From assembly GCF_001421015.2 (NCBI RefSeq), contig NZ_CP013023.1:1605501-1669500 (forward strand): 64,000 bases of DNA, written 5' to 3'. Under the pieces are notes generated by a model, which saw only the letters and a program-made list of their open reading frames with translations, had not been told where the DNA came from and made no database searches. The DNA comes from Paenibacillus bovis (lineage in GTDB: Bacteria; Bacillota; Bacilli; Paenibacillales; Paenibacillaceae). Below are positions 1-64,000 of the stretch, in pieces; positions within the stretch are counted from its first letter, which is position 1; each line of letters starts with the position of its first letter. The position numbers and the translations under genes were made by a program.

Positions 1-2
1 AC

Positions 3-458
3 GGATTTGTCCATGTAGAGGTACTGCACGAAAACACACTTTTCGAGGGAATCCAGCTGATCAAAACCAAAGGCGAACATGGCCGCGGTGAGATTCTCAA
101 AAGAACCGGTCAGGTATGCGGGGTTGTGCTCAAACATCCGGAGGAGAAAACTCTGTATATCGCCGGTGACACCGTCTGGTACGGCGCAGTACAGCAAGTG
201 ATCGATACGTATCAGCCGGAAGTGATCGTCGTGAACGGCGGAGACAATCAGTTCCTGGAGGGCGGATCGCTCGTGATGGGCAAGGAAGATATCTATGCGG
301 TACATCAAGCTGCCCCGGAAGCGCAGATTATCTCGGTGCATATGGAGGCTGTGAATCACTGGACATTATCACGAACCGAATTGAAAAGCTATGCTATGGA
401 AAAAGGCATGTCCGATTATCTGTTGGTGCCGCAAGATGGCGAAGTCCATACATTTTGA
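3..458 (+). CDS. MBL-fold metallo-hydrolase, C-terminal part
   Basis: The reading frame is open from the left edge of the window, so the N-terminal half with the HxHxDH metal motif is missing. The visible 151 residues contain AGDTVWY, which looks like the metal-bridging Asp region, then VVNGGDNQF and a late His (SVHMEAVNHW). Together these resemble the C-terminal half of UlaG/YddR-type metallo-beta-lactamase-fold hydrolases. The substrate cannot be told from this part. A T-rich hairpin follows the stop. The fold is fairly sure, the function unknown. Confidence 0.7.
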   Translation, partial: GFVHVEVLHENTLFEGIQLIKTKGEHGRGEILKRTGQVCGVVLKHPEEKTLYIAGDTVWYGAVQQVIDTYQPEVIVVNGGDNQFLEGGSLVMGKEDIYAVHQAAPEAQIISVHMEAVNHWTLSRTELKSYAMEKGMSDYLLVPQDGEVHTF

Positions 459-564
459 TCGCTGTTCAATCAGAACGTGAATAAAAAGCAGTAGACGAAT
501 CTACTATCTGTATATGGAAAATATCTGTATTGCCAATCCATAACAAATCGTTACAAGCCCATAC

Positions 565-593
565 AAAAAGAGACCTGTGCAAGGTCTCTTTTT
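565..593 (+). terminator. Rho-independent terminator
   Basis: GAGACC and GGTCTC pair around a short loop and are followed by TTTTT. The hairpin sits about 105 bases after the metallo-hydrolase stop. A-tracts on the left side may let it also serve the opposite strand. The rest of 459-774 holds no convincing gene. Confidence 0.8.
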
Positions 594-774
594 CATATTC
601 TTCTACTCGCTTTTTGGTTACAGGCTTGGTTTGAAGTATGTAAGTAGGCAGCACCTACATACCGCATGTATCAACAGGCTCTCCAACTGCAAACCCTATT
701 CTATTGGGAGAATAGTATTATGTATGCACACAGGGTCGCAGTCATCGTGCTTTCCTGCATTACAATCCGGTTTT

Positions 775-1425
775 TCAGCCCTGTGGTTCCTGCTCTAATT
801 CCAATTCGCCAACTACAGCCGTTTCCTCGTTATGGCGTCCAAACCAGCTACCCATTTTGCGCGCGATCAGGAAGCCAAGCCCAATGAACAGGATGACTGG
901 CATCAGCTGCCATGGATTGTCCAGATAGCTGGTCAGATCGGAACCGATATACGATACAGTGAAAATCATAATCCCCCGGCCAAGCGCAGTGGCTGTGAGA
1001 AAGGAGCGAAAACGAATGCCGCTCAGTCCGGCAGCAATATGCATCATGGTAAACGGGCCAAACGGCAGCAGACTGAGCATGAAAAGGTAAATAAATCCGT
1101 TCTTTTCGATCCATTCGAGACTTTTGCGGATACTTTTACGTTCGGCGAATCGCTGAACATATTCATAATGCGATAGCTGCCGCACCAGACCGAATACCGT
1201 CAGAATCCCTGCCATGACGCCGATCCATGAAAATAAAAAGCCTGCCCACAGTCCATTGGAAGCTCCGTTGAGTCCGATAATTACACTCGTAGGCAGCGGA
1301 GGTACAAATGAAATCAGAAAGGCCAGCAGCATGCTGACCAGGGGGCCGAACGACTGGTACTGCTGCATAATCTCCGTTATTCCCTGTTCATTCAGGGCGG
1401 ATAGCAGCGGTGTTGTCATTTCCAT
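775..1425 (-). CDS. TVP38/TMEM64 (DedA-like) membrane protein, copy A
   Basis: A 216-residue integral membrane protein. It carries the family's core pattern: a Pro-rich re-entrant segment (FVPPLPTSVIIGLNG), a conserved block FGPFTMMHIAAGLSGIRFR, and several hydrophobic spans. The family is thought to act in lipid scrambling or transport across the cytoplasmic membrane; the substrate here is unknown. The ATG at 1425 is preferred over one 21 bases upstream because GAGAGG lies 10 bases before it. The gene lies downstream of a close paralogue (1521-2129) on the same strand with about a 95-base gap, which suggests tandem duplication and possibly one transcript. Confidence 0.8.
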   Translation of the reverse strand: MEMTTPLLSALNEQGITEIMQQYQSFGPLVSMLLAFLISFVPPLPTSVIIGLNGASNGLWAGFLFSWIGVMAGILTVFGLVRQLSHYEYVQRFAERKSIRKSLEWIEKNGFIYLFMLSLLPFGPFTMMHIAAGLSGIRFRSFLTATALGRGIMIFTVSYIGSDLTSYLDNPWQLMPVILFIGLGFLIARKMGSWFGRHNEETAVVGELELEQEPQG

Positions 1426-1520
1426 ACAGTCAAATCCTCTCTCCATCGTTCGCTGGGTAACATTTTTAATAAGTTATTACCCATCTGCATCCCTAGCGAT
1501 ATGGACAGAAAAGAATCTTT

Positions 1521-2129
1521 TTACATATTATCCGGATCTTTGCGGCTGAAATAGGCTTCGATCCGGCGGCTGATTACCAGACAGACAATAACAAACAGAA
1601 TTACCCATACCAGATACCAGGGCTGTTCCCAGTACAGCGCAAAGTCCGCTCCAATAAACGATACTGCAAATACCATGACACCCCGTCCAAACAGAATCGC
1701 GATCAGGAACGAGCGAAAACGGATGCCACTGAGTCCGGCAGCCAGATTGAGCAGCGTGAATGGACCGACCGGGAACAGACTGAGCAAAAACACATAATTG
1801 AACCCGTTATCCCTGACCCAGCGGCGCGTACGCTGCACCCTTGGACGCTGTACTATCCTTGATAGATAGCGATGCTGGGAGAGCTTGCGAATCAGCAAAA
1901 AGGCAGTAAGTGAGCCGCCGATAATACCGATATACGAATACAGGAAACCCATCCACAGTCCATAGACAGCAGCATTGACACCCAGCACCACAATCGTAGG
2001 CATCGGCGGAATAAATGATTTGAGAAAAGGAATTAAAATACTGATTAGCGGACCGAGCGACCGGTATTCGTTCATCCAGCGTCTCAGATTTTCCTCGTTA
2101 ATAGCAGATAGCAGTTCCGATATATCCAT
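1521..2129 (-). CDS. TVP38/TMEM64 (DedA-like) membrane protein, copy B
   Basis: A 202-residue paralogue of the next gene on this strand. It shares the block FIPPMPTIVVLGVNA and the block PVGPFTLLNLAAGLSGIRFR almost position for position, so the pair arose by duplication. About five hydrophobic segments are visible, and the C-terminus is basic and cytosolic (SRRIEAYFSRK). AAAGGA lies 11 bases before the ATG. A TATAAT upstream on this strand (around 2180) could be the -10 of the two-gene unit, but no good -35 is seen. The exact substrate is not known. Confidence 0.8.
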   Translation of the reverse strand: MDISELLSAINEENLRRWMNEYRSLGPLISILIPFLKSFIPPMPTIVVLGVNAAVYGLWMGFLYSYIGIIGGSLTAFLLIRKLSQHRYLSRIVQRPRVQRTRRWVRDNGFNYVFLLSLFPVGPFTLLNLAAGLSGIRFRSFLIAILFGRGVMVFAVSFIGADFALYWEQPWYLVWVILFVIVCLVISRRIEAYFSRKDPDNM

Positions 2130-2363
2130 AGCGCGTATATCCTTTCAGGTCACAGGGTCATTTTTATGTATTATAACAATATGTGTAGCCCTAGAATGAG
2201 ATATCATGATATTTTATGAAAGTAAATGCTTACAATTACGGTTGATTCTATGGATAGAAAGGCATCTTTTATCAGGGACAAGCGTATCATCGTTAGCTGC
2301 TGATGACAAAAGGGGTGATCGGCACAGAGATCCGCACAGATAGCCGAAAGGAGAAAAAACAGC

Positions 2364-3374
2364 ATGCATATCATTATCAAAATATCCCGCAAACTGCTGA
2401 GGATGCGCAAATCTGTGCTGGCAGCGACGACCATTCTGTTCGTACTGCTCAGTTCGACTATTGCTTATTTGCTGGAGCCGGCTACATTTACCCATTGGTT
2501 CAATGCACTGTACTGGGTACTGACGACGATGGCAACGGTAGGATACGGCGATTATTTTATGGAGTCGATCGCGGGCAAGATTTTTACGATTTTCCTGTAT
2601 ATCTTTGGAATCGGGCTGCTCAGTCTGATTATCGGCAAAATTATCGATTCGCTTGGAGAATATAATCGCAGAAAGGAAGCGGGCAAATTGGCTTATACCG
2701 GCAAAAATCACGTAATCATTATTAACTGGAGCAAAAAAGCACAGTATGCGATTGATGAACTGTTTTCCAGTAATCCGGAGCTGGATATTATTATTATCGA
2801 TGAACTGGAAAAGCATCCGTATGACCATCCACAGGTCCATTATGTGCATGGAGATCCGACACGGGAAGAAACACTGAACCAGGCGAATATCCAACAGGCG
2901 CAGTCAGCTATTATTTTCGCGGATTCCCGGATTGACGATGCCTCGCTGGTAGATGGCAAATCGCTGCTGATTGCTTCCAGTATTGAACGAATGTCTTCCC
3001 ATGTACATACTACAGTAGAGATTATGCTGGAGAACCATATCAAGAATTTTCATCATATTCATATTAATGAATTCGTACTGTCTCATGATGCCATCTCCCG
3101 ACTGGCGGTACGTTCAGCGTTGAATGAAGGCAACAATGATATTATTAACCAGCTGCTGAATCGACGTTATGGCGAGGATTTGTTCCCGATCGCCCTACGG
3201 CCGGAATGGAAAACATACGGGGATGCTTTTCATGAGCTGCTATCCATGGGAGCGACGCTGATCAGCGACCGTAATGATATGACAATCAACCGCAAGCTGT
3301 CCGAGCCGATCCCGGCCGAAGCCCGGTTATTCATACTGTGTGATGATGAGACGTATCGCAAAATTGCCGGCTGA
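2364..3374 (+). CDS. YugO-like potassium channel with RCK/TrkA-N domain
   Basis: A 336-residue two-transmembrane-helix K+ channel. TM1 is at about 17-37. The pore helix and selectivity filter follow, with TVGYGD at residues 58-63. TM2 is at about 69-90. A cytosolic RCK/TrkA-N nucleotide-binding domain fills the rest (KNHVIIINWS, then acidic DELEKHP and HGDPTREETL). In Bacillus subtilis the similar YugO carries potassium signals in biofilms; that role is inferred here. AAAGGAG lies 10 bases before the ATG. The gene is monocistronic and divergent from the TVP38 pair. Confidence 0.88.
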   Translation: MHIIIKISRKLLRMRKSVLAATTILFVLLSSTIAYLLEPATFTHWFNALYWVLTTMATVGYGDYFMESIAGKIFTIFLYIFGIGLLSLIIGKIIDSLGEYNRRKEAGKLAYTGKNHVIIINWSKKAQYAIDELFSSNPELDIIIIDELEKHPYDHPQVHYVHGDPTREETLNQANIQQAQSAIIFADSRIDDASLVDGKSLLIASSIERMSSHVHTTVEIMLENHIKNFHHIHINEFVLSHDAISRLAVRSALNEGNNDIINQLLNRRYGEDLFPIALRPEWKTYGDAFHELLSMGATLISDRNDMTINRKLSEPIPAEARLFILCDDETYRKIAG

Positions 3375-3402
3375 ACCTATGCGCCAGATGCTGGAAAGTA
3401 AG

Positions 3403-3428
3403 CGCAAATGAGTAGTCGTTTGCGTTAT
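3403..3428 (+). terminator. Possible weak terminator after the K+ channel gene
   Basis: CGCAAATGA and TCGTTTGCG form a nine-pair stem with one G-T pair and a four-base loop, followed by TTATT. The T-run is weak. The rest of 3375-3644 shows no gene. Confidence 0.4.
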
Positions 3429-3644
3429 TGAATAAGAATATGGAGACGAACGGATCTGCAAGCATTTTGTCCTTTCAGGAGCGGTATAAAGGGGTATAGG
3501 ATCAATAGCAGAACGAATGAAGCACAGGCGGTTATTCAGATAGTGGCAGATATTCGGTTTGCCCAAGTAATGCAATTGTGCTGACTTCCATTTCCGTATA
3601 TACTTCATTCAACTGGTATAGACTAGACAAAGGAGTAGTTGAAA

Positions 3645-4415
3645 ATGACTCACACAATCAAACCTGTAATTGCCAAGCATGTAAGCATCGGAGAAGGTAT
3701 ACCGAAGATTTGTGTATCCCTTATTGGCAGAACGATAGAGGAGATCCGTCAGGAAGCGCTGGCGATGCAGGCGGCAGATGTAGACGTAGTCGAATGGCGC
3801 GTTGATTTTTATGAAGATGTGGAAGATACCGGCAAAGTCAAAGAAGCGCTCAACAGTATCCGGGCGATTTTGCCATCACGTCCGCTGATTTTTACATTCC
3901 GCACCAGCCGTGAAGGTGGAGAGCGGCATATGGACGAAGACACTTATTTCCGTCTGAACGAGGAAGTAATTCTTACAGGCCAGGCAGATCTGGTGGATAT
4001 CGAACTATTTATGAATGAAGATCGTATTCGTTCGATTATTGATATAGCGCATCAGAACGATATGCATGTGATTATTTCCAATCATGATTTCCAGCAGACG
4101 CCGCCCAAGGAAGAACTGCTGTCCCGGATGCATAAAGCACTGGAGCTTGGCGGGGATATTCCCAAAATATCCATGATGCCGCAGAAAACCAGCGATGTGC
4201 TGACTCTGCTGGATGCTACCTGCACCATGCATGAGCAGACCGATCATCCTATCATTACTATCTCCATGTCGGGTAAAGGCATGGTTAGCCGGATTGCAGG
4301 CGAATTATTCGGTTCGGCGCTGACATTCGGTTCCCTGCGCAATGAGTCCGCACCGGGACAGGTGCCTGTACAGGATCTGCGTCAGACGCTCAAGCTGTTC
4401 CATGCCAATCTGTAA
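3645..4415 (+). CDS. aroD: Type I 3-dehydroquinate dehydratase
   Basis: A 256-residue AroD, the third step of the shikimate pathway: 3-dehydroquinate to 3-dehydroshikimate through a Schiff base. The catalytic His is in IISNHDF and the Schiff-base Lys in DIPKISMMP. EWRVDFYED and FTFRTSREGG are the usual substrate-binding strands, and SMSGKG is near the end. The ATG at 3645 has AGGAG nine bases upstream; a TTG two codons earlier would be too close. Length matches the family. It stands alone rather than in an aro operon. Confidence 0.95.
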   Translation: MTHTIKPVIAKHVSIGEGIPKICVSLIGRTIEEIRQEALAMQAADVDVVEWRVDFYEDVEDTGKVKEALNSIRAILPSRPLIFTFRTSREGGERHMDEDTYFRLNEEVILTGQADLVDIELFMNEDRIRSIIDIAHQNDMHVIISNHDFQQTPPKEELLSRMHKALELGGDIPKISMMPQKTSDVLTLLDATCTMHEQTDHPIITISMSGKGMVSRIAGELFGSALTFGSLRNESAPGQVPVQDLRQTLKLFHANL

Positions 4416-4597
4416 CAGGAAATTTTCCCTATTCCCTGTTATATGGAATGCATCGCGTGTATATGGAATAGATCGTGTATAGATCGCGCATAGATAGAAT
4501 GGCTTGCGGGCAGCAGCATAGGGTATGATGCAGGCAGATAAACGGAATCATATTCAGTAACCAAATAAATCGCAGCACAGAATCGGCTGTACTCCAG

Positions 4598-4629
4598 GGC
4601 ATACATATGACGAATATGTATGCCTTTTT
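4598..4629 (+). terminator. Rho-independent terminator
   Basis: GGCATACATAT pairs perfectly with ATATGTATGCC around a five-base loop and is followed by TTTTT. It ends transcription between aroD and the SMI1/KNR4 gene. Confidence 0.85.
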
Positions 4630-4688
4630 GCATTTTGATCCTCTAGCATGATTAGATAAGGGAAAGAAATCAGGAGGAGGAATTACAT

Positions 4689-5474
4689 ATGTACTTGGTA
4701 TCCAATTATGTAAAGACGATAACCGGAGAGCAGCTTCGACTGCTGGAGCAAGAATGGAATATCAGTCTGCCGTCATCATATATACAGTTTCTGGAGCAGT
4801 ATGGACAGGGAACCTACTGCGGTCTGCTGAATGTGGAATATCCCGATCGGGAGCGTCTGCAGGAATTTGTGGAATACGAGCTGTGGGAGCATGATGAGCA
4901 GAGCCCGATTACACGGGAACAGCTGGCCGAATGTATCGTGATCGCTACAACGATCGATGGTGATTTTGTAGCATTGCACCCACAGGTAGAGTCCTTGATC
5001 TGGCTGCCCCGGCATTCAGAGATCATCGAGCGGCGCAGCTGCGGCGAGCAGTCATGGATAGAGTGTATGGAGACATGGATAGAAGCAGCTTATGGTTCGC
5101 TGGATCTTGCGGAGACGGAGCGTTATTTTGAACCGTGGAATGATCGTCAGCAGCATCTGTTCCTGATGCTCGGTACACAGGAAGCCATGCCGAACGAGCA
5201 GACAGACGAAGCAGAAGGTACTGTATCCGGCAGGGAAACGAATCCTCTGGCAGACATTGCCCATCAATGTGCAGAAATCATGAAACCGGATTTGATCATC
5301 AATAATCCATATAGCGGACTGCTGTTTTTCCGCTCATTGAATGGGTATGTGCGATTCAATTATGCCTATGGCAGAGAAGTGGCTGTCGTTTATGAACAAG
5401 AAGAACCTAAGGAAGGAAATGGAAGTTTCCTGGTTCGGCTGCTGCAGTTTATGCGTGAACATAACATACAATAA
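4689..5474 (+). CDS. SMI1/KNR4 family protein
   Basis: A 261-residue soluble protein. The N-terminal 120 residues fit the SMI1/KNR4 (SUKH) fold: EQEWNISLPSSYIQFLEQYGQG, split here as the hallmark LPSSY plus an aromatic-rich strand. The C-terminal half (from about 155) has no fold I recognise. In bacteria these proteins are often immunity proteins for contact-dependent or polymorphic toxins, but no toxin gene is next to it, so the role is open. AGGAGGAGG precedes the ATG. It lies just upstream of the MoxR/vWA operon but is separated from it by a LexA-type box. Confidence 0.7.
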   Translation: MYLVSNYVKTITGEQLRLLEQEWNISLPSSYIQFLEQYGQGTYCGLLNVEYPDRERLQEFVEYELWEHDEQSPITREQLAECIVIATTIDGDFVALHPQVESLIWLPRHSEIIERRSCGEQSWIECMETWIEAAYGSLDLAETERYFEPWNDRQQHLFLMLGTQEAMPNEQTDEAEGTVSGRETNPLADIAHQCAEIMKPDLIINNPYSGLLFFRSLNGYVRFNYAYGREVAVVYEQEEPKEGNGSFLVRLLQFMREHNIQ

Positions 5475-5503
5475 TAATAGGACAAAATACCCCTTCAAAA
5501 ATA

Positions 5504-5517
5504 CGAACACTTGTTCT
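5504..5517 (+). promoter_or_regulatory. LexA (SOS) box before the SWIM-MoxR-vWA operon
   Basis: CGAAC-ACTT-GTTCT contains the perfect palindromic half-sites GAAC-N4-GTTC of the Bacillus LexA/DinR operator. It is 80 bases before the ATG of the first gene of the five-gene operon and 29 bases after the SMI1/KNR4 stop. The last base differs from the ideal CGAAC-N4-GTTCG. No clear -35/-10 pair was found around it. Control by DNA damage is an inference. Confidence 0.6.
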
Positions 5518-5597
5518 AAAATGAAAATGAAGATTCGTGTAACAAGCCCCTATTTATAGATGGGCAGAATTACGCGACAGATCAGGGAGGTCTTTTT

Positions 5598-7052
5598 ATG
5601 GGATTGGAACTTACGGAAGCTTACATAGACGGACTGGCACCGAACGCAGCGGCAATCAAAAATGCCAAAGGACTGATTCAAAAAAGAAAGCTGGTACAGC
5701 TTAACCGGACACAAGACGATACGCTGCTATTTGGCGAATGCGCAGGCAGCGGCAAAAGCAATTATGTATGCTCGGCCGACTTTATTCAGCCTGACAAACC
5801 GGTTACGCGCTGCAGCTGCCCGAGCCGTCAGTTTCCTTGCAAGCATGCGCTGGCGATCTTATATGCGTATGCAGCAGGCGAAACATTTGCTATTGCCGAA
5901 GTGCCGGAAGACATTGCTTCCAAACGGGAAAAGATAGAGAAACGCGAAGAAAAACAGATACAGGCCGCAGCCCAGCAGGAGGACCCTGCCAAAGCCGCCA
6001 AAAAGAAAACGACCAGCAAAAATGCGCTGAAGAAAAAAGTACAGGCGCAGCTGGAAGGGCTGGATGCTCTCGAAAAGCTGCTGTTGACGCTGATTCGTGA
6101 TGGTCTGGGCACGATGGATGCCAAAACCGTCAAAAGTATCAATGAACAGGTCAAGCAGATTGGCAATTATTATTTGACCGGAGCCCAAAACGAGCTGCGC
6201 CGACTGGCTCTGCTGCTGGCCGAAAAAAATAACCGTGAGCAGCATTATACATATATTATTGCCCAGATGACCCGCCTGCATGCGCTTATTCAAAAAGGCC
6301 GGCGCCATCTGCAAGCCAAGCTGGATGATCCGGAGCTGGCACTGGATGCGGAATCTACCATCGAAGAATGGCTGGGACATGCGTGGCAGCTGAGCGAACT
6401 TCAGGAATACGGCAAAATGAGCGAACAGGCGGAACTGATCCAGCTGTCTTTTATCAGCTATGACGACCCCGGCCGTCAGGAATATATTGATCTGGGATAC
6501 TGGATGGAGATGGGCACTTCCCATATTTATCGTACTCTGCAGTATCGTCCTTACCGTGCAGCCAAGCATCTGAGGGAAGAAGACAGCTTTATGGAGATTG
6601 CTGCTGTACCCGCGCTGTATCAATATCCGGGCGATCTCAATCCCCGTATACGCTGGGATGGAATGACGACCCGAATGGTGGAGCCCGGGGATATCCAAAA
6701 TGTACATGGACAGGCTCAGCGTTCGTATGCCGATGTAGTCAAACAGGTCAAAAACCAGCTCAAAAATCCGCTTGCCGATGAGCATCCGGCCGTATTGATT
6801 TATGCAGCGGAGATTTGCAGCACGTCGAGTGGAAAATACGCGATTACGGATGGCAATGGACAACATCTGGTGCTGGATGCTGTGGGCGGTGTATACCCGG
6901 ATACAGTACAGCTGCTTTCTTTCCTGCCTGCAGAGCAGCTGCACGATGTAGCTGTATTGGGCATTTTTGAGCATCGTATGGATACCGGCGAGCTGGTACT
7001 GCAGCCGCTGTCTATTGTGACGAATCATGCGATTGTCAGACTTTTATACTGA
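5598..7052 (+). CDS. SWIM zinc-finger protein
   Basis: A 484-residue protein that opens the five-gene MoxR/vWA operon. The SWIM zinc motif is clear: C72, C74, C81 and H83 (CSCPSRQFPCKH). After it comes a Lys/Ala-rich charged linker (about 105-150) and a helical C-terminal region with no recognised fold. SWIM domains bind DNA or proteins. A SWIM partner beside MoxR and vWA genes recalls the E. coli yehL-yehM-yehP-yehQ cluster, where YehQ is the SWIM member (from memory). GGGAGG stands before the ATG. The next gene starts 20 bases after the stop. Confidence 0.85.
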   Translation: MGLELTEAYIDGLAPNAAAIKNAKGLIQKRKLVQLNRTQDDTLLFGECAGSGKSNYVCSADFIQPDKPVTRCSCPSRQFPCKHALAILYAYAAGETFAIAEVPEDIASKREKIEKREEKQIQAAAQQEDPAKAAKKKTTSKNALKKKVQAQLEGLDALEKLLLTLIRDGLGTMDAKTVKSINEQVKQIGNYYLTGAQNELRRLALLLAEKNNREQHYTYIIAQMTRLHALIQKGRRHLQAKLDDPELALDAESTIEEWLGHAWQLSELQEYGKMSEQAELIQLSFISYDDPGRQEYIDLGYWMEMGTSHIYRTLQYRPYRAAKHLREEDSFMEIAAVPALYQYPGDLNPRIRWDGMTTRMVEPGDIQNVHGQAQRSYADVVKQVKNQLKNPLADEHPAVLIYAAEICSTSSGKYAITDGNGQHLVLDAVGGVYPDTVQLLSFLPAEQLHDVAVLGIFEHRMDTGELVLQPLSIVTNHAIVRLLY

Positions 7053-7072
7053 GAAGAACAGGAGGGGAACTT

Positions 7073-8938
7073 ATGAGTACAGCTTTATTACAGGAAGTGT
7101 ATCAGGAAGTACGGCGTTTATATATTGCAGGCAGTGAGCTGTCAGCCGGGGATTTTCGTCTCCAGAAGCTGCTGCCACGTGTAGAGCAGCTTGGAGAGCG
7201 GGCTGCGGTATTTCAAAAGATTGCCGAAGGAATCCGGGAGCTGATCCAGCCGCTGGCTGCCGCTGGGCAGGAATCTGCCTCGGCCATCAAGCTGCAGCGT
7301 CTTGCACTGCTGCTGTTTTCCGTACTGCGTACCCAGGGCAGCACGACAGCGGCAGGCGAACTGCAGCCTGTAACCTCACGTCCAGCGTCGTTGACGACCA
7401 CTTATACATATCGCAAAATCGCTCCGCTGCAGCAGGCACTCACGACAACAGGCGGTGGACGCCATGAAATTGTAAAAGAAGCATTTGCAGCAGGCATTTT
7501 CCAGGATCTGCGTACCCTGCCGCTGGCAATTGGAGCGCTAAATGATGTCTATGTCGAAATTGCCGACATGGCTGCCGAGCAGATTTTGCCGTCTTATGGT
7601 GCGCCTATTATTCCTTATATGCTGGAGCACTTTGATCGATCCGGAGGACGGCTGGAAGCGCGCAAGCTCAAAGTTATCTATCGGATAGGCGGCACAGATT
7701 ATATGGAATTGTATGCCGAAGCGGCAGAATCCGGTTCGGAAGAAGTACGAACCACGGCGATAGCCATGCTGAGAGGGCATGAAGAATATACGCCATCCCT
7801 GATCCGCTGGACTCGCGACAAAAAGAAAAGTATTCGTGAAGCAGCCTATGCAGCCTTAGCCGGCAGTCGTTCCCAGGATGCGATGGAGTGTCTGTATCAT
7901 GCATTTCACAGCAAAGATATCGAACTGGTCACCGCCGCGCTGAGAGAAGAAATGGCCGGAGAGCTAACCGAAAAGCTGCTGCTGGATTATTGGAAAGATG
8001 TAGAGCAGGTACTGACAGAGCAGGAGGAAAAGCAGCTGGACAAGCTGCAGATGCGGATTGAAGCGTATGTATCGCTGTTTTGTTTGTCGGATCATGCACT
8101 GCTCAACAAATTATATTACCTGATTCTGAATCATTACAGCCAATTTGCCCAGGATCGATGGTACATGCTGATGAATCAGGTCGTCTCTTATGTTGAGGAG
8201 CATGGAGAGCGTGAGATGTTGCCATTAATGTTCCAATTGGAAGATTACAGTGATAATTATCTACCCTATGCGTTTCGGATGGCGTACCGGCTGCTGTCGC
8301 CTGCAGAGCTATATGAACGCTATGTAGGCAAAGAAGGTCTGCTCCAGGCGGGTGTAGTATCCAAAAAACGCAAAGCGCGGCTTCCCAAACTACGGAAAGC
8401 ACTATATAGCCTGTTGATTCATGATGCGATGGAACCAGTTATTGGGACAGCTTATGATCCTTCGGAAGAACGTCTGGCGTATACTCTGCGGCTGATTCCG
8501 CTGGAGCAGGTAGAACAGCAATGGGATATACGATGGGTGGATTGGGCTGTCAAAATAGACGATTCGGAGCTGGTAGCAGCATTGTTACGTTCGGATATGC
8601 CGGATATCCAGACCTATCTGATCGGCAAATTAAAAAAGAACCCCGAATTCCGCAACCGCTGGGCACCGCTGATTCTGCAAGGGCTTGATCGAAGCGGCAT
8701 TTCCAAAGCCGAAAAACGAGAGCTGCTATGGACAGCGCTAGATGACAAGCGCAATACCAGCATGTACACGCTGGATCCGTATATTGTACGTTCGCTGCTG
8801 GAATTCCCGGTAGAAGATATTGAACGTCTGGAAGCTCTGCTGACGCCAGAAGACAACAAATCAGGCTCCAGATTCCGCTATGAAGCGGCCGGACAGATAG
8901 AGTATGTGATTAATACATTGAAAGGGATGAGAGCATGA
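7073..8938 (+). CDS. HEAT-like repeat protein of the MoxR/vWA operon
   Basis: A 621-residue protein, almost wholly alpha-helical by composition. It has HEAT-like repeated helix pairs in the middle, for example EEVRTTAIAMLRGHEEYTPS followed by KKSIREAAYAALAGSRSQDA. Such solenoids serve as scaffolds for protein complexes. No catalytic motif is visible. GGAGGGG lies before the ATG. Its stop overlaps the start of the MoxR gene (ATGA at 8935-8938), so the two are translationally coupled and probably made in fixed ratio. It is the member of the cluster I recognise least. Confidence 0.75.
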   Translation: MSTALLQEVYQEVRRLYIAGSELSAGDFRLQKLLPRVEQLGERAAVFQKIAEGIRELIQPLAAAGQESASAIKLQRLALLLFSVLRTQGSTTAAGELQPVTSRPASLTTTYTYRKIAPLQQALTTTGGGRHEIVKEAFAAGIFQDLRTLPLAIGALNDVYVEIADMAAEQILPSYGAPIIPYMLEHFDRSGGRLEARKLKVIYRIGGTDYMELYAEAAESGSEEVRTTAIAMLRGHEEYTPSLIRWTRDKKKSIREAAYAALAGSRSQDAMECLYHAFHSKDIELVTAALREEMAGELTEKLLLDYWKDVEQVLTEQEEKQLDKLQMRIEAYVSLFCLSDHALLNKLYYLILNHYSQFAQDRWYMLMNQVVSYVEEHGEREMLPLMFQLEDYSDNYLPYAFRMAYRLLSPAELYERYVGKEGLLQAGVVSKKRKARLPKLRKALYSLLIHDAMEPVIGTAYDPSEERLAYTLRLIPLEQVEQQWDIRWVDWAVKIDDSELVAALLRSDMPDIQTYLIGKLKKNPEFRNRWAPLILQGLDRSGISKAEKRELLWTALDDKRNTSMYTLDPYIVRSLLEFPVEDIERLEALLTPEDNKSGSRFRYEAAGQIEYVINTLKGMRA

Positions 8939-10035
8939 GTAATCAGGAATCACTGCACGAGGTACTGAGGCAGTCGGCTGAACAGCTGTATGCCCATGAA
9001 CTGGAAGCGCTGCGCCAAAATGATACAGGGAGAGTTCCTGCCGGATGGCAAATGTCACCGCAGGCAGTATTGACCTTTATTATCGGTGGCAAAGCTGGTA
9101 ATACCGAGATTACTCCCAAATATATCGGTAATCGCAGACTGGTAGAGATGGCAATCGCTACACTGGTGACCGATCGTGCCCTGCTGCTGATCGGTGAACC
9201 GGGTACGGCCAAGTCCTGGTTATCGGAGAATCTGACAGCAGCTATTTACGGACATTCCGGGCTGGTCGTGCAGGGAACAGCAGGCACAACCGAGGAACAT
9301 GTACGCTATTCGTGGAATTATGCGATGCTGCTGGCGAATGGTCCTACACCGGAAGCGCTGGTGCAGAGCCCGATCATGCGGGCGATGGAAGCGGGCGGGA
9401 TTGCTCGTTTTGAGGAAATTTCACGCTGTGCTTCCGAAGTGCAGGATGCGCTGATCTCTATCCTGTCAGAGAAGACGATCTCTGTGCCCGAACTGGGCAA
9501 GGAAATGAATGCCCGCAAAGGATTCTCCATTATTGCCACCGCCAATACAAGAGATCGCGGAGTGAACGAAATGTCGGCTGCGCTCAAGCGCCGCTTTAAT
9601 ATTATCGTACTGCCTGCGCCAGACAGTATTGAGACTGAGATTGAAATTGTCAGAAAACGTGTGGGCGAAATTGCTTCGGCATACGATCTGCAGGCTGCTG
9701 TTCCGGCAGAAGAGGCACTACACAAAGTAGTCACCATTTTCCGGGAGCTGCGCAGCGGTATGACACTGGATAAAAAGGACAAGCTGAAATCACCAGCAGG
9801 CGTTATCTCGACAGCGGAAGCGATCTCCCTATTAACCAATAGCATGGCTCTGGCTGCCAGCTTTGGCAGTGGTGAATTAACGGATGAAGATCTGGCCGCC
9901 GGTCTTCAGGGGGCTATCGTCAAAGACGATGACAAAGACCGGATCGTCTGGAAAGAATACCTGGATAATGTAATGAAGAAACGCGGTGCACAGTGGCAGG
10001 GATTGTATCATGCCTGCAAGGAGATCAATCAGTGA
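8935..10035 (+). CDS. MoxR-family AAA+ ATPase
   Basis: A 366-residue AAA+ ATPase of the MoxR type. Walker A GEPGTAKS is at 87-94 and Walker B-like RFEEISR follows. Sensor 1 is IIATANTRDRG and an arginine-finger segment is SAALKRRFN. MoxR ATPases remodel or load metals into partner proteins and work with vWA proteins, one of which is encoded at the end of this operon. The gene is coupled at both ends: ATGA with the gene before and GTGA with the gene after. It looks most like YehL of E. coli. Confidence 0.92.
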   Translation: MSNQESLHEVLRQSAEQLYAHELEALRQNDTGRVPAGWQMSPQAVLTFIIGGKAGNTEITPKYIGNRRLVEMAIATLVTDRALLLIGEPGTAKSWLSENLTAAIYGHSGLVVQGTAGTTEEHVRYSWNYAMLLANGPTPEALVQSPIMRAMEAGGIARFEEISRCASEVQDALISILSEKTISVPELGKEMNARKGFSIIATANTRDRGVNEMSAALKRRFNIIVLPAPDSIETEIEIVRKRVGEIASAYDLQAAVPAEEALHKVVTIFRELRSGMTLDKKDKLKSPAGVISTAEAISLLTNSMALAASFGSGELTDEDLAAGLQGAIVKDDDKDRIVWKEYLDNVMKKRGAQWQGLYHACKEINQ

Positions 10036-12416
10036 GTGCCGGCCACGGTAATGGAGTTCATATTTTTGGCGTCCGCCATTTGTCCCCCGGCGGTGCCATG
10101 CATCTGCTCAGTGAGCTGGATCGTATCCAGCCCACAGCGGTATTGATTGAAGGACCGGCAGACGCTACACCTGAAATCCGGCATCTGGTTCACCGCCAAA
10201 CGCGTCCACCGGTAGCTATACTGGCTTTTACGGCAGAACTGCCGGTACGAACCGCTCTGTGGCCATTGGCAGAATATTCACCCGAATATCAGGCGATGAA
10301 ATGGGCGGCTGAACATAGCGCGGAAGCTTCTTTTATCGATTTGCCTTCTTTGGTCATGATTGCGCTGCAGGAACAGCGCGATCTGGCGAGACAGCAGGAG
10401 CGTCCTACTACTGTCGATACTCCGGCTGTCAACGAGCCGGATGAACAAATAGAGCTGTTAACACGGGAAGAAAAAGAGGCGATTTTCTCTGATCAACAGC
10501 AGGGTTCCCTGTACAACAAAATAGCCCAGCTGGCTGGCGAGGATGACTATGAGATGTACTGGGAGCGCAGCTACGAGCATAATCTGAATCCGGATGCTTA
10601 TCGCGAAGCGATTCTGGCTTTTTCCGAACAGATGCGGGAACTGACCGAAGAGCAGGAGAAGATCCATGCAACGGTAGAGTATGCCTATAATGCTGTTCGT
10701 GAAGCTTACATGTGCCGCAAAATACAGGATGCCATACAGCAGGGGCATCAGCCCAATCGTATTCTGGTCATTTGCGGAGCCTATCATGCAGCCGCTCTGC
10801 GTACATCGGTTCATATAATGACGGATGAGGAAATGAAGACTCTGCCGCAGCGGCCTACCCGTCTGACATTGATGCCGTATTCGTATTATCGTTTGTCGTC
10901 GATGTCGGGTTATGGAGCTGGCAACCAGGCGCCTTATTATTATGAGCTGATGTGGCAGCAGATGAAGCTTGGTGCGCTGGATGAACTGCCTCATCTTTAT
11001 TTATCATCGGTGGCACGCCATCTGCGCCAGTCGGGGACCCACCGATCGACAGCCGAAGTGATTGAAGCGGTACGGATGGCACGTTCGCTGGCTGCCCTGC
11101 ATCATGGCAGTTCGCCGGTGCTGCGTGATTTGCGTGATGCTGCTCAGACGTTGCTCGGGCATGGTGACCTGGCTGTTGTAGCCGAATCACTGGCGCATAT
11201 CAATGTAGGTACCTCAATCGGTTATTTGGCCGAGGGAGTCAGCCAAACACCGATCCAGGATGATCTGAACCGGCTGTTCAAGGAGCTGAAGCTTGCCAAA
11301 TACAAAACGACAGTAGCCACCGAACTGGTACTGGATTTGCGAGAAAACCGGCGTGTGCGTACAGAAGCTGCGGCTTATCTGGATCTGAATCGTTCCTTTT
11401 TGCTGCATCGTTTGAAGCTGCTTGGAATAGGATTTGCCCGGCTCAAGAGCAGCGGACAGGAACAGGCTTCCTGGGCAGAACAGTGGATATTGCAGTGGTC
11501 TCCCGAAGCCGAGATTCAGGTCGTGGAATCGACACTGCTCGGAGAAACGGTCGAAGTGGCAGCTGCTTATGTACTCCAGCAAAAACTGGAAGCTTGTACG
11601 ACGATCGACGAAGCATCCCGGCTGATTGTAACTGCCTGTGAATGCGGAATGGTCACCCAGCTGGAGAATGCCCGGCAGACCCTGCAGCGTCTCGCAGTAG
11701 ATAATCAGGATGTGATCCAGATTGCTTCTGCTGCCAAAGGATTGTCGACCATTATACAATATGGCGATATTCGCCGCGTGCAGACAGGGCCGCTAGTCCC
11801 GCTGCTGGAGCAGCTGTTTATGCGTGCCTGTCTGTTCCTGACCGATAACAGCCAGTGCCAGGATGAAGTGGCAGCCGAGATGATGAGCGCGATTCATGAA
11901 TTGAATACCATTTCACTGGATCATAATGAAGAAGTGGACGAGGCATTATGGCTGCATGAACTGCAGCAGCTGATGAGCAGGGATGATCTCAATGCCAAAT
12001 TATCCGGATTTGCCTGCTCCCTACTAATGGAGCGCAATGTACTGGATGCCGCCCAGGCTGCTGCCGAAGTATCACGACGTCTGTCACCAGGCGTTCCGGC
12101 AGAACTCGGCGCCGGATGGTTCGAAGGCTTGTCCCAGCGCAATCGCTATATGCTGCTGTCGCGAATCAGTCTCTGGGAACAGCTCAGTGACTATATTGAC
12201 GCGCTGGAGCATGAGGATTTTGTTCGTGCGCTTGTATTTCTTCGCCGTGCATTCAGTACATTTGCCCCGCACGAGAAAAATATGATTGCCGAGCTGCTCG
12301 GCGAAATCTGGGGTGTTCATGCCGAACAGGTGGCCGAAGTGCTCACTGAAGAACTGAAGGCGGAAGAAACCAAAATGATCGATGATCTGAATGATTTTGA
12401 TTTCGATGATTTTTAA
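10032..12416 (+). CDS. DUF5682 family protein (YehM-like)
   Basis: A 794-residue protein. The N-terminus (GVHIFGVRHLSPGGAMHLL, then VLIEGPADATPEI) and the later ILVICGAYHAAALR fit the DUF5682 family, which accompanies MoxR and vWA genes. These conserved His, Glu and Asp-rich segments recall the TraB/ChaN-like fold, but the activity is unknown. The start is a GTG at 10032 with AAGGAG eight bases before it, overlapping the MoxR stop (GTGA). The C-terminal half is helical and ends in an acidic tail (DDLNDFDFDDF). Upstream in-frame codons lie inside the MoxR gene and lack a binding site. Confidence 0.8.
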   Translation: MSAGHGNGVHIFGVRHLSPGGAMHLLSELDRIQPTAVLIEGPADATPEIRHLVHRQTRPPVAILAFTAELPVRTALWPLAEYSPEYQAMKWAAEHSAEASFIDLPSLVMIALQEQRDLARQQERPTTVDTPAVNEPDEQIELLTREEKEAIFSDQQQGSLYNKIAQLAGEDDYEMYWERSYEHNLNPDAYREAILAFSEQMRELTEEQEKIHATVEYAYNAVREAYMCRKIQDAIQQGHQPNRILVICGAYHAAALRTSVHIMTDEEMKTLPQRPTRLTLMPYSYYRLSSMSGYGAGNQAPYYYELMWQQMKLGALDELPHLYLSSVARHLRQSGTHRSTAEVIEAVRMARSLAALHHGSSPVLRDLRDAAQTLLGHGDLAVVAESLAHINVGTSIGYLAEGVSQTPIQDDLNRLFKELKLAKYKTTVATELVLDLRENRRVRTEAAAYLDLNRSFLLHRLKLLGIGFARLKSSGQEQASWAEQWILQWSPEAEIQVVESTLLGETVEVAAAYVLQQKLEACTTIDEASRLIVTACECGMVTQLENARQTLQRLAVDNQDVIQIASAAKGLSTIIQYGDIRRVQTGPLVPLLEQLFMRACLFLTDNSQCQDEVAAEMMSAIHELNTISLDHNEEVDEALWLHELQQLMSRDDLNAKLSGFACSLLMERNVLDAAQAAAEVSRRLSPGVPAELGAGWFEGLSQRNRYMLLSRISLWEQLSDYIDALEHEDFVRALVFLRRAFSTFAPHEKNMIAELLGEIWGVHAEQVAEVLTEELKAEETKMIDDLNDFDFDDF

Positions 12417-12421
12417 ATAAC

Positions 12422-12451
12422 GAAGTAGAAGTAGAAGTAGAAGTGGAAGTG
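12422..12451 (+). repeat. Short GAAGTA/GAAGTG hexanucleotide array
   Basis: Three GAAGTA units and two GAAGTG units in tandem start five bases after the DUF5682 stop. It is one of four hexanucleotide arrays in this window that lie in spacers next to genes. The rest of the 197-base spacer to the vWA gene is A-rich and holds no gene. Confidence 0.85.
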
Positions 12452-12613
12452 GAAAATAAAATACTAGTAGTATGTAAAACAACAATAGAATGTAGATATA
12501 AAAAAACAAAGAACGTAAATATAGAAAACTAGCGGTACATGCAAAGCATCATAGATAAAAATACAGATAAACCCAGACAGATCAATAAGCAAGACAGGAA
12601 AGGAGTGAAACCG

Positions 12614-13840
12614 ATGACTGAGAATTCTCCGGATATGGGAAAACATCTGTCGCGCTGGCGACTGATTCTGGGCGCTGAAGCAGAGCAACAGCTGGATTCT
12701 TTTAGCCAGGAAGGCTGTGGAGCACTGACAGCAGATGAACGGATTATGGATGAAGCACTGGCTGCTATTTATGATGATACAGGCGGTGGCAGTGGTAGCA
12801 GCGGTCAGGGAGGCGGCGCAGGAGGCCGAGGAGCCGGCAATGGACAGTCTGCTCCTCGACTATCCAGATGGCTGGGGGATGTACGCAACTTCTTCCCCGA
12901 AGATATTGTGTCTATTATTCAGAACGATGCGATGGAACGCAAAGGATGGAAGCAGCTGCTGTTCGAGCCTGAAGTATTATCCCAGGTCAAGCCGGATATA
13001 ACGATGGTGGGTACATTGATGGCGCTAAAGGGCAAAATTCCCGAGAAGACCAAAGAAACCGCCAGACAGCTGATTCAGGCGGTAGTGGATGATCTCGTAC
13101 GTCGACTGGAACAGGATATCCGCCGTGCCGTAACAGGCGCATTGAACCGTCGTCAGCATTCGCCGCTCCCTTCCCTATCTGGCATAGACTGGAAAAGAAC
13201 CATTCAGCGCAATCTCAAGCACTATGATCGTACACGCGGGCAGATCATCCCGGAGAAGTTTTACTATTTTGACCGGGCACGCCGCAGTCATGAATGGAAA
13301 GTTATCGTGGATATTGATCAAAGCGGCTCTATGGCGGAATCTATTATCTGGGCTTCGGTAACAGCTTCGATCTTCGCCAGTATGCCGGCTCTGGATACAC
13401 GTGTAGTCGCTTTTGATACTTCGGTAGTCGATCTGACAGAACAATGCGCCAATGATCCGGTAGATATGCTGTTTGGTATCCAGCTGGGAGGCGGCACCAA
13501 TATTGACAAATCGGTCGCCTATTGCGAAGAATTTATCGAGGAGCCAAAGAAAACGCTGTTTATACTGATCTCCGATCTGTATGAAGGAGGCAGTCAGGCC
13601 CGGCTGGTACGCAGAATGCGTGAAATGCGCGAATCCGGTGTCAAAACACTGTGCCTGCTGGCTTTGTCCGATGAAGGCAAGCCGTTTTACGACAAGCAGC
13701 TTGCCCGTCAATTGACTCGGGATGGTACGCCGAGTTTTGCCTGTACTCCTGCTCTGCTGCCTTCGCTTGTCGAAGGCGCACTGAAAGGGCAGGATCTGAA
13801 CGAGCTGGTCACACGACTGGGTATAAAGATGGACACATAA
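12614..13840 (+). CDS. vWA-domain protein, last gene of the MoxR operon
   Basis: A 408-residue cytosolic vWA protein. A Gly/Ser-rich flexible linker is at about 57-76. The vWA domain begins near residue 228 and has an intact MIDAS: DQSGS at 235-239, Thr in GGGTN near 295, and Asp in LISDLYEGG near 321. MIDAS vWA domains bind a metal and a protein ligand and act as the adaptor for MoxR ATPases. The ATG at 12614 is chosen for its AAAGGAG nine bases away; upstream in-frame codons lack one. It most resembles YehP. Confidence 0.88.
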   Translation: MTENSPDMGKHLSRWRLILGAEAEQQLDSFSQEGCGALTADERIMDEALAAIYDDTGGGSGSSGQGGGAGGRGAGNGQSAPRLSRWLGDVRNFFPEDIVSIIQNDAMERKGWKQLLFEPEVLSQVKPDITMVGTLMALKGKIPEKTKETARQLIQAVVDDLVRRLEQDIRRAVTGALNRRQHSPLPSLSGIDWKRTIQRNLKHYDRTRGQIIPEKFYYFDRARRSHEWKVIVDIDQSGSMAESIIWASVTASIFASMPALDTRVVAFDTSVVDLTEQCANDPVDMLFGIQLGGGTNIDKSVAYCEEFIEEPKKTLFILISDLYEGGSQARLVRRMREMRESGVKTLCLLALSDEGKPFYDKQLARQLTRDGTPSFACTPALLPSLVEGALKGQDLNELVTRLGIKMDT

Positions 13841-14043
13841 GCAGCTGTCCGCAGCAGCGGTCTTTCTTTGTATTCCTTAGTACACTCCTCAAAATAGCAG
13901 CTAAATGCAACCGGGATGTTTATTCGTCCTCATTTAAGTGTAACGATTCTTTGTATACTGCTAGCCTGTTCCGCATCAACAAGTGCACATAACTTGCGAA
14001 TAACAGGCAGTGCAACAGACGTTAATATGCCAAATACGGCTGA

Positions 14044-14862
<819 letters not shown>

Positions 14863-14899
14863 GTCTATACACCTGCAGCGGATAAGGAGTGGAACGATT

Positions 14900-15655
14900 A
14901 TGATTTCTCTGAACCCATCAAACACCAGCCCTGCCGTGCAGCTCTATCCCGAGCCTGCCGAGGTGCTGGATAATCCGGCGTTATCCTGTTATTTTCTGCC
15001 GCTGATGTCATTTACACACGAGCATCTGGAAAACCAGCAGGCGTATACCATCCATCTATTCGGCACCGAGGGGCTGTCTTGCATATCCCCTCGTCCTTAT
15101 GCAGAAGATGTTATTCACGGATTTGATTACAATGAAGGCCGTTATCGGTATCTGGCTGATCCGGCCGCTTTTGGCGATTACCATAACGTCTCCGAAGTGT
15201 ACGGATGGCTATTGGAAGACTTTAACCGGAACAGCGAATATTATTTGCATGAACATATTAGCGCTGCCGATTATGGAGCCAATGTACAGGTGGCGCTGAA
15301 CAGTATCGCTACCTTTGATTCTCGCCGCTATGCGGAGGCAATTTATAGCTATCTGTATACGAAGACACATTATCAGCGGACTGGTGAATTACGCCGAATC
15401 ACCGAACTGACCGATAATCAGGCCCCTTCTGCTGATCCTCTGCTGCTGGATCGCCTGACTGCACAGGAGTTTGGACAGCCGCTAGTGGCTGAACTGTCCC
15501 GGTATACCCAGCATGACTATCATCTGCGACCGGAAATGATTGTCGGCGGAACAGAACGCAGCCGCTTTCTGTCTCCAGCTGGTCAGGGTTCGATACTGGC
15601 AGCACTTGATACCGAGAAGCAGCAGGTGTATCTGCTGAACCCTTCAGCCATGTGA
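14900..15655 (+). CDS. Conserved protein of unknown function
   Basis: A 251-residue soluble protein that I do not recognise. It has no signal peptide or membrane segment and is rich in Tyr, His and Asp. A central stretch (GFDYNEGRYRYLAD, NSEYYLHEHISAADYG) and a C-terminal half follow without a known motif. AAGGAG lies before the ATG, and it is only 37 bases after gdh, so the two may share a transcript. A long hairpin follows the stop. Confidence 0.6.
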   Translation: MISLNPSNTSPAVQLYPEPAEVLDNPALSCYFLPLMSFTHEHLENQQAYTIHLFGTEGLSCISPRPYAEDVIHGFDYNEGRYRYLADPAAFGDYHNVSEVYGWLLEDFNRNSEYYLHEHISAADYGANVQVALNSIATFDSRRYAEAIYSYLYTKTHYQRTGELRRITELTDNQAPSADPLLLDRLTAQEFGQPLVAELSRYTQHDYHLRPEMIVGGTERSRFLSPAGQGSILAALDTEKQQVYLLNPSAM

Positions 15656-15660
15656 AAAGC

Positions 15661-15699
15661 GATAGAGCGGGAATAGATCAATTCTATTCCCGCTCTATT
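15661..15699 (+). terminator. Strong hairpin, probable terminator
   Basis: AGAGCGGGAATAG pairs perfectly with CTATTCCCGCTCT around a seven-base loop, with two or three more outer pairs. It begins six bases after the preceding stop. No real T-run follows, so it may be a terminator that uses another signal, or an mRNA end-protecting stem. Confidence 0.6.
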
Positions 15700-15801
15700 C
15701 CGTTCCGACGGTACCTGTCTTGTCTTTGTAATAGCCACTAACCAAAAGTAGCTGTAGAGTTGCTGCGTACGGTGTGTTATCATCTAGCTGAGGTGAGTAC
15801 A

Positions 15802-16014
15802 ATGACTACAGAACAACCATCCCAGCCCTCCGGCGAGCAATCCGTAGAGGCGAAGAAACTGAGCCAGGCAGAAGCAGCCAAAAGACTGCTGGCACAAAAG
15901 AAACAAAACAACCAGGGCAAAGGCCCGGGTGGTCAGACTGCAAGCGGCGGCCAAAAGATGAAAAGCCAGATGACAAAAAAGGTAAACAACCAACGCAAAA
16001 AAATGGGAACCTAA
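15802..16014 (+). CDS. Small basic Lys/Gln-rich protein
   Basis: A 70-residue protein, strongly basic and rich in Gln, Lys and Gly. The first half is helix-prone (LSQAEAAKRLLAQKKQNNQ) and the end is basic (KKVNNQRKKMGT). No known domain is visible. GAGGTGA lies eight bases before the ATG at 15802, which decides the start; an upstream in-frame codon lacks a site. A good terminator follows 25 bases later. It might bind nucleic acid, judged only from charge. Confidence 0.6.
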   Translation: MTTEQPSQPSGEQSVEAKKLSQAEAAKRLLAQKKQNNQGKGPGGQTASGGQKMKSQMTKKVNNQRKKMGT

Positions 16015-16039
16015 TAGCTGCATAAGCAGATTTCCCCTG

Positions 16040-16078
16040 AGAACCAGTTCAGCATCATTGAACTGGTTCTTTATTTTG
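16040..16078 (+). terminator. Rho-independent terminator
   Basis: AGAACCAGTTCA pairs perfectly with TGAACTGGTTCT around a seven-base loop, then TTATTTTG. It ends the gene for the small basic protein. Confidence 0.85.
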
Positions 16079-16138
16079 TCCATATCCACCTGTGGTATGA
16101 TAGTACAGAAGAATGACGGAAGCGGAGGAACACGGCAT

Positions 16139-16741
16139 ATGAAGAACTTACTGGTCACTGGCTACCGTGCGCATGAGCTGAATATTTTCGGGCAAAAGCA
16201 TGAAGGCATTGTCTATATCCAGCAGGCGATCCGCAGCAAGCTGATCCCGCTGATCGAAGAAGGAGTGGAATGGGTGATCACTCCCGGTCAGTATGGTGTG
16301 GATCTGTGGACATGTGAAGTGGCTATCGAGCTGAAGCAGCAGTATCCACAGCTGCAGGTGTCCATTTTGTCTGCTTTTGCAAATGCAGAAGAGCGGTGGA
16401 GTGACGACAAGAAAGAATACTATAACGAGATTCTCAAAGGCATCGATTTCCATGGCATTGTCAGCAACCAGCCGTATCAGGGCATCTGGCAGTTCAAGGC
16501 ACGGGATGAATTGCTGTTCCGCAAAACAGACGGGATTCTGCTGGTTTACGATGAGGATGCTGGCGAAGGGAGCCCGCGCTTTTTCAAAGAAGAGGCACTC
16601 CAAAGGCAGCAAAACGAAGGCTACCGGTATATCAGCATTAGCTCGGAAGATATTCAGACGATAGCAGATGAACAGCGTATGGAAGAACAGTTTGAAGAGA
16701 ATTTCGAGGAGAAAGTGACGGATTCGTTTGAAGAAATCTAG
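16139..16741 (+). CDS. ypsA: YpsA (DUF1273, SLOG superfamily)
   Basis: A 200-residue protein of the DUF1273/YpsA family. The opening NLLVTGYRAHELNIF and the following TPGQYGVDLWTCEVA are the family hallmarks; the SLOG fold binds nucleotides or nucleotide-like ligands. YpsA has been linked to cell division in Firmicutes. The ATG at 16139 has GGAGGA 10 bases upstream; earlier in-frame codons overlap the preceding terminator and are rejected. The C-terminal tail is unusually acidic (MEEQFEENFEEKVTDSFEE) and its final codons lie in a 24-base tandem duplication. Confidence 0.9.
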   Translation: MKNLLVTGYRAHELNIFGQKHEGIVYIQQAIRSKLIPLIEEGVEWVITPGQYGVDLWTCEVAIELKQQYPQLQVSILSAFANAEERWSDDKKEYYNEILKGIDFHGIVSNQPYQGIWQFKARDELLFRKTDGILLVYDEDAGEGSPRFFKEEALQRQQNEGYRYISISSEDIQTIADEQRMEEQFEENFEEKVTDSFEEI

Positions 16742-16775
16742 AAAGACACGATTGAAGAAATGTAGAGAAACACGG
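16728..16775 (+). repeat. 24-base tandem duplication across the ypsA stop codon
   Basis: Two 24-base units (beginning TTGAAGAAAT, 16728-16751 and 16752-16775) match except at four or so bases. The first contains the last codons and stop of ypsA, so the second is a decayed copy of the gene end. Confidence 0.8.
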
Positions 16776-16844
16776 CAAAATTTCGAGGTCCAATAGCCTG
16801 CTGTTACATCAGGACGCCAAGCTGTATATAGGAGGAGAATACCA

Positions 16845-17327
16845 ATGATTGGAATTAGTGCTTGTCTCACTGGAATTGCCTGCCGTTACGATGGCAAAAG
16901 CAACCGGGTCAGTCCGCTGGATGATATGGTAACTTCCGGGCGAGCCGTGGCTTTCTGTCCGGAAGTGCTGGGAGGTATGAGTACGCCAAGAGAGCCGGCA
17001 GAGATTGTCGGCGGTACAGCAGAGGACGTATGGAGGGGAGCAGCCCGTGTCATGACAGTGTCCGGCGAAGATGTAACAGATGCCTTCAAGCAGGGCGCAC
17101 AGTTGGCTCTGGAGCAAGCCAGACAAGCAGGCATCACCGTCGCCGTTCTCAAAGCCAACAGTCCTTCCTGCGGAAGCCGAATGATATATGACGGTACCTT
17201 TACTGGAAATAAAATTGTCGGTTCCGGTCTGACTGCGGCACTGTTCCGGCGCAGCGGCATCGAAGTGTTCGACGAACATACCTGTGCGGCGTTGCTAACA
17301 GCAGAATCAAATGACAGCAACAAATAA
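16845..17327 (+). CDS. DUF523 family protein
   Basis: A 160-residue protein of the DUF523 (YbbK-like) family. Conserved Cys residues are seen in ISACLTGIACRYDG, FCPEVLGG and KANSPSCG, which could bind a metal or cluster. The C-terminus has GSGLTAALFRRSGIEVFDE. The function of the family is not established. AGGAGGAG lies before the ATG. It follows ypsA by about 100 bases on the same strand. Confidence 0.85.
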   Translation: MIGISACLTGIACRYDGKSNRVSPLDDMVTSGRAVAFCPEVLGGMSTPREPAEIVGGTAEDVWRGAARVMTVSGEDVTDAFKQGAQLALEQARQAGITVAVLKANSPSCGSRMIYDGTFTGNKIVGSGLTAALFRRSGIEVFDEHTCAALLTAESNDSNK

Positions 17328-17383
17328 TTGCTCTATCCGGTATAAAAGTATTTGTAAATAAAGCCAGTACGGATTACCATTTT

Positions 17384-17574
17384 GAAGCCGAAGCCGAAGC
17401 CGAAGCCGAAGCCGAAGCCGAAGCCGAAGCCGAAGCCGAAGCCGAAGCCGAAGCCGAAGCCGAAGCCGAAGCCGAAGCCGAAGCCGAAGCCGAAGCCGAA
17501 GCCGAAGCCGAAGCCGAAGCCGAAGCCGAAGCCGAAGCCGAAGCCGAAGCCGAAGCCGAAGCCGAAGCCGAAGC
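17384..17574 (+). repeat. GAAGCC hexanucleotide array, about 32 copies
   Basis: Thirty-one perfect GAAGCC units plus a partial GAAGC run without a single interruption from 17384 to 17574. The array begins 57 bases after the DUF523 stop and ends just before a terminator. Reading frames across it give Lys-Pro, Phe-Gly or Arg-Leu dipeptide repeats on the two strands. These have no binding site and are not taken as genes. The copy number is probably variable between strains. Confidence 0.97.
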
Positions 17575-17596
17575 TCCATATATATTGGTGTGAGAG

Positions 17597-17622
17597 GTCG
17601 CTTTCCATAAGCGGCTTTTTTT
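17597..17622 (+). terminator. Rho-independent terminator after the GAAGCC array
   Basis: GTCGCTT pairs with AAGCGGC around a five-base loop, followed by seven T. It probably ends the ypsA-DUF523 unit, which means the hexanucleotide array would be transcribed. From here to 17934 no gene is seen. The stretch holds GAGAATC and GATTCTC about 60 bases apart. Confidence 0.8.
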
Positions 17623-17934
17623 ATTTGAATTATGCCTTTTCTCACTTTATAATATGCACTTCATTAAAAGAAAATTGAGAATCAGCAGGTCATCAGGATA
17701 TCCCGACATTATCCTTTCAAAAGTTAGCCAACGCTGTTCTCGATTCTCATCGTCACATCCCTTCTAATTTTCCGCTTCTAAACTGCCGATTCTATCATGG
17801 TTGTAACCTGCGATTTACTCCAATCGACATTTTCCCAATATATATTTCCGCAAACGGGTAATACTATAAAGAATGCATCCGTCGCGGTAACGATACGATG
17901 GACGAGGAATCTGTGAAAACGAGAGGAGATCATA

Positions 17935-19617
17935 ATGAGTACACTGACACAAACAGGCACCACACTGGGGAATTATCTGCTGGACAGCTTGCAGCAGGAG
18001 GGTATTACCGAGATATTCGGCGTACCCGGAGACTATAATTTTACGCTACTGGATACTTTGGAGAAATATGAAGGTATCGGCTTTGTTCCAGCGCGCAATG
18101 AACTGAATGCTGGTTATGCCGCAGACGGTTACGCGCGGATCAAAGGAATCGCGGCGATGATTACGACCTTTGGTGTAGGTGAAATGAGTGCCTGCAATGC
18201 CATCGCAGGTGCCTACAGTGAGAATGTACCGATCATCCATATCGTCGGCACGCCCAAAATGCAAGCGCAGCAGGGCAAAAAGCTGATGCACCACACGCTG
18301 CTCGATGGAGACTACGACGTGTTCCGTCGGGTATATGAGCCGATTACGGCCTACACGACGGTTCTTACCCCGGAGAATGCGATGTTCGAGATTCCACAGG
18401 CGATTCATATTGCCAAAACGACCGGCAAACCGGTCTATCTGATGGTCGCGATTGATCTGGTTACCCAGCAAGTGCTGCAGCATACTGCCGAGCAGCAGCC
18501 GCTGAAAACAAGCGAATCGTCTCTACAGGCTGCGATCAACCATGCCCGCCAGCTGCTGGAAGCTTCGGAAAACGCGGTATTGCTGTCCGACAGCACCGTA
18601 TTGCGTCAGCGTTGGCAGGAGCCTGCACGTCAGCTCGCCGAAGCTCTTAATATTCCGGCTGCTTCCACAATGATGGGCAAAAGCGGATTCGACGAGAGTC
18701 ATGCCCGCTATATCGGTATGTACAGCGGTGCTTTTGGCAATCAGGAAGTGACGGAGACGGTTGAGAATGCGGATACCGTGATTGCTCTCGGACTGATCTG
18801 GTCGGATACGAATACCGCTAATTTCACAGCTCAACTCGATATGAACAAAGTCATCAATATTCAGCCGCAATCGGTCATGATCGGAGAAGCCGTCTACCAG
18901 AATATTCGTGGTGAGGATATGATTAGTGCGCTGATCGAGCTGGGCTGGATGAGCATGTCATCTGTGCCAGAGATGTCATTCCCTTATGACGAGCAGAAGG
19001 GTCAGCTGGAGGAACCGCTGAATACAAGCTATTACTATCCACGTTTTCAGCAGATGATCCAGGAGAACGATATCGTTATTACCGAGACAGGTACGTTGTT
19101 CTACGGAATGTCCCAGCTGCGTTTGCCGCATCAGGCGATGTATATCGGTCAGGGCGGCTGGCAAAGTATCGGGTACGCGACACCTTCTACATTTGGGGCG
19201 AGTATAGCAGCTCCGGATCGCCGGGTGCTGTTATTTACGGGAGAAGGATCCATGCAGCTGACCGTGCAAGAGCTGAGTTCCATGCTGGAATACGGCTGCA
19301 AGCCGATTATTTTCGTCCTGAATAATGGTGGCTATACGATCGAGAAATACCTGAATGTCAAAGAGGAAGTAGCCAAGCAGACGTATAATGAAATTCCCGT
19401 CTGGAATTATACGCAGCTGATCAGCACCTTTGGCAGAGAAGCCTATACTGCCCGTGTGACAACAAATGGAGAACTGGATGAAGCGATTCGCCAGGCCGAA
19501 CAAGAGCAGCAGCATCGTCTCTGTCTAATCGAGATGATCGCGGGCGATCCGATGGATGCACCGGATTATATGAAGAAAATCCGCGAGTTTATGCAGGAAC
19601 AAGAAAAGCAGCAGTAA
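17935..19617 (+). CDS. ThDP-dependent 2-keto-acid decarboxylase (pyruvate/indolepyruvate type)
   Basis: A 560-residue enzyme of the pyruvate/indolepyruvate decarboxylase family, which turns 2-keto acids into aldehydes. The three ThDP domains are in order: the N-terminal PYR domain with catalytic Glu (RNELNAGYAADGYAR), the His-His pair (LMHHTLLDGD), and the C-terminal PP domain with GEGSMQLTVQEL and LNNGGYTIE. The metal motif is GEG rather than the commoner GDG, a conservative change. Substrate cannot be fixed: pyruvate, branched-chain keto acid or indolepyruvate. The latter would make an indole-acetic acid route. GAGAGGAG precedes the ATG. A terminator follows. Confidence 0.9.
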   Translation: MSTLTQTGTTLGNYLLDSLQQEGITEIFGVPGDYNFTLLDTLEKYEGIGFVPARNELNAGYAADGYARIKGIAAMITTFGVGEMSACNAIAGAYSENVPIIHIVGTPKMQAQQGKKLMHHTLLDGDYDVFRRVYEPITAYTTVLTPENAMFEIPQAIHIAKTTGKPVYLMVAIDLVTQQVLQHTAEQQPLKTSESSLQAAINHARQLLEASENAVLLSDSTVLRQRWQEPARQLAEALNIPAASTMMGKSGFDESHARYIGMYSGAFGNQEVTETVENADTVIALGLIWSDTNTANFTAQLDMNKVINIQPQSVMIGEAVYQNIRGEDMISALIELGWMSMSSVPEMSFPYDEQKGQLEEPLNTSYYYPRFQQMIQENDIVITETGTLFYGMSQLRLPHQAMYIGQGGWQSIGYATPSTFGASIAAPDRRVLLFTGEGSMQLTVQELSSMLEYGCKPIIFVLNNGGYTIEKYLNVKEEVAKQTYNEIPVWNYTQLISTFGREAYTARVTTNGELDEAIRQAEQEQQHRLCLIEMIAGDPMDAPDYMKKIREFMQEQEKQQ

Positions 19618-19694
19618 ACGGCGTATCTTTTCAACCGTTCAGCAGCTGGTGACGCATAGCATCGAATCATATCAATCGAATCATATTATCAAGG

Positions 19695-19730
19695 AAAAAC
19701 ACTTCTCCGATTGGAGAGGTGTTTTTCTTT
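19695..19730 (+). terminator. Rho-independent terminator
   Basis: AAAAACACTTCTCC pairs with GGAGAGGTGTTTTT (one G-T pair) around GATT and runs into CTTTT. It ends the keto-acid decarboxylase transcript. Confidence 0.88.
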
Positions 19731-19779
19731 TGGCTGCGGCTATGATGACATAGGGGTGTCACAGTAATTTTGGATTATG

Positions 19780-19795
19780 TGTGATTGTAATCACT
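19780..19795 (+). promoter_or_regulatory. Distal Fnr/CRP-type box
   Basis: TGTGA-TTGTAA-TCACT fits the Bacillus Fnr consensus TGTGA-N6-TCACA with one change at the end. It lies about 205 bases before the probable nirB start site, too far for direct activation. Confidence 0.55.
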
Positions 19796-19935
19796 CGTTT
19801 ATGAAAATTCATGAGCTATATTGAAAAAGAGTCAATATCCAATTATTGGATTTTTTTAAAACAGGTTTTGTCTGACGGTGAGCTCACAATCATTCGACAA
19901 ATAAATCCTAAAAAATTGCATTAAATTTAAATCAT

Positions 19936-19951
19936 TGTGATCTATGTCACA
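19936..19951 (+). promoter_or_regulatory. Fnr box at about -41.5 of nirB
   Basis: TGTGA-TCTATG-TCACA is a perfect inverted repeat of the CRP/Fnr type. Its centre (19943.5) is 41.5 bases before the start site predicted from the -10 at 19973. This is the standard position for class II activation. Oxygen-limited induction by Fnr is inferred. Confidence 0.75.
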
Positions 19952-19972
19952 TCTGAAAGCTGACATCGTAGG

Positions 19973-19978
19973 TATACT
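19973..19978 (+). promoter_or_regulatory. nirB -10 element
   Basis: TATACT within GGTATACTGA, placed so that transcription would start near 19985, about 126 bases before the nirB ATG. No good -35 is present, as expected for an activator-dependent promoter. The rest of 19740-20110 holds two Fnr boxes and a GTGAGCTCAC palindrome at 19878 but no gene. Confidence 0.6.
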
Positions 19979-20110
19979 GAGAACATAAGAAAACATTTAA
20001 TTTTAAATAATAAAGATTGTGAAAATGATAACATGATATGGAAGTAATATCCATTTGAGCTGGATAGGCTGATCGATAAAGAGACAACAGAGAACACAGG
20101 AGGAATCCAT

Positions 20111-22534
20111 ATGAACACAACACGCGAACGCTTGGTACTGATAGGAAACGGGATGGCAGGGGTAGCAACACTGGAGCAGATTATCAAATTGGGCGGTGCC
20201 TACGACATTACAGTCATCGGCAGTGAGCCACATCCTAACTACAACCGGATCATGCTCTCTTATGTACTGGAAGGCAGTCAGACGATTGACGATATCGTAC
20301 TGAACAGCCATGAATGGTATGAAGAGAATCAGATTACACTGCATACCGGTGTAACAGTGACCGCTATCGATTCGGACACACACATGGTCGTAACCGATAA
20401 CGGCATGCAGATCCCTTATGACAAAGTCATTATCGCTACTGGTTCCAAGTCGCTGATCCTGCCTATTCCCGGTCACGAAAAGCAGGGTGTTGTCGGATTC
20501 CGTGATATCGCGGACTGTCATCAGATGCTGGAAGCAGCCAAAAACTATCGTACCGCAGCGGTTATCGGTGGTGGTCTGCTCGGTCTCGAAGCCGCCAAAG
20601 GTCTGGTCAGTCTGGGCATGGATGTAACTGTGGTTCATCTGATGAACGATCTGATGGAACGTCAGCTCGATTCCGTAGCGGCAGCCATGCTGAAAAAGGA
20701 ACTCGAGAGCCAGGGCATCAAATTCCGCATGGGCGCACAGACAGCCGAGCTGCAGGGCGGCGAACGTGTCGAACGCCTGCTGTTCAAGGATGGCTCGACG
20801 CTGCAGGCTGACTTTGTCGTCATGGCAGCCGGTATTCGTCCGAACATCGAAGTGGCAAAAAACAGCGGTATCGAAGCGGCGCGTGGTATCCTCGTGGATG
20901 ACTATCTGCGTACCTCGATGGACAATGTCTATGCCGTCGGTGAATGCGTACAACACCGTGATACCTGTTATGGTCTGGTAGCGCCGCTGTTTGAACAAGG
21001 GATGGTACTTGCCAAGCATATCTGTGGCAGCGAATGCCAGCCTTATGAAGGTTCGACCGTATCGACCAAGCTGAAAATTTCGGGCGTTGATGTATTCTCG
21101 GCAGGCGTATTTATCGAAAATGAACATCAATCCGTGATCACTGCACGTGATGACTGGAAGAAAACCTATAAAAAAATTATTTTACAGGACAATATTATCG
21201 TTGGTGCCGTATTGTTCGGCGATATCAATGACTCGGCCCAGCTGCAAAAGCTGATCCGTGATGGCGCACCGATGACCGATGAATTGTACGCCGAACTGAT
21301 GGGTACCGGCGGATGCAGCCACAGCAAGAAAAAAGCTTCGGTTGAAACGATGGCCAATGATGAAATCGTCTGCGGATGTAACGGTGTTACCAAGCTGGAT
21401 ATCGTTAGTGCTATTCAGGATAAAGGATTGACCAGCGTCGAAGAAATCAAAGCCTGCACCGGAGCGACCCGTTCGTGTGGTGGTTGTAAACCGGTAGTCG
21501 AGCAGATTCTGCAATATGTACTCGGTGATGGTGCAGCAGTCGCTTCGAGTCAGGGCATGTGCGGATGTACTACCCACAGTCGTGATGAAGTCGTCGCAGC
21601 TATCCGCGAAAAAGGGCTGAGAACTGTCAAAGAAGTTATGAACGTGATGGAATGGCATAATCCGGAAGGCTGCTCGAAGTGCCGTCCTGCGATCAACTAC
21701 TACCTCGGCATGATCTATCCGGTAGAATACCAGGATGAGAAATCGTCCCGTTTTGTCAACGAGCGTATGAACGCCAATATCCAAAAAGATGGAACTTACA
21801 CCGTAGTACCACGGATGTACGGTGGTGTAACTACACCGGAAGATCTCAAAAAAATCGCCGATGTATCGGTTAAATATAATGTCAAAGCCGTCAAAATGAC
21901 CGGCGGACAACGGATTGACCTGATCGGAGTCGAGAAGGAAGATCTGCCAAAAGTATGGGAAGAACTTGATATGCCATCGGGTTATGCTTACGCCAAATCG
22001 CTGCGTACCGTCAAAACCTGTGTCGGCTCGCAGTTCTGCCGCTTTGGTACCCAGGATTCGATGGGTATGGGCGCATCGCTGGAACAGCGTTTCGAGCGTC
22101 TGGACTTCCCGGCCAAATTCAAAATGGCGGTTAATGGCTGCCCGCGTAACTGTGCTGAATCGTGCACCAAAGATATTGGTATCGTCGGCAATGACGGCGG
22201 ATGGGAGATCTTCATCGGTGGTAACGGCGGGATCAAGGCTCGTCTGGCTGATTCGTTCTGCAAAGTCAAAACGGATCAGGAGCTGATCGATCTGTGCGGC
22301 GCTATTATCCAATACTACCGGGAGACAGGTAAATACCTGGAACGTACTTCGGAGTGGGTAGAGCGCATGGGACTGGATACTATCAAAGCAGCGATTCTGG
22401 AAGACGAAAATAACCGCCAACAGCTGGTAGAACGTGTCAATCTGGCACTCGCCCAGGTAGAAGATCCTTGGCAAAAAGTACTGAACGACGAAGAAACCCG
22501 TACTGCGCTGTTCGGTAAAAAAGTAGAAGTCTAA
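20111..22534 (+). CDS. nirB: Assimilatory nitrite reductase, large subunit
   Basis: An 807-residue NADH-dependent nitrite reductase that reduces nitrite to ammonium. Domains in order: FAD/NAD(P)H oxidoreductase with GNGMAGVATLE near the N-terminus and IGGGLLGLEAAKG; two BFD-like [2Fe-2S] segments (CGCNGVTKLD with CGGCKP, then CGCTTHSRDE with CSKCRP); the ferredoxin-like half-domain; and the siroheme/4Fe-4S domain with TCVGSQFCRFG and GCPRNCAESC. All four Cys ligands are present. AGGAGG lies before the ATG. The Fnr box upstream suggests expression under oxygen limitation, where it may also detoxify nitrite. nirD follows after 100 bases. Both genes are intact. Confidence 0.96.
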   Translation: MNTTRERLVLIGNGMAGVATLEQIIKLGGAYDITVIGSEPHPNYNRIMLSYVLEGSQTIDDIVLNSHEWYEENQITLHTGVTVTAIDSDTHMVVTDNGMQIPYDKVIIATGSKSLILPIPGHEKQGVVGFRDIADCHQMLEAAKNYRTAAVIGGGLLGLEAAKGLVSLGMDVTVVHLMNDLMERQLDSVAAAMLKKELESQGIKFRMGAQTAELQGGERVERLLFKDGSTLQADFVVMAAGIRPNIEVAKNSGIEAARGILVDDYLRTSMDNVYAVGECVQHRDTCYGLVAPLFEQGMVLAKHICGSECQPYEGSTVSTKLKISGVDVFSAGVFIENEHQSVITARDDWKKTYKKIILQDNIIVGAVLFGDINDSAQLQKLIRDGAPMTDELYAELMGTGGCSHSKKKASVETMANDEIVCGCNGVTKLDIVSAIQDKGLTSVEEIKACTGATRSCGGCKPVVEQILQYVLGDGAAVASSQGMCGCTTHSRDEVVAAIREKGLRTVKEVMNVMEWHNPEGCSKCRPAINYYLGMIYPVEYQDEKSSRFVNERMNANIQKDGTYTVVPRMYGGVTTPEDLKKIADVSVKYNVKAVKMTGGQRIDLIGVEKEDLPKVWEELDMPSGYAYAKSLRTVKTCVGSQFCRFGTQDSMGMGASLEQRFERLDFPAKFKMAVNGCPRNCAESCTKDIGIVGNDGGWEIFIGGNGGIKARLADSFCKVKTDQELIDLCGAIIQYYRETGKYLERTSEWVERMGLDTIKAAILEDENNRQQLVERVNLALAQVEDPWQKVLNDEETRTALFGKKVEV

Positions 22535-22634
22535 GCCAGGCCGCTGCGTCAACCTCGCATTCAAGCTTGTACCATATTGTAAATGCAGTTGTACCTTTAC
22601 AGAGATACAGGAAATACAAAGGAGAGATAAAGCG

Positions 22635-22955
22635 ATGAACAGTGTACAGACATTTTACCCTGTCGGACAGGTAGACGAATTCATGAGCCGGATTGGCCGT
22701 GTACTGGAACTGAAAGGAATCGAGCTTGCGGTATTCCGTACGTCGGATAATCAGGTATATGCGCTGGAGAACCGTAATCCGCATCCCAAAGGCGGTCCGA
22801 TCGCCGAAGGGATCGTGTCCGGACATATATTGTATGATCCGCTGTATGATTGGCAGATTGATCTGGAGACCGGGCTGGTACAGGCGCCGGATGAAGGTCA
22901 GGTGCGTACCTTTGACGTGAAGCTTGAAGGTGGACAGGTGTGGATCGCGGTCTGA
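22635..22955 (+). CDS. nirD: Nitrite reductase small subunit
   Basis: A 106-residue Rieske-fold subunit that completes the NirBD enzyme. The positions that hold the cluster ligands in true Rieske proteins are replaced (ENRNPHPKGGP and LYDPLYDWQ have no Cys), which is the usual state of bacterial NirD. AAAGGAGAG lies before the ATG. The 100-base spacer after nirB has no terminator, so they share a message. Confidence 0.93.
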   Translation: MNSVQTFYPVGQVDEFMSRIGRVLELKGIELAVFRTSDNQVYALENRNPHPKGGPIAEGIVSGHILYDPLYDWQIDLETGLVQAPDEGQVRTFDVKLEGGQVWIAV

Positions 22956-23038
22956 CTGGCGTATCTATCGTAGCTTTGGAGATGGGTTAGGGAGTTTCTG
23001 GGAGAATGGACTGGGGTGGGATTGCTTCATCCGCTTCA

Positions 23039-23143
23039 GAAAGAGATTCTGCCACGACCTCCGGTTAAGCATAGAGATCCTGAATGACCGCCAGGCGGTC
23101 GATCTCTATTCTTAAATGTCGGTCTTTGGCAGAATTCTCTTTC
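23039..23143 (+). repeat. Structured 105-nt hairpin element, copy 1
   Basis: The ends GAAAGAG-ATTCTGCCA and TGGCAGAATTCTCTTTC pair with one bulged base. An inner stem TTAAGCATAGAGATC pairs with GATCTCTATTCTTAA with one mismatch. Between the stems lies the conserved internal loop CTCCGG on one side and TGTCGGTC on the other. The apical loop folds as GACCGCC-A-GGCGGTC. It lies 83 bases after nirD. Two related copies are at 42894-42999 (same strand) and 35492-35596 (opposite strand); the paired positions change together. Its nature is unknown: structured RNA, REP/MITE-like palindrome or long terminator. Confidence 0.8.
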
Positions 23144-23314
23144 CTTCGCTCGGAGTGGGGAATTCATTTGAAAACTGCTGTGTAGTAAGTTTTATATATT
23201 GAATTCAACGGTAGCTTGAAAAGTTAGACATGTTTTAGTGAAGAAAAAAGTATCTAAAAATACTGCTTTATAAGTAATTTTCACTTCGGATAATGAATTG
23301 CAGATAGAACAAGC

Positions 23315-23366
23315 AGGCACTATTCTGGCGGTCACCTTGCGGTGATCATCAGAATGGTGCCTTTTT
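23315..23366 (+). terminator. Terminator with long composite stem
   Basis: AGGCACTATTCTG pairs with CAGAATGGTGCCT (one G-T pair), with an inner GGTCACC/GGTGATC stem, followed by TTTTT on the plus strand. It stands well downstream of nirD. The rest of 22956-23395 holds only hairpin element copy 1. Confidence 0.75.
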
Positions 23367-23395
23367 GGTTTGCGTTTTGTTTTGAACGGTCGTTT

Positions 23396-23995
23396 TTATT
23401 TATTCACAATAAGCACATCGATTAGTTTGCCGTTGTTAGCACCAAAGTACATTGTAACTTTATCATAGGTATACATCATTACCTGATCATACCCTTCTAA
23501 AAAATCATTCTCCTGACTGTCTGGTTTACCAAGAGCTTTGCGGATATCTGTAAATGTCTTACCTTGGAAGCCTGGAGGAACAATCAGAATACCAGAAAGA
23601 GTATGATTCGGGCCTTCAAAGAAAAAAACAGCATTCGGCATATTGCTTAGCTTGAAGTACTCTCCGCCGAGATAGTAGTCGGAACGCACCGGCTGACCAT
23701 AAATTTTCTGGACTTGCTGCATAGTCATGCCGAAGCGTAGTTTGTAACCGGGAATATAACCTTTTTTCAGCATGCTTCCTGTTTTGCTGTTCAGCGGCAT
23801 CACCGGAGAAGTAGCTGCCAGAGTAGCAAGCATAGGTAGAGAAGCAGCAGATACTGATGGACTGATCTGAAGCTGTGAAGTCAGGGGACCTGCGAGTTCC
23901 TTTTTATAGGCCGCCGCTTCCAATTCAGCTGGGCCGCTCAAGTTCACAGTTAACAGGGCAGTCAGCAGGCTGGTAACTGCATATTTTTTGATCAT
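23396..23995 (-). CDS. Secreted YjgB/DUF4309-like protein
   Basis: A 199-residue exported protein. A signal peptide (MIKKYAVTSLLTALLTVNLS, cleaved near the Ala-rich EAAA) is followed by a low-complexity linker and a C-terminal domain from about 75. That domain resembles DUF4309/YjgB: RFGMTMQQVQKIYGQPVRS, then YFKLSNMPNAVFFFEG and FTDIRKALGKPDSQEN. The two 'G-x-P' repeats suggest an internally duplicated fold like that of SmpA/BLIP proteins. AAAGGGG lies before the ATG. It stands alone between opposite-strand units. Confidence 0.65.
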   Translation of the reverse strand: MIKKYAVTSLLTALLTVNLSGPAELEAAAYKKELAGPLTSQLQISPSVSAASLPMLATLAATSPVMPLNSKTGSMLKKGYIPGYKLRFGMTMQQVQKIYGQPVRSDYYLGGEYFKLSNMPNAVFFFEGPNHTLSGILIVPPGFQGKTFTDIRKALGKPDSQENDFLEGYDQVMMYTYDKVTMYFGANNGKLIDVLIVNK

Positions 23996-24211
23996 TGTAT
24001 AAAATTCCCCTTTATTGTTAAAATAGTGGGCGCTCTTTTTTTATATTATATCGCTTTCTGCTTTCGCTTTCATATCCAACAATAAAATTAGTGACACAGC
24101 ATATACATTTGCTTATAATGTAGCAGAAGTGCCGGGTATAACAGACGTATAAGAATAGTAATACAAAGTATTCCTCAACAGGCCGGCTATGAGGCAGGGG
24201 AGGTTGGGACA

Positions 24212-25018
24212 ATGATCACGCTGCAAGGCGTAAGCAAATATTTTGGTGGAACAGATCGCAGGCAGGCAGCAGTAGAAGAGGTGACTCTGCATATTGAAGC
24301 CGGGGATATACACGGCATTGTGGGCAGCAGCGGGGCAGGTAAATCGACGTTGCTGCGCATGATCAATATGCTGGAACGTCCAGATCAAGGTACAGTCACT
24401 GTGAATGGGGAGCGGCTGAACGAGCTGCCGGAACGTCGTCTTCGTCCGGCGCGTCAGCAGATCGGCATGATCTTTCAGCAGTTCAATCTGCTGCATAATC
24501 GCACGGTCGGCGGGAATGTCGCTGCTTCGCTGGAATTGGCCGGTGTACCCAGATCCCGCCGTCAGCAGCGGGTCAGAGAATGTCTGGAACAGGTGGGTCT
24601 GCTGGACAAGCTGAATGAATATCCGGCGCAGCTCAGCGGCGGACAGAAGCAGCGGGTAGCGATTGCGCGAGCGATTGCTAATCATCCGCGGGTGCTGCTG
24701 TGTGATGAACCGACATCTGCGCTTGATCCTCGCTCCACATCAGGTATTCTGGAGCTGCTGCAACAGATTAATGAGCAGTTGGGTGTAACGATCGTTATCG
24801 TGACGCATGAGATGGATGTAGTCAAGCGGCTATGTAGTACCGTATCCGTTATGGAGCACGGACGAATTACCGAGAGCTATTCGCGGGAACACGACTCATT
24901 TGCTCCGGCGCCGGATTATACGCTGTCCTACCGCGAACAGCTGCTAGGACGTACAGATAATAACCATTCCGGGGCTTCCGGCAGATCAGCGGCTTCGCAA
25001 AACGAGGTGAATGAGTAA
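24212..25018 (+). CDS. metN: Methionine ABC transporter, ATPase
   Basis: A 268-residue ABC ATPase with Walker A GSSGAGKST, Q-loop MIFQQFNLL, signature LSGGQKQRVAIARA and Walker B VLLCDEPTSALDP. It is followed by MetI- and MetQ-type genes, which fixes its role in methionine uptake. It is short: usual MetN has about 340 residues with a C-terminal NIL domain that senses methionine. Here the end is an unrelated hydrophilic tail, so substrate feedback is probably absent. No SAM riboswitch is visible upstream (24000-24211). GGGAGG precedes the ATG. TAATG overlap couples it to metI. Confidence 0.85.
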   Translation: MITLQGVSKYFGGTDRRQAAVEEVTLHIEAGDIHGIVGSSGAGKSTLLRMINMLERPDQGTVTVNGERLNELPERRLRPARQQIGMIFQQFNLLHNRTVGGNVAASLELAGVPRSRRQQRVRECLEQVGLLDKLNEYPAQLSGGQKQRVAIARAIANHPRVLLCDEPTSALDPRSTSGILELLQQINEQLGVTIVIVTHEMDVVKRLCSTVSVMEHGRITESYSREHDSFAPAPDYTLSYREQLLGRTDNNHSGASGRSAASQNEVNE

Positions 25019-25698
25019 TGGATAATACACGTACGTTTACCGAGATGATGGACCGTTATCAGTCGGAGATCTGGCAGGCGATTGGAGATACCTTTACAAT
25101 GGTCGGGATCTCGATTGCAGCTGCTGTGCTGATCGGCCTGCCGCTTGGTACACTATTGTATCTGACCAAAAAAGGACAATTGTACGAGAATCTGTATCTG
25201 GCCGGTGTGCTGAACAGTCTCGTCAATATTATCCGCTCGTTTCCGTTTCTGCTGCTTGTCGTATTCCTGATCCCGTTCACTCGTATGGTCGTAGGCACCT
25301 CAATCGGGACAGAGGCGGCTTCGGTGCCGCTGTCGATTATCGCTATCGCTTATTATGCACGGCTGGTCGAACAGGCACTGCTCGATGTGCCACGCGGCGT
25401 CGTGGAATCGGCACGTTCAATGGGCGCTTCCGGGCTGCAGATCGTGTTTCGCTTTCTGTACGTAGAGGCGCGTTCCGGGCTGGTGCTCGGGCTAACGACC
25501 TCGGCGATCAGTTTCATTTCCTACTCGACTGTCGTGGGTATTGTCGGTGGAGGGGGAATCGGGGACTTTGCGATTCGGTACGGGTACCAGCGGTTCGAGA
25601 CAGATGTGATGGTCTATATGATCATCCTGATGATTATTCTCGTACAGGCAGTACAATTTACAGGCAGCCTGATCTCCAGATTGATCGACAAAAGGTAA
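25018..25698 (+). CDS. metI: Methionine ABC transporter, permease
   Basis: A 226-residue permease with five hydrophobic segments (for example ISIAAAVLIGLPLGTLLYL and the last span near 203-220). The EAA-like cytoplasmic loop reads ESARSMGASGLQIVFRFLY. It matches the MetI family in length and sequence. Its ATG overlaps the metN stop (TAATG), so translation is coupled. It pairs with MetN and MetQ for high-affinity D/L-methionine import. Confidence 0.9.
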   Translation: MDNTRTFTEMMDRYQSEIWQAIGDTFTMVGISIAAAVLIGLPLGTLLYLTKKGQLYENLYLAGVLNSLVNIIRSFPFLLLVVFLIPFTRMVVGTSIGTEAASVPLSIIAIAYYARLVEQALLDVPRGVVESARSMGASGLQIVFRFLYVEARSGLVLGLTTSAISFISYSTVVGIVGGGGIGDFAIRYGYQRFETDVMVYMIILMIILVQAVQFTGSLISRLIDKR

Positions 25699-25837
25699 TC
25701 CTGCAGCAGCTAGCTGACAATCTTATACGAATCAAATCGAATAACGATCCGGCAGCAACTCTATTGGAGCATTATGATTAATTGCAAGTTATTGAACACT
25801 ATACTCATTACAAATTACACACGGGGGTACTCAATCC

Positions 25838-26689
25838 ATGATGAACAAAAAAGCAGTACTGATTCTACTGTTCGCAATGACACTGCTGCTCGCAGCCTGC
25901 GGACAAAAAGCAGACAATACAGCCTCTACAAACACAGGTACAGATAAACAAGCAGGTACAACCGGTGAACAGACACTTAAGGTTGCGACGCTGATCCCGC
26001 CAATGACAGATATTCTGGATATTGTGAAGCCACTGCTGCAAAAAGACGGAATCAATCTGGAAGTAGTCGTACTTTCTGACAATGTACAGCCCAACGATGC
26101 ACTGGCGAACAAAGAAGTTGATGCGAACTTCTTCCAGCATGTTCCTTACATGAAGCAGTATAATGAAAGCAAAGGCTCCAATCTGGTCGCGATCCAGCCG
26201 ATCTATGATGCGATCTATGGCGCGTATTCCAAAAAGTACAAGAGTATCGACCAGCTGCCAGAAGGCGCAGTGATCGCTATTGCCAATGATCCATCCAATA
26301 TCGGACGCTCCCTGCAGATGCTCGCACAGGCAGGCATGATCACACTCAAAGACGGCGTAGGCATGAATGCAACACAAGCGGATATTACATCTAACCCGAA
26401 GAAGTTTGAATTCAAAGAAGTAGATTTGCTGATGCTGGCTCGTATGTATGACGAAGCCGATCTGGTTGCCATGACTCCAGCGTATGCCAAGCCGCTGAAC
26501 CTGACTCCGGTCAAGGATGCACTGGTAACGGAAAAAGCAGATTCCACCTTTGCAATCACACTGGTTGCCCGTGAAGATAACAAAGACTCCGCAGCAATCC
26601 AGAAGCTTAAAGAACGTATGGCCGGCCCGGAAGTGAAAAAATTCCTGGAAGACAATTATTCCGATATCGCTGTACCGGCATTCAAGTAA
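25838..26689 (+). CDS. metQ: Methionine-binding lipoprotein
   Basis: A 283-residue NlpA/MetQ solute-binding lipoprotein. The signal peptide ends in LLLAAC with the lipidated Cys at residue 21, followed by a Thr/Gly-rich linker. The binding domain has LKVATLIPPMTDILDIVKP, DANFFQHVPYM and IANDPSNIGRSLQML, all typical. It completes the metN-metI-metQ order after a 139-base spacer. Two in-frame ATG stand side by side; either can be the start. A 13-unit hexanucleotide array begins seven bases after its stop. Confidence 0.93.
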   Translation: MMNKKAVLILLFAMTLLLAACGQKADNTASTNTGTDKQAGTTGEQTLKVATLIPPMTDILDIVKPLLQKDGINLEVVVLSDNVQPNDALANKEVDANFFQHVPYMKQYNESKGSNLVAIQPIYDAIYGAYSKKYKSIDQLPEGAVIAIANDPSNIGRSLQMLAQAGMITLKDGVGMNATQADITSNPKKFEFKEVDLLMLARMYDEADLVAMTPAYAKPLNLTPVKDALVTEKADSTFAITLVAREDNKDSAAIQKLKERMAGPEVKKFLEDNYSDIAVPAFK

Positions 26690-26695
26690 CATCAG

Positions 26696-26773
26696 CTGAT
26701 ACTGATACTGATACTGATACTGATACTGATACTGATACTGATACAGATACAGATACAGATACAGATACAGATA
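26696..26773 (+). repeat. CTGATA/CAGATA hexanucleotide array
   Basis: Eight CTGATA units run into five CAGATA units without a gap, beginning seven bases after the metQ stop. The change of one base for a whole block of units shows spread of a variant by slippage. It is the second longest of the four hexanucleotide arrays in the window. Confidence 0.95.
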
Positions 26774-26860
26774 CAGAATATACAGACCTGGCAAATGCTG
26801 ATGGGGCATACGAATCAGCGTTTACCTTTACAGGATAATTATCATATTCATAAAATCAGA

Positions 26861-26911
26861 AAGGCTGTTCCCAAGACCGCTAGTAAGCAGGTCGGCAGGA
26901 ACAGCCTTTTT
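26861..26911 (+). terminator. Terminator of the met operon
   Basis: AAGGCTGTTCC pairs perfectly with GGAACAGCCTT, with an inner GACC/GGTC stem, and is followed by TTTTT. It probably ends metNIQ transcripts that run through the hexanucleotide array. Confidence 0.8.
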
Positions 26912-27003
26912 GGTCAATCTCCCTGGATAATACAGCAGTACCCGGTAAAGGAACTGGCTGTTCAAGCTACGAATAAGACTACGTATACATCTGCTAAATA
27001 ACT

Positions 27004-27039
27004 GCACGGCCTGAACATTCAATCAGGCTGTGCTTTTTT
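27004..27039 (+). terminator. Terminator overlapping the end of the next gene
   Basis: GCACGGCCTGA pairs with TCAGGCTGTGC (one G-T pair) and is followed by six T on the plus strand. The stop codon of the opposite-strand membrane protein lies inside its right arm. Confidence 0.7.
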
Positions 27040-27559
27040 GTTTGCGCGGCCACAGCGTGTAGCTGAAGCTGATTACAAAGTCGATCGCCAGTACAATCGC
27101 CCAGACCCGAATAACCGAGTTCAGTACGATCGTCCGCGATGGATCACCTACATACCAGATCATGAACAGCAGCAGGGCGTTACCGACAATCCATGAGATC
27201 AGATGCATCATCCAGCCGGTGCGCTCATGACGGGCATGCTCGCGTCCGTACAGCTTCTGCGGCTTCTGTCCATCGGCGAACCGATAGGCAAACCGTTCAT
27301 CCGCCCAGCGGATCATCCGGTGTCCATAAGCGAGCGACACCCCGATATACACGGCAGCAATACCATGTGCCATCGTCGCGGTAGCTCCATTACGCAGATC
27401 CATAAAGGCTGCAATGAGCAGAACCAGATCAATCAGCGGCGTACAGATCAGCAGAAATGTACTCAGGCGCTTGGCTCCGAGAACATAACGTGCGGCCAGA
27501 CCACCGATAACGAATACCCAGAATAACACTTCACACGCTACTATCAGGTAAGCAATCAT
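27023..27559 (-). CDS. YmcC-like integral membrane protein
   Basis: A 178-residue membrane protein with five hydrophobic segments, two in each half, and a basic central loop (YRFADGQKPQKLYGREHARHERTG). The pattern and length resemble the uncharacterised YmcC-type proteins of Bacillus. No catalytic motif is visible. AAAGGAAG lies before the ATG. It stands alone, opposite to its neighbours; a terminator overlaps its stop codon. Confidence 0.6.
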   Translation of the reverse strand: MIAYLIVACEVLFWVFVIGGLAARYVLGAKRLSTFLLICTPLIDLVLLIAAFMDLRNGATATMAHGIAAVYIGVSLAYGHRMIRWADERFAYRFADGQKPQKLYGREHARHERTGWMMHLISWIVGNALLLFMIWYVGDPSRTIVLNSVIRVWAIVLAIDFVISFSYTLWPRKQKSTA

Positions 27560-27809
27560 TCCCTATCTTCCTTTCGTTAAACAATGAATGAAGTTCTTTT
27601 ATCTGCAATAATTGTAACGCAGCCATGCCACGGAACCCTATACACCGACAGGATGATTTTGGAAATGGAAAGGGTAAACCTGCTGATGGAGGGGAATCTT
27701 TTCTTTTCCATGATCAGGAGGAGAGCGGAGAAAGCTAACCAATACAGAGCATGAAATGACCACTGGATGAAAATCCCATCTGCCCGGTTTCTTTGTCGGC
27801 AAACTATGC

Positions 27810-27844
27810 TATAATAAGTCCGAACTTTATTGTAAGCGTTCTCT
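27810..27844 (+). promoter_or_regulatory. Malic enzyme promoter with cre site
   Basis: A TATAAT at 27810-27815 predicts a start near 27822. Directly after, at 27831-27844, TGTAAGCGTTCTCT matches the CcpA cre consensus TGWAANCGNTNWCA at every position but the last. An operator at about +9 to +22 would give repression by CcpA when good sugars are present. Confidence 0.65.
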
Positions 27845-27899
27845 TTTATTTGCATGCTTCCTTAACATAATCTCTGAATATTGAACAGGAGGATTCCCG

Positions 27900-29306
27900 A
27901 TGGCTCTCGGAACAAGTATGATTATACGTTTACAGATGGATAAGAAACAGGTGACTTTTGGCGAAGTGGCCGGTGCAATCGGGGAAGCAGGCGGCGATGT
28001 GGTCGCGATTGACGTTATTCATGCCAGTCCGGAAAGTACTACCCGTGACTTGACGGTCAATCTGCCGGAAAGTGTGCGTGAGATGATCCTGCAATCTGTC
28101 GGCGCCCTGTCCGGGGTAAAAGTGGTGAACGTCTCAGACCGCACTTTCCTGGCGCATCTGGGTGGCAAAATCGAGATCCAGCCCAAGACTCCAGTCAAAA
28201 ACCGTGAAGATCTGTCCCATGTGTATACACCGGGGGTAGCCAAAGTATGTATGGCTATTCATGAGGATAAGCAAAAAGCCTTTTCCCTGACGGTCAAGCG
28301 CAATATGGTTGCCGTTGTCTCGGATGGTACCGCCGTACTCGGTCTGGGCGATATCGGTCCTGAAGCCGCTATGCCAGTAATGGAAGGTAAAGCGATGCTG
28401 TTCAAGCAGTTTGCCGATGTAGATGCATTTCCGATCTGTCTGAACACTACCGATACGGAAGAAATTATCAATGCGGTGAAATGGATGGCGCCTACCTTTG
28501 GTGGGATCAATCTGGAGGATATCAGTTCTCCGCGCTGCTTTGAGATTGAGCGCAGATTGACAGAAGAGCTGGATATTCCTGTATTCCACGATGATCAGCA
28601 TGGTACGGCAGTAGTTGTACTGGCAGGTCTGCTCAATGCCCTGCGCATCGTCGGCAAATCGCTGGAGACGGCCAAGATTGTCGTGCTCGGCGTCGGCGCT
28701 GCCGGTGCAGCCTGTGTGAAAATGCTGCTATCGGCCGGAGCTCGCAATCTGATCGCCGTTGATCGCTGCGGTGCGCTGGTGGCAGACGAAGAGTATCCGC
28801 ATGAGATGTGGAACTGGATCGCCGCCAATAGCAACCCCGATAGACTGCGCGGTGATCTGACCGAAGTCATTCAGGGAGCAGATGTATTTGTTGGCGTATC
28901 TCGTCCGGGTCTGCTGAGTATTAATCATATTCAGACGATGGCAGAAGACCGTATCGTATTCGCGATGGCAAATCCCGATCCGGAGATCGATCCGGAAGTC
29001 GCCGAGCCTTATGTACGTGTCATGGCTACCGGACGCAGTGACTATCCGAATCAGATCAACAATGTGCTATGTTTCCCGGGCATTTTCCGCGGAGCACTGG
29101 ACTGCCGGGCAAGCGTGATTAATGAAGCGATGAAGGTCGCTGCTGCGAAGGCGATCGCTTCGGTAGTCAAGGAAGACGAGTTGAATGAACTGTATATTAT
29201 TCCGGGGGTATTTAACGATCAGGTCGTGAAGCTGGTACGTGATGGCGTAATCCGCGCGGCGATTGAGACGGGTGTAGCCCGCCGGGTACCGCAGGAATAT
29301 CGTTAA
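27900..29306 (+). CDS. NAD(P)-dependent malic enzyme with ACT domain
   Basis: A 468-residue malic enzyme that converts malate to pyruvate and CO2. The first 75 residues form an ACT-like regulatory domain (MIIRLQMDKKQVTFGEVAGAI). The catalytic part follows, with SHVYTPGVAKVC, the metal and substrate residues in NLEDISSPRCFEIE, FHDDQHGTAVV, and the Rossmann motif VVLGVGAAGAACVKML. The end has FPGIFRGALDCRA. The ACT domain suggests control by a small ligand, which is not known. AGGAGG precedes the ATG, and a cre site stands 56 bases upstream of it. Confidence 0.92.
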   Translation: MALGTSMIIRLQMDKKQVTFGEVAGAIGEAGGDVVAIDVIHASPESTTRDLTVNLPESVREMILQSVGALSGVKVVNVSDRTFLAHLGGKIEIQPKTPVKNREDLSHVYTPGVAKVCMAIHEDKQKAFSLTVKRNMVAVVSDGTAVLGLGDIGPEAAMPVMEGKAMLFKQFADVDAFPICLNTTDTEEIINAVKWMAPTFGGINLEDISSPRCFEIERRLTEELDIPVFHDDQHGTAVVVLAGLLNALRIVGKSLETAKIVVLGVGAAGAACVKMLLSAGARNLIAVDRCGALVADEEYPHEMWNWIAANSNPDRLRGDLTEVIQGADVFVGVSRPGLLSINHIQTMAEDRIVFAMANPDPEIDPEVAEPYVRVMATGRSDYPNQINNVLCFPGIFRGALDCRASVINEAMKVAAAKAIASVVKEDELNELYIIPGVFNDQVVKLVRDGVIRAAIETGVARRVPQEYR

Positions 29307-29421
29307 ATAGCCTGTATATGCAGGATGATGAAGAACTATGCATGGTGTGTATAGGACTATATGTGATGTATATAACACTATGTATAATGCATACAGAGCT
29401 ATGTATGATTCGTAAAGGAAG

Positions 29422-29464
29422 AAGCCGGAGAACAGGAGAGATGCCTGTTTTCCGGCTTTTTCTT
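29422..29464 (+). terminator. Terminator of the malic enzyme gene
   Basis: AAGCCGGAGAACAGG pairs with CCTGTTTTCCGGCTT (one G-T pair), followed by TTTCTTTG. Between the stop and this hairpin (29315-29415) lie about four imperfect 20-22 base repeats of the type ACTATGTAT..ATGCAT. Confidence 0.88.
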
Positions 29465-29637
29465 TGAACCAGATTGTATTTTGAAATGACCATTGTTTTG
29501 TTTGCTGCTTTTCCAAAAGATGGGCAGGTAAATGTCGCTTTATCCAAACAGTACCCAACGTTTGCTTTTATTCATACAAGAATGAATCATGATAAATCTT
29601 TTCAAGGATGTAAATCGCGTGGCCGATCACTCCATCT

Positions 29638-30819
29638 TTACAGAGCAGCCAATTTACTGAGGCTGTAGGTTGCGGTTGTTTTGGCTAGTCCCTCGGCGCT
29701 AATTGTGAAATAGAGCGTATCACCTTTTTGTTTGATAAAAGTCAGACCGTCACCCGCTCCCATGGCTCCAGAGTCGAGTTTGACGAGTTCTTGCTGTTTG
29801 GGTGTAAGCAGCTGATCGAACAGGATTACGCTTTTGCCGGTTTTGCGACTGATCAGTTGCAGCTGGCGATCTCCTGCATTACGGATCAGTATCATGGCAT
29901 CGTCGATAGCTTCGATGCTATACAGCTGGTTTTTTCCTTTACCGGCAAGATCAAGCAGATTGATTGTCTCCAGCACGTTGCCGGTGCCGTCTTCGATAAT
30001 ACGCAGCTTTTGGCCGTCATTCAGGACTATCTTATTGTTGTAACTGTCCACACGATCCGTACTTCCCCAGTTAAAGTCTACGCTGGTTCTGCGAATGACC
30101 TGTCCTTTTTTGAACAGAACCTGAAACAGCTGGCTGTTGATATGAGGTTCGCCGTAGGAATCATTTACCGTAATCAGCAGCAGCCCTTTGGGTGTCGAAC
30201 GAATATTGATATCGCTCAGATCCAGACTGGCGTTCAGAGAGGTTAATTTGATCGGCTTGTTGTTGCCAACAGTGCTGAATATATCACCGTTTGCTTTGGT
30301 GACCGTGTAGGTTACACCTTTATATACTTTGCTAATAAAAGAATAATTATGGATATTGGATACTTTGATCATATGAGTGGCAGAATCGTATCCATCGTAT
30401 TTGCCATCCAGTGCCTGTACGGCAAATTTAAAAGGAACATACACTTCCATCTTTTCGGATTGCGGGTTATTTTTCAGAAAAGCGGGTCCTTCCATGGTAA
30501 CTTTTTTGCCATCTAGCATAGCGATTTTACTACCATCACGTACTGCGATTTTTTTGATCCAAGCTTTGAACCCGGCACGTTTACCTGTAGAGTCTAAAGT
30601 ATAGTCAAGATTTGCCAACCAGGCTACAGAAGCAAACTCGATATAGTTTACACCATTACGTACAATTGTCTTATCCTTAAAGGAAGCGCTATAGCCCTCG
30701 CCCTGGTAGCTCCATTCGTACTTCGTTTCTGTGGTAGCGGCCTGTACCGTTTGGGGAGAAGCAGTGGGAAGCAGAAGAGCGGATGACAGCAATAAAGTTG
30801 TCAGTATTTTTTTATTCAT
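29638..30819 (-). CDS. Secreted protein with copper-amine-oxidase-like N-terminal domain, copy A
   Basis: A 393-residue secreted protein. The signal peptide (MNKKILTTLLLSSALLLPTA) is followed by a stalk-type copper amine oxidase N-like domain: NGVNYIEFASVAWLANLDY, AVRDGSKIAMLDGKKVTMEG and VYVPFKFAVQALDGKYDGY. The second half (from about 160) looks like beta-propeller or YncE-like strands (LRIIEDGTGNVLETINLLDLAG). The start at 30819 is fixed by AAAGGA nine bases away. It is a tandem paralogue of the gene at 30949, so one arose from the other. The role is probably at the cell surface. Confidence 0.75.
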   Translation of the reverse strand: MNKKILTTLLLSSALLLPTASPQTVQAATTETKYEWSYQGEGYSASFKDKTIVRNGVNYIEFASVAWLANLDYTLDSTGKRAGFKAWIKKIAVRDGSKIAMLDGKKVTMEGPAFLKNNPQSEKMEVYVPFKFAVQALDGKYDGYDSATHMIKVSNIHNYSFISKVYKGVTYTVTKANGDIFSTVGNNKPIKLTSLNASLDLSDINIRSTPKGLLLITVNDSYGEPHINSQLFQVLFKKGQVIRRTSVDFNWGSTDRVDSYNNKIVLNDGQKLRIIEDGTGNVLETINLLDLAGKGKNQLYSIEAIDDAMILIRNAGDRQLQLISRKTGKSVILFDQLLTPKQQELVKLDSGAMGAGDGLTFIKQKGDTLYFTISAEGLAKTTATYSLSKLAAL

Positions 30820-30948
30820 CTCAATCATTCCTTTCCTGAGTATAAATCCAGCATTTATATTCGCCATGAACGTATTCATTCGTTCTATCGTTTGATAGGA
30901 GCCTGAAGAAATGGAATTTCACACCGAACATTCAGCCAGCTTATCAGA

Positions 30949-32118
30949 TCAATCCAGTTTATCCAGATTGTACGTGGCTTTTACGGTTCCTTTATCAAAA
31001 TCAGCGTAAGTAAAGTATAGGGTACTGCCCACACGCTTGGTGAAGTTGATCCGGTCGCCACCGCTCATTGGTCCTATATCTTCTTCAACGCCCTGCTGTT
31101 GTTCGTGAGTTAGGAACTGCTGATACAACAGCACACTATTTCCATTCTTCCGGTTGATTAGCTGAAGCTGGTGATCTCGGGTATTGCGGATCAACAGTAT
31201 ATCCTGATCGATCGCTTCCACACTGTATTTCTGATCTTTGCCTTTACCGGCCAGCTCTACGAGGTTCAGGGTTTGCAATACTTTGCCGGTACCATCTTCG
31301 ATAATACGAAGATTCGTGCCATCGTTCATGACGAGCTTGTCCGCATAACTGTTCACTGTATTGCCGCTACCCCAGCCGAAATCGGTACCGGTCTGACGGA
31401 TCAACTTGCCATCTTTGAACAGCAGCTGGAACTGCTGGCTGTTAATATGTGGCTCTCCATACGAATCATTGACCGTGATCAGCAGCAGACCGCCCGGCGT
31501 AGAGCGAAATTCCATACCTGTGGAATCTAACCCCGTCTGGATAGAAGCCAGTTTGACCGGATCTTGTTTGCCCCGACTGGCATACAGGTCGCCGTTAAGC
31601 TTGGTCAGGGTATAGGTGGTCCCTTTGTATACATCCGTAACGACCTCATAGGTATGCATATCATTAATCTGATAAGTATTATGCTGAGCATTGGGACGGA
31701 CCAGCTTGCCGTCCAGTGCCTGCGCTGCGAACCGCAAAGGAACATAAATGGAAGGAGTGTCCGTTTGCTTGTTTTTGTGAATGAGAGCCGGTGCTTGCAT
31801 AGTTACAATTTTGCCATCCAGTATGGCGGTTTTGCTGCCATCACGAACCGCGAATTTCTTGTTCCAGCCGTTATAAGAAGCGAGCTTGCCGGAAGCATCT
31901 ATTTTGAGCTCCAGACCCAGCCAACTGGGGTAATAGCCGATATTCACATAGTTGACCCCGTTACGAACCAGAAGAGTCTCCGAAAATTCGCTGATATAAC
32001 CACCCCCGGTATAATGAAGAATGAGCTGCGGGGAGCTGGCTGCCTGTACAGAAGCTGGAGATATCGGCAGTAATAGTGCCGAGGAAAGAGCCAGAGTGAT
32101 CCATGCTTTTTTGTTCAT
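30949..32118 (-). CDS. Secreted protein with copper-amine-oxidase-like N-terminal domain, copy B
   Basis: A 389-residue paralogue of the next gene on this strand. It has the same signal peptide style (MNKKAWITLALSSALLLP), the same stalk domain (NGVNYVNIGYYPSWLGLEL, KIVTMQAPALIHKN, YVPLRFAAQALDGKLV) and nearly identical C-terminal blocks such as LLLITVNDSYGEPHINSQ. AAAGGA lies nine bases before the ATG at 32118. About 130 bases separate it from copy A, with no clear terminator between, so the two may be cotranscribed. Confidence 0.75.
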   Translation of the reverse strand: MNKKAWITLALSSALLLPISPASVQAASSPQLILHYTGGGYISEFSETLLVRNGVNYVNIGYYPSWLGLELKIDASGKLASYNGWNKKFAVRDGSKTAILDGKIVTMQAPALIHKNKQTDTPSIYVPLRFAAQALDGKLVRPNAQHNTYQINDMHTYEVVTDVYKGTTYTLTKLNGDLYASRGKQDPVKLASIQTGLDSTGMEFRSTPGGLLLITVNDSYGEPHINSQQFQLLFKDGKLIRQTGTDFGWGSGNTVNSYADKLVMNDGTNLRIIEDGTGKVLQTLNLVELAGKGKDQKYSVEAIDQDILLIRNTRDHQLQLINRKNGNSVLLYQQFLTHEQQQGVEEDIGPMSGGDRINFTKRVGSTLYFTYADFDKGTVKATYNLDKLD

Positions 32119-32354
32119 GATGACAAATCCTTTCATTATATAAGGTAAATATTATATTTTTTACAATTATATGGACGAAAGAATGCTTATAAAGTTGCAA
32201 CATGTTCAATTGGGATGGCACATTAGAAATATCTATTTCGTAGAGTAATGCGCAGTAGAGAGAAAGCAGCAAGGATATATGATATACATATATAGATAAA
32301 TAACAGCAGGAGATGAAGACAATCCAATAGCAGATAGAGAAAGGAGGCAATACG

Positions 32355-33590
32355 ATGAATAAGCCAAAAAATGATGGTCCTGATATCGATCACGCAGAGC
32401 GGAACAAGCACGATAATTCTGCTCAGAGCATAAAGCAGCACAATTCACGTCCTGCTGCACGGAAGCGTAATAGAAATTCTGCTGTACCCGAAGTGCCGGA
32501 AATCAGTGGAGGTCATGCGGTCTCAAAGCCGCTATCCTGGAAGGTTGATACGGTAAATTATAATGCTGCTGCTCTGGTTCAGCTGTCTGGGCGGGTGGGT
32601 ACGTTATACCGCGATGACATTATCAGCAGCAGCTATCGTCCTCATTTTCAGGCGTATTATTACAAGCAGTGGACCAATTACGAGATGGCTTATCATCAGC
32701 ACCCTTCGACCGAAATCATGTATATGATCTCGGGCAGCTGCCGGATTGAGCTTCACATTGAACGCGAGACGGATAGTACTGGGTTATTGCATCTACAGAA
32801 TGAATCTGCAGGAGACGATACGTATCGACAGGGAGGCTCACCGGCAGAGACCCATAAGCTACAATCCGAATCGGTACACCTTCACAAAGGTCAGTTCATC
32901 GTGATTGACGCCAGTGTCCCGCATCGGCTGATTGTCCCGCCGGATTCCACCTGCCGTATGCTAAATATCGAATTTGGTCTTGTGTCTTCCGGCAGTGATT
33001 CTTCGCTGCTGAATGACATGATCCATGAAGAAAAGGAGCTGTCTGCCCTGCTCCTGGACCCCAAAGACTATTACGTACTATCTGATCCCGAAGAAGTCTA
33101 TTACACACTCAAATCGCTTGTACTGGAGCTGGATCAGCAGCGGCCATCCTCTATGCTGGGTGATCTGCTGTTTGCCCAGCTGCTCGTGCGCATTGCCCGT
33201 CTGTATGGAGAGACGCGGCTACATAGTCTGCCGCAGAGCGAATCGTATGTTCGGCGCAGTATTCAGTTTATGCATCAGAACTACGATCGCTCAATCCGCA
33301 TGGAACAGATCGCGGCTGCAGTGAATGTGCATCCAGGCTATTTACACCGTATTTTCAAAAAGCATATGCAAATTACCCCGACTGCCTATCTGAACGATCT
33401 ACGTATGGACAAGGCGACGATGCTGCTCAGCCAGACGGATATTCCGATTCCGGAGATTGCCGACTACGTAGGCATCGCGAGCCGACAGTATTTTCACCTA
33501 TTATTCAAAAAACATACCGGCTCTACACCTGCCGATTATCGCAATCAATCCGATCGATTTGTGAGAGATTACGCTAGTTCCGATGATTGA
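32355..33590 (+). CDS. AraC-family transcription regulator with cupin sensor
   Basis: A 411-residue regulator. An unusual hydrophilic, basic N-terminal extension (1-60) is followed by a cupin-like sensing domain (YHQHPSTEIMYMISGSCRIEL, VIDASVPHRLIVPP). Two AraC helix-turn-helix motifs end the protein (IRMEQIAAAVNVHPGYLHRIFK, split by the second IPEIADYVGIASRQYFHLLFK). AAAGGAGG precedes the ATG. It is directly upstream of the GH4 glycosidase gene on the same strand and likely controls it in response to an alpha-galactoside or a similar sugar; this is inferred from position. Confidence 0.88.
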   Translation: MNKPKNDGPDIDHAERNKHDNSAQSIKQHNSRPAARKRNRNSAVPEVPEISGGHAVSKPLSWKVDTVNYNAAALVQLSGRVGTLYRDDIISSSYRPHFQAYYYKQWTNYEMAYHQHPSTEIMYMISGSCRIELHIERETDSTGLLHLQNESAGDDTYRQGGSPAETHKLQSESVHLHKGQFIVIDASVPHRLIVPPDSTCRMLNIEFGLVSSGSDSSLLNDMIHEEKELSALLLDPKDYYVLSDPEEVYYTLKSLVLELDQQRPSSMLGDLLFAQLLVRIARLYGETRLHSLPQSESYVRRSIQFMHQNYDRSIRMEQIAAAVNVHPGYLHRIFKKHMQITPTAYLNDLRMDKATMLLSQTDIPIPEIADYVGIASRQYFHLLFKKHTGSTPADYRNQSDRFVRDYASSDD

Positions 33591-33678
33591 TAACCGGTCA
33601 CTCCAACGATGTATCTACAGCTGACTAAGAATAAAGGTTAGGATTTTTGACACCTTAGCTCCAAAAAGGTCATGATAT

Positions 33679-33692
33679 TGATAACGCTTACT
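33679..33692 (+). promoter_or_regulatory. Candidate cre site before the GH4 glycosidase gene
   Basis: TGATAACGCTTACT keeps the central CG and 11 or 12 of the 14 positions of the CcpA consensus. It is 71 bases before the ATG of the glycosidase gene. Glucose repression is likely for such a gene. The match is imperfect. Confidence 0.5.
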
Positions 33693-33762
33693 TCCTAATC
33701 AAAAGTAGAATATACACAAGCCCAGTCAGTATATATTCGAAGATGAAAATGGAGGGTATATC

Positions 33763-35268
33763 ATGTCATTCAAAGTTGCTTTTGTCGGTGCAGGCAGTAT
33801 CGGCTTCACCCGTGGATTGCTGCGCGATCTGCTCACTGTGCTAGAGTTCAGCGATATCGAGATCGCCTTTACAGATATCAGCCAGCATAATCTGGAGATG
33901 GTGACCGAGCTGTGCCAGCGGGATATTCGCGAAAATGGACTGTCTATTACAATTCAGTCCACCACGGATCGGCGTGAAGCGCTCCAAGATGCCAAATACG
34001 TCATCTGTACTATTCGAGTCGGCGGGCTGGAAGCTTTTGCAACCGATGTAGATATTCCGCTCAAATACGGAGTGGATCAGTGTGTAGGGGACACGCTCTC
34101 TGCCGGCGGCATTATGTACGGTCAGCGGGGTATCGCCGAGATGCTGAATATCTGCCGGGATATTCGCGAAGTGGCTGCAGAAGATGTATTGCTGCTTAAT
34201 TATTCCAATCCGATGGCGATGCTGACATGGGCATGCAATGTGTACGGCGGAGTGAACACTGTGGGATTATGTCATGGTGTGCAGCATGGTCATCATCAGA
34301 TTGCCGAAGTGTACGGTCTGGACAAAAAGGACGTAGATATCATCTGCGCCGGTATTAATCACCAGACCTGGTATATCCAGGCGACGCATAAAGGTGAGGA
34401 TCTGACAGCCGGTCTACTGGAAGCTTTTGAAAAACATCCGGAATACAGCCGTACCGAGAAAGTACGGATCGATATGCTGCGCCGATTCGGCTATTACAGT
34501 ACCGAATCCAATGGGCATCTAAGTGAATATGTGCCATGGTACCGCAAGCGTCCGGAGGAGATTGGCGACTGGATTGATCTGAACAACTGGATCAATGGCG
34601 AGACCGGCGGCTACCTGCGGGTATGTACCGAGGGACGGAACTGGTTTGAGACCGATTTCCCCAACTGGATGAAAGAAGAGCCCAAGCGATTCGTCCCGGA
34701 AGAGCGCAGTGAGGAGCATGGCTCGTATATTATCGAAGGACTGGAGACCGGACGCGTATACCGTGGACATTTTAATGTGATCAATAATGGTATTATCGCT
34801 AATCTGCCAGACGATGCAGTTATCGAAGCGCCGGGTTATGTGGATCGTAACGGTATCTCCATGCCACATGTCGGCAAGCTGCCGCTCGGCCCTGCAGCTG
34901 TATGTAATGTGAGTATTTCTGTGCAGCGATTGGCGGTGGAAGCAGCCATCCATGGAGACGATCAGCTGCTGCGCCAGGCCTTCCTGATGGACCCGCTTGT
35001 CGGCGCTGTATGTAACCCGCCGGAGATCTGGCAGATGGTCGACGAGATGCTCGTCGCCGGCGAAGCCTGGCTGCCCCAGTATGGCGAAGCAATTACGGCT
35101 GCCAAACAGCGCCTGACCGCAGGAAATCTTATCCCAACACGGGAATACGAAGGAGCCGCTCGCCTCAAAGTAAAAACTGTTGAAGAAATGCAGCAGGATC
35201 GCGACGCGGCTACCCGTAACGCCGGTGAAGCCGATAAAGGCAAAGACCGCGAGAAAGTACAGCATTAA
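33763..35268 (+). CDS. melA: Glycoside hydrolase family 4, probable alpha-galactosidase
   Basis: A 501-residue GH4 enzyme. The family uses NAD+ and Mn2+ in an oxidation-elimination mechanism. The NAD motif VGAGSIGFTRG is at the N-terminus. The metal-binding Cys and His are in GLCHGVQHGHH and the active-site NHQTWYI follows. LLLNYSNPMAMLTWA is typical. It resembles MelA alpha-galactosidases, but alpha-glucosidases of the same family are close, so the sugar is not certain. An AraC regulator gene and a cre-like site lie upstream. No transporter gene is near. A terminator follows 12 bases later. Confidence 0.8.
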   Translation: MSFKVAFVGAGSIGFTRGLLRDLLTVLEFSDIEIAFTDISQHNLEMVTELCQRDIRENGLSITIQSTTDRREALQDAKYVICTIRVGGLEAFATDVDIPLKYGVDQCVGDTLSAGGIMYGQRGIAEMLNICRDIREVAAEDVLLLNYSNPMAMLTWACNVYGGVNTVGLCHGVQHGHHQIAEVYGLDKKDVDIICAGINHQTWYIQATHKGEDLTAGLLEAFEKHPEYSRTEKVRIDMLRRFGYYSTESNGHLSEYVPWYRKRPEEIGDWIDLNNWINGETGGYLRVCTEGRNWFETDFPNWMKEEPKRFVPEERSEEHGSYIIEGLETGRVYRGHFNVINNGIIANLPDDAVIEAPGYVDRNGISMPHVGKLPLGPAAVCNVSISVQRLAVEAAIHGDDQLLRQAFLMDPLVGAVCNPPEIWQMVDEMLVAGEAWLPQYGEAITAAKQRLTAGNLIPTREYEGAARLKVKTVEEMQQDRDAATRNAGEADKGKDREKVQH

Positions 35269-35280
35269 CAGGAACATCCG

Positions 35281-35319
35281 AATCGGCAGACAGCGAGCAA
35301 GAGGCGGTCTGCCGATTTT
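35281..35319 (+). terminator. Terminator of the GH4 glycosidase gene
   Basis: AATCGGCAGAC pairs perfectly with GTCTGCCGATT and is followed by TTG. From here to 35921 no gene is seen. The stretch holds hairpin element copy 3 and AT-rich sequence. Confidence 0.75.
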
Positions 35320-35491
35320 GATAAACGATGACAACCAATTTATGAGTAAACTTGATAAAACCTGATATACAGGTTAAATGGATGCTATAGATAAATAGCT
35401 TAAAAGTACTACAAGTATCAAGAGATACAAGAACATTGAAAAGAAAAAATCGAAAGTAGCCTGCCAAGGTATGCAAATGCTCAGAATGGAA

Positions 35492-35596
35492 GAAAGGAAA
35501 TAAGGGACAGGACGACCTTTAAGCCTGCAGATCTTCCTTTACTCTCCCATCAAAAGATCTTCAGGCTTAACCGGAGGACAGGCCTTTATTCCTTTC
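35492..35596 (-). repeat. Structured 105-nt hairpin element, copy 3 (opposite strand)
   Basis: Read on the minus strand it has the same length (105) as copy 1 and the same CTCCGGTTAAG at offset 21-31. It also has CTTAAA followed by GTCG on the 3' side, and GAAAG/CTTTC at the ends. The outer stem is a different sequence (GGAATAAAGG against CCCTTATTTCC) but still largely pairs. The inner stem TTAAGCCTGAAGATCTT pairs with AAGATCTGCAGGCTTAA with one mismatch. Sequence has diverged while pairing and the loop blocks are kept, which suggests function as RNA or structured DNA. Confidence 0.75.
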
Positions 35597-35921
35597 TGGA
35601 GTGGATGAAGCTCCCATGACCCTGAGCTCGATAAAACTCCTTGCTGCCAAATGAATCTAGCCATCCAAGCATGCCAGCTACCTTATCTACACCCAGCACT
35701 GCAACTTGTATAACCTACCTTTATATGGAAAAAAGTGACAACCGAATAACAAATATTTAATACAAATTATCAGAATATTGATATACGGATGCCCCCAAAA
35801 ACTTTACGCTTAATATAGAAAGGTATTGGTGAAATACAATCTAGCAGGTAACCAGCCTGCAACGTATACAGCCAGATGCTGAAATACAGCGGCATCCGGT
35901 TCCAAGGAGGAGAGTATTCAT

Positions 35922-36920
35922 ATGTCCCAATCAACCGAAGGCAAGATCAAATGGGGAATTATCGGCACAGGCGGTATCTCCAATAAATTCGTGGCTGACC
36001 TGCCGCATAGCAGCAATGGTATTGCCTATGCAGTTGGCTCCCGCAGTCAGGAAAGTGCTGACGCATTCGCCAGCAAATACAATATTCCCAAGGCCTATGA
36101 CAGCTACGACAAAATGCTGCAGGACCCGGAAGTGGAAGTTGTCTATGTGGGAACGCCGCATCCATTACATAAGCAGAACGTGCTGGATGCTCTGAACGCG
36201 GGCAAGCATGTACTGTGCGAAAAGCCTTTTACCATTAATGCAGGTGAACTGGAAGAAGTGATCGCACTGGCAAGGGAGAAAAAGCTGTTCCTGATGGAAG
36301 GCATGTGGACCCGTTTCCTGCCACCGATCCGTCGTGCACGCGAGTGGATCCGTGACGGTAAGATTGGTGAAGTACGTCTGGTTAAGGCTGACTTTGGTTT
36401 CCGCATTGGCTGGGACCCGGAGAGCCGCTTGCTGAACCCTGAGCTGGGTGGCGGTGCGTTGCTGGATGCTGGGATTTATCCGGTATCTTTTGCCTCGATG
36501 GTACTAGGCGCGAAGCCTGCCGAAGTATTCAGTACGGCACATATCGGCGAGACCGGTGTAGATGAGCAGTTCTCGATCCTGCTCGGTTACGAAGGCGGCC
36601 GTGCCGCGACGCTAAACGGTGCTGTTCGTCTCGGCTTCCCAAATGAAGCGTACGTGCATGGTACAGAGGGTTATATCTATCTGCCGCAATTCCTGTTCGG
36701 CGCGTCTGCGTCGCTGTTTGTAGGTGGAGAAGAAGTGGAAACGTTCAACGACGACCGCGATGCCGAAGGTTATGCTTTTGAAGCCGAGGAAGTCGGCAAG
36801 CTGATCCGCGAAGGCAAGCTGGCAAGCGATGTAATCCCACTGGAAGAATCGCTGGATATTATGCGCCTATTGGACAAGGTCCGCAGCCAGTGGGGACTGA
36901 AGTATCCGGGCGAGCAGTAA
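35922..36920 (+). CDS. Gfo/Idh/MocA-family oxidoreductase
   Basis: A 332-residue NAD(P)-dependent oxidoreductase. The Rossmann motif GIIGTGGISNKF is at the N-terminus. The family's EKP motif is in GKHVLCEKPFTIN, with the catalytic Lys. The C-terminal alpha/beta domain has GGGALLDAGIYPVSFA, where the conserved Asp sits. These enzymes act on sugars, sugar alcohols or trans-dihydrodiols; the substrate here is unknown. GGAGGAG precedes the ATG. A bidirectional terminator follows. Confidence 0.88.
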   Translation: MSQSTEGKIKWGIIGTGGISNKFVADLPHSSNGIAYAVGSRSQESADAFASKYNIPKAYDSYDKMLQDPEVEVVYVGTPHPLHKQNVLDALNAGKHVLCEKPFTINAGELEEVIALAREKKLFLMEGMWTRFLPPIRRAREWIRDGKIGEVRLVKADFGFRIGWDPESRLLNPELGGGALLDAGIYPVSFASMVLGAKPAEVFSTAHIGETGVDEQFSILLGYEGGRAATLNGAVRLGFPNEAYVHGTEGYIYLPQFLFGASASLFVGGEEVETFNDDRDAEGYAFEAEEVGKLIREGKLASDVIPLEESLDIMRLLDKVRSQWGLKYPGEQ

Positions 36921-36995
36921 GTATAGATGTACTTATTCTGGATGTTAAGACAATGTCTTTTCCATCAATCTGAATATAAAACTATATCGTCATAC

Positions 36996-37038
36996 AAAAA
37001 GCAGCCCCAGAGCGAATAAAAATCGCGGGCTGCTTTTT
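36996..37038. terminator. Bidirectional terminator
   Basis: AAAAAGCAGCCC and GGGCTGCTTTTTT form a stem with A on the left and T on the right. It can serve both the oxidoreductase gene and the opposite anti-sigma gene. Confidence 0.85.
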
Positions 37039-37067
37039 TATATCTTTTGGAAATAAGATTTAAAATT

Positions 37068-38147
37068 CTATTTCAGACCTTCCGCCATTTTGATCAGTTC
37101 TTCCTTCGATAGGGACGGGTCATCTGTTGTCAGGTTGAATGTCGTATGCACCTTGCCTTGATCATCCGGCTGGGATGCCCAGTTCAAATATTGAGCAAGC
37201 CCCGGTTCCGGGTTGGCAGAGAATTCCAGAGATTGATTTGGCGTTGTACTGTAGAACATTTTGCCTTTGCTAGAATGTACTATGGACAGACTGGAATCTT
37301 TGGAATTTTCAAAAGATATATTATCACTGTTAGAATGAATCATGGAAAAGTAAGAGAGCTGAATGATTTTACCTGATGGTGAAGTATAAATCAGCATAGG
37401 CACTTGCAAAGAACGATCTGTATCATCTTCTGGAGGTACTGGTGCCCAGGCATAATCTCGCAGCGGATGGACGGCCTTGTTTTCCAACAGATTCGTGATC
37501 AGATGTACCTGCTTTTTCTTGTCATTCACATGGGCCCCGCTTATATAGTACTCATCCAGACCATAAGCGAACTTGTATCCCTCCGGTACATAGCTCGGGG
37601 TAGCTACCGGACCTGTGATAGGTTGTATGGCTGGGTACCAGCTGTCAATTTCCGAGAATTTATGCGGCTGATTAACGATAACCGTCGACCCCATATAAGC
37701 CATGGCGTTAAATTTGCTGCTGTGTACATAAGCCGATTGTCCGGGAGCCAGCTGGGAGCGCACTTCACTAACAATCTTTCGAATATCGTTACTCTGTTCT
37801 GGCGTAATAGGTTCCAGATCATCAATCGTGTAGGAAATAATAGCTTTGCCGGTTGTAATGGAATAAGCTACGTTTGCTGCATAGGTACCGCTGCCCAGCA
37901 CAGTGATCCCAAGAACTAGCAGTACAGCCATCTGCCATTGATAATACCGCCCGCGTGGTTTGCGAACTTTGGCTGCAGAGGTACGTTTGCGGGAGCGGGT
38001 CTGCTTTTGCCGCTTGGCGGCGTACTGTTCAAACAGCTGCTCAATCCCTGCATCCATTTCCGGTGGAGCAGTTATCGTATGCACATTGCCCGACAGAACC
38101 GTCTGCAAATGCTGCTCCAGCCGTGTATTCTGCTGTTCCTTATTCAT
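37068..38147 (-). CDS. Anti-sigma-like membrane protein (DUF4367-type)
   Basis: A 359-residue protein with one transmembrane segment near 72-90 (QMAVLLVLGITVLGSGTYAA). A basic cytosolic N-terminus precedes it. A large extracytoplasmic part follows, whose C-terminal half resembles the DUF4367 domain found in anti-sigma and sporulation proteins (PSYVPEGYKFAYGLDEYY, MLIYTSPSGKIIQLSYFSM). Its start overlaps the end of the sigma factor gene by four bases. It most likely holds that sigma factor at the membrane until a surface signal arrives. The signal is unknown. Confidence 0.75.
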   Translation of the reverse strand: MNKEQQNTRLEQHLQTVLSGNVHTITAPPEMDAGIEQLFEQYAAKRQKQTRSRKRTSAAKVRKPRGRYYQWQMAVLLVLGITVLGSGTYAANVAYSITTGKAIISYTIDDLEPITPEQSNDIRKIVSEVRSQLAPGQSAYVHSSKFNAMAYMGSTVIVNQPHKFSEIDSWYPAIQPITGPVATPSYVPEGYKFAYGLDEYYISGAHVNDKKKQVHLITNLLENKAVHPLRDYAWAPVPPEDDTDRSLQVPMLIYTSPSGKIIQLSYFSMIHSNSDNISFENSKDSSLSIVHSSKGKMFYSTTPNQSLEFSANPEPGLAQYLNWASQPDDQGKVHTTFNLTTDDPSLSKEELIKMAEGLK

Positions 38148-38749
38148 AGCGATTCCCCTCTCTCCGTATAGTATCGGGTCAACTGTTTCAGTTTGTCAGG
38201 ATCTTTGCGCAATTTGGCTATAGCTTGATGGTGTCTGGATTTGGCTGTACCGAGCGGGATATCCAGCACATCCGCAACTTCCTGGAAAGAATACTCCTGG
38301 TAGTATCGCATAATGATGACGCTTCTTAGCTTGGACGGAAGCTGCTGAACCAGATTTAGCAACTCGCGTTCGCTCTCCTGCCGGATGACTGGCGTATCTG
38401 CACTGGTATGGGTCATCTGTTCTTTTTCCTGATAGGCACTTGTTCGCAGATTCAGTCGAAATCGGCGCCACAGCTTGCGATTCCAGTTGGATGTCTGCGC
38501 AACGATTAGACCATTCAGCCATTTTTGAAATGGCTTGCCGGAATCATAATTATGGAGTGAACGGAAAAGGGCCATATATACCTCGCTCACCACATCAGCG
38601 GTATCTTCGCTTCGATTCACCAGCAGCAGCACGGTTCGATAGATGTAATCTTTGTAGGCTGTATAGAAATTATGAAATGCTTCGCGGTCTCCCTGTTCCA
38701 TCTGATACAGGCAGTTCTGTAGTTCTTGCTCTTGCAGCATCGTGCTCAC
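38144..38749 (-). CDS. ECF RNA polymerase sigma factor
   Basis: A 201-residue ECF sigma factor. Region 2 is at about 14-85 (FHNFYTAYKDYIYRTVLLLV, DVVSEVYMALFRSL) and region 4 at about 132-185 (LPSKLRSVIIMRYYQEYSFQEVA, split before DVLDIPLGTAKSRHHQAI, the helix-turn-helix). GGAGGTG lies before the ATG. A GAACC at 38792-38796 on this strand could be the -35 of an autoregulated promoter, as is common for this class; the matching -10 is not clear. The anti-sigma gene follows with ATGA-type overlap. The spacer 38750-39099 shows nothing else. Confidence 0.9.
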   Translation of the reverse strand: MSTMLQEQELQNCLYQMEQGDREAFHNFYTAYKDYIYRTVLLLVNRSEDTADVVSEVYMALFRSLHNYDSGKPFQKWLNGLIVAQTSNWNRKLWRRFRLNLRTSAYQEKEQMTHTSADTPVIRQESERELLNLVQQLPSKLRSVIIMRYYQEYSFQEVADVLDIPLGTAKSRHHQAIAKLRKDPDKLKQLTRYYTERGESL

Positions 38750-39099
38750 CTCCTGATATGTATACTCTATATTGGTCCGCAGTACAGAAAAGGTTCGATT
38801 TTATGCGAAATAATTTCAATATACCCAACTTAAAAAGGATCAAGTGGATTTATCTCATTAGACTTATTTTTATTTTTTTGCTGAATATGTATATTGTTTG
38901 ATAGAAAAACGTAATTTTGGTTGAAATACATAATAGAAACATCCTCGTTTTACATTACGCTGATATCCTTTTACACAATACGTGATCTTTATCCACTTAT
39001 TTGGCAGGTTGCCTGATTACTTTCTGCTTTCGGTGAGACACTCCGGGAACGCAGTGGACCGCCTTGATCCCTAATCCTTTTGACTTGAGGTGCAATCCG

Positions 39100-39333
39100 A
39101 TGAACACAATGAATGTAAGCGTTAACAAATGGGTAGGTTCGCTGCTTATTCTTGCTGCTCTGGCAGTTTATATTATTTTCCAGACCCGGATCGCCGTGAT
39201 GACAGGTGTCGTGCTGCTGGCTGCGGGAATTATTATTAGTCTGCTCACGATTCCGCGCGAACAGCGGATTCAGCGGGCTGCTTTTTATATCGTGGCGATT
39301 CCGGTGTTTTATTTTATCCGTGCGTTCATGTAG
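39100..39333 (+). CDS. Small three-helix membrane protein
   Basis: A 77-residue protein with three hydrophobic segments: VGSLLILAALAVYIIF, MTGVVLLAAGIIISLL and AFYIVAIPVFYFI. I recognise no family. GAGGTG lies seven bases before the ATG at 39100, which sets the start. A perfect 14-base cre motif overlaps codons 5-10. A good terminator follows at 39458. It stands alone. Confidence 0.65.
   Translation: MNTMNVSVNKWVGSLLILAALAVYIIFQTRIAVMTGVVLLAAGIIISLLTIPREQRIQRAAFYIVAIPVFYFIRAFM
39114..39127 (+). promoter_or_regulatory. Perfect cre-like motif inside a coding region
   Basis: TGTAAGCGTTAACA matches TGWAANCGNTNWCA at all positions. It lies 15 bases inside the gene for the small membrane protein. 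CcpA sites inside early codons exist in Bacillus and act as roadblocks; that use here is inference. Confidence 0.5.
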
Positions 39334-39457
39334 CTTCTAGTAGTCGCTCTAAGTCGTTATAACTAACAGAGAATTAACGAGCTGCCCAGAATGTAGGTGT
39401 GTCTACATCACAGGTGAAATAGACTGGAACGATCTCTAATATGAACTTGTACCAAAG

Positions 39458-39498
39458 AAAGCCTGACCGTCAGAACAGCTGACCGATCAGGCTTTTTT
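39458..39498 (+). terminator. Rho-independent terminator
   Basis: AAGCCTGACCGTCAG pairs with CTGACCGATCAGGCTT with one bulge and is followed by TTTTTT. It ends the small membrane protein transcript. Confidence 0.85.
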
Positions 39499-39578
39499 GC
39501 ATCGTCTGCCTAAATCAAGGATATCCTGTTTTCCCATCCTGTTCGGACAGTGCTTACCCCTGCATAGAGATCTTCATG

Positions 39579-40505
39579 CTACACCGGTAAATGCCGGATA
39601 AAGTTCTCATGAGCGAACCCCCGCACCTGTTCTTCCGTATAATGGTTAAGTAGCTCATCAATCAGCCGCTGCGTATGGCCTGCATGCTCCAGTCCCTGGA
39701 TATGAGTGGAGATCCCGTCGAAGTCCGATCCCAGCCCGATATGCTGTACGCCGCCCAGTGCACAGAAATGATCGATATGCGTAATCAGCTGCGGGATCGT
39801 AACGATCTCGGTATCCTGTACAAAGTAAGGGCAATACACCACATGCACCATCGCCTGTCGGTCGAACATGGCACGTGCCTGATCATCGGTCAGATTACGT
39901 GGATGATCGAGCAGGGCACGTGCATTGGAATGACTGGCGATCGGATGATGGGCAATTTCGATTACATCCCAAAAGGCACGCTCACATAGATGGCTCACAT
40001 CGGTCAGCATATTGTACTTGTTGTACATGGCAACCAGTTCCCTGCCAAAAGTCGTCAGCCCGGCTCCACGCGGCTCCAGTGCTCCATCGGCTGCCAGATT
40101 GGCATAATTCCAGGTGAGTCCCACCGAACGTACACCGAGCCGGTAAAGCAGATGCATTTTGTGCAGATCATTACCGATCGGGTCGACGCCTTCGAGTGTT
40201 AATAATGCACCGATCTGACCAGGTTGTAATCTGGAAATCTGGCTCCACTCAGTGATATGTACGATTTCCGGATGCTTTTCCAGTACCTCTGCATAGAAAT
40301 AATGGATCTGATCCAGACAGGACTGGAACTTTAGCGGATCCGGCAGATCAGGATCGACGAACACGGCATATCCCTGCAGACGGACCTGCCCCTCCAGCAG
40401 ACGATCCCGGTTGGTCTCCAGTTCCGGCGCATCCGTATAGCGAAGCTTGCCGCCAGATTCCCATATCTTATATAATGCATCACAATGAAGATCAATAATA
40501 TGCAT
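39579..40505 (-). CDS. Membrane dipeptidase (peptidase family M19)
   Basis: A 308-residue zinc dipeptidase of the renal dipeptidase family. Metal ligands are in place: DLHCD at the start, Glu in LLTLEGVDPI, and the His residues of DVSHLCE and IASHSNA. GSDFDGI near residue 260 is the usual C-terminal motif. It cleaves dipeptides, often with D-residues, perhaps during cell wall recycling. No signal peptide is seen, so it is cytosolic. GGGAGC precedes the ATG. It stands alone. Confidence 0.9.
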   Translation of the reverse strand: MHIIDLHCDALYKIWESGGKLRYTDAPELETNRDRLLEGQVRLQGYAVFVDPDLPDPLKFQSCLDQIHYFYAEVLEKHPEIVHITEWSQISRLQPGQIGALLTLEGVDPIGNDLHKMHLLYRLGVRSVGLTWNYANLAADGALEPRGAGLTTFGRELVAMYNKYNMLTDVSHLCERAFWDVIEIAHHPIASHSNARALLDHPRNLTDDQARAMFDRQAMVHVVYCPYFVQDTEIVTIPQLITHIDHFCALGGVQHIGLGSDFDGISTHIQGLEHAGHTQRLIDELLNHYTEEQVRGFAHENFIRHLPV

Positions 40506-40664
40506 GCTATTCAGCTCCCTTGACGATCATTTGGAATATATTGTTTCTAATTACAACATATCTGGACGAGATGGTAAAGGAAACGGACTGATCGGGTATA
40601 AGAACAGAAGAATAGAAAAGTTCAACAATTGAATTTTGAAAAGAAAAACATGGATCATTGTGAC

Positions 40665-40711
40665 AGCAGAAGCAGAAGCAGAAGCAGAAGCAGAAGCAGA
40701 AGCAGAAGCAG
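40665..40711 (+). repeat. AGCAGA hexanucleotide array
   Basis: Seven AGCAGA units and a partial eighth, without interruption, 54 bases before the ATG of the YiiX-like gene. Unlike the other arrays it lies before a gene, within its likely 5' leader or promoter, so copy number could alter expression. Confidence 0.95.
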
Positions 40712-40765
40712 TCTCGACTACGTTGCTGTCGCAGTCATCCAGTATCCATATCTTCGAGGTGCAGT

Positions 40766-41428
40766 ATGAAAAAATGGTATCAACCTATACAATCGCTGGG
40801 ACGCCGGCTATTTGACAAAGATCACGATAATCGCATCAAATGGGCGGAAATCTATCTCGCTGTAGGCGGAGTGCTGCATCGTGCATTGGTAGAGGTGCCG
40901 CGCCGACGTGCAGCAGTGCGGCGCCAGCAGCACGATCTGCCGGTCTCCCGCATCCGCGAGACGCCGCTGCTGCCCGGCGATATTATTTATACCCCTAGTT
41001 CCGAATCGACCTATTATGCCGGACATATGGGTATTCTGGGAATGGATGGACGTGTCTATCATGTACATCCGTTTGGTCCGGTATTCTCGGATACGGTGGA
41101 GTGGTATATCAAACGTTTTTATGTAGGCGACCGGTTCGTGGTATTTCGTTCCAGACAGCCGCAGGCAGGAGAGCAGGCTGCACGCTGGGCACAGGATCAT
41201 TACCGGCAGGTGACTGCCTACCGGCTGCATACCGGTCTGGATAATATCCAGCGCAACTATTGCTCCAAATTTATTTATCAGGCGTACCTGTTCACCAGCG
41301 GCATTGATATCTGGGCCAAAGGCAGAGCCCGTACGCGGCAGGGCTACATCTACCCGTTCCGCATCGTCAAGTCAAAGGAACTGGACCTGATCGCCAGCTA
41401 CTACCGTGAAGCACCTGCCAGTTCATGA
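40766..41428 (+). CDS. YiiX/YebB-like NlpC/P60-type protein
   Basis: A 220-residue protein of the permuted NlpC/P60 papain-like group. LLPGDIIYTP and YYAGHMGILG hold the catalytic His region, and RNYCSKFIYQAYLF holds the catalytic Cys. In this permuted group the His precedes the Cys, as here. Members cleave cell wall peptides or lipids; the target is unknown. The N-terminus has no signal peptide. GAGG lies nine bases before the ATG. A long perfect hairpin lies after it. Confidence 0.75.
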   Translation: MKKWYQPIQSLGRRLFDKDHDNRIKWAEIYLAVGGVLHRALVEVPRRRAAVRRQQHDLPVSRIRETPLLPGDIIYTPSSESTYYAGHMGILGMDGRVYHVHPFGPVFSDTVEWYIKRFYVGDRFVVFRSRQPQAGEQAARWAQDHYRQVTAYRLHTGLDNIQRNYCSKFIYQAYLFTSGIDIWAKGRARTRQGYIYPFRIVKSKELDLIASYYREAPASS

Positions 41429-41540
41429 GTGTCCCAGGAATGTCCAATAGACGATTGATCCATATTCCTTTTGCCCGATAGTAAGCGTAGGGAAGGATGG
41501 ATATCCATATTTCGCTGCTGTGCAGCCTTTTGCCAAACCC

Positions 41541-41584
41541 AAAATAAGCGGTAGAGTCAATGAATAGACTCTACCGCTTATTTT
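41541..41584. terminator. Perfect 18-bp bidirectional terminator
   Basis: AAAATAAGCGGTAGAGTC pairs perfectly with GACTCTACCGCTTATTTT around an eight-base loop. It lies between convergent genes and can serve both. Confidence 0.9.
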
Positions 41585-41608
41585 AATGACCAGGATACAA
41601 GGAACCGC

Positions 41609-42613
41609 TTATTCAGGTTCGATCTCGGTTTTGCCTGCTTTCCAGCTCTGTATACTATCATCCTCAATAATACTGAGCGCTGCATCCGCGATATCCGGAT
41701 TCACCAGCAGCGCTTGCTGTACCCGTAGCTTGATATCGTCCGCATCAGCCAGCGTCAATCCTTTGATCAGCTCGATCACGCCATCCACATGGTAATAACG
41801 CCCTTCCTGAATAATGCGCAGCGACTGGATATCCGCTACATGGCTGTCTGCGAAGATGGTAGCTGTTACTTTATCCGCTACATCCTGCGGAGCCGATACC
41901 CCGATCAGACCGATCATATTATCATAACCAACCCGGAAAGCGACCGCGATCATCAGACAGCCGATCAGCAGGGTTACGACACCATCCATCAGTGCAAAGT
42001 TGGTCAGTGAGATCACCACGACCGAGATCAGCGCCAGCAGAGCACCCAGCACCGCAACGATATCTTCATAAAATACGAGACGCGTCGGCGGCGCAGCACG
42101 TCCTACATTACGGAAGGCACTGCTCACAATGCCGAATCCATGCGCTTCGGGAGCACGGGATTCATGAATGATCTCTTTCATGGCTTTGACCAGAATCATG
42201 CCATCAACGAGGATATTAATGATCAGCACCACAATATTCAGCCATGCACCACCCGATGAAGCCACCGGATGCTGAAGCAGATGAATGCCTTCATGAATCG
42301 TCTCGTAAGCCATAATCGTAACAACGATGACCGCGATCATACAGAAGATATTGATAACCCGCCCAAAGCCAGTCGGGAAACGCGGAGTCGGTTTCTTCTC
42401 CGAAAGAATACTGCCGACAAATACAAACCCCTGATTCACCGCATCTGCCAGGGAATGCATTGCCGAAGCAAACATGGCGCCACTGCCACTAAACAAAAAA
42501 GCGCCGCCTTTGCACAGGGCGATAATGGCATTACCGATCATGGCGATTGCCGATGATTTATTACCTTTTTTGATAAGTGAACCGATAGTTTCTTTCTCTG
42601 TTACCTGAGCCAC
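41609..42613 (-). CDS. Cation diffusion facilitator transporter
   Basis: A 334-residue CDF protein that exports divalent metals such as Zn2+, Mn2+ or Fe2+ in exchange for protons. Transmembrane segments are visible from about 20 on, with the metal site HSLADAVNQG in TM2 and YEDIVAVLGALLA in TM5. A long loop between TM4 and TM5 and a C-terminal cytosolic domain with Asp-rich segments follow. The GTG start at 42613 is chosen because AAGGAGG lies six bases before it; a TTG seven codons upstream overlaps this site. Metal specificity cannot be read. Confidence 0.85.
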   Translation of the reverse strand: MAQVTEKETIGSLIKKGNKSSAIAMIGNAIIALCKGGAFLFSGSGAMFASAMHSLADAVNQGFVFVGSILSEKKPTPRFPTGFGRVINIFCMIAVIVVTIMAYETIHEGIHLLQHPVASSGGAWLNIVVLIINILVDGMILVKAMKEIIHESRAPEAHGFGIVSSAFRNVGRAAPPTRLVFYEDIVAVLGALLALISVVVISLTNFALMDGVVTLLIGCLMIAVAFRVGYDNMIGLIGVSAPQDVADKVTATIFADSHVADIQSLRIIQEGRYYHVDGVIELIKGLTLADADDIKLRVQQALLVNPDIADAALSIIEDDSIQSWKAGKTEIEPE

Positions 42614-42893
42614 AGTAGCCCTCCTTACCGTCAATAAGTTATGTATGAGTATAGGACGAATCTAACCGATTATATCCAAAGCTAAACCTTTCTCCAAATG
42701 CTTGTTAGGGTAAAGGATCAGGTGCATGTTCTACAAATAACATATGCAGTGGGTCATAAATGTCATAAAATTAGCAGCTTTAGAGCGGCTTGGTATGCGG
42801 ATAACAATTTGTTTTGGCGGTATATTGGAAAGTAGTGAAAAAATATTGAGGAGTCGGCAGTTTTGGTAGCTGGTTTGGTGAGAGATCGCTGCG

Positions 42894-42999
42894 GAAAGAG
42901 ATTCTACCACTCCCTCCGGTTAAGAATGGAGATCCCGACAATCGCTTGCAGCATTCGATCTCCATTCTTAAATGTCAGTCGTTGGTAGAATTCTCTTTC
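42894..42999 (+). repeat. Structured 106-nt hairpin element, copy 2
   Basis: This copy matches copy 1 (23039) in length, ends and loops. The outer stem is ATTCTACCA with TGGTAGAAT where copy 1 has ATTCTGCCA with TGGCAGAAT. The inner stem is ATGGAGATC with GATCTCCAT where copy 1 has ATAGAGATC with GATCTCTAT. Both are paired changes that keep base pairing. The inner stem TTAAG...GATC is perfect over 15 pairs. It lies in the 42614-43232 spacer, where no gene is visible. Confidence 0.85.
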
Positions 43000-43232
43000 C
43001 TCCGCTGCATGCAGAGCAATCTTGTGGAGCAGATCTTACTAGCTGAGATGCAGTAGGGATTTTAAGGAAGAGTAGATGAATAGGCAGTTTTTAGAGGATA
43101 GAAATTTAGCTTCTGCACGATTTATCTTTAAGCATTTATCGTTCATTATTCACCAGCCACAGCTACCTGCATAGCAGTAGTATTTCGCCCAGACTTATAT
43201 GCTCAGGCACATACAGTCATCTAACACATGGC

Positions 43233-43271
43233 ATAACAAAATACCCTCTATCCATAAAGCGGATAGAGGGT
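43233..43271 (-). terminator. Terminator of the heme oxygenase-bacteriophytochrome operon
   Basis: On the minus strand ACCCTCTATCC pairs perfectly with GGATAGAGGGT around a seven-base loop, followed by ATTTTGTT. It is 44 bases after the bacteriophytochrome stop. Confidence 0.8.
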
Positions 43272-43314
43272 GAATATGCTGCTGTCAGAACCAATTTCTG
43301 GTCAGCTGAATAAA

Positions 43315-45858
43315 TTAAAGAAAGGAAACTTGATTTTTGCCCATATTCTTCGCCTGCATAAGCGCTTCTTCGGCGCGCAGGATCAGATCGGTCGGGTGCA
43401 TCAATGGGTCTGGATTTAGGATAATACCACCGACGCTGACGGTAATGTATTCGCCCGAATTGGACATATCGGTCGGGATTTGTAAAGCGAGTACATTACT
43501 GCGGATTTCGTCAGCGAGCTCGAATACCTGCGTCTCGGAAGTACCCTGAATTTTCATCATAAAGGTACCACCGCTAAAGCGGGCAATATCGGCGCTATAC
43601 TTGGAGCTGACAACGTTCAGTACATCGCCGACCCATTGAACGCAGAGATCGCCACCATTCAATCCGTGGATCGCATTGTATTCGCGCAGATCGTCGATGT
43701 CGATCAGCAGCAGGGAGACCTGCTGATCTTTTTGGATAGCCGTATACCAGTCATCCAGCATTTTCTTTTCAAAAGCCACGCGGTTGGGCATATCGGTCAG
43801 TGGATCGGTAGCCATATAGCTCTGCAGTTGATCACTCATGACAGTATAAGCTTCGGTAAGTCCGGCTTCCTCCTGAGCTTCACGCGCGATGATCATGACA
43901 GATGGCTTGCTGCCATAGCTTATCGAGGCCAGCGTGAGTTCCAGCTTGATCGATTCACCTTCAACGTTCTGGAAGCAGGAATTGTTGGAGATCATATGGA
44001 TCAGATTCTGCTCCAACTGATCCAGGTAGCTGATCATATCCGATTTGAAATTATCCTGAACAAACTGCAGGAAGTCGCGTCCGACCAGTTCGCTGGATTG
44101 CCCAACTCCCAGCAGCTCGGCGGCCTGGTTATTGGAATAGATAATGTGCCGATTCGTCAGGGTAAAGAACGCCACCGGCGACATTTCCATCAGCTGCATG
44201 TACCGCTGTTCATTGCGGCGCAGCGTCCGAGCATCCTGCAGAGCCTGATCTTCGATCTGGCGCAACTGGTTCTCGGTCTGCTGATGCACAATCGACTTGA
44301 GTTCCGGCAGGATATTCAGTTCCTTGTTCTGCCAAGGCAGGGAGGTGGACTGTACGACCTGTCTCCATTTCTCAAACGATTTACGCGGCGACAAGCGTAT
44401 ACCGTCATCTTCCTGGATCACGGCTTTGGCCGGATCGCCTGCCCAGTCTACGACCTGCACTACTTCCGGACGGAACCAGATAATGTAGTTTTGCTGCCCC
44501 GGCGAGATCGCCAGGTACAGCGCACCGGAAGCTTTGTCCTTGTAGGCTTTGGCCGATTCGTATTCAAGGCTCAGACGGGAAGTTGCATAGGCATAATCCC
44601 GTGAGCGGCTGCCGAGCCAACCCGCCAGTTCACGTACCTGACCGGGATTTGGTGTAACGCCATACAGCAGCAGCTTGTCCTGGTAGCTGACTGCAGCGCC
44701 GGAAGCGCTCATTAGGCCAAGCAGTGTGTCTTCTTCGTCCTGTAGCTGTTCGGCAACACGTACAGCACTGGTTGCACCGGTAAAGATGCTGGAGATACGC
44801 AGTGCCTGCTTACGCAGCTGCAGTTCGCCTTCGTAGCTGTCCAGCTGCTGACGCTGGTAGAGCTCGCTGGAGAAGAACGAACCGAGGAAGTTGCACAGAT
44901 TGCGCAGACGATGGGAAATATATTTAGGTGAATAGTGGTGACAGGTAATCAGTCCCCACAGCTGGTTGTCATGGATCAGGGAAATGGTCAGTGTTGCGCC
45001 TACGCCCATATTATGCAGATATTCGATATGCAGCGGAGATACGCTGCGCAGCACGGACAGGCTGAGATTTAGCGGTTTGCCAGTTAGTGGCTGTACGGCT
45101 GGCAGTACATCGACAGGTTCATAGTTTACGTCCACAATCACACGCAGCCAGTTGCGCAGATACAGCGCCCGTGCCTGCTTCGGAATATCCGATGCCGGAT
45201 AGTGATGACCGAGGAAAGGTTCCAATCCGTCAGCTTTGGATTCTGCGATAACTTTACCATTCCATTGTGTATCAAATTCATAAATCATTACCCGGTCATA
45301 ACCGAGCATATCCTGAATCTGTTCTGCCGCCGCCTGACTGGCTTCGGTACGACTGCTGGTCTGCTTCACCAGATTGAAAAAGCTGCGAATCCATTCAAAC
45401 TCATTAAAGATCCGGTCATCTTCCTTGGAAGAAACCTCCATTTCCAGAATGATCAGTCCTTCACTTTCATGCAGTACCACGAAGAAATCAACGATCTCTT
45501 CACCGACTTCTATCGCTACTTCGGTATACTGCAGATCCGATGTTGCTTCTGCTCTAAGATCGCTATTCAGCAGGGTAAACAGCTGCTCTTCACCAATAAT
45601 AGCTTCCAGCGGCTGACCGAGCAGTTCGTTGACTGGACGTCCCAGCAGATCGCCGGAGTTGGCACTGCATTGTACAATCTGGTTTTCACTGTCTTTGGTA
45701 ACAGCGAGCAGTACCCCATGGGGCTGAATGCGCCCTGGAATATGAATCGGTTCACGGTCACAGTTGGTCAGATCGATCGGTTCCTGGGTAACATACCCGC
45801 CATCCGTTAATAGTGATCGGTTTAGCGGTTGATTTTCCTTTTTTTGAGCATCAGACAT
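43315..45858 (-). CDS. bphP: Bacteriophytochrome with PAS and degenerate GGDEF domain
   Basis: An 847-residue red/far-red photoreceptor. Order: N-terminal extension with the biliverdin-binding Cys33 (LTNCDREPIHI), PAS, GAF with PASDIP at 221-226 and conserved His near 307, PHY with the PRKSF tongue motif, a second PAS (about 555-670), and a GGDEF-like domain. In the last, the active loop reads FSGGTF instead of GGDEF, so diguanylate cyclase activity is probably lost; it may be a regulatory or GTP-binding remnant. The heme oxygenase gene that makes its chromophore is just upstream. A histidine kinase output is absent. Confidence 0.93.
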   Translation of the reverse strand: MSDAQKKENQPLNRSLLTDGGYVTQEPIDLTNCDREPIHIPGRIQPHGVLLAVTKDSENQIVQCSANSGDLLGRPVNELLGQPLEAIIGEEQLFTLLNSDLRAEATSDLQYTEVAIEVGEEIVDFFVVLHESEGLIILEMEVSSKEDDRIFNEFEWIRSFFNLVKQTSSRTEASQAAAEQIQDMLGYDRVMIYEFDTQWNGKVIAESKADGLEPFLGHHYPASDIPKQARALYLRNWLRVIVDVNYEPVDVLPAVQPLTGKPLNLSLSVLRSVSPLHIEYLHNMGVGATLTISLIHDNQLWGLITCHHYSPKYISHRLRNLCNFLGSFFSSELYQRQQLDSYEGELQLRKQALRISSIFTGATSAVRVAEQLQDEEDTLLGLMSASGAAVSYQDKLLLYGVTPNPGQVRELAGWLGSRSRDYAYATSRLSLEYESAKAYKDKASGALYLAISPGQQNYIIWFRPEVVQVVDWAGDPAKAVIQEDDGIRLSPRKSFEKWRQVVQSTSLPWQNKELNILPELKSIVHQQTENQLRQIEDQALQDARTLRRNEQRYMQLMEMSPVAFFTLTNRHIIYSNNQAAELLGVGQSSELVGRDFLQFVQDNFKSDMISYLDQLEQNLIHMISNNSCFQNVEGESIKLELTLASISYGSKPSVMIIAREAQEEAGLTEAYTVMSDQLQSYMATDPLTDMPNRVAFEKKMLDDWYTAIQKDQQVSLLLIDIDDLREYNAIHGLNGGDLCVQWVGDVLNVVSSKYSADIARFSGGTFMMKIQGTSETQVFELADEIRSNVLALQIPTDMSNSGEYITVSVGGIILNPDPLMHPTDLILRAEEALMQAKNMGKNQVSFL

Positions 45859-45893
45859 AATGGACAGGCCTCCGTTCTTGGGTTGTATTCAAA

Positions 45894-46481
45894 TTATGCG
45901 CTCAGCCATTGATCCAGCAGTTGGAATGTCTCGCGTGCGGAATGAACAATCTCCTGACTGTCCTGTTCCGAGGTTCCTGCTTCCAGTACCATTTGGCGGA
46001 ATCCCATCCATTGCTCACGGGTATCCTGACCATATCCATTAAAATAGGAGATGCCTGCGCCCGGTTCTACCGGCAGGAATTTCATCAATTGCTTGGTGAT
46101 AATTTGTCCGCCCAGTGTAGAGCCTTCAATGACATAAAAGCAGCCAATCATCCGCGCCGGTGTAGAGATATCCGGCAGCTGTGTACAGAGCGGCAGCTGC
46201 CGCAGCTGCTCGTCAGTGAGTCCTAGATGCAGCAGATCCTGCTCCAGCAAAGCGGCTTTGCCGCGAATCGTCATATCAAATCCCAGCTGTTCCGGCAGTC
46301 CTGACTGCACCGCCTGCTGCTCCAGCGGCTTCAGAAATCCGTAAAACAGTTTTAAATAAGAAACATATTCCGGCAGGGTCATGCTTTGGTCCATCATGGA
46401 CCGGGCATAGGCATTATTCTCAATCTGCTGATGAGCATCTGCCGTATCCTGTCGTAGTTGTTCCAGTACATTTGTAGTCAT
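45894..46481 (-). CDS. bphO: Biliverdin-producing heme oxygenase
   Basis: A 195-residue heme oxygenase of the bacterial BphO/HemO type, which opens heme to biliverdin, CO and iron. The proximal His is in TADAHQQIENN and the distal helix with Gly residues is in FYVIEGSTLGGQII. It is 35 bases before bphP on the same strand, so it supplies the chromophore to the photoreceptor. AAGGTG lies eight bases before the second of two in-frame ATG, which is preferred; the first, six bases earlier, is possible. Confidence 0.92.
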   Translation of the reverse strand: MTTNVLEQLRQDTADAHQQIENNAYARSMMDQSMTLPEYVSYLKLFYGFLKPLEQQAVQSGLPEQLGFDMTIRGKAALLEQDLLHLGLTDEQLRQLPLCTQLPDISTPARMIGCFYVIEGSTLGGQIITKQLMKFLPVEPGAGISYFNGYGQDTREQWMGFRQMVLEAGTSEQDSQEIVHSARETFQLLDQWLSA

Positions 46482-46487
46482 CTTCAT

Positions 46488-47243
46488 CGCACCTTATCTG
46501 AATTAAAATGGTTTGCATGCTGTATAACAAAAAATCCATGTCCTCCCCGGTATCCCAGCATAGAAACGAACAGCCGGCTGTATTAAGCGAATAGCCGGTA
46601 AAAAAACGAGAATACAGAGCAGGCTGCAACTTCTCGGTATGTCATCATGCCGGAGAACGGTAAGGAACCATGGATTTCGAATAGAAACGAGTAAAAACAG
46701 ACAGGCGCAGGATAAATCATAATATACATACTTTCGAGTAACTTAATGTGTTAACCATGTGAAATCAAAAGGCAAAACGTAAAGATAATCGCTGATGCAG
46801 CACAATTGCACAAACCGTGCCTGACTATTTTACCATGTTGAACTAGGCAAGAATAGTTACTAATTTAAATATAGTTTGTACAAGTAATAGAGTTAGCTCC
46901 TGAATAATACTGAAATAACGGCTGTGCATTGCTGCATAACAATCTCTGTCTGCTGCCAATCTGATTATAGCGAGTCACCTACAGGCCAGAAGACGTAGCG
47001 GCATAGACACAATTAACCAGATAGCTGACTCGTGAATAACATCAAGTCGTTAATACAGGCATTCGAACCTCGAAGAGCAACCCTCTACAGTAGGGATGAA
47101 GTCACAGGATTTGGCCAAGGATATGGTATTCAAAAGCAGTTCGTTTCGGGTAATATAATACTATATCGCTTCAAGCCGCCATGTTGGAATATTGCAGAAA
47201 TATAACGGCTGCCTTATAGCCGCAACACAAGGAGGATATACAT
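46488..47243. other. Long spacer without a gene
   Basis: About 750 bases between bphO and the lipoprotein gene. No coding region with a binding site is seen. There is a GCCGGC palindrome with AGCCGG repeats around 46571-46600 and a TATAAT at 47153-47158 that could be the -10 of the lipoprotein gene. A possible TTAAGT/TATTAT pair on the minus strand near 46720-46745 could serve bphO. No riboswitch motif was recognised. Confidence 0.5.
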
Positions 47244-47816
47244 ATGAAAGCGTTTAAATTAGGGGTGTGGACTGCTGCGTTTACCCTGTTGCTATCTGGC
47301 TGCTCTGGTGCGGGAGTGAATTCGTCTTCTGTGGATGGAATACCGGCCCATAAAGCTGCTGCATCTTCCACCAATCAGGCTACAGCAGGCGAAGCGGATA
47401 CGAACACAGTGAGTATCCAGACGATGGAAGCGGCTCAGACGGTAGAAGAAAACGCAGGTGTTCACTATGACGAAAATGCCCGGATGGCGCTCAAGGAGAC
47501 GATTAATCTGTCCTTTGACCTGATTACAGCCATGAGCAAGAATGATGCTGCTTACATAACTTCTGTCTCTGCACCGGATGTAAAAGTCGATGCAGAGCAA
47601 AAAACGATTACGGTGGATGACTATGAACGTCCGTTTCTTAAAAATATCAGTCTGAACAATCTGGAATACCGATATTATTTCCCGCGTGATCCGCAGCATA
47701 TCGAACTGGCTTTTGCGGTAGTCAGCCATAACGAGACGCCGTCGTATGAATTGGTATTCGATTATGTCAAAGGCGAGAATGGGCAGTGGCTGTATCACGG
47801 TCATCTCAACCGCTGA
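47244..47816 (+). CDS. Lipoprotein of unknown function
   Basis: A 190-residue lipoprotein. The signal peptide ends in LLLSGC with the lipid-bearing Cys at residue 20, then a Ser/Ala/Thr-rich linker to about 75. The mature domain (from MALKETINLSFDLITAMSKND) resembles small NTF2-like or cystatin-like folds by its pattern of a helix followed by strands (YRYYFPRDPQHIELAFAVVS), but I cannot name the family. AAGGAGG lies before the ATG. A bidirectional terminator follows. Confidence 0.7.
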   Translation: MKAFKLGVWTAAFTLLLSGCSGAGVNSSSVDGIPAHKAAASSTNQATAGEADTNTVSIQTMEAAQTVEENAGVHYDENARMALKETINLSFDLITAMSKNDAAYITSVSAPDVKVDAEQKTITVDDYERPFLKNISLNNLEYRYYFPRDPQHIELAFAVVSHNETPSYELVFDYVKGENGQWLYHGHLNR

Positions 47817-47859
47817 ACGGTAGAAAAACCATTTATCCGTATTGAAGACTGGAGGCATA

Positions 47860-47903
47860 CCAAAAAGCGCTGACTGTAGGGTTACAGTATCAGCGCTTTT
47901 TGG
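47860..47903. terminator. Bidirectional terminator
   Basis: CCAAAAAGCGCTGA pairs perfectly with TCAGCGCTTTTTGG. It lies between the lipoprotein gene and the convergent ABC transporter unit. Confidence 0.85.
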
Positions 47904-47934
47904 CAGGGTATTATTTGTTGGCATATTTGTTTAT

Positions 47935-48324
47935 TCAAGAGTTGGAGCTGTTCGCTTTCTTTTTGATCGAACGCATCATATAGAAGTATGCTGACATCAG
48001 ACCAAAGCAGACAATCATAATCCAGATATACTGCAGCACCACAGACATCTCCATAGCTGCAATCCAGCGTAGACCATAGATGATCAGTACAGTAGCCACT
48101 GCCACGATCGCCACGAATCCAATTATTCCGGCTATCTTTTCCTGACGGGAAGAGAACTGCAGATAACCGCGAATATCTTTGCGATGATGAAGAGCCGTGA
48201 GCAGTACGTACACCAGTATGACCCACATATTCCAGCCCACATTCAGCATGACGAAATTGATCAGCATGAGCAGTACGAGAAAACCAACCAGCTTTTTATA
48301 ATGAAGATCCAGCCATTTCAACAT
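47935..48324 (-). CDS. Small membrane protein at the end of the ABC transporter unit
   Basis: A 129-residue protein with four hydrophobic segments (VGFLVLLMLINFVMLNVG, MWVILVYVLLTAL, AGIIGFVAIVAVATVLIIYG and YIWIMIVCFGLMSAYFY) and a basic C-terminus. No family is recognised. The ATG at 48324 has GAGGTG six bases before it; a GTG three codons earlier lies inside that site. It follows the permease gene by about 30 bases on the same strand and may be a third transporter part or immunity protein. Confidence 0.65.
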   Translation of the reverse strand: MLKWLDLHYKKLVGFLVLLMLINFVMLNVGWNMWVILVYVLLTALHHRKDIRGYLQFSSRQEKIAGIIGFVAIVAVATVLIIYGLRWIAAMEMSVVLQYIWIMIVCFGLMSAYFYMMRSIKKKANSSNS

Positions 48325-48354
48325 TATATTCACCTCATTTTCATTTATATAGAT

Positions 48355-49047
48355 TCAGACAATATCCTTATTCTCGATATTGCGGATCGCCATATAGGCA
48401 AATCCCACACCAATTACAGCAAATCCTACAGATACCATCGCAAAATCACTCAACTGAAAAGAACCAAAATCGCTCGATAAAATAATCGTAATAAATACCG
48501 AAGACACAATAGTCGCTGGAACCGACTTATGACGCATCCCGAAGAATAGAGGGATCAGACTCATCCCTGCTGACCAAAAAGCGTTAATAACCAGATTCAG
48601 CAGATACTGCATGACCATGGCTCCGGTCAGCACTTCCTGAATCCGTCCTGTATAATGGTTGATCCCCAGCACGATGGCGCCAGTAACCACATAAGTCATA
48701 ACAATGGTTACAAAGGTAAACAGGAACACCATGGTGAGCTTGGCCGACATCAGCTTTTTACGGGAGACCGGATACGTGAAGAGCTGATTAATCGTACCGT
48801 TTTTGTATTCATTAATAACGAGCCGGCACAGCAGAACCGACGAGAAGATCAAAAAGGTCGATTTGGTAAAAATCAGTATCATATCGGAAATGTCCGCATA
48901 CGTATTAAAGCTTACGCTTTCTTCCAGATCGACAAATACGAGCAGGCAGGCAAATGCGATGATAATGAGCATAGCAAGACCTACACCCTTGAACAGTATA
49001 TCGACAACCCGGTGCTTGCGGAATTCCAGTGCCATTAATTTAAGCAA
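48355..49047 (-). CDS. ABC-2 type permease
   Basis: A 230-residue membrane subunit with six hydrophobic segments (for example VGLAMLIIIAFACLLVFVDL and LLNLVINAFWSAGMSLIPLF). This is the usual shape of BcrB/lantibiotic-type ABC-2 permeases. The start is probably a TTG at 49047 with GGAGG eight bases away; the nearest GTG lies within that site. It overlaps the ATPase gene by eight bases, so they form one exporter. The substrate may be a peptide antibiotic, judged from the neighbouring two-component system. Confidence 0.78.
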   Translation of the reverse strand: MLKLMALEFRKHRVVDILFKGVGLAMLIIIAFACLLVFVDLEESVSFNTYADISDMILIFTKSTFLIFSSVLLCRLVINEYKNGTINQLFTYPVSRKKLMSAKLTMVFLFTFVTIVMTYVVTGAIVLGINHYTGRIQEVLTGAMVMQYLLNLVINAFWSAGMSLIPLFFGMRHKSVPATIVSSVFITIILSSDFGSFQLSDFAMVSVGFAVIGVGFAYMAIRNIENKDIV

Positions 49048-49960
49048 TATGCTCACCTCCGGTTAGCTGCAGGAAGTAGTCTTCAAGGGAATACTGCTTT
49101 TTGTTCAGACTATCGAGTTCGATATCTTCCAATGCCATTATTTTACCGATCTCCCGGGTAGTGATATCGCCGTCGTAGATACGGATCGTATTCGGTTCGA
49201 TAATTTTGAAATTATCAAGATTCAGCTTGCTCTCCAGCACATAGGCAGCCCGGGTTGTATCCGCAGTGACCAGTTCGATGAATGCAGTCTGCTGATCGCG
49301 AATCGCTGCCATGGATACTTCCTCAGCGAGCCGGCCCTGATGAATTACACCGATCGTATCTGCGATCTGCTCCATTTCTCCGAGAATATGACTGGAGATC
49401 AGCAAAGTCATACCATACTCGCGGCTGAGCATCCGGAAGATTTCACGCAGCTCTCTAATTCCAGCAGGGTCCAGTCCGTTAATCGGCTCATCCAGAATCA
49501 GCAGCTCCGGCCGGGTCATGATCGCCCGGGCAATACCGAGCCGCTGCTTCATTCCAAGAGACAGCTGCTTGACCGGCTTGTTATCCAGACTGCTCAGCTT
49601 GACCAGTTCCAGCGCTTCCTTGGCAGCAGCTGGGTCATAGTAGCCCATATATTCACCGTGCAGCATCAGATTCTCCCGGGCAGATAATTTGTCGTAAAAG
49701 ACCGGATATTCGATAATGCTGCCCATCCGTTTGAACATTTCGTAAGAATGTCCCGTAATCGCCTGACCGAACAATTCAACCTCGCCGCTGGTAGGTTTGA
49801 CCAGATTCATGATCATCCGCATCACCGTTGTCTTGCCTGCTCCATTGGGTCCGAGAAATCCGTATATCTCTCCCTGGCGTATATTCATATTTACCTGTCT
49901 GACGACTTCATGTCCGTCATAGGCTTTGGTGAGCTGCTGCGTCCGCAAAATATACTCCAT
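49040..49960 (-). CDS. ABC transporter ATPase, BcrA-like
   Basis: A 306-residue ATPase with Walker A GPNGAGKTT, signature LSLGMKQRLGIARA, Walker B LLILDEPINGLDP and the H-loop LLISSHILGE. It resembles BcrA/LtaF-type ATPases of bacitracin and lantibiotic resistance exporters. The permease gene follows with overlap. It has its own promoter (-10 at 50023) behind an 11-bp direct-repeat operator, although a two-component gene pair lies upstream on the same strand. Confidence 0.9.
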   Translation of the reverse strand: MEYILRTQQLTKAYDGHEVVRQVNMNIRQGEIYGFLGPNGAGKTTVMRMIMNLVKPTSGEVELFGQAITGHSYEMFKRMGSIIEYPVFYDKLSARENLMLHGEYMGYYDPAAAKEALELVKLSSLDNKPVKQLSLGMKQRLGIARAIMTRPELLILDEPINGLDPAGIRELREIFRMLSREYGMTLLISSHILGEMEQIADTIGVIHQGRLAEEVSMAAIRDQQTAFIELVTADTTRAAYVLESKLNLDNFKIIEPNTIRIYDGDITTREIGKIMALEDIELDSLNKKQYSLEDYFLQLTGGEHIA

Positions 49961-50022
49961 TATCCATCATCCTCTCTCTTGCAGCCACGATGGCTGCGGC
50001 TTGCTGTGTATTGATACTATTT

Positions 50023-50028
50023 ATTGTA
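50023..50028 (-). promoter_or_regulatory. -10 element of the ABC transporter unit
   Basis: On the minus strand TACAAT stands 19 bases after the last of three TTAAGAA-type repeats, so the third repeat overlaps the expected -35. Further on, GCAGCCA/TGGCTGC forms a leader hairpin (49981-49997). Confidence 0.55.
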
Positions 50029-50047
50029 CGGAGGGGAGTTTGCTTTT

Positions 50048-50076
50048 TTCTTAATCGATTCTTACTTAATTCTTAA
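50048..50076 (-). promoter_or_regulatory. Triple 11-bp direct repeat, likely response regulator operator
   Basis: Read on the minus strand, TTAAGAA, GTAAGAA and TTAAGAA stand exactly 11 bases apart. Direct repeats with 10-11 base spacing are the binding pattern of OmpR/PhoB-type regulators, and the regulator gene lies 1 kb upstream. It precedes the BcrAB-like genes. Confidence 0.65.
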
Positions 50077-50143
50077 GCTGCAGCTGCGTATGCTATGTTC
50101 GGATATGCCGTACCTTGCATGGACGATTAAAAGATAAGAAAGT

Positions 50144-51079
50144 TTAATAGGACATTTTGCGAAAGGATACCGTAAAAGCGGTTCGTACATACGGCTGGCT
50201 GGTAAGTGCTATTCGGCCGTTCATCTGCTCAGTTAGACGCTTGGTAATCGTCAGCCCCAGGCCACTGCCCTGATAGGTACGATTACGGGAATCTTCCAGC
50301 GTATACAGCCGTTCGAATACCTGATCCTGATGACTCTCGGCGATGCCTTTACCGCGATCCCAGACTTCGATATGGGCATACTCGGCATCCGTATAGAGAC
50401 GAAGTCCCAGTACTGCACCATCCAGTCCATAGCGGATACTATTGGAGATCAGATTGCTGAGGATGCGGTCCAGTGCTTCGGTATTGCCCATAATATGTAC
50501 CTTCTCTTCGGGCAGCTCAATATGGACTTCAGTTCCCTGATGGTCCAGCAGATCGTAGAAGCTGAGCATGTTGCGCCGGCATAGTTCACCAAGTTCCACC
50601 CGCGACATATCCGGCGCTGCATCTCCCGACTCCAGCTTGGCCAGATCGAAAAAAGCATTCACTAATCCAATGGTCTCCATTGACTTGCGGTGGATAGACT
50701 GAATAATCTGCTGCTGTTCACCTTCCGGCAGATCGCTGCGCTGCAGCATCTCACTGCAGCCGAGTACAACAGTCAGCGGGGTCTTGAGATCATGAGACAT
50801 ATTGGCGAGCATATTGCGCATAGAACTTTCCAGCCGAGCACGCTCCACGATGCCCCGGTGATTCACATCCAGCAGCCGGTTCAGATCAATCAGCAGTTCA
50901 CGGATACGAGGGTCCGAGCTGACCAGCAGCAGCCTTTCCTGTGTCTGCTGGTCGAGAATGGCATTCAGCTTGTAATGCACGTAGCGCATTTCCCGTGAGC
51001 GGCTCCGCAGACGATTTTGCTGGGAGAAGAGGATAATGAGCAGCACAAGAATCAACAGCAGCAGGAGGGCTATCATCAT
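50144..51079 (-). CDS. Sensor histidine kinase
   Basis: A 311-residue kinase with a single N-terminal membrane helix (IALLLLLILVLLIILF). It has almost no extracellular part, so it senses from within or near the membrane. The H-box is SHDLKTPLT near residue 96, then the N-box (ILSNLISNSIRYG), DRGKGI and GSGLGLTI of the ATPase domain. It overlaps the response regulator gene by four bases. It probably detects a cell-envelope antibiotic, perhaps with the transporter. Confidence 0.9.
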   Translation of the reverse strand: MMIALLLLLILVLLIILFSQQNRLRSRSREMRYVHYKLNAILDQQTQERLLLVSSDPRIRELLIDLNRLLDVNHRGIVERARLESSMRNMLANMSHDLKTPLTVVLGCSEMLQRSDLPEGEQQQIIQSIHRKSMETIGLVNAFFDLAKLESGDAAPDMSRVELGELCRRNMLSFYDLLDHQGTEVHIELPEEKVHIMGNTEALDRILSNLISNSIRYGLDGAVLGLRLYTDAEYAHIEVWDRGKGIAESHQDQVFERLYTLEDSRNRTYQGSGLGLTITKRLTEQMNGRIALTSQPYVRTAFTVSFRKMSY

Positions 51080-51813
51080 AATCCCGGTTCTCCCAGCTTA
51101 TAGCCGATGCCCCATAGTGTCTTGATATACTGCGGCTTGGAAGGTTCATCTTCGATCTTCTCCCGCAGTCTGCGCATATGTACATTGATCACATTCTCAT
51201 CGCCGTAATACTCGTCCTGCCATACGCTGGCATACAGTTGGGATTTGGTAAATACCCGATTGGGATGAGTCACGAATAATTTGAGAATCTGGAACTCCTT
51301 GGCTGTCAGCTGTATGGGTTCATTGTTCTTGGTTACCGTATAGTTATCCGGATCGACGATCAGATTAGCCCAGTAGATAAGCGAACTGGCAGCAGGAAGA
51401 CCAGCATCAGGAGAATCGGATACCGCTGTCGGATGCTGCTGTGGTGCATAACTGGCTCGACGGATCGCAGCCTTCACCCGTGCCGTTAGTTCAATCATCG
51501 AAAAGGGCTTGGCAATATAATCATCTGCCCCAAATCCAAGACCGAGCGCTTTGTCCAGATCACTGTTTTTGGCAGACATGATGAGGACAGGAACGAGACT
51601 GGTACTGCGGATCTGCTGCAGTACTTCAAATCCACCGAGTCCCGGCAGCATTAGATCAAGCAGAACCAGATCGTACGGCTTTTGCATAAAGGCTGCCGCT
51701 GCATGTTCTCCTTCATAGACAGTATCGATGTCATAACCTTCTCTGGCTAAATAGGAACAGACCATATCGCTGATCGCGAGATCGTCCTCGATTAAAAGTA
51801 AACGTTGATTCAT
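51076..51813 (-). CDS. OmpR-family response regulator
   Basis: A 245-residue regulator. The receiver domain has LLIEDDLAISDMV, the phosphoryl Asp in DLVLLDLMLPG and the Lys in DDYIAKPFS. A Pro/Ser-rich linker leads to a winged-helix DNA-binding domain (LTAKEFQILKLFVTHPNRVFT, then NVINVHMRRLREKI). The start at 51813 has GGGAGG six bases before it; an earlier in-frame codon lacks a site. It pairs with the kinase gene and most likely binds the 11-bp direct repeats before the ABC genes. Confidence 0.92.
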   Translation of the reverse strand: MNQRLLLIEDDLAISDMVCSYLAREGYDIDTVYEGEHAAAAFMQKPYDLVLLDLMLPGLGGFEVLQQIRSTSLVPVLIMSAKNSDLDKALGLGFGADDYIAKPFSMIELTARVKAAIRRASYAPQQHPTAVSDSPDAGLPAASSLIYWANLIVDPDNYTVTKNNEPIQLTAKEFQILKLFVTHPNRVFTKSQLYASVWQDEYYGDENVINVHMRRLREKIEDEPSKPQYIKTLWGIGYKLGEPGL

Positions 51814-52499
51814 GAGAACCTCCCGAATAGATGGTATAGAGTAGACAAAGTAAATAGATGCCAAATAACGGTAAAATGAAAATATGAATAAAGTATAAAG
51901 TATTTCGGCAAGCCGTACATTGACGATGTAATAGCTATAAGCTGTTTTCTCCCATGGATCCGGCTGAAGTCTGCTGACGTACCGCTACTATATTAGACCA
52001 AAATGTCAGGTGAAGGAACAACCGACTACCTGAGCACTCCGATATTCAAAATAGTACCAGGAGAGAAGGACTGCAACTTTGGCTCTTAATCATACATGAA
52101 ATATTGTCGAATCCGGTACAAAATGAGCAGGAGAAAAGAGCTGGAAGTTTCAAAGCACTAATAAGTACTGTAAAAAACGCTGATTATTTAGATGTGCAAA
52201 TAGAAATAACGGTCGCACCCTGCATAGTTGTCCTGTTGATGGATGATGAGGATGCACAGCCTTCTGACTATAATCTTACAGTGGAGTAGGCAGACATATG
52301 TAACCCCATACAGAGACAGAGGTTGCGATTTCCACAGATACGTAGATATTCGTTAGCAGATATAGTAGCGTAGTACCTGTATTTTCCAAATCAAACTAAC
52401 GGGCCTCATCACGTGTTTATATACTCCAAAGGCAGTTTACGCCTAAACAAAGGCAATTCTGATTTACTGCATGTGATCATGAAAGGAGCATTGATTATT

Positions 52500-52676
52500 A
52501 TGGGACTCACCGTGCTTATGTACAGTCTGGCTTTTCTCGTTGTTGGGGTTATTGCGCTCGCCTTTTATACGACAGTACAGACCTATAAAGTTCGCAATCG
52601 TGAACTGGAATTGCAGCAACTGGAGATTCAATTGAATCAGCGGCCGAATGAACCCACAGTCGGTTCGCATTCCTAG
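52500..52676 (+). CDS. Small single-span membrane protein A
   Basis: A 58-residue protein: one membrane helix (LMYSLAFLVVGVIALAFY) followed by a basic and then Glu/Gln-rich amphipathic tail (RNRELELQQLEIQLNQR), perhaps a short coiled coil. AAAGGAG lies 11 bases before the ATG. A paralogue of 50 residues follows at 52909, so the pair arose by tandem duplication. Function is unknown. The spacer 51814-52499 shows no other convincing gene. Confidence 0.6.
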   Translation: MGLTVLMYSLAFLVVGVIALAFYTTVQTYKVRNRELELQQLEIQLNQRPNEPTVGSHS

Positions 52677-52743
52677 TAGACGATACAAGACCAGCCATGG
52701 ATTTGCCTTTGCTGTATACGGGGCATGAAGCTAATTCAACAGG

Positions 52744-52774
52744 AACCTGCCCGGTTATGGGCAGGTTTTTTGCT
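52744..52774 (+). terminator. Rho-independent terminator
   Basis: AACCTGCCC pairs perfectly with GGGCAGGTT around a seven-base loop, followed by TTTTT. It separates the two small paralogues. Confidence 0.85.
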
Positions 52775-52908
52775 TATGGATCTACTGTTCGATCAGCAGG
52801 AAGAGCGAATCGCTTAGCAATAGAATGTGGCTGGTAATCAATTGGTAATTCGGTACGTAATATAGTACGGTAGGAGTAAGAGCGATACACTACTGGCCAA
52901 AGGATGTG

Positions 52909-53061
52909 ATGACCGTAAGTATAGATGCTCTCTATTATGTACTGTCCCTGCTGGTCGTTGGAGTTGTAGTGCTGGCCTTTTACAGTACGATTCAGAACTT
53001 CCGAACCCGGCATCGTGAACTGGATGTCCGGGAGATGCACCTGCGGCAGCGAATCAAATAG
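52909..53061 (+). CDS. Small single-span membrane protein B
   Basis: A 50-residue protein, shorter than most gene finders accept. It has one membrane helix (VLSLLVVGVVVLAFYSTIQ) and a charged tail (TRHRELDVREMHLRQR). Over about 40 residues it aligns with protein A at 52500: VVG-x3-LAFY-T/S-T-V/I-Q and HRELD/NRELE are shared. AAAGG lies a few bases before the ATG, a little close; a GTG stands just upstream in frame. Conservation between the two copies is the best sign that both are real. Confidence 0.6.
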   Translation: MTVSIDALYYVLSLLVVGVVVLAFYSTIQNFRTRHRELDVREMHLRQRIK

Positions 53062-53072
53062 GCTGGATATAA

Positions 53073-53104
53073 CAGGCTCCTGACATATGGTTAGGAGCCT
53101 GTTT
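53073..53104 (+). terminator. Rho-independent terminator
   Basis: CAGGCTCCT pairs perfectly with AGGAGCCTG around an eleven-base loop, followed by TTTG. It ends the second small paralogue gene. Confidence 0.75.
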
Positions 53105-53237
53105 GCAGAGGAAAGTTGTAACCAAAATGAGGTTTTATCGGACGGGATCTTCATCATATAATGGAACAATCGACGTTACAGGATACCAGACTGGACATGG
53201 GAACGGTGCGCACTAGAAGCTAGCGGGAGGAATAGAC

Positions 53238-54545
53238 GTGAATTATAGAGAGACCATACAGCATCATATTCAGCAGTTCCTCGCCGATCGCCAGATTAAT
53301 CTGGGTGAGCTATCTACTGCGACCGGAATCAACAGAGGCTCCCTGAGCGCTGCGATCAACGGCAATCCGCCCAAGATGCTGTCGGTGACCATGCTGGATG
53401 CGATCACCCATTATATGGGACTGCCGGAAGGGCATTATTATCCGTTATATATAGAAGAATCTTTTCAGGAAGGCGGTCACTGGCGCAGAATCAAGATGCT
53501 GCTAATCCGGTGTGCCGAGATTGGAAGGCTTGAAGATATTCGGTTAATCCTGGAGCATGCGGCAGACGATCTTAAGCAAATCCCGCTTATTTTCGAGACG
53601 GCCGAAGAGCTGTACCAGAATGAGCAAAAGGAAGCGGCAGCGTTGCTGTACGGATATGTCGTAGAGAGCGAGCGGTCGAATCAGTCGGAACGGCTGGCGA
53701 TTAGCTACTATCGGCTGTTCCAGATGCACAGTTCCAATCCTCGCAAGAATGTAGAGGCGGCGATGCAGTTTATCCCGCATCGGCAGAAGCTGCCGGATCA
53801 TATTCTGCTGGATGGACTCATTCTGCTTTGTCACTTTTTTGGTGCCAGAGAAGATATGGATTCATTTATTAAATATGTAGATGAGTTGTTTGAAATGGTG
53901 CACCGCATTGCTGCAAATGAAAGCTGGCGGCAGGAGTCCTTTGTAACCAACCGCCATTTTGTCTACTATTACGGTCAGGCTTATCTGCTGAAATCCCATT
54001 ATTATGAATACCAGACCATGTATGACGAATTTCGGACGTACACCCAGGGGTATGCCGATCTGAGCTGGTTTGGTCGTTTGAGTGAAGCAGGAGAGCGGGA
54101 AGTGGAACAATTCAAATTTATTGCCAAAGCCAATTTTCTCTCCGTAGAGGTCCGGTTGGGCAACCAGTCCGTCATACCCGAATACGTAGAACTACTGCAA
54201 AATAATGAAGACGAAATACTGGACGGATTGATCACACTGATCATTTCTGCCAATACGCATGAATATTATATCGATGAATATCTCAGAGAGTTCGACGAAT
54301 ATCTTGAGCCTGCTGCCGATTATTTGTTTCAGGTGGGAACATACAAAGAAGAGTTCAAAGTGCTGCGATACTATACACTCAACAGGGAATACGCCCACTA
54401 CTGTTTCCGCAAAAAGGAATATAACAAAGGTCTGGATTGCCTCATGCAGTGCTTCCAAAGTGCAGTACATCTGGACAACAAAGACGGTATTCAGGAGTCG
54501 ATGAAGCTGCTGGAACAATATCGCTCGGAAGCGTTAGGCAAGTAA
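53238..54545 (+). CDS. XRE-type HTH regulator with TPR-like sensor domain
   Basis: A 435-residue regulator. An N-terminal helix-turn-helix of the Cro/XRE kind (LGELSTATGINRGSLSAAING) covers about 20-60. The rest is a helical TPR-like array (AALLYGYVVESERSNQSERLA, later YCFRKKEYNKGLDCLMQCFQ). The layout is that of RRNPP peptide-sensing regulators (PlcR, NprR, AimR), but no signal-peptide gene is evident next to it, so peptide sensing is only possible. The start is GTG with GGGAGG seven bases before it. DUF1878 follows after 70 bases. Confidence 0.7.
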   Translation: MNYRETIQHHIQQFLADRQINLGELSTATGINRGSLSAAINGNPPKMLSVTMLDAITHYMGLPEGHYYPLYIEESFQEGGHWRRIKMLLIRCAEIGRLEDIRLILEHAADDLKQIPLIFETAEELYQNEQKEAAALLYGYVVESERSNQSERLAISYYRLFQMHSSNPRKNVEAAMQFIPHRQKLPDHILLDGLILLCHFFGAREDMDSFIKYVDELFEMVHRIAANESWRQESFVTNRHFVYYYGQAYLLKSHYYEYQTMYDEFRTYTQGYADLSWFGRLSEAGEREVEQFKFIAKANFLSVEVRLGNQSVIPEYVELLQNNEDEILDGLITLIISANTHEYYIDEYLREFDEYLEPAADYLFQVGTYKEEFKVLRYYTLNREYAHYCFRKKEYNKGLDCLMQCFQSAVHLDNKDGIQESMKLLEQYRSEALGK

Positions 54546-54615
54546 ACTATCTATTTATCACCTTTGGATAGATACGTTATTTGTTTATATCCATACAAAG
54601 AGGAGGGAGACCAAA

Positions 54616-54972
54616 ATGGAAGATTTGCAAAACAAAGTGGATCGTCTCGAATTCTATATAGGTCTATTAAGAAATATTGCTCAGAGCCCGGATGAATTTG
54701 CTCTTCTGGATTGGGTCATTGCGAATCATCTGGATGAACATACATATGAGCAATTAATGTCTATTCTCAAGGAAGCCAACCAGTATCTGATATCTAGAAA
54801 AGAAACGGGTGACGGAGAAGTTATGAGTGTGCATGATTTGTCTGTACAGTTATTAGAAGTGCTGGAACGGAACAATATTCCACACCCGGAGAGACAAACG
54901 AAACATGTGATTAGAAGTGCTGCCAGACTTCCAGGATTTCTTCTGTTCGATTATTATGTAGAGCAGTTGTAA
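54616..54972 (+). CDS. DUF1878-like small protein
   Basis: A 118-residue acidic helical protein. The opening NKVDRLEFYIGLLRNI and DEFALLDWVIANHLDEHTYEQL fit the DUF1878 (YhaI-like) family, and the C-terminal ARLPGFLLFDYYVEQL is also similar. Its function is unknown. GGAGGGAG precedes the ATG. It lies 70 bases after the HTH/TPR gene on the same strand. Confidence 0.65.
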   Translation: MEDLQNKVDRLEFYIGLLRNIAQSPDEFALLDWVIANHLDEHTYEQLMSILKEANQYLISRKETGDGEVMSVHDLSVQLLEVLERNNIPHPERQTKHVIRSAARLPGFLLFDYYVEQL

Positions 54973-55016
54973 CAACAAAGTATTATTCCAGAGAAAGCCT
55001 GCTTCCTGGTGAATAA

Positions 55017-55058
55017 AACAAAAGAAGCCTGTCTACTATCGACAGGCTTCTTTTGTTT
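55017..55058. terminator. Perfect bidirectional terminator
   Basis: AACAAAAGAAGCCTGTC pairs perfectly with GACAGGCTTCTTTTGTT around a seven-base loop. It stands between convergent genes and carries T-rich ends in both directions. Confidence 0.92.
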
Positions 55059-55072
55059 ACTCATGTGGGATA

Positions 55073-56440
55073 TCATCCCACTTCATTTCCCGCCAGCTTC
55101 GCCCGTACACTGCGCGCAGCCTTCACCTTATCGAAGCTGCCATACTTCTCCTGTACCAGCAGGAACGCCACCCCTCCGAGCAGACAGGGTACCGCGAAGA
55201 ACATAAAGGCATTCTGCGGCGCCATATTCGTCGCCAGCAGCAGCCCGATCAACACCGGCGCCAATATCGCTCCAATTCGTCCGACGCCGACGCTCACCCC
55301 AACTCCAGTCGCGCGGATCTCTCTTGGATAGTATTCGGAAATGTATGGATTCACCAGATTCTGCGTACCCACCGTGCAGGCACCGCCGAGTGCAATCAGC
55401 ACATACAGCAGCGCCGTATTCGACGTCATACTCAGCAGCACAAAGCATACCGCTCCGGTCAGGAACAGCGAGACCAATACCCTACGGTGGCCGACACGCT
55501 CCACCAGATACCCGCCCAGCAGCGATCCGCCGATCTGCCCGACCGCCAGTACCAGACTGAACGACAGGCTGGACGTAATGCCGTAACCCGAACCCTGCAT
55601 AATCTTGGGTAGCCATGTATTCAGACCGTAGATCATTAGCAGACAGCTGAACACCGCGATCCAAAAGGCGAATGTGCTTACCGCGCGACTCTGCACGAAC
55701 AGCTTCTTCACCGGCATGCCCTGGGCACGCTGCTGTACCGCTGCATATTCAAAGTCATTGCTCGCCTGGTAATTCCCCTGCGGATTCACCTTGTTCAATA
55801 TCGCCGCGACCGGCGCGCCCTGCTTGCGCACGATGTAGTAAGACAGTGATTCCGGGAACTGCTTCCAGAACAGCGGCAGTGCGAACAGTGGAATAATGCC
55901 GAGCCAGTACAGGAACCGCCAACCCAGATTCTCCATTAGATACATGCCTACGAGCGCCGCACCAATGCTGCCGATCGAGTAGCCGCAGTACATAATCGCT
56001 ACCGTCAGCGCCCGATTCTTCTTAGGCGAATACTCGGTCATCAGGGAAATTACAGCCGGCATCAGCCCGCCCATCCCGATCCCCGCGATAAACCGCATAA
56101 TCGTAAATACTGTCGCATTCGGCGCCAGACCTGCGAGTAACGAGAAGATACTGAAGAGCAGCATACAGATCGCCAGCACCTTTTTTCGCCCGATCACGTC
56201 AGATAAGGCACTCAGTACAAAAGCCCCCAGCATCATGCCGACCAGCGTATAACTGCCAATCGCCCCTGCTTCAACAGGTGTGAGTCCGTAATCATCCATC
56301 ATAAACGGTAGCCCGATCCCATATGTAGCAATATCGAATCCATCGAACCCGATCGCAAAGAAACACCATAAAAACACCAACAGATGAAATTTGTTAAACC
56401 GGCTATCCGCGATAACCTGGTGTGGCTGTATCGTACGCAT
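55073..56440 (-). CDS. MFS transporter, AAHS/NiaP type
   Basis: A 455-residue major facilitator with 12 hydrophobic segments. The family signature DVIGRKKVL is in loop 2-3, FIAGIGMGGLMPAVISLM in TM4, and the sugar-porter-like EYYPREIRATGVGV in TM10-11. It is closest to aromatic-acid:H+ symporters and the niacin transporter NiaP by its opening FAIGFDGFDIATYG. The substrate is not fixed by sequence. AGGGG lies seven bases before the second of two adjacent ATG, which is preferred. Monocistronic. Confidence 0.82.
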   Translation of the reverse strand: MRTIQPHQVIADSRFNKFHLLVFLWCFFAIGFDGFDIATYGIGLPFMMDDYGLTPVEAGAIGSYTLVGMMLGAFVLSALSDVIGRKKVLAICMLLFSIFSLLAGLAPNATVFTIMRFIAGIGMGGLMPAVISLMTEYSPKKNRALTVAIMYCGYSIGSIGAALVGMYLMENLGWRFLYWLGIIPLFALPLFWKQFPESLSYYIVRKQGAPVAAILNKVNPQGNYQASNDFEYAAVQQRAQGMPVKKLFVQSRAVSTFAFWIAVFSCLLMIYGLNTWLPKIMQGSGYGITSSLSFSLVLAVGQIGGSLLGGYLVERVGHRRVLVSLFLTGAVCFVLLSMTSNTALLYVLIALGGACTVGTQNLVNPYISEYYPREIRATGVGVSVGVGRIGAILAPVLIGLLLATNMAPQNAFMFFAVPCLLGGVAFLLVQEKYGSFDKVKAARSVRAKLAGNEVG

Positions 56441-56650
56441 CATCCGACCCCTTTTTGTCTCTATTTTGCATGTATCATAGCATGGGGAGGGCGAGAGGGC
56501 GTAACTGTTAATAGTGATAGTTGGTTATAGGAAAAGGCTATGCCAGCTCGGTCGCCGCTTTATAGGGGGACGGACTGCACCCCTTAGAGCTTAATACGCG
56601 TTATAGATATAGATAGAATATACCAAAAATGTAATATCAGGGAGGTAATT

Positions 56651-57214
56651 ATGAACAAAGCCGCAAAAGCACTGACCAGCATCCTATTAGCAATTAGTAC
56701 CCTGGCCGTATCCTGGAATCATCCAGCCGCTGCTGCTGCAAGTTCCGATCCATTTGTCCAAAAAGCCAAATCCGTCTACGCAGGTACGTTGACCCGTTCT
56801 AGTCTTCTCATCACTGGCCCTTCTGCCAAGGAAAAGGTATATAGCACGATCTACATTCCGGTCAAAGACATTTTCAAAGGCTATGCCGATCAGATTACGT
56901 GGGATAGCAAGCGTAAGATCGCTATAGTGAAAAAGGGTGATTCCGAGATGATTCTAAACTTTTCCGATCAATCCATCTCTTCCAGCGATCATCAGATCGT
57001 TCTGCCAGAATCCTGGGTAAAGATGCAGAATGGCGCAGCTTCTATCAATGCTCTCGTATTGTCGTATGTCTTTGATCGATATGGCGAGAGTTATAACGAT
57101 CTTCAGAGAGAACAGTGGAAGGAGAAGTTATACTTTCTGGATATTCAGTATGTAGATCCTTTTCCCGGTGGTAAGGATGGTATTATGCATGTGAATGTGA
57201 CGTATAACTCCTGA
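56651..57214 (+). CDS. Secreted protein with copper-amine-oxidase-like domain
   Basis: A 187-residue exported protein. A signal peptide (KALTSILLAISTLAVSWN, with cleavage at AAAAA) leads to a domain like the stalk-type copper amine oxidase N domain (YIPVKDIFKGYADQITWDSK, then KIAIVKKGDSEMILNF). It is distantly related to the two proteins at 29.6-32.1 kb. GGGAGG precedes the ATG. A hairpin AGAAGAGCAG/CTGCTCTTCT follows 15 bases after the stop. Confidence 0.65.
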   Translation: MNKAAKALTSILLAISTLAVSWNHPAAAAASSDPFVQKAKSVYAGTLTRSSLLITGPSAKEKVYSTIYIPVKDIFKGYADQITWDSKRKIAIVKKGDSEMILNFSDQSISSSDHQIVLPESWVKMQNGAASINALVLSYVFDRYGESYNDLQREQWKEKLYFLDIQYVDPFPGGKDGIMHVNVTYNS

Positions 57215-57228
57215 ATAGTAGAATTAAC

Positions 57229-57262
57229 AGAAGAGCAGCCCTCTAAGCGGGTCTGCTCTTCT
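57229..57262 (+). terminator. Probable terminator
   Basis: AGAAGAGCAG pairs with CTGCTCTTCT with an inner CCC/GGG stem and a short loop. The downstream T-run is poor (TAAGC). Confidence 0.55.
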
Positions 57263-57385
57263 AAGCTTACTATCAGGATAGCGGGATATATTCAGAAAGT
57301 ATAATGGCCTCACCACAGAAAATTCCTGGATACGAATATAACTTCAATCACACCAGTCGTAGAAAAGAGAGCATATCATTCAATA

Positions 57386-57853
57386 TTATAGATGATCTTC
57401 CAGCGAAGGAGCCGGAGTCTGCTTATACGCTTCCTCTGTACCTACAAAAAATTCCTCGGCTACGGTTTCAGAGTCTTGTTCAGTACCGTCTGTTCCACTG
57501 CTGCGGACGCTCTTGCCATGTATCAATTTCTGCGTATCGATTGGCGTCCGTTCTCCCTGGGCATCTATCCAGTAGTACTGATCCTCCGCGATCCCTTCGG
57601 ATACCTCTGGTGTTGAAGTCCGAAGGACACCGTCTGATCCGATACGGAAGGTAGCTTTGGTGAGACTGATATCGATCGGTGGATAGCTCTGCTGGTTGTA
57701 AATGATCTGTACCCAGCCGCGGTAGTTCTCCGGGATCAGGTAGACGCTGGCACGGCGTGAATTGGTGAAGATCATGCTTAGAATGATGATTGTAATGAGG
57801 GATAGAGCAGCGAGCAGGATGAAGCCAGTTCGTTGTCGAGTAGAGTCTTTCAC
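57386..57853 (-). CDS. Membrane-anchored DUF6843-like protein
   Basis: A 155-residue protein with one N-terminal membrane helix (FILLAALSLITIIILSMIF). The extracellular part begins ASVYLIPENYRGWVQIIYN, which is the hallmark of the DUF6843 family, and continues with RIGSDGVLRTSTPEV and a charged C-terminus. Function unknown. The start is GTG, with GCAGG upstream. It is the last gene of core-like composition before the AT-rich island. Confidence 0.65.
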   Translation of the reverse strand: MKDSTRQRTGFILLAALSLITIIILSMIFTNSRRASVYLIPENYRGWVQIIYNQQSYPPIDISLTKATFRIGSDGVLRTSTPEVSEGIAEDQYYWIDAQGERTPIDTQKLIHGKSVRSSGTDGTEQDSETVAEEFFVGTEEAYKQTPAPSLEDHL

Positions 57854-58055
57854 AAGATAACCTGCTTTCTGGATGGGATACTTTAAGAATTGAATTTGCT
57901 ATTATAATATAGAAAATTAAAAGACTTTAGAGAATGAGAGCATTACAAATTAAATTTATCAAGTAATCATGACTATAATTTTAACATACCAATTTATTAA
58001 TATAAGGATTATACATATAGGTATGACTGCAAAAAACACTTTTAGGAGACTGCAT

Positions 58056-59015
58056 ATGAGTGAAAGATTTGATGACAAAATTACTCGGATTTTAAATATG
58101 ATTATTACTATTCAAACTAATCCAGGAATTACTGCTAAAAGATTAAAACAAAAATATGAAGTGACCTATACAACTGTTAGTCGGGACATAGATGCTATTA
58201 GCAGAGTAACGAATCTACAGGATCTAGGCAGGAATAAAGGGTATCGTTTTGCAGATGATTTCTATGATGTGCCTATTCCATTCACCAAGGATGAACGTTC
58301 TGGTATTGTGTTATCTCTTTCCTTATTAAATTTGAATAAGAATCCAGTTGTAAAAAGCTTAGTGGATAAGTTTACTTTTTCAAAGAATAAATCACATGCT
58401 AAACGAGATGATTTGCTACAAAGTATTGCCAACATTCTTCCTACCGGAAAAGTAAAAGAAAATAATCATCAGCCACAGTTTCTGAATAAGATTATGCAAG
58501 CAACTTTGGACCAGAAGACAATAGCCACTAAATATCATGCACAATATAAAAATAAAACCACAATTCGAAAAATTGATCCATATTATTTAATTCCACGTGA
58601 CAATCGTTTTTATCTAATTGGTTATTGTCATAAAGAAAAAGATATAAGAACTTTTCGCATTAATCGCTTTCAAAAGGTGAAGGTGACGGATGCTGTTTTT
58701 GAACAGTCGCAATTTGATATTAATCAATACATGGAACACACCTGGAATATTAATCGTGGAAATGAGCTAGTTCATTTTAAAGTATACTTTAGTAAAAAAA
58801 TAGCCCGTTACATTAAGGAAAAAGAATTATTTGTTCAACCAACGATGACAGATAATTCCGATGGTAGTTTATTATTTGAAGTGACTGTAAACAATAAAAA
58901 CGATTTTATTAAGTGGGTGCTTCAGTACGGAATTGAAGCAGAGATATTAGAACCTTTATATGTTCGTATGGAAATGAGAGAAGCGTTAAATAAATGGATA
59001 GACCTCTATAAATAA
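58056..59015 (+). CDS. WYL-domain transcription regulator
   Basis: A 319-residue regulator: an N-terminal winged helix-turn-helix (GITAKRLKQKYEVTYTTVSRDIDAI) and a C-terminal WYL domain (about 165-290: KIDPYYLIPRDNRFYLIGYCH, RTFRINRFQKV). WYL proteins sense nucleic acids or nucleotides and often control defence islands (for example BrxR and CapW). It is strongly AT-rich. TAGGAG lies eight bases before the ATG at 58056; an upstream in-frame ATG lacks a site. It starts the island that contains the toxin-antitoxin pair and the McrB-like gene. Confidence 0.85.
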   Translation: MSERFDDKITRILNMIITIQTNPGITAKRLKQKYEVTYTTVSRDIDAISRVTNLQDLGRNKGYRFADDFYDVPIPFTKDERSGIVLSLSLLNLNKNPVVKSLVDKFTFSKNKSHAKRDDLLQSIANILPTGKVKENNHQPQFLNKIMQATLDQKTIATKYHAQYKNKTTIRKIDPYYLIPRDNRFYLIGYCHKEKDIRTFRINRFQKVKVTDAVFEQSQFDINQYMEHTWNINRGNELVHFKVYFSKKIARYIKEKELFVQPTMTDNSDGSLLFEVTVNNKNDFIKWVLQYGIEAEILEPLYVRMEMREALNKWIDLYK

Positions 59016-59156
59016 AAAATGTAACTAACAATCTTCCGTTACTAGTGTATGTTTTAATAGTTCTAGATAAGATATGCTTCTGATCAAACTTATACAGGTA
59101 TCAGAAACAATCTCGAAGAATTTAGATTCATACTACACAGTTAAGGATGATTAAAC

Positions 59157-60482
59157 ATGCAGAATTCTAGACCTAATCTTTTGATTTCATTTTTAGAAAG
59201 CATAGGTTTAAAACAATCATTAATTTACAAGTTGATAGCTTGGTTGGTTACAGGGCCATATGCAATTTTGAAAATGATTTCGGCTACAGTGACTGCCTCT
59301 ACTACGTTAGGTTTTTACTTCTATAGTTTGGGTTATCTGTTTATTTACGGTTACTATCTGTCTGGTGAGTTAGGAATGGGTCCTTCACTCTTTTCGCTTA
59401 GTATAAATCCAATCCCCTTAAATCATTATTCCATTACTATCGTCTCTTTTTTTCTGTTCATTGCTACTTTTTGTCTTATTTTTATAGGTTCGCTAATTAA
59501 ACAGAAAAACTTTTTTTTATGGATAGCTGTTTTATCAATATTGTTTTTGTTGCATATAGCGTTATCTTTATTTTTTCTATCTAGTCATCTCGAAGAAAAT
59601 CAATTATTGCAATTCTCGATTATTTGGATCATACCTGTTATTTTGGCGATAAACATATATGCTTTTACTAAATCTTTTAAATTTCCATTTTTATTTTTAT
59701 CGGGTATAGTCTATGTTACTTTTTTAATTCTTTGGATACTTCATCATTATAGATTCATCGATAGCACTCATACATTAAAAAATAGTTCTGCAGAATACCT
59801 GCTTCTTACTTTTTTTGTTATACCATTTTTAGCTGGGCTATATGCAAATTTGTTTGAAAAAAGATACAAAAGAAATGTCAGTCGTTTTATAACATTATTT
59901 CCTTTAGCTTTTATGACTGCGCTAGGAATTTATACAGTTATAGAATATACCACTGGATATAATATTGCGGAAGAAATTTATAGAAGAGTCAATTACCTTA
60001 TTCATTTCAAACCCTCCCCGTTTTTAAATGTAAGAGTAATGTTGATTCTTACGATCGCAGTACTTTTCAATCTGGGTTTCTCACATTTATTAAAAAGAAA
60101 ACAGATATCTCAGCATAAGAAAATATGTACTGAAAGAAGAGATCAAATTACGGAAGATACAAATAACAATATGACTTGGGACTTTAGTACATTGAAAACA
60201 TTAAGTTCTATAATCTTATGTGTAGCTCCCTGTATTCTTATGATGGTATGTGCAATTCCAGCTGTTACCTCACTTATAGCCGGCAATTATATTAGAACAT
60301 TTTCACCAGAAGGATTTAGAAAAATAGAGATTATTGAAGACTACACGAATCATAAAACAATTAAAGGTAATATTTTAAAGATAGATGGTGACGTTTATTA
60401 TATTTCTAATGAAAATTGGGAATTAGAAATATTAAGAACAGATCATATACATGTAAAGAGTGAAAAAGCAGAGAATAATTAA
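59157..60482 (+). CDS. Polytopic membrane protein of unknown function
   Basis: A 441-residue membrane protein with about ten hydrophobic segments and a short C-terminal soluble part (KIEIIEDYTNHKTIKGNILK, then DVYYISNENWELEIL). I recognise no family. The base composition is extreme: in the 60 bases from 59461 only 13 are G or C. AAGGA lies nine bases before the ATG. Position between a WYL regulator and an McrB-like gene makes a defence role possible but unproven. Confidence 0.6.
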   Translation: MQNSRPNLLISFLESIGLKQSLIYKLIAWLVTGPYAILKMISATVTASTTLGFYFYSLGYLFIYGYYLSGELGMGPSLFSLSINPIPLNHYSITIVSFFLFIATFCLIFIGSLIKQKNFFLWIAVLSILFLLHIALSLFFLSSHLEENQLLQFSIIWIIPVILAINIYAFTKSFKFPFLFLSGIVYVTFLILWILHHYRFIDSTHTLKNSSAEYLLLTFFVIPFLAGLYANLFEKRYKRNVSRFITLFPLAFMTALGIYTVIEYTTGYNIAEEIYRRVNYLIHFKPSPFLNVRVMLILTIAVLFNLGFSHLLKRKQISQHKKICTERRDQITEDTNNNMTWDFSTLKTLSSIILCVAPCILMMVCAIPAVTSLIAGNYIRTFSPEGFRKIEIIEDYTNHKTIKGNILKIDGDVYYISNENWELEILRTDHIHVKSEKAENN

Positions 60483-60492
60483 TTAGTTCTAA

Positions 60493-60735
60493 ATAATTAC
60501 TATATTGTATTTAAAAGGATCGAAAAATGCATGTGTTAAAATATTTTATCAAAAAGATAAAATCGATATGTTTCTCAAAACTGGTTCTGATTCGATGCAA
60601 TTAGAATAAGGATTTACTCGCAATGTTCGTCATATTGGACACCGAGATACTGGAGATTTGGAAGTTATTATAGCTAGTGATGAACAATTGGAGAAAGTTA
60701 AACCCTTGATTCAGTTGAGTTATGAAATGATTTAA
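60493..60735 (+). pseudogene. Broken DUF5655 gene remnant
   Basis: One frame from 60493 to the TAA at 60733 reads as the C-terminal part of a DUF5655 domain: VKIFYQKDKIDMFLKTG, then RNVRHIGHRDTGDLEVIIAS and EKVKPLIQLSYEMI. It is interrupted by an in-frame TAA at 60607-60609, and the N-terminal part and start are missing. DUF5655 domains occur in restriction and defence genes, so this is likely a decayed member of the island. A terminator follows. Confidence 0.65.
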
Positions 60736-60742
60736 GATGTCG

Positions 60743-60775
60743 AAATAACCTAGTTGCATGTAGCGAGGTTATTTT
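60743..60775 (+). terminator. Rho-independent terminator
   Basis: AAATAACCT pairs with AGGTTATTT around a 14-base loop and ends in T. It closes the DUF5655 remnant. From 60776 to 61136 no supported gene is seen; the stretch is AT-rich with an 81-codon minus-strand open frame that lacks a binding site. Confidence 0.65.
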
Positions 60776-61136
60776 GATTCCTAGACAGTTATAAATACGC
60801 TCAGACTGATATTTCAATCAAAAATATTGGGGTTAAAAATTAATGCACTGGAAATATTATTTGATATATTAAACAATAAATTAGATTGATTTTATAAAAA
60901 GAGAATTGTTTTGCCCTATACAGACTTGTGATTTAATATATGACATGAAAATCCTATTGAATAAAGCAATCAATGTCATAGGCCCGATTGGCAAATAAAG
61001 ATTTCGAGTTAGCTGTGTATCTATGAGTATGGGGTTTACTAAAGACCATTTATTAAGTTTAAGTATTGAATCAGAATATTTTCTATATTCTAAAATTATG
61101 ATAACTAAAAGTTCTTTATCTGTCATGCATAAGCAT

Positions 61137-61165
61137 TTGAGCTGATTCTCTAATTATGTTATCAT
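61137..61165 (+). promoter_or_regulatory. Promoter of the antitoxin RNA
   Basis: TTGAGC at 61137-61142 and TATCAT at 61160-61165 with a 17-base spacer. The start would be near 61172. Confidence 0.6.
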
Positions 61166-61173
61166 ATAACCAC

Positions 61174-61201
61174 AAAAAAGAAGCAGGCAGCCACCTGCTT
61201 C
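61174..61201 (-). terminator. Terminator of the toxin message
   Basis: On the minus strand GAAGCAGG pairs with CCTGCTTC around a six-base loop and is followed by TTTTTT. Confidence 0.85.
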
Positions 61202-61258
61202 CTGTACAACATTTATGGTGGTCATTCCTCCATCATATTGCTATGATTCACATAAGAG

Positions 61259-61312
61259 AAAGTGACCCGTCAGGCTGGACAACCTGTGGCGGGTCACTTT
61301 CTTTTTCTTTCG
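61259..61312 (+). terminator. Terminator of the antisense RNA
   Basis: AAAGTGACCCG pairs perfectly with CGGGTCACTTT, followed by CTTTTTCTTTC on the plus strand. The toxin stop codon lies in its right arm. Confidence 0.88.
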
Positions 61313-61377
61313 ATATACGTTAGCAGTGCAACAATGAATGTTGCAAACATGATAATATCGGAGAAGGAGAAGTTCAT
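61294..61377 (-). CDS. Holin-like type I toxin peptide
   Basis: A 27-residue peptide, far shorter than usual gene-finder cutoffs. It opens with MNFSFSDIIMF and continues as one hydrophobic helix with FIVALLTYIERK, the hallmark of the Bacillales 'putative holin-like toxin' family of type I systems, which insert in the membrane. A perfect GGAGGTGA lies nine bases before GGAGG-to-ATG at 61377. The -10 TATAAT is at 61439-61444, giving a leader of about 55 bases. An antisense RNA overlaps its 3' end. It lies 150 bases upstream of the McrB-like gene, divergent from it. Confidence 0.78.
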   Translation of the reverse strand: MNFSFSDIIMFATFIVALLTYIERKRK

Positions 61378-61438
61378 AGGCAGTCACCTCCTTCTGGAGG
61401 ATAGCCTATGCCCACCACAAATTGAGTTGTACGTTAGC

Positions 61439-61444
61439 ATTATA
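61439..61444 (-). promoter_or_regulatory. -10 element of the toxin gene
   Basis: A perfect TATAAT on the minus strand, about 62 bases before the toxin ATG. The -35 is weak (near TTCGAA). An inverted repeat at 61455-61484 overlaps the promoter. Confidence 0.6.
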
Positions 61445-61454
61445 TCAGATAGGC

Positions 61455-61484
61455 ACGTAATTTCGAATAAGGATGTAATTACGT
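61455..61484. promoter_or_regulatory. Inverted repeat between divergent toxin and McrB-like genes
   Basis: ACGTAATT and AATTACGT form an inverted repeat separated by 14 bases. It lies over the toxin -35 region and some 40 bases before the McrB-like ATG. It could be an operator, perhaps for the WYL regulator; this is speculative. Confidence 0.35.
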
Positions 61485-61525
61485 ATTTTGCATATAAGTC
61501 GTAAATTAATTATAGGAGAATAACC

Positions 61526-63823
61526 ATGCCCTTACCCTCTGAACTTATCAATATATTCACCTACAAACAGAAGTCATACAAAATGGTCCTCATTCTCTCT
61601 ATCTTGGACGCAATGAAAGAAACCGGGCAACGCCAAGTATCCATGATTCGTGTCCGTGAACATTTCCTTCAATGTTTCCAAGAAAGAGAAGCTAAAAGTC
61701 TTAGAGTCGATGGTCCACCTTCGCAAGTACGCGCTTCTCGCTGGGCAGACGTGCAGTTGAATCGTGTACAGTATGTGATGAATACGCCGATCAAGGCATT
61801 ATCTTCTATTCTAGAAGTACCGAGTGACCAGTATACCATCGGGTTTAAGCAGGAATTATACGATCAATGGGACCAGCAAGTGCTAGATGAGTTATACCAG
61901 TTTACTTTAGATGAATTAGAGCTATACTATGCACAGCCGCCGTCTAGCTTTTCGTTGCGAGATGATCTGCTGCATATGATGACGAACTATCTCCAGGCTA
62001 AGACAGAGCCTTTTCGAGCCCATCTGTTAGGGCAATATATGCGCAAAACCATTCCAGAGCATATTAAGTCGCTTCAATTTATCTATAACTATTTCCAAGT
62101 ACAAGGGTCAGTAGGACAAGGGAATTGGGCGAATGTGCCTTGGATTGCAATTATGCATCGTCAAGTAACGGATTCTACGCAAAAGGGACTCTATGTGACC
62201 TATCTATTTGCTGAGGATATGAGGTCTGTATATCTGGTACTCCAGTACGGTGTAACTGATCTCAAGAATAAACTTGGAACGAAAAAGGCTTATGAGCATT
62301 TTGAACAGAAAGCACGCGAGATTCGTGCAATGATGCCGAATACGCGTATGAATACCGAAGATCCCATCTATCTTGGTGAGAGCGGATATGCTAAAGACTA
62401 TGCAGCCTCTACAATTGCTCACTTTCATTATGAAATTGAAGACATGCCTAATAACGAGCAGATGGTCGATGATCTGTGGGATGCGGTAGAGACCTATCTC
62501 TCTTATGTACAACGTATGGGTGCAGCGCCAAGCAATGAATGGGCGAATAATTTTGAAGAAGTGGTAACTGAGTCGCCAGAAGAAGAACCTGATAGCGTAG
62601 TATTTGTCCGCGATATTGAAGTTAAAGAGACGCTGCACAACATCCAGGAATATATTTCGCAGCGTGGGTTCTACTTCCCTGAGTCGTTAACCCATAACTT
62701 CTACTTATCTATGAAAAGCCGCCCTTTTGTGATCTTAGCGGGTATCTCGGGTACAGGGAAGACGCGTCTTGTGCGTTTATTTGCTGAAGCAGTAGGGGCG
62801 ACGATTGCTAATGGACAGTTTCATTTGATATCTGTACGTCCGGATTGGAGCGATCCAGCGGATCTGATTGGATACAAGGATTTGTCTGGCAACTTTAAAC
62901 CAGGCCCATTAATGAATGTATTTGTAGAAGCCTCTAAAGAAGAAAACCGAAGAAAGCCTTATTTTGTATGTCTAGATGAAATGAACTTAGCGCGAGTAGA
63001 GCATTATTTTAGCGATATGATGAGCTTGTTAGAAACGCAAGCTTGGCAGGATAGTAGCAATGATACACAGCAGGCGGACAATACTATGCACCGCGGACGT
63101 ATTGTTACAGCGCCTTTATTTGCTACAGATACACTCAATACCGAAGAAGACCAATCCCGCTACGGCAACCTCGGCATCCCTGAGAATGTCTACATCGTCG
63201 GTACGGTCAACATGGACGAGACAACCTACCCATTCAGCAAACGGGTACTGGACCGGGCGAATACAATCGAGTTCAATGCGATCGACCTGATGCAGCTGCC
63301 GCGGATCGCTGAAGACAGCCAGCAGCTGGTGGAAGTGGTGCCAGTTGAGCAGTCGTTCCTCCGCAGCGACTATCTCCAGCTGATCGATGCACTCGGCGAT
63401 TACGAAGATCTCATTCGCCGCACGACCGAACAGCTGGTACAGGTGAATCATATTCTGGAAGACATCCATGCGCATGTAGGATTCCGGATTCGGGATGCAG
63501 TGTGCTTTTATCTGGTGTACAACGAGCGCTTTGGTCTCATGACCGAGGAAGCGGCCTTCGATCTGCAGCTGCTGCAGAAGATTCTGCCGCGCATCCAGGG
63601 CAGCCAGTCCGGTGTACGCCGTGTGCTGGTGGATCTGCTCAAGCTGTGTCTGACAGGCAATACACGCATCCCGTCACCGCTCGAAGACGATGACGCATTC
63701 TGGAGACAGTGGAGCCGGGGTGGTACTCCGCCAGCAGCACGCTATCCGGAGAGTGCGCGCAAGCTGGTGTATATGATCCGGCGGCTGGATGAAGACGGGT
63801 TCACCTCGTACTGGGTGTCCTAG
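61526..63823 (+). CDS. McrB-like AAA+ GTPase/ATPase of a type IV-like restriction system
   Basis: A 765-residue protein. An N-terminal region (1-140) leads to an MrcB/DUF3578 domain (GNWANVPWIAIMHRQVT near 199-215). The AAA+ motor of McrB type has Walker A GISGTGKT at 406-413, DPADLIGYKD, Walker B CLDEMNLAR at 482-490 and the McrB motif GTVNMDETTYPFSKRVLDRA. The motor drives a nuclease partner; the partner begins 22 bases after the stop. Composition changes sharply near 63.13 kb, about residue 535: the first two thirds are AT-rich, the last third core-like. AGGAG precedes the ATG. The target of the N-terminal domain is unknown. Confidence 0.85.
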   Translation: MPLPSELINIFTYKQKSYKMVLILSILDAMKETGQRQVSMIRVREHFLQCFQEREAKSLRVDGPPSQVRASRWADVQLNRVQYVMNTPIKALSSILEVPSDQYTIGFKQELYDQWDQQVLDELYQFTLDELELYYAQPPSSFSLRDDLLHMMTNYLQAKTEPFRAHLLGQYMRKTIPEHIKSLQFIYNYFQVQGSVGQGNWANVPWIAIMHRQVTDSTQKGLYVTYLFAEDMRSVYLVLQYGVTDLKNKLGTKKAYEHFEQKAREIRAMMPNTRMNTEDPIYLGESGYAKDYAASTIAHFHYEIEDMPNNEQMVDDLWDAVETYLSYVQRMGAAPSNEWANNFEEVVTESPEEEPDSVVFVRDIEVKETLHNIQEYISQRGFYFPESLTHNFYLSMKSRPFVILAGISGTGKTRLVRLFAEAVGATIANGQFHLISVRPDWSDPADLIGYKDLSGNFKPGPLMNVFVEASKEENRRKPYFVCLDEMNLARVEHYFSDMMSLLETQAWQDSSNDTQQADNTMHRGRIVTAPLFATDTLNTEEDQSRYGNLGIPENVYIVGTVNMDETTYPFSKRVLDRANTIEFNAIDLMQLPRIAEDSQQLVEVVPVEQSFLRSDYLQLIDALGDYEDLIRRTTEQLVQVNHILEDIHAHVGFRIRDAVCFYLVYNERFGLMTEEAAFDLQLLQKILPRIQGSQSGVRRVLVDLLKLCLTGNTRIPSPLEDDDAFWRQWSRGGTPPAARYPESARKLVYMIRRLDEDGFTSYWVS

Positions 63824-63845
63824 ATGATCTCTACAGGAGGTGCCC

Positions 63846-64000
63846 ATGAATCTGAATAAAAGTGTGAATCTATTGGAGATCCAGACGAGCATAGGGAGCA
63901 TCTATCTGCAGGGTAAGCCGTATCATCCGGCAGTAGAGACGCTGCAGCTGCACCGGGAAAAGGGACAGTGGGTCGATGCCCATCTCAAGTGTACGTCGCT
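63846..64000 (+). CDS. Start of a probable McrC/DUF2357 nuclease partner
   Basis: The first 51 codons of a gene cut by the window edge. AGGAGG lies six bases before the ATG, 22 bases after the McrB-like stop. The N-terminus (NLLEIQTSIGSIYLQGKPYHP) has the look of DUF2357 proteins that replace McrC beside MrcB-domain proteins. This is based mainly on position and a short match. Composition is core-like, unlike the start of the McrB-like gene. Confidence 0.5.
   Translation, partial: MNLNKSVNLLEIQTSIGSIYLQGKPYHPAVETLQLHREKGQWVDAHLKCTS

Follow-up and report, generated by a model that had tools for sequence, protein, structure and literature searches.

The window analysed here, a 64,000-nucleotide stretch of the Paenibacillus bovis genome, carries three copies of a palindromic element, each with a C-rich tract on one side (Table 1). 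The first copy lies after nirD, as had been proposed from the sequence, since the preceding gene encodes a Rieske_2 domain of the NirD type and itself stands behind a gene for a NirB-like protein. Copy 1 follows this gene in the F sense, where F denotes the orientation from the CCGCT flank to the CGCTC flank (the strand of the preliminary description) and R its reverse complement. A terminator-like hairpin beyond copy 1 aligns in all three species compared, and its sole Rfam match was mir-5882 with 27.2 bits against a gathering score of 95. The neighbour of copy 2 (43315-45858, minus strand) is a gene for a bacteriophytochrome-like protein with PAS_2, GAF, PHY and GGDEF domains.

Table 1. Copies of the element and associated features in the window. 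R1 and R2, covariance models.
Feature	Positions	Strand	Remarks
Copy 1	23030..23156	+ (F; R strand is minus)	R1 132.2 bits, R2 117.2 bits; hairpin core 23039-23143
Copy 2	42885..43012	+ (F; R strand is minus)	R1 127.4 bits, R2 104.1 bits
Copy 3	35479..35605	- (F on minus; R strand is plus)	R1 77.5 bits, R2 71.3 bits; apex degenerate
C-rich, G-poor tract directly 3' of copy 1 on R strand	22956..23029	-	74 nt: C 29, G 9
C-rich, G-poor tract 3' of copy 2 on R strand	42735..42884	-	150 nt: C 44, G 14; nearest 60 nt C 22, G 3
C-rich, G-poor tract 3' of copy 3 on R strand	35606..35755	+	150 nt: C 43, G 21; nearest 60 nt C 19, G 10
Bidirectional terminator-like hairpin, separate from the element	23305..23372	.	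between copy 1 and the minus-strand gene at 23396

Rereading the sequence of copy 1 recovered all motifs named in the preliminary description, namely the GAAAGAG/CTCTTTC ends, the internal loop with CTCCGG and TGTCGGTC, and the inner stem TTAAG..GATC/GATC..CTTAA. Both double changes claimed for the copy at 42894 were also borne out: the outer TTCTGCC/GGCAGAA is replaced there by TTCTACC/GGTAGAA and the inner ATAGAG/CTCTAT by ATGGAG/CTCCAT. The minimum free energy of positions 23020-23160 is -61.1 kcal/mol (z -5.5), a value that none of 200 shuffled sequences equalled. Copy 1 folds better on the minus strand (-62.4 vs -57.3 kcal/mol); copy 3 is a weaker copy with a fold z of about -2 on either strand. 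The length of 105 nt given earlier is correct for the hairpin core (23039-23143) but not for the whole unit, as conservation reaches about 23030-23156 (~129 nt). In an alignment of 27 copies, drawn from 30 loci of which L023, L027 and L028 were dropped, the unit is delimited by conserved flanks, CCGCTnCGG on the left and CCTnCGCTCnGTGC on the right, with about 129 nt between the limits, and the profile of 91 copies agrees.

Read on the R strand, the element has between its flanks GnAGCGnAGG and CGnAGCGG a long stem, whose internal loop is conserved, and an apical stem, in which a TTCA bulge is conserved. In other genomes the R-strand core, as judged by eye, has GAAGCGnAGCGTTCGCCTTTG on its 5' side and ACAGCGATCGGAAG on its 3' side, with a TTCA or ATCA bulge below the apex. 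Also by eye, a small side hairpin, GCGAA-GCG-TTCGC, can be seen on the 5' side of the core on the R strand of these genomes, and it is missing from most copies of the home clade. It is thus the unpaired parts that are conserved, and the paired parts vary.

A covariance-model search, the check by which the preliminary description proposed to judge the family, found 91 copies in the genome and was positive in relatives as well. A DNA search of the home genome gave 46 matching pieces. Model R1, built from the 27 copies, located 89 distinct places (a list compiled by hand that leaves out opposite-strand echoes and two overlapping hits at 4788703 with E 0.15-0.2), and rescans of the loci added two. 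At E 0.01, R1 had a match in 12 of 39 genomes, the home genome counted. There were 84 matches in the relative G004 and 85 in G011, and three other species of the genus had 45, 35 and 34, all counted among the best 88 candidates at most per genome and possibly including opposite-strand echoes. A scan of named species genomes for the exact motif, outside which the home genome possibly lay, returned 71 stretches, only from P. wulumuqiensis, P. dauci and P. hunanensis; the form described initially is thus one clade's version.

The second covariance model, R2, was made from alignment A4 (40 copies from ten genomes, of which 23 are from the home genome). It matched 91 of 118 sampled genomes of the family in 12 of 19 genera at E 0.001, many genomes having at least 29 matches, and at E 1e-4 it matched 65 of 99 sampled genomes of the order Paenibacillales, other families among them. 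Copy numbers in these large groups are lower bounds, as the best 22-35 candidates per genome were scored, and matches of E 1e-4 to 1e-6 in genomes with a single copy may be due to chance. In the class sample, the 12 positive genomes out of 151 all belong to the home family, and the 20 listed among the 139 genomes without a match are every one from other families. A phage or plasmid origin was rejected, since a search with one copy (L251) gave no match among phages and a single record in the plasmid collection, a 2.7 Mb replicon of P. cellulosilyticus.

The comparison with Rfam that had been suggested gave no match: release 15 had none at gathering score in the window, and when 22956-23395 and the loci of eight relatives were searched with lax settings, all matches were sub-threshold ones to microRNAs and lay outside the elements, so that a known RNA family was rejected. 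The statement that no named element has such a sequence also held, as the literature searched under Paenibacillus, from which subscription journals are largely absent, contains no description of it; the family is apparently undescribed. ERIC-like repeats are imperfect palindromes of 100-150 bp between genes, and by this general description, rather than by sequence, the element resembles them and similar repeats. Among published repeats, the palindromic intergenic ones such as REP and bcr come closest. The bcr1-bcr18 repeats of the Bacillus cereus group are described in one report (PMC3446304) as intergenic, structured and partly transcribed in UTRs, with bcr1-3 being MITE-like; the present element is likewise intergenic and structured, a likeness of description, and it comes from another clade. 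REPs, according to one account (PMC3733652), are 20-40 bp long with a GTAG or CGTC end, and another (PMC2817692) mentions that they reportedly facilitate Rho-dependent termination. REP/BIME/REPIN systems with RAYT proteins (Y1, IS200/IS605-like) are similar in that many intergenic palindromes occur per genome with inverted neighbours. They differ in that the unit here has ~129 nt, a conserved internal loop, bulge and flanks, and the feet CCGCTnCGG and CCTnCGCTCnGTGC instead of GTAG/CGTC.

The Y1 transposase family (PF01797) had no match in five genomes (G000, G001, G004, G005 and G011; the home genome is without one), and it was present in 7 of 24 genomes, element-rich and element-poor alike. 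Lacking a Y1 transposase, the home genome is unlikely to contain a resident REP/RAYT system, and mobilisation by it is unsupported, the unit type being different as well; an enzyme that was present formerly and has since disappeared is possible. For the earlier suggestion of a REP-like palindrome, taken strictly as a RAYT-borne REP, there is thus no resident transposase in this genome.

That this is a repeated, structured family with real covariation was confirmed overwhelmingly against controls with slid arms and shuffled sequences. Two of the outcomes named beforehand as refuting, an absence of further copies and stems that do not covary, thus did not occur; for the third, a match to a known transposon end, the search covered Y1 transposases. 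Standard pairs fill 86.9% of the pair cells of A4, compared with 62.7% in shuffles and 40-50% with the arms slid; 35 of 36 pairs have changed on both sides (27.4 in shuffles), and the covariation score is 0.61 versus 0.19 in the control. In alignment A2, whose 89 rows represent 87 distinct copies because L092 and L093 overlap and two places occur twice (the pair table was taken on 89), Watson-Crick pairs make up 2777 of 3009 cells, and on the modelled strand, that of the preliminary description, G-U with 54 cells is no commoner than A-C with 59. When the stems are read on the R strand, the pair-table tally of G-U to A-C is 53:21 in A2 and 45:28 in A3, two alignments that share ancestry, and it is 54:33 in other genomes, 15 of the 54 falling at one position. 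One-sided changes between orthologues, counts that are not fully independent, likewise give on R more G-U than A-C (47 vs 23, p 0.006). Wobble pairs of all kinds are rare for an RNA. Folding energy as an argument for the R strand holds in the home clade only, where R folds better than F in 59 of the 88 copies with unequal energies; elsewhere the numbers are 29 vs 26.

Comparison of orthologous sites adds to this picture. At site 4029038 the outer stem differs from its P. wulumuqiensis orthologue on both arms (L140 3501-3630 vs L155 5391-5520) while the 92-nt interior is identical, a clean natural example in which to study how arms change in concert. At site 863728 both arms of the apex are different from those of the P. 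dauci orthologue and look like those of another subtype. Across all orthologues there are 28 two-sided pair changes, 8 of them in element 4029038. Read as template switching or conversion between copies, the concerted changes at 4029038 and 863728 suggest that part of the covariation is probably a DNA process. Given the rare wobbles and arms that sometimes change in concert, covariation alone is no proof of an RNA. The covariation stated in the preliminary description is thus real, but on the strand first described G-U is no commoner than A-C and at one orthologous pair both arms changed together. DNA-level copying that renews the stems and RNA-level selection that keeps loops, bulge and flanks can both be true together.

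By our own simple gene calls the copies are intergenic; two of the first 89 overlap a called gene end, by 26 nt at most. Twenty neighbouring pairs less than 700 bp apart (40 of the 91 copies) were found, and all 20 are convergent in F and divergent in R, as are eight inverted pairs in loci of other genomes, some of which are related. The 18 pair spacers examined are 88-559 nt long, several containing microsatellites, and no common sequence among them was seen by eye, for which reason a composite transposon body with homologous spacers was rejected. Short tandem repeats of several different units occur in the spacers L093 3630-3823, L119 6594-7143 and L153 3629-4049, and in the L114 spacer the number of repeat units differs between species.

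Among the 51 solo copies, R is co-directional with both genes in 27 and reverse to both in 6, while 14 lie between convergent and 4 between divergent genes. Between tandem genes R is therefore co-directional in 27 of 33 cases (p 0.0003). For the F orientation the commonest context is that both flanking genes are on the opposite strand; as this antisense position applies to 43 of 89 copies, a sense 3' UTR element of the preceding gene on the strand first described was rejected as a rule. A replication-strand effect was also considered: R is mostly on the leading strand (gene strand and skew served to set the replichore limits), but the same is true of the genes, and the ratio of 12 vs 6 where the two flanking genes point in different directions is not decisive.

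The second directional feature is the C-rich tract on the 3' side of R, which is seen at all three copies of the window. In the 150 nt downstream of R, C exceeds G in 74 of 77 copies (those of the 89 with more than 60 nt there) in any gene arrangement, including 17 of 17 copies whose R strand is antisense to the two genes. Over the first 60 nt the frequencies are 0.311 for C and 0.130 for G, a C/G ratio of 2.4 that declines to 1.07 at 180-240 nt. Stretches of C>G that are 78 nt or longer are present in 53% of 79 R-downstream tracts versus 9-10% of control tracts, the tract is less folded (-13.7 vs -25.1 and -20.6 kcal per 100 nt in the controls), and YC steps are more frequent (0.146 vs 0.091-0.106). 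The R-upstream side in the home genome is also C-skewed, though less (a C/G ratio of 1.28 within 60 nt of the element, and C>G stretches of 78 nt or more in 37%), so that the tract is not wholly one-sided. In other genomes, where some of the copies are related, C exceeds G in the 60 nt downstream of R in 46 of 56 copies, with 5 reversed and 5 ties, compared with 29 vs 24 upstream. The 74-nt tract of copy 1 is missing both in G004, where the element is present, and in G011, where it is absent. The G004 element directly adjoins the end of nirD, where the antisense strand is already richer in C (21 C and 10 G in 60 nt); the presence of the element there without the 74-nt tract indicates that the two are not strictly inseparable. 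From gene orientation, the C-rich tract and the excess of G-U over A-C we favour R as the acting strand, i.e. the strand opposite to that of the preliminary description.

No T-run follows the hairpin directly on either strand in the profile of 91 copies, where the flanks CGnAGCGG on R and CCTnCGCTC on F are found, and hence an intrinsic terminator fails as an explanation. Terminators of this type were counted with a script that is blind to hairpins longer than 45 nt and misses the one at 23305-23372, so that the following counts are rough: they are present at 13 of 41 3' ends of R-facing genes, compared with 78 of 154 control gene ends (p 0.035) and 13 of 20 F-facing genes (p 0.026). This deficit is weak and is absent for tandem genes (9/27 vs 38/94, p 0.65); at convergent solos, 10 of 14 F-facing but 4 of 14 R-facing genes have a terminator. 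In at least 10 of the 41 R-facing genes an intrinsic terminator precedes R.

A transcript end that has been terminated by Rho and trimmed looks like a stable hairpin with a C-rich, G-poor stretch of weak structure behind it. Here, too, a tract with C>G and weak structure stands next to a stable hairpin on one strand, a likeness in sequence to Rho-dependent terminators, and Rho is encoded in 12 of 12 genomes checked, including four without an R2 match (G017, G020, G040 and G069). The conserved, repeated structure sets the element apart from ordinary Rho sites, for which we know of no such structure. We tentatively favour the possibility that the element, on its R strand and at the level of RNA, acts together with Rho as an intergenic transcription boundary. 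Transcripts leaving a gene, or antisense transcripts entering the intergenic region, would load Rho on the C-rich tract, would be terminated beyond it and would then be shortened by trimming as far as the stable hairpin; where two R copies are divergent, genes would be separated by a boundary in both directions. The data establish the family, its structure, its conservation at resident sites, the strand-fixed composition, the orientation rule and the presence of a rho gene; R-strand transcription, the action of Rho and the 3' trimming are steps that we infer. Points that speak against this reading are the F sense in which copy 1 follows nirD, the Rho of genomes that lack the element, the rarity of wobbles and the terminators that already precede R at some R-facing genes. 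An extended version appears unlikely as a whole, namely that directional boundaries exist throughout the Paenibacillales, with a structured RNA carrying its own Rho-loading tract at about 100 intergenic sites, divergent pairs insulating genes from read-through and antisense transcription, and a protein that specifically recognises the TTCA bulge and the conserved loop.

The element was kept in 58 of 63 orthologous comparisons evaluated (out of 65), which is an upper bound as targets had been chosen because they contain a copy. Identities were then counted without the five comparisons that gave no hit at 1e-11, one of which, 1838086 in L205, does have a weaker match. Over ungapped columns of 45 intergenic regions, identity between species is 92.4% for the element, 76.0% for the spacer and 89.0% for the adjoining gene ends, and the element is more identical than its own spacer in 43 of the 45. 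Not all sites are stable: G004 has lost half of copy 2 and G011 retains a remnant of it, half-deleted and hybrid forms being found at its site in relatives. Our favoured reading is that of a mostly vertically inherited, conserved, strand-specific and structured element that may act in intergenic RNA.

Several of these observations can also be accounted for in other ways. The palindrome might act as DNA, a double-stranded or extruded hairpin being bound by protein in chromosome organisation, recombination or repair, with the arms kept matched by template switching or by conversion between copies that rewrites both. This would explain the dominance of Watson-Crick pairs in A2 and the lack of a G-U preference on the modelled strand, the joint arm changes at 4029038 and at the 863728 apex, and also the microsatellites in spacers and the 3' arms that are sometimes tandemly repeated. 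We nevertheless hold it to be somewhat unlikely: the gene orientation, the C>G tract and the R-strand excess of G-U are unexpected if the element is strand-symmetric, and the internal loop and TTCA bulge remain unmatched although correction would erase both. A Rho-independent role in the untranslated region, where the element would stabilise or regulate the adjoining mRNA in the manner of the transcribed repeats of Bacillus cereus, or an independent small RNA seems improbable. Stable hairpins close by genes would suit it, and bcr repeats of B. cereus are reported to be often located in UTRs (PMC3446304). On the other hand, within 60 nt of its two ends the profile of 91 copies shows neither a strongly conserved promoter-like motif at a constant distance nor, on either strand, a T-run right after the hairpin, and a terminator already stands ahead of the element in the R-facing genes mentioned above.

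A non-autonomous, MITE-like mobile element, moved by some other enzyme and with convergent copies as the ends of composite units, is in our view unlikely, despite the high copy number, the dispersal and the lineage-specific subtypes. Also in its favour are site polymorphism, with copy 1 present in G004 but not in G011 and with the remnants at copy 2, and pairs that are always convergent in the home genome. Against it speak the retention of most copies in orthologous comparisons (biased upwards by the choice of targets) and the conservation of resident copies beyond that of adjoining gene ends. The 18 spacers share no sequence by eye, and at the few copy-lacking sites aligned there is no clean target duplication or empty site. 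Finally, the Y1 family searched is lacking in 5 of 6 element-rich genomes of the genus, and the one copy searched had no phage match and one plasmid-collection record.

An abundant structured element (91 copies here and many in relatives) that is conserved order-wide and apparently unnamed so far offers a testable case for three questions. One is by what means the two arms of a repeat palindrome stay complementary, another how read-through and antisense transcription are kept in check in Gram-positive genomes, and the third whether domestication has occurred in intergenic repeats that have no resident transposase. With the covariance models R1 and R2 the element could be annotated immediately.

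Some copies depart from the common form. One copy (L143 3501-3641) has the core motif TCCGGTTAAGA duplicated internally. In one genus, direct tandem arrays with a period near 184 nt occur (L252 1501-2001, L254 1501-1823 and L067 1501-1820), and in several copies the palindrome reaches outward past the modelled unit. The 3' arm of the element, together with some downstream sequence, is repeated head to tail after 5341-5469 in L115 and beside copies at L259 and L264, suggesting slippage at the hairpin.
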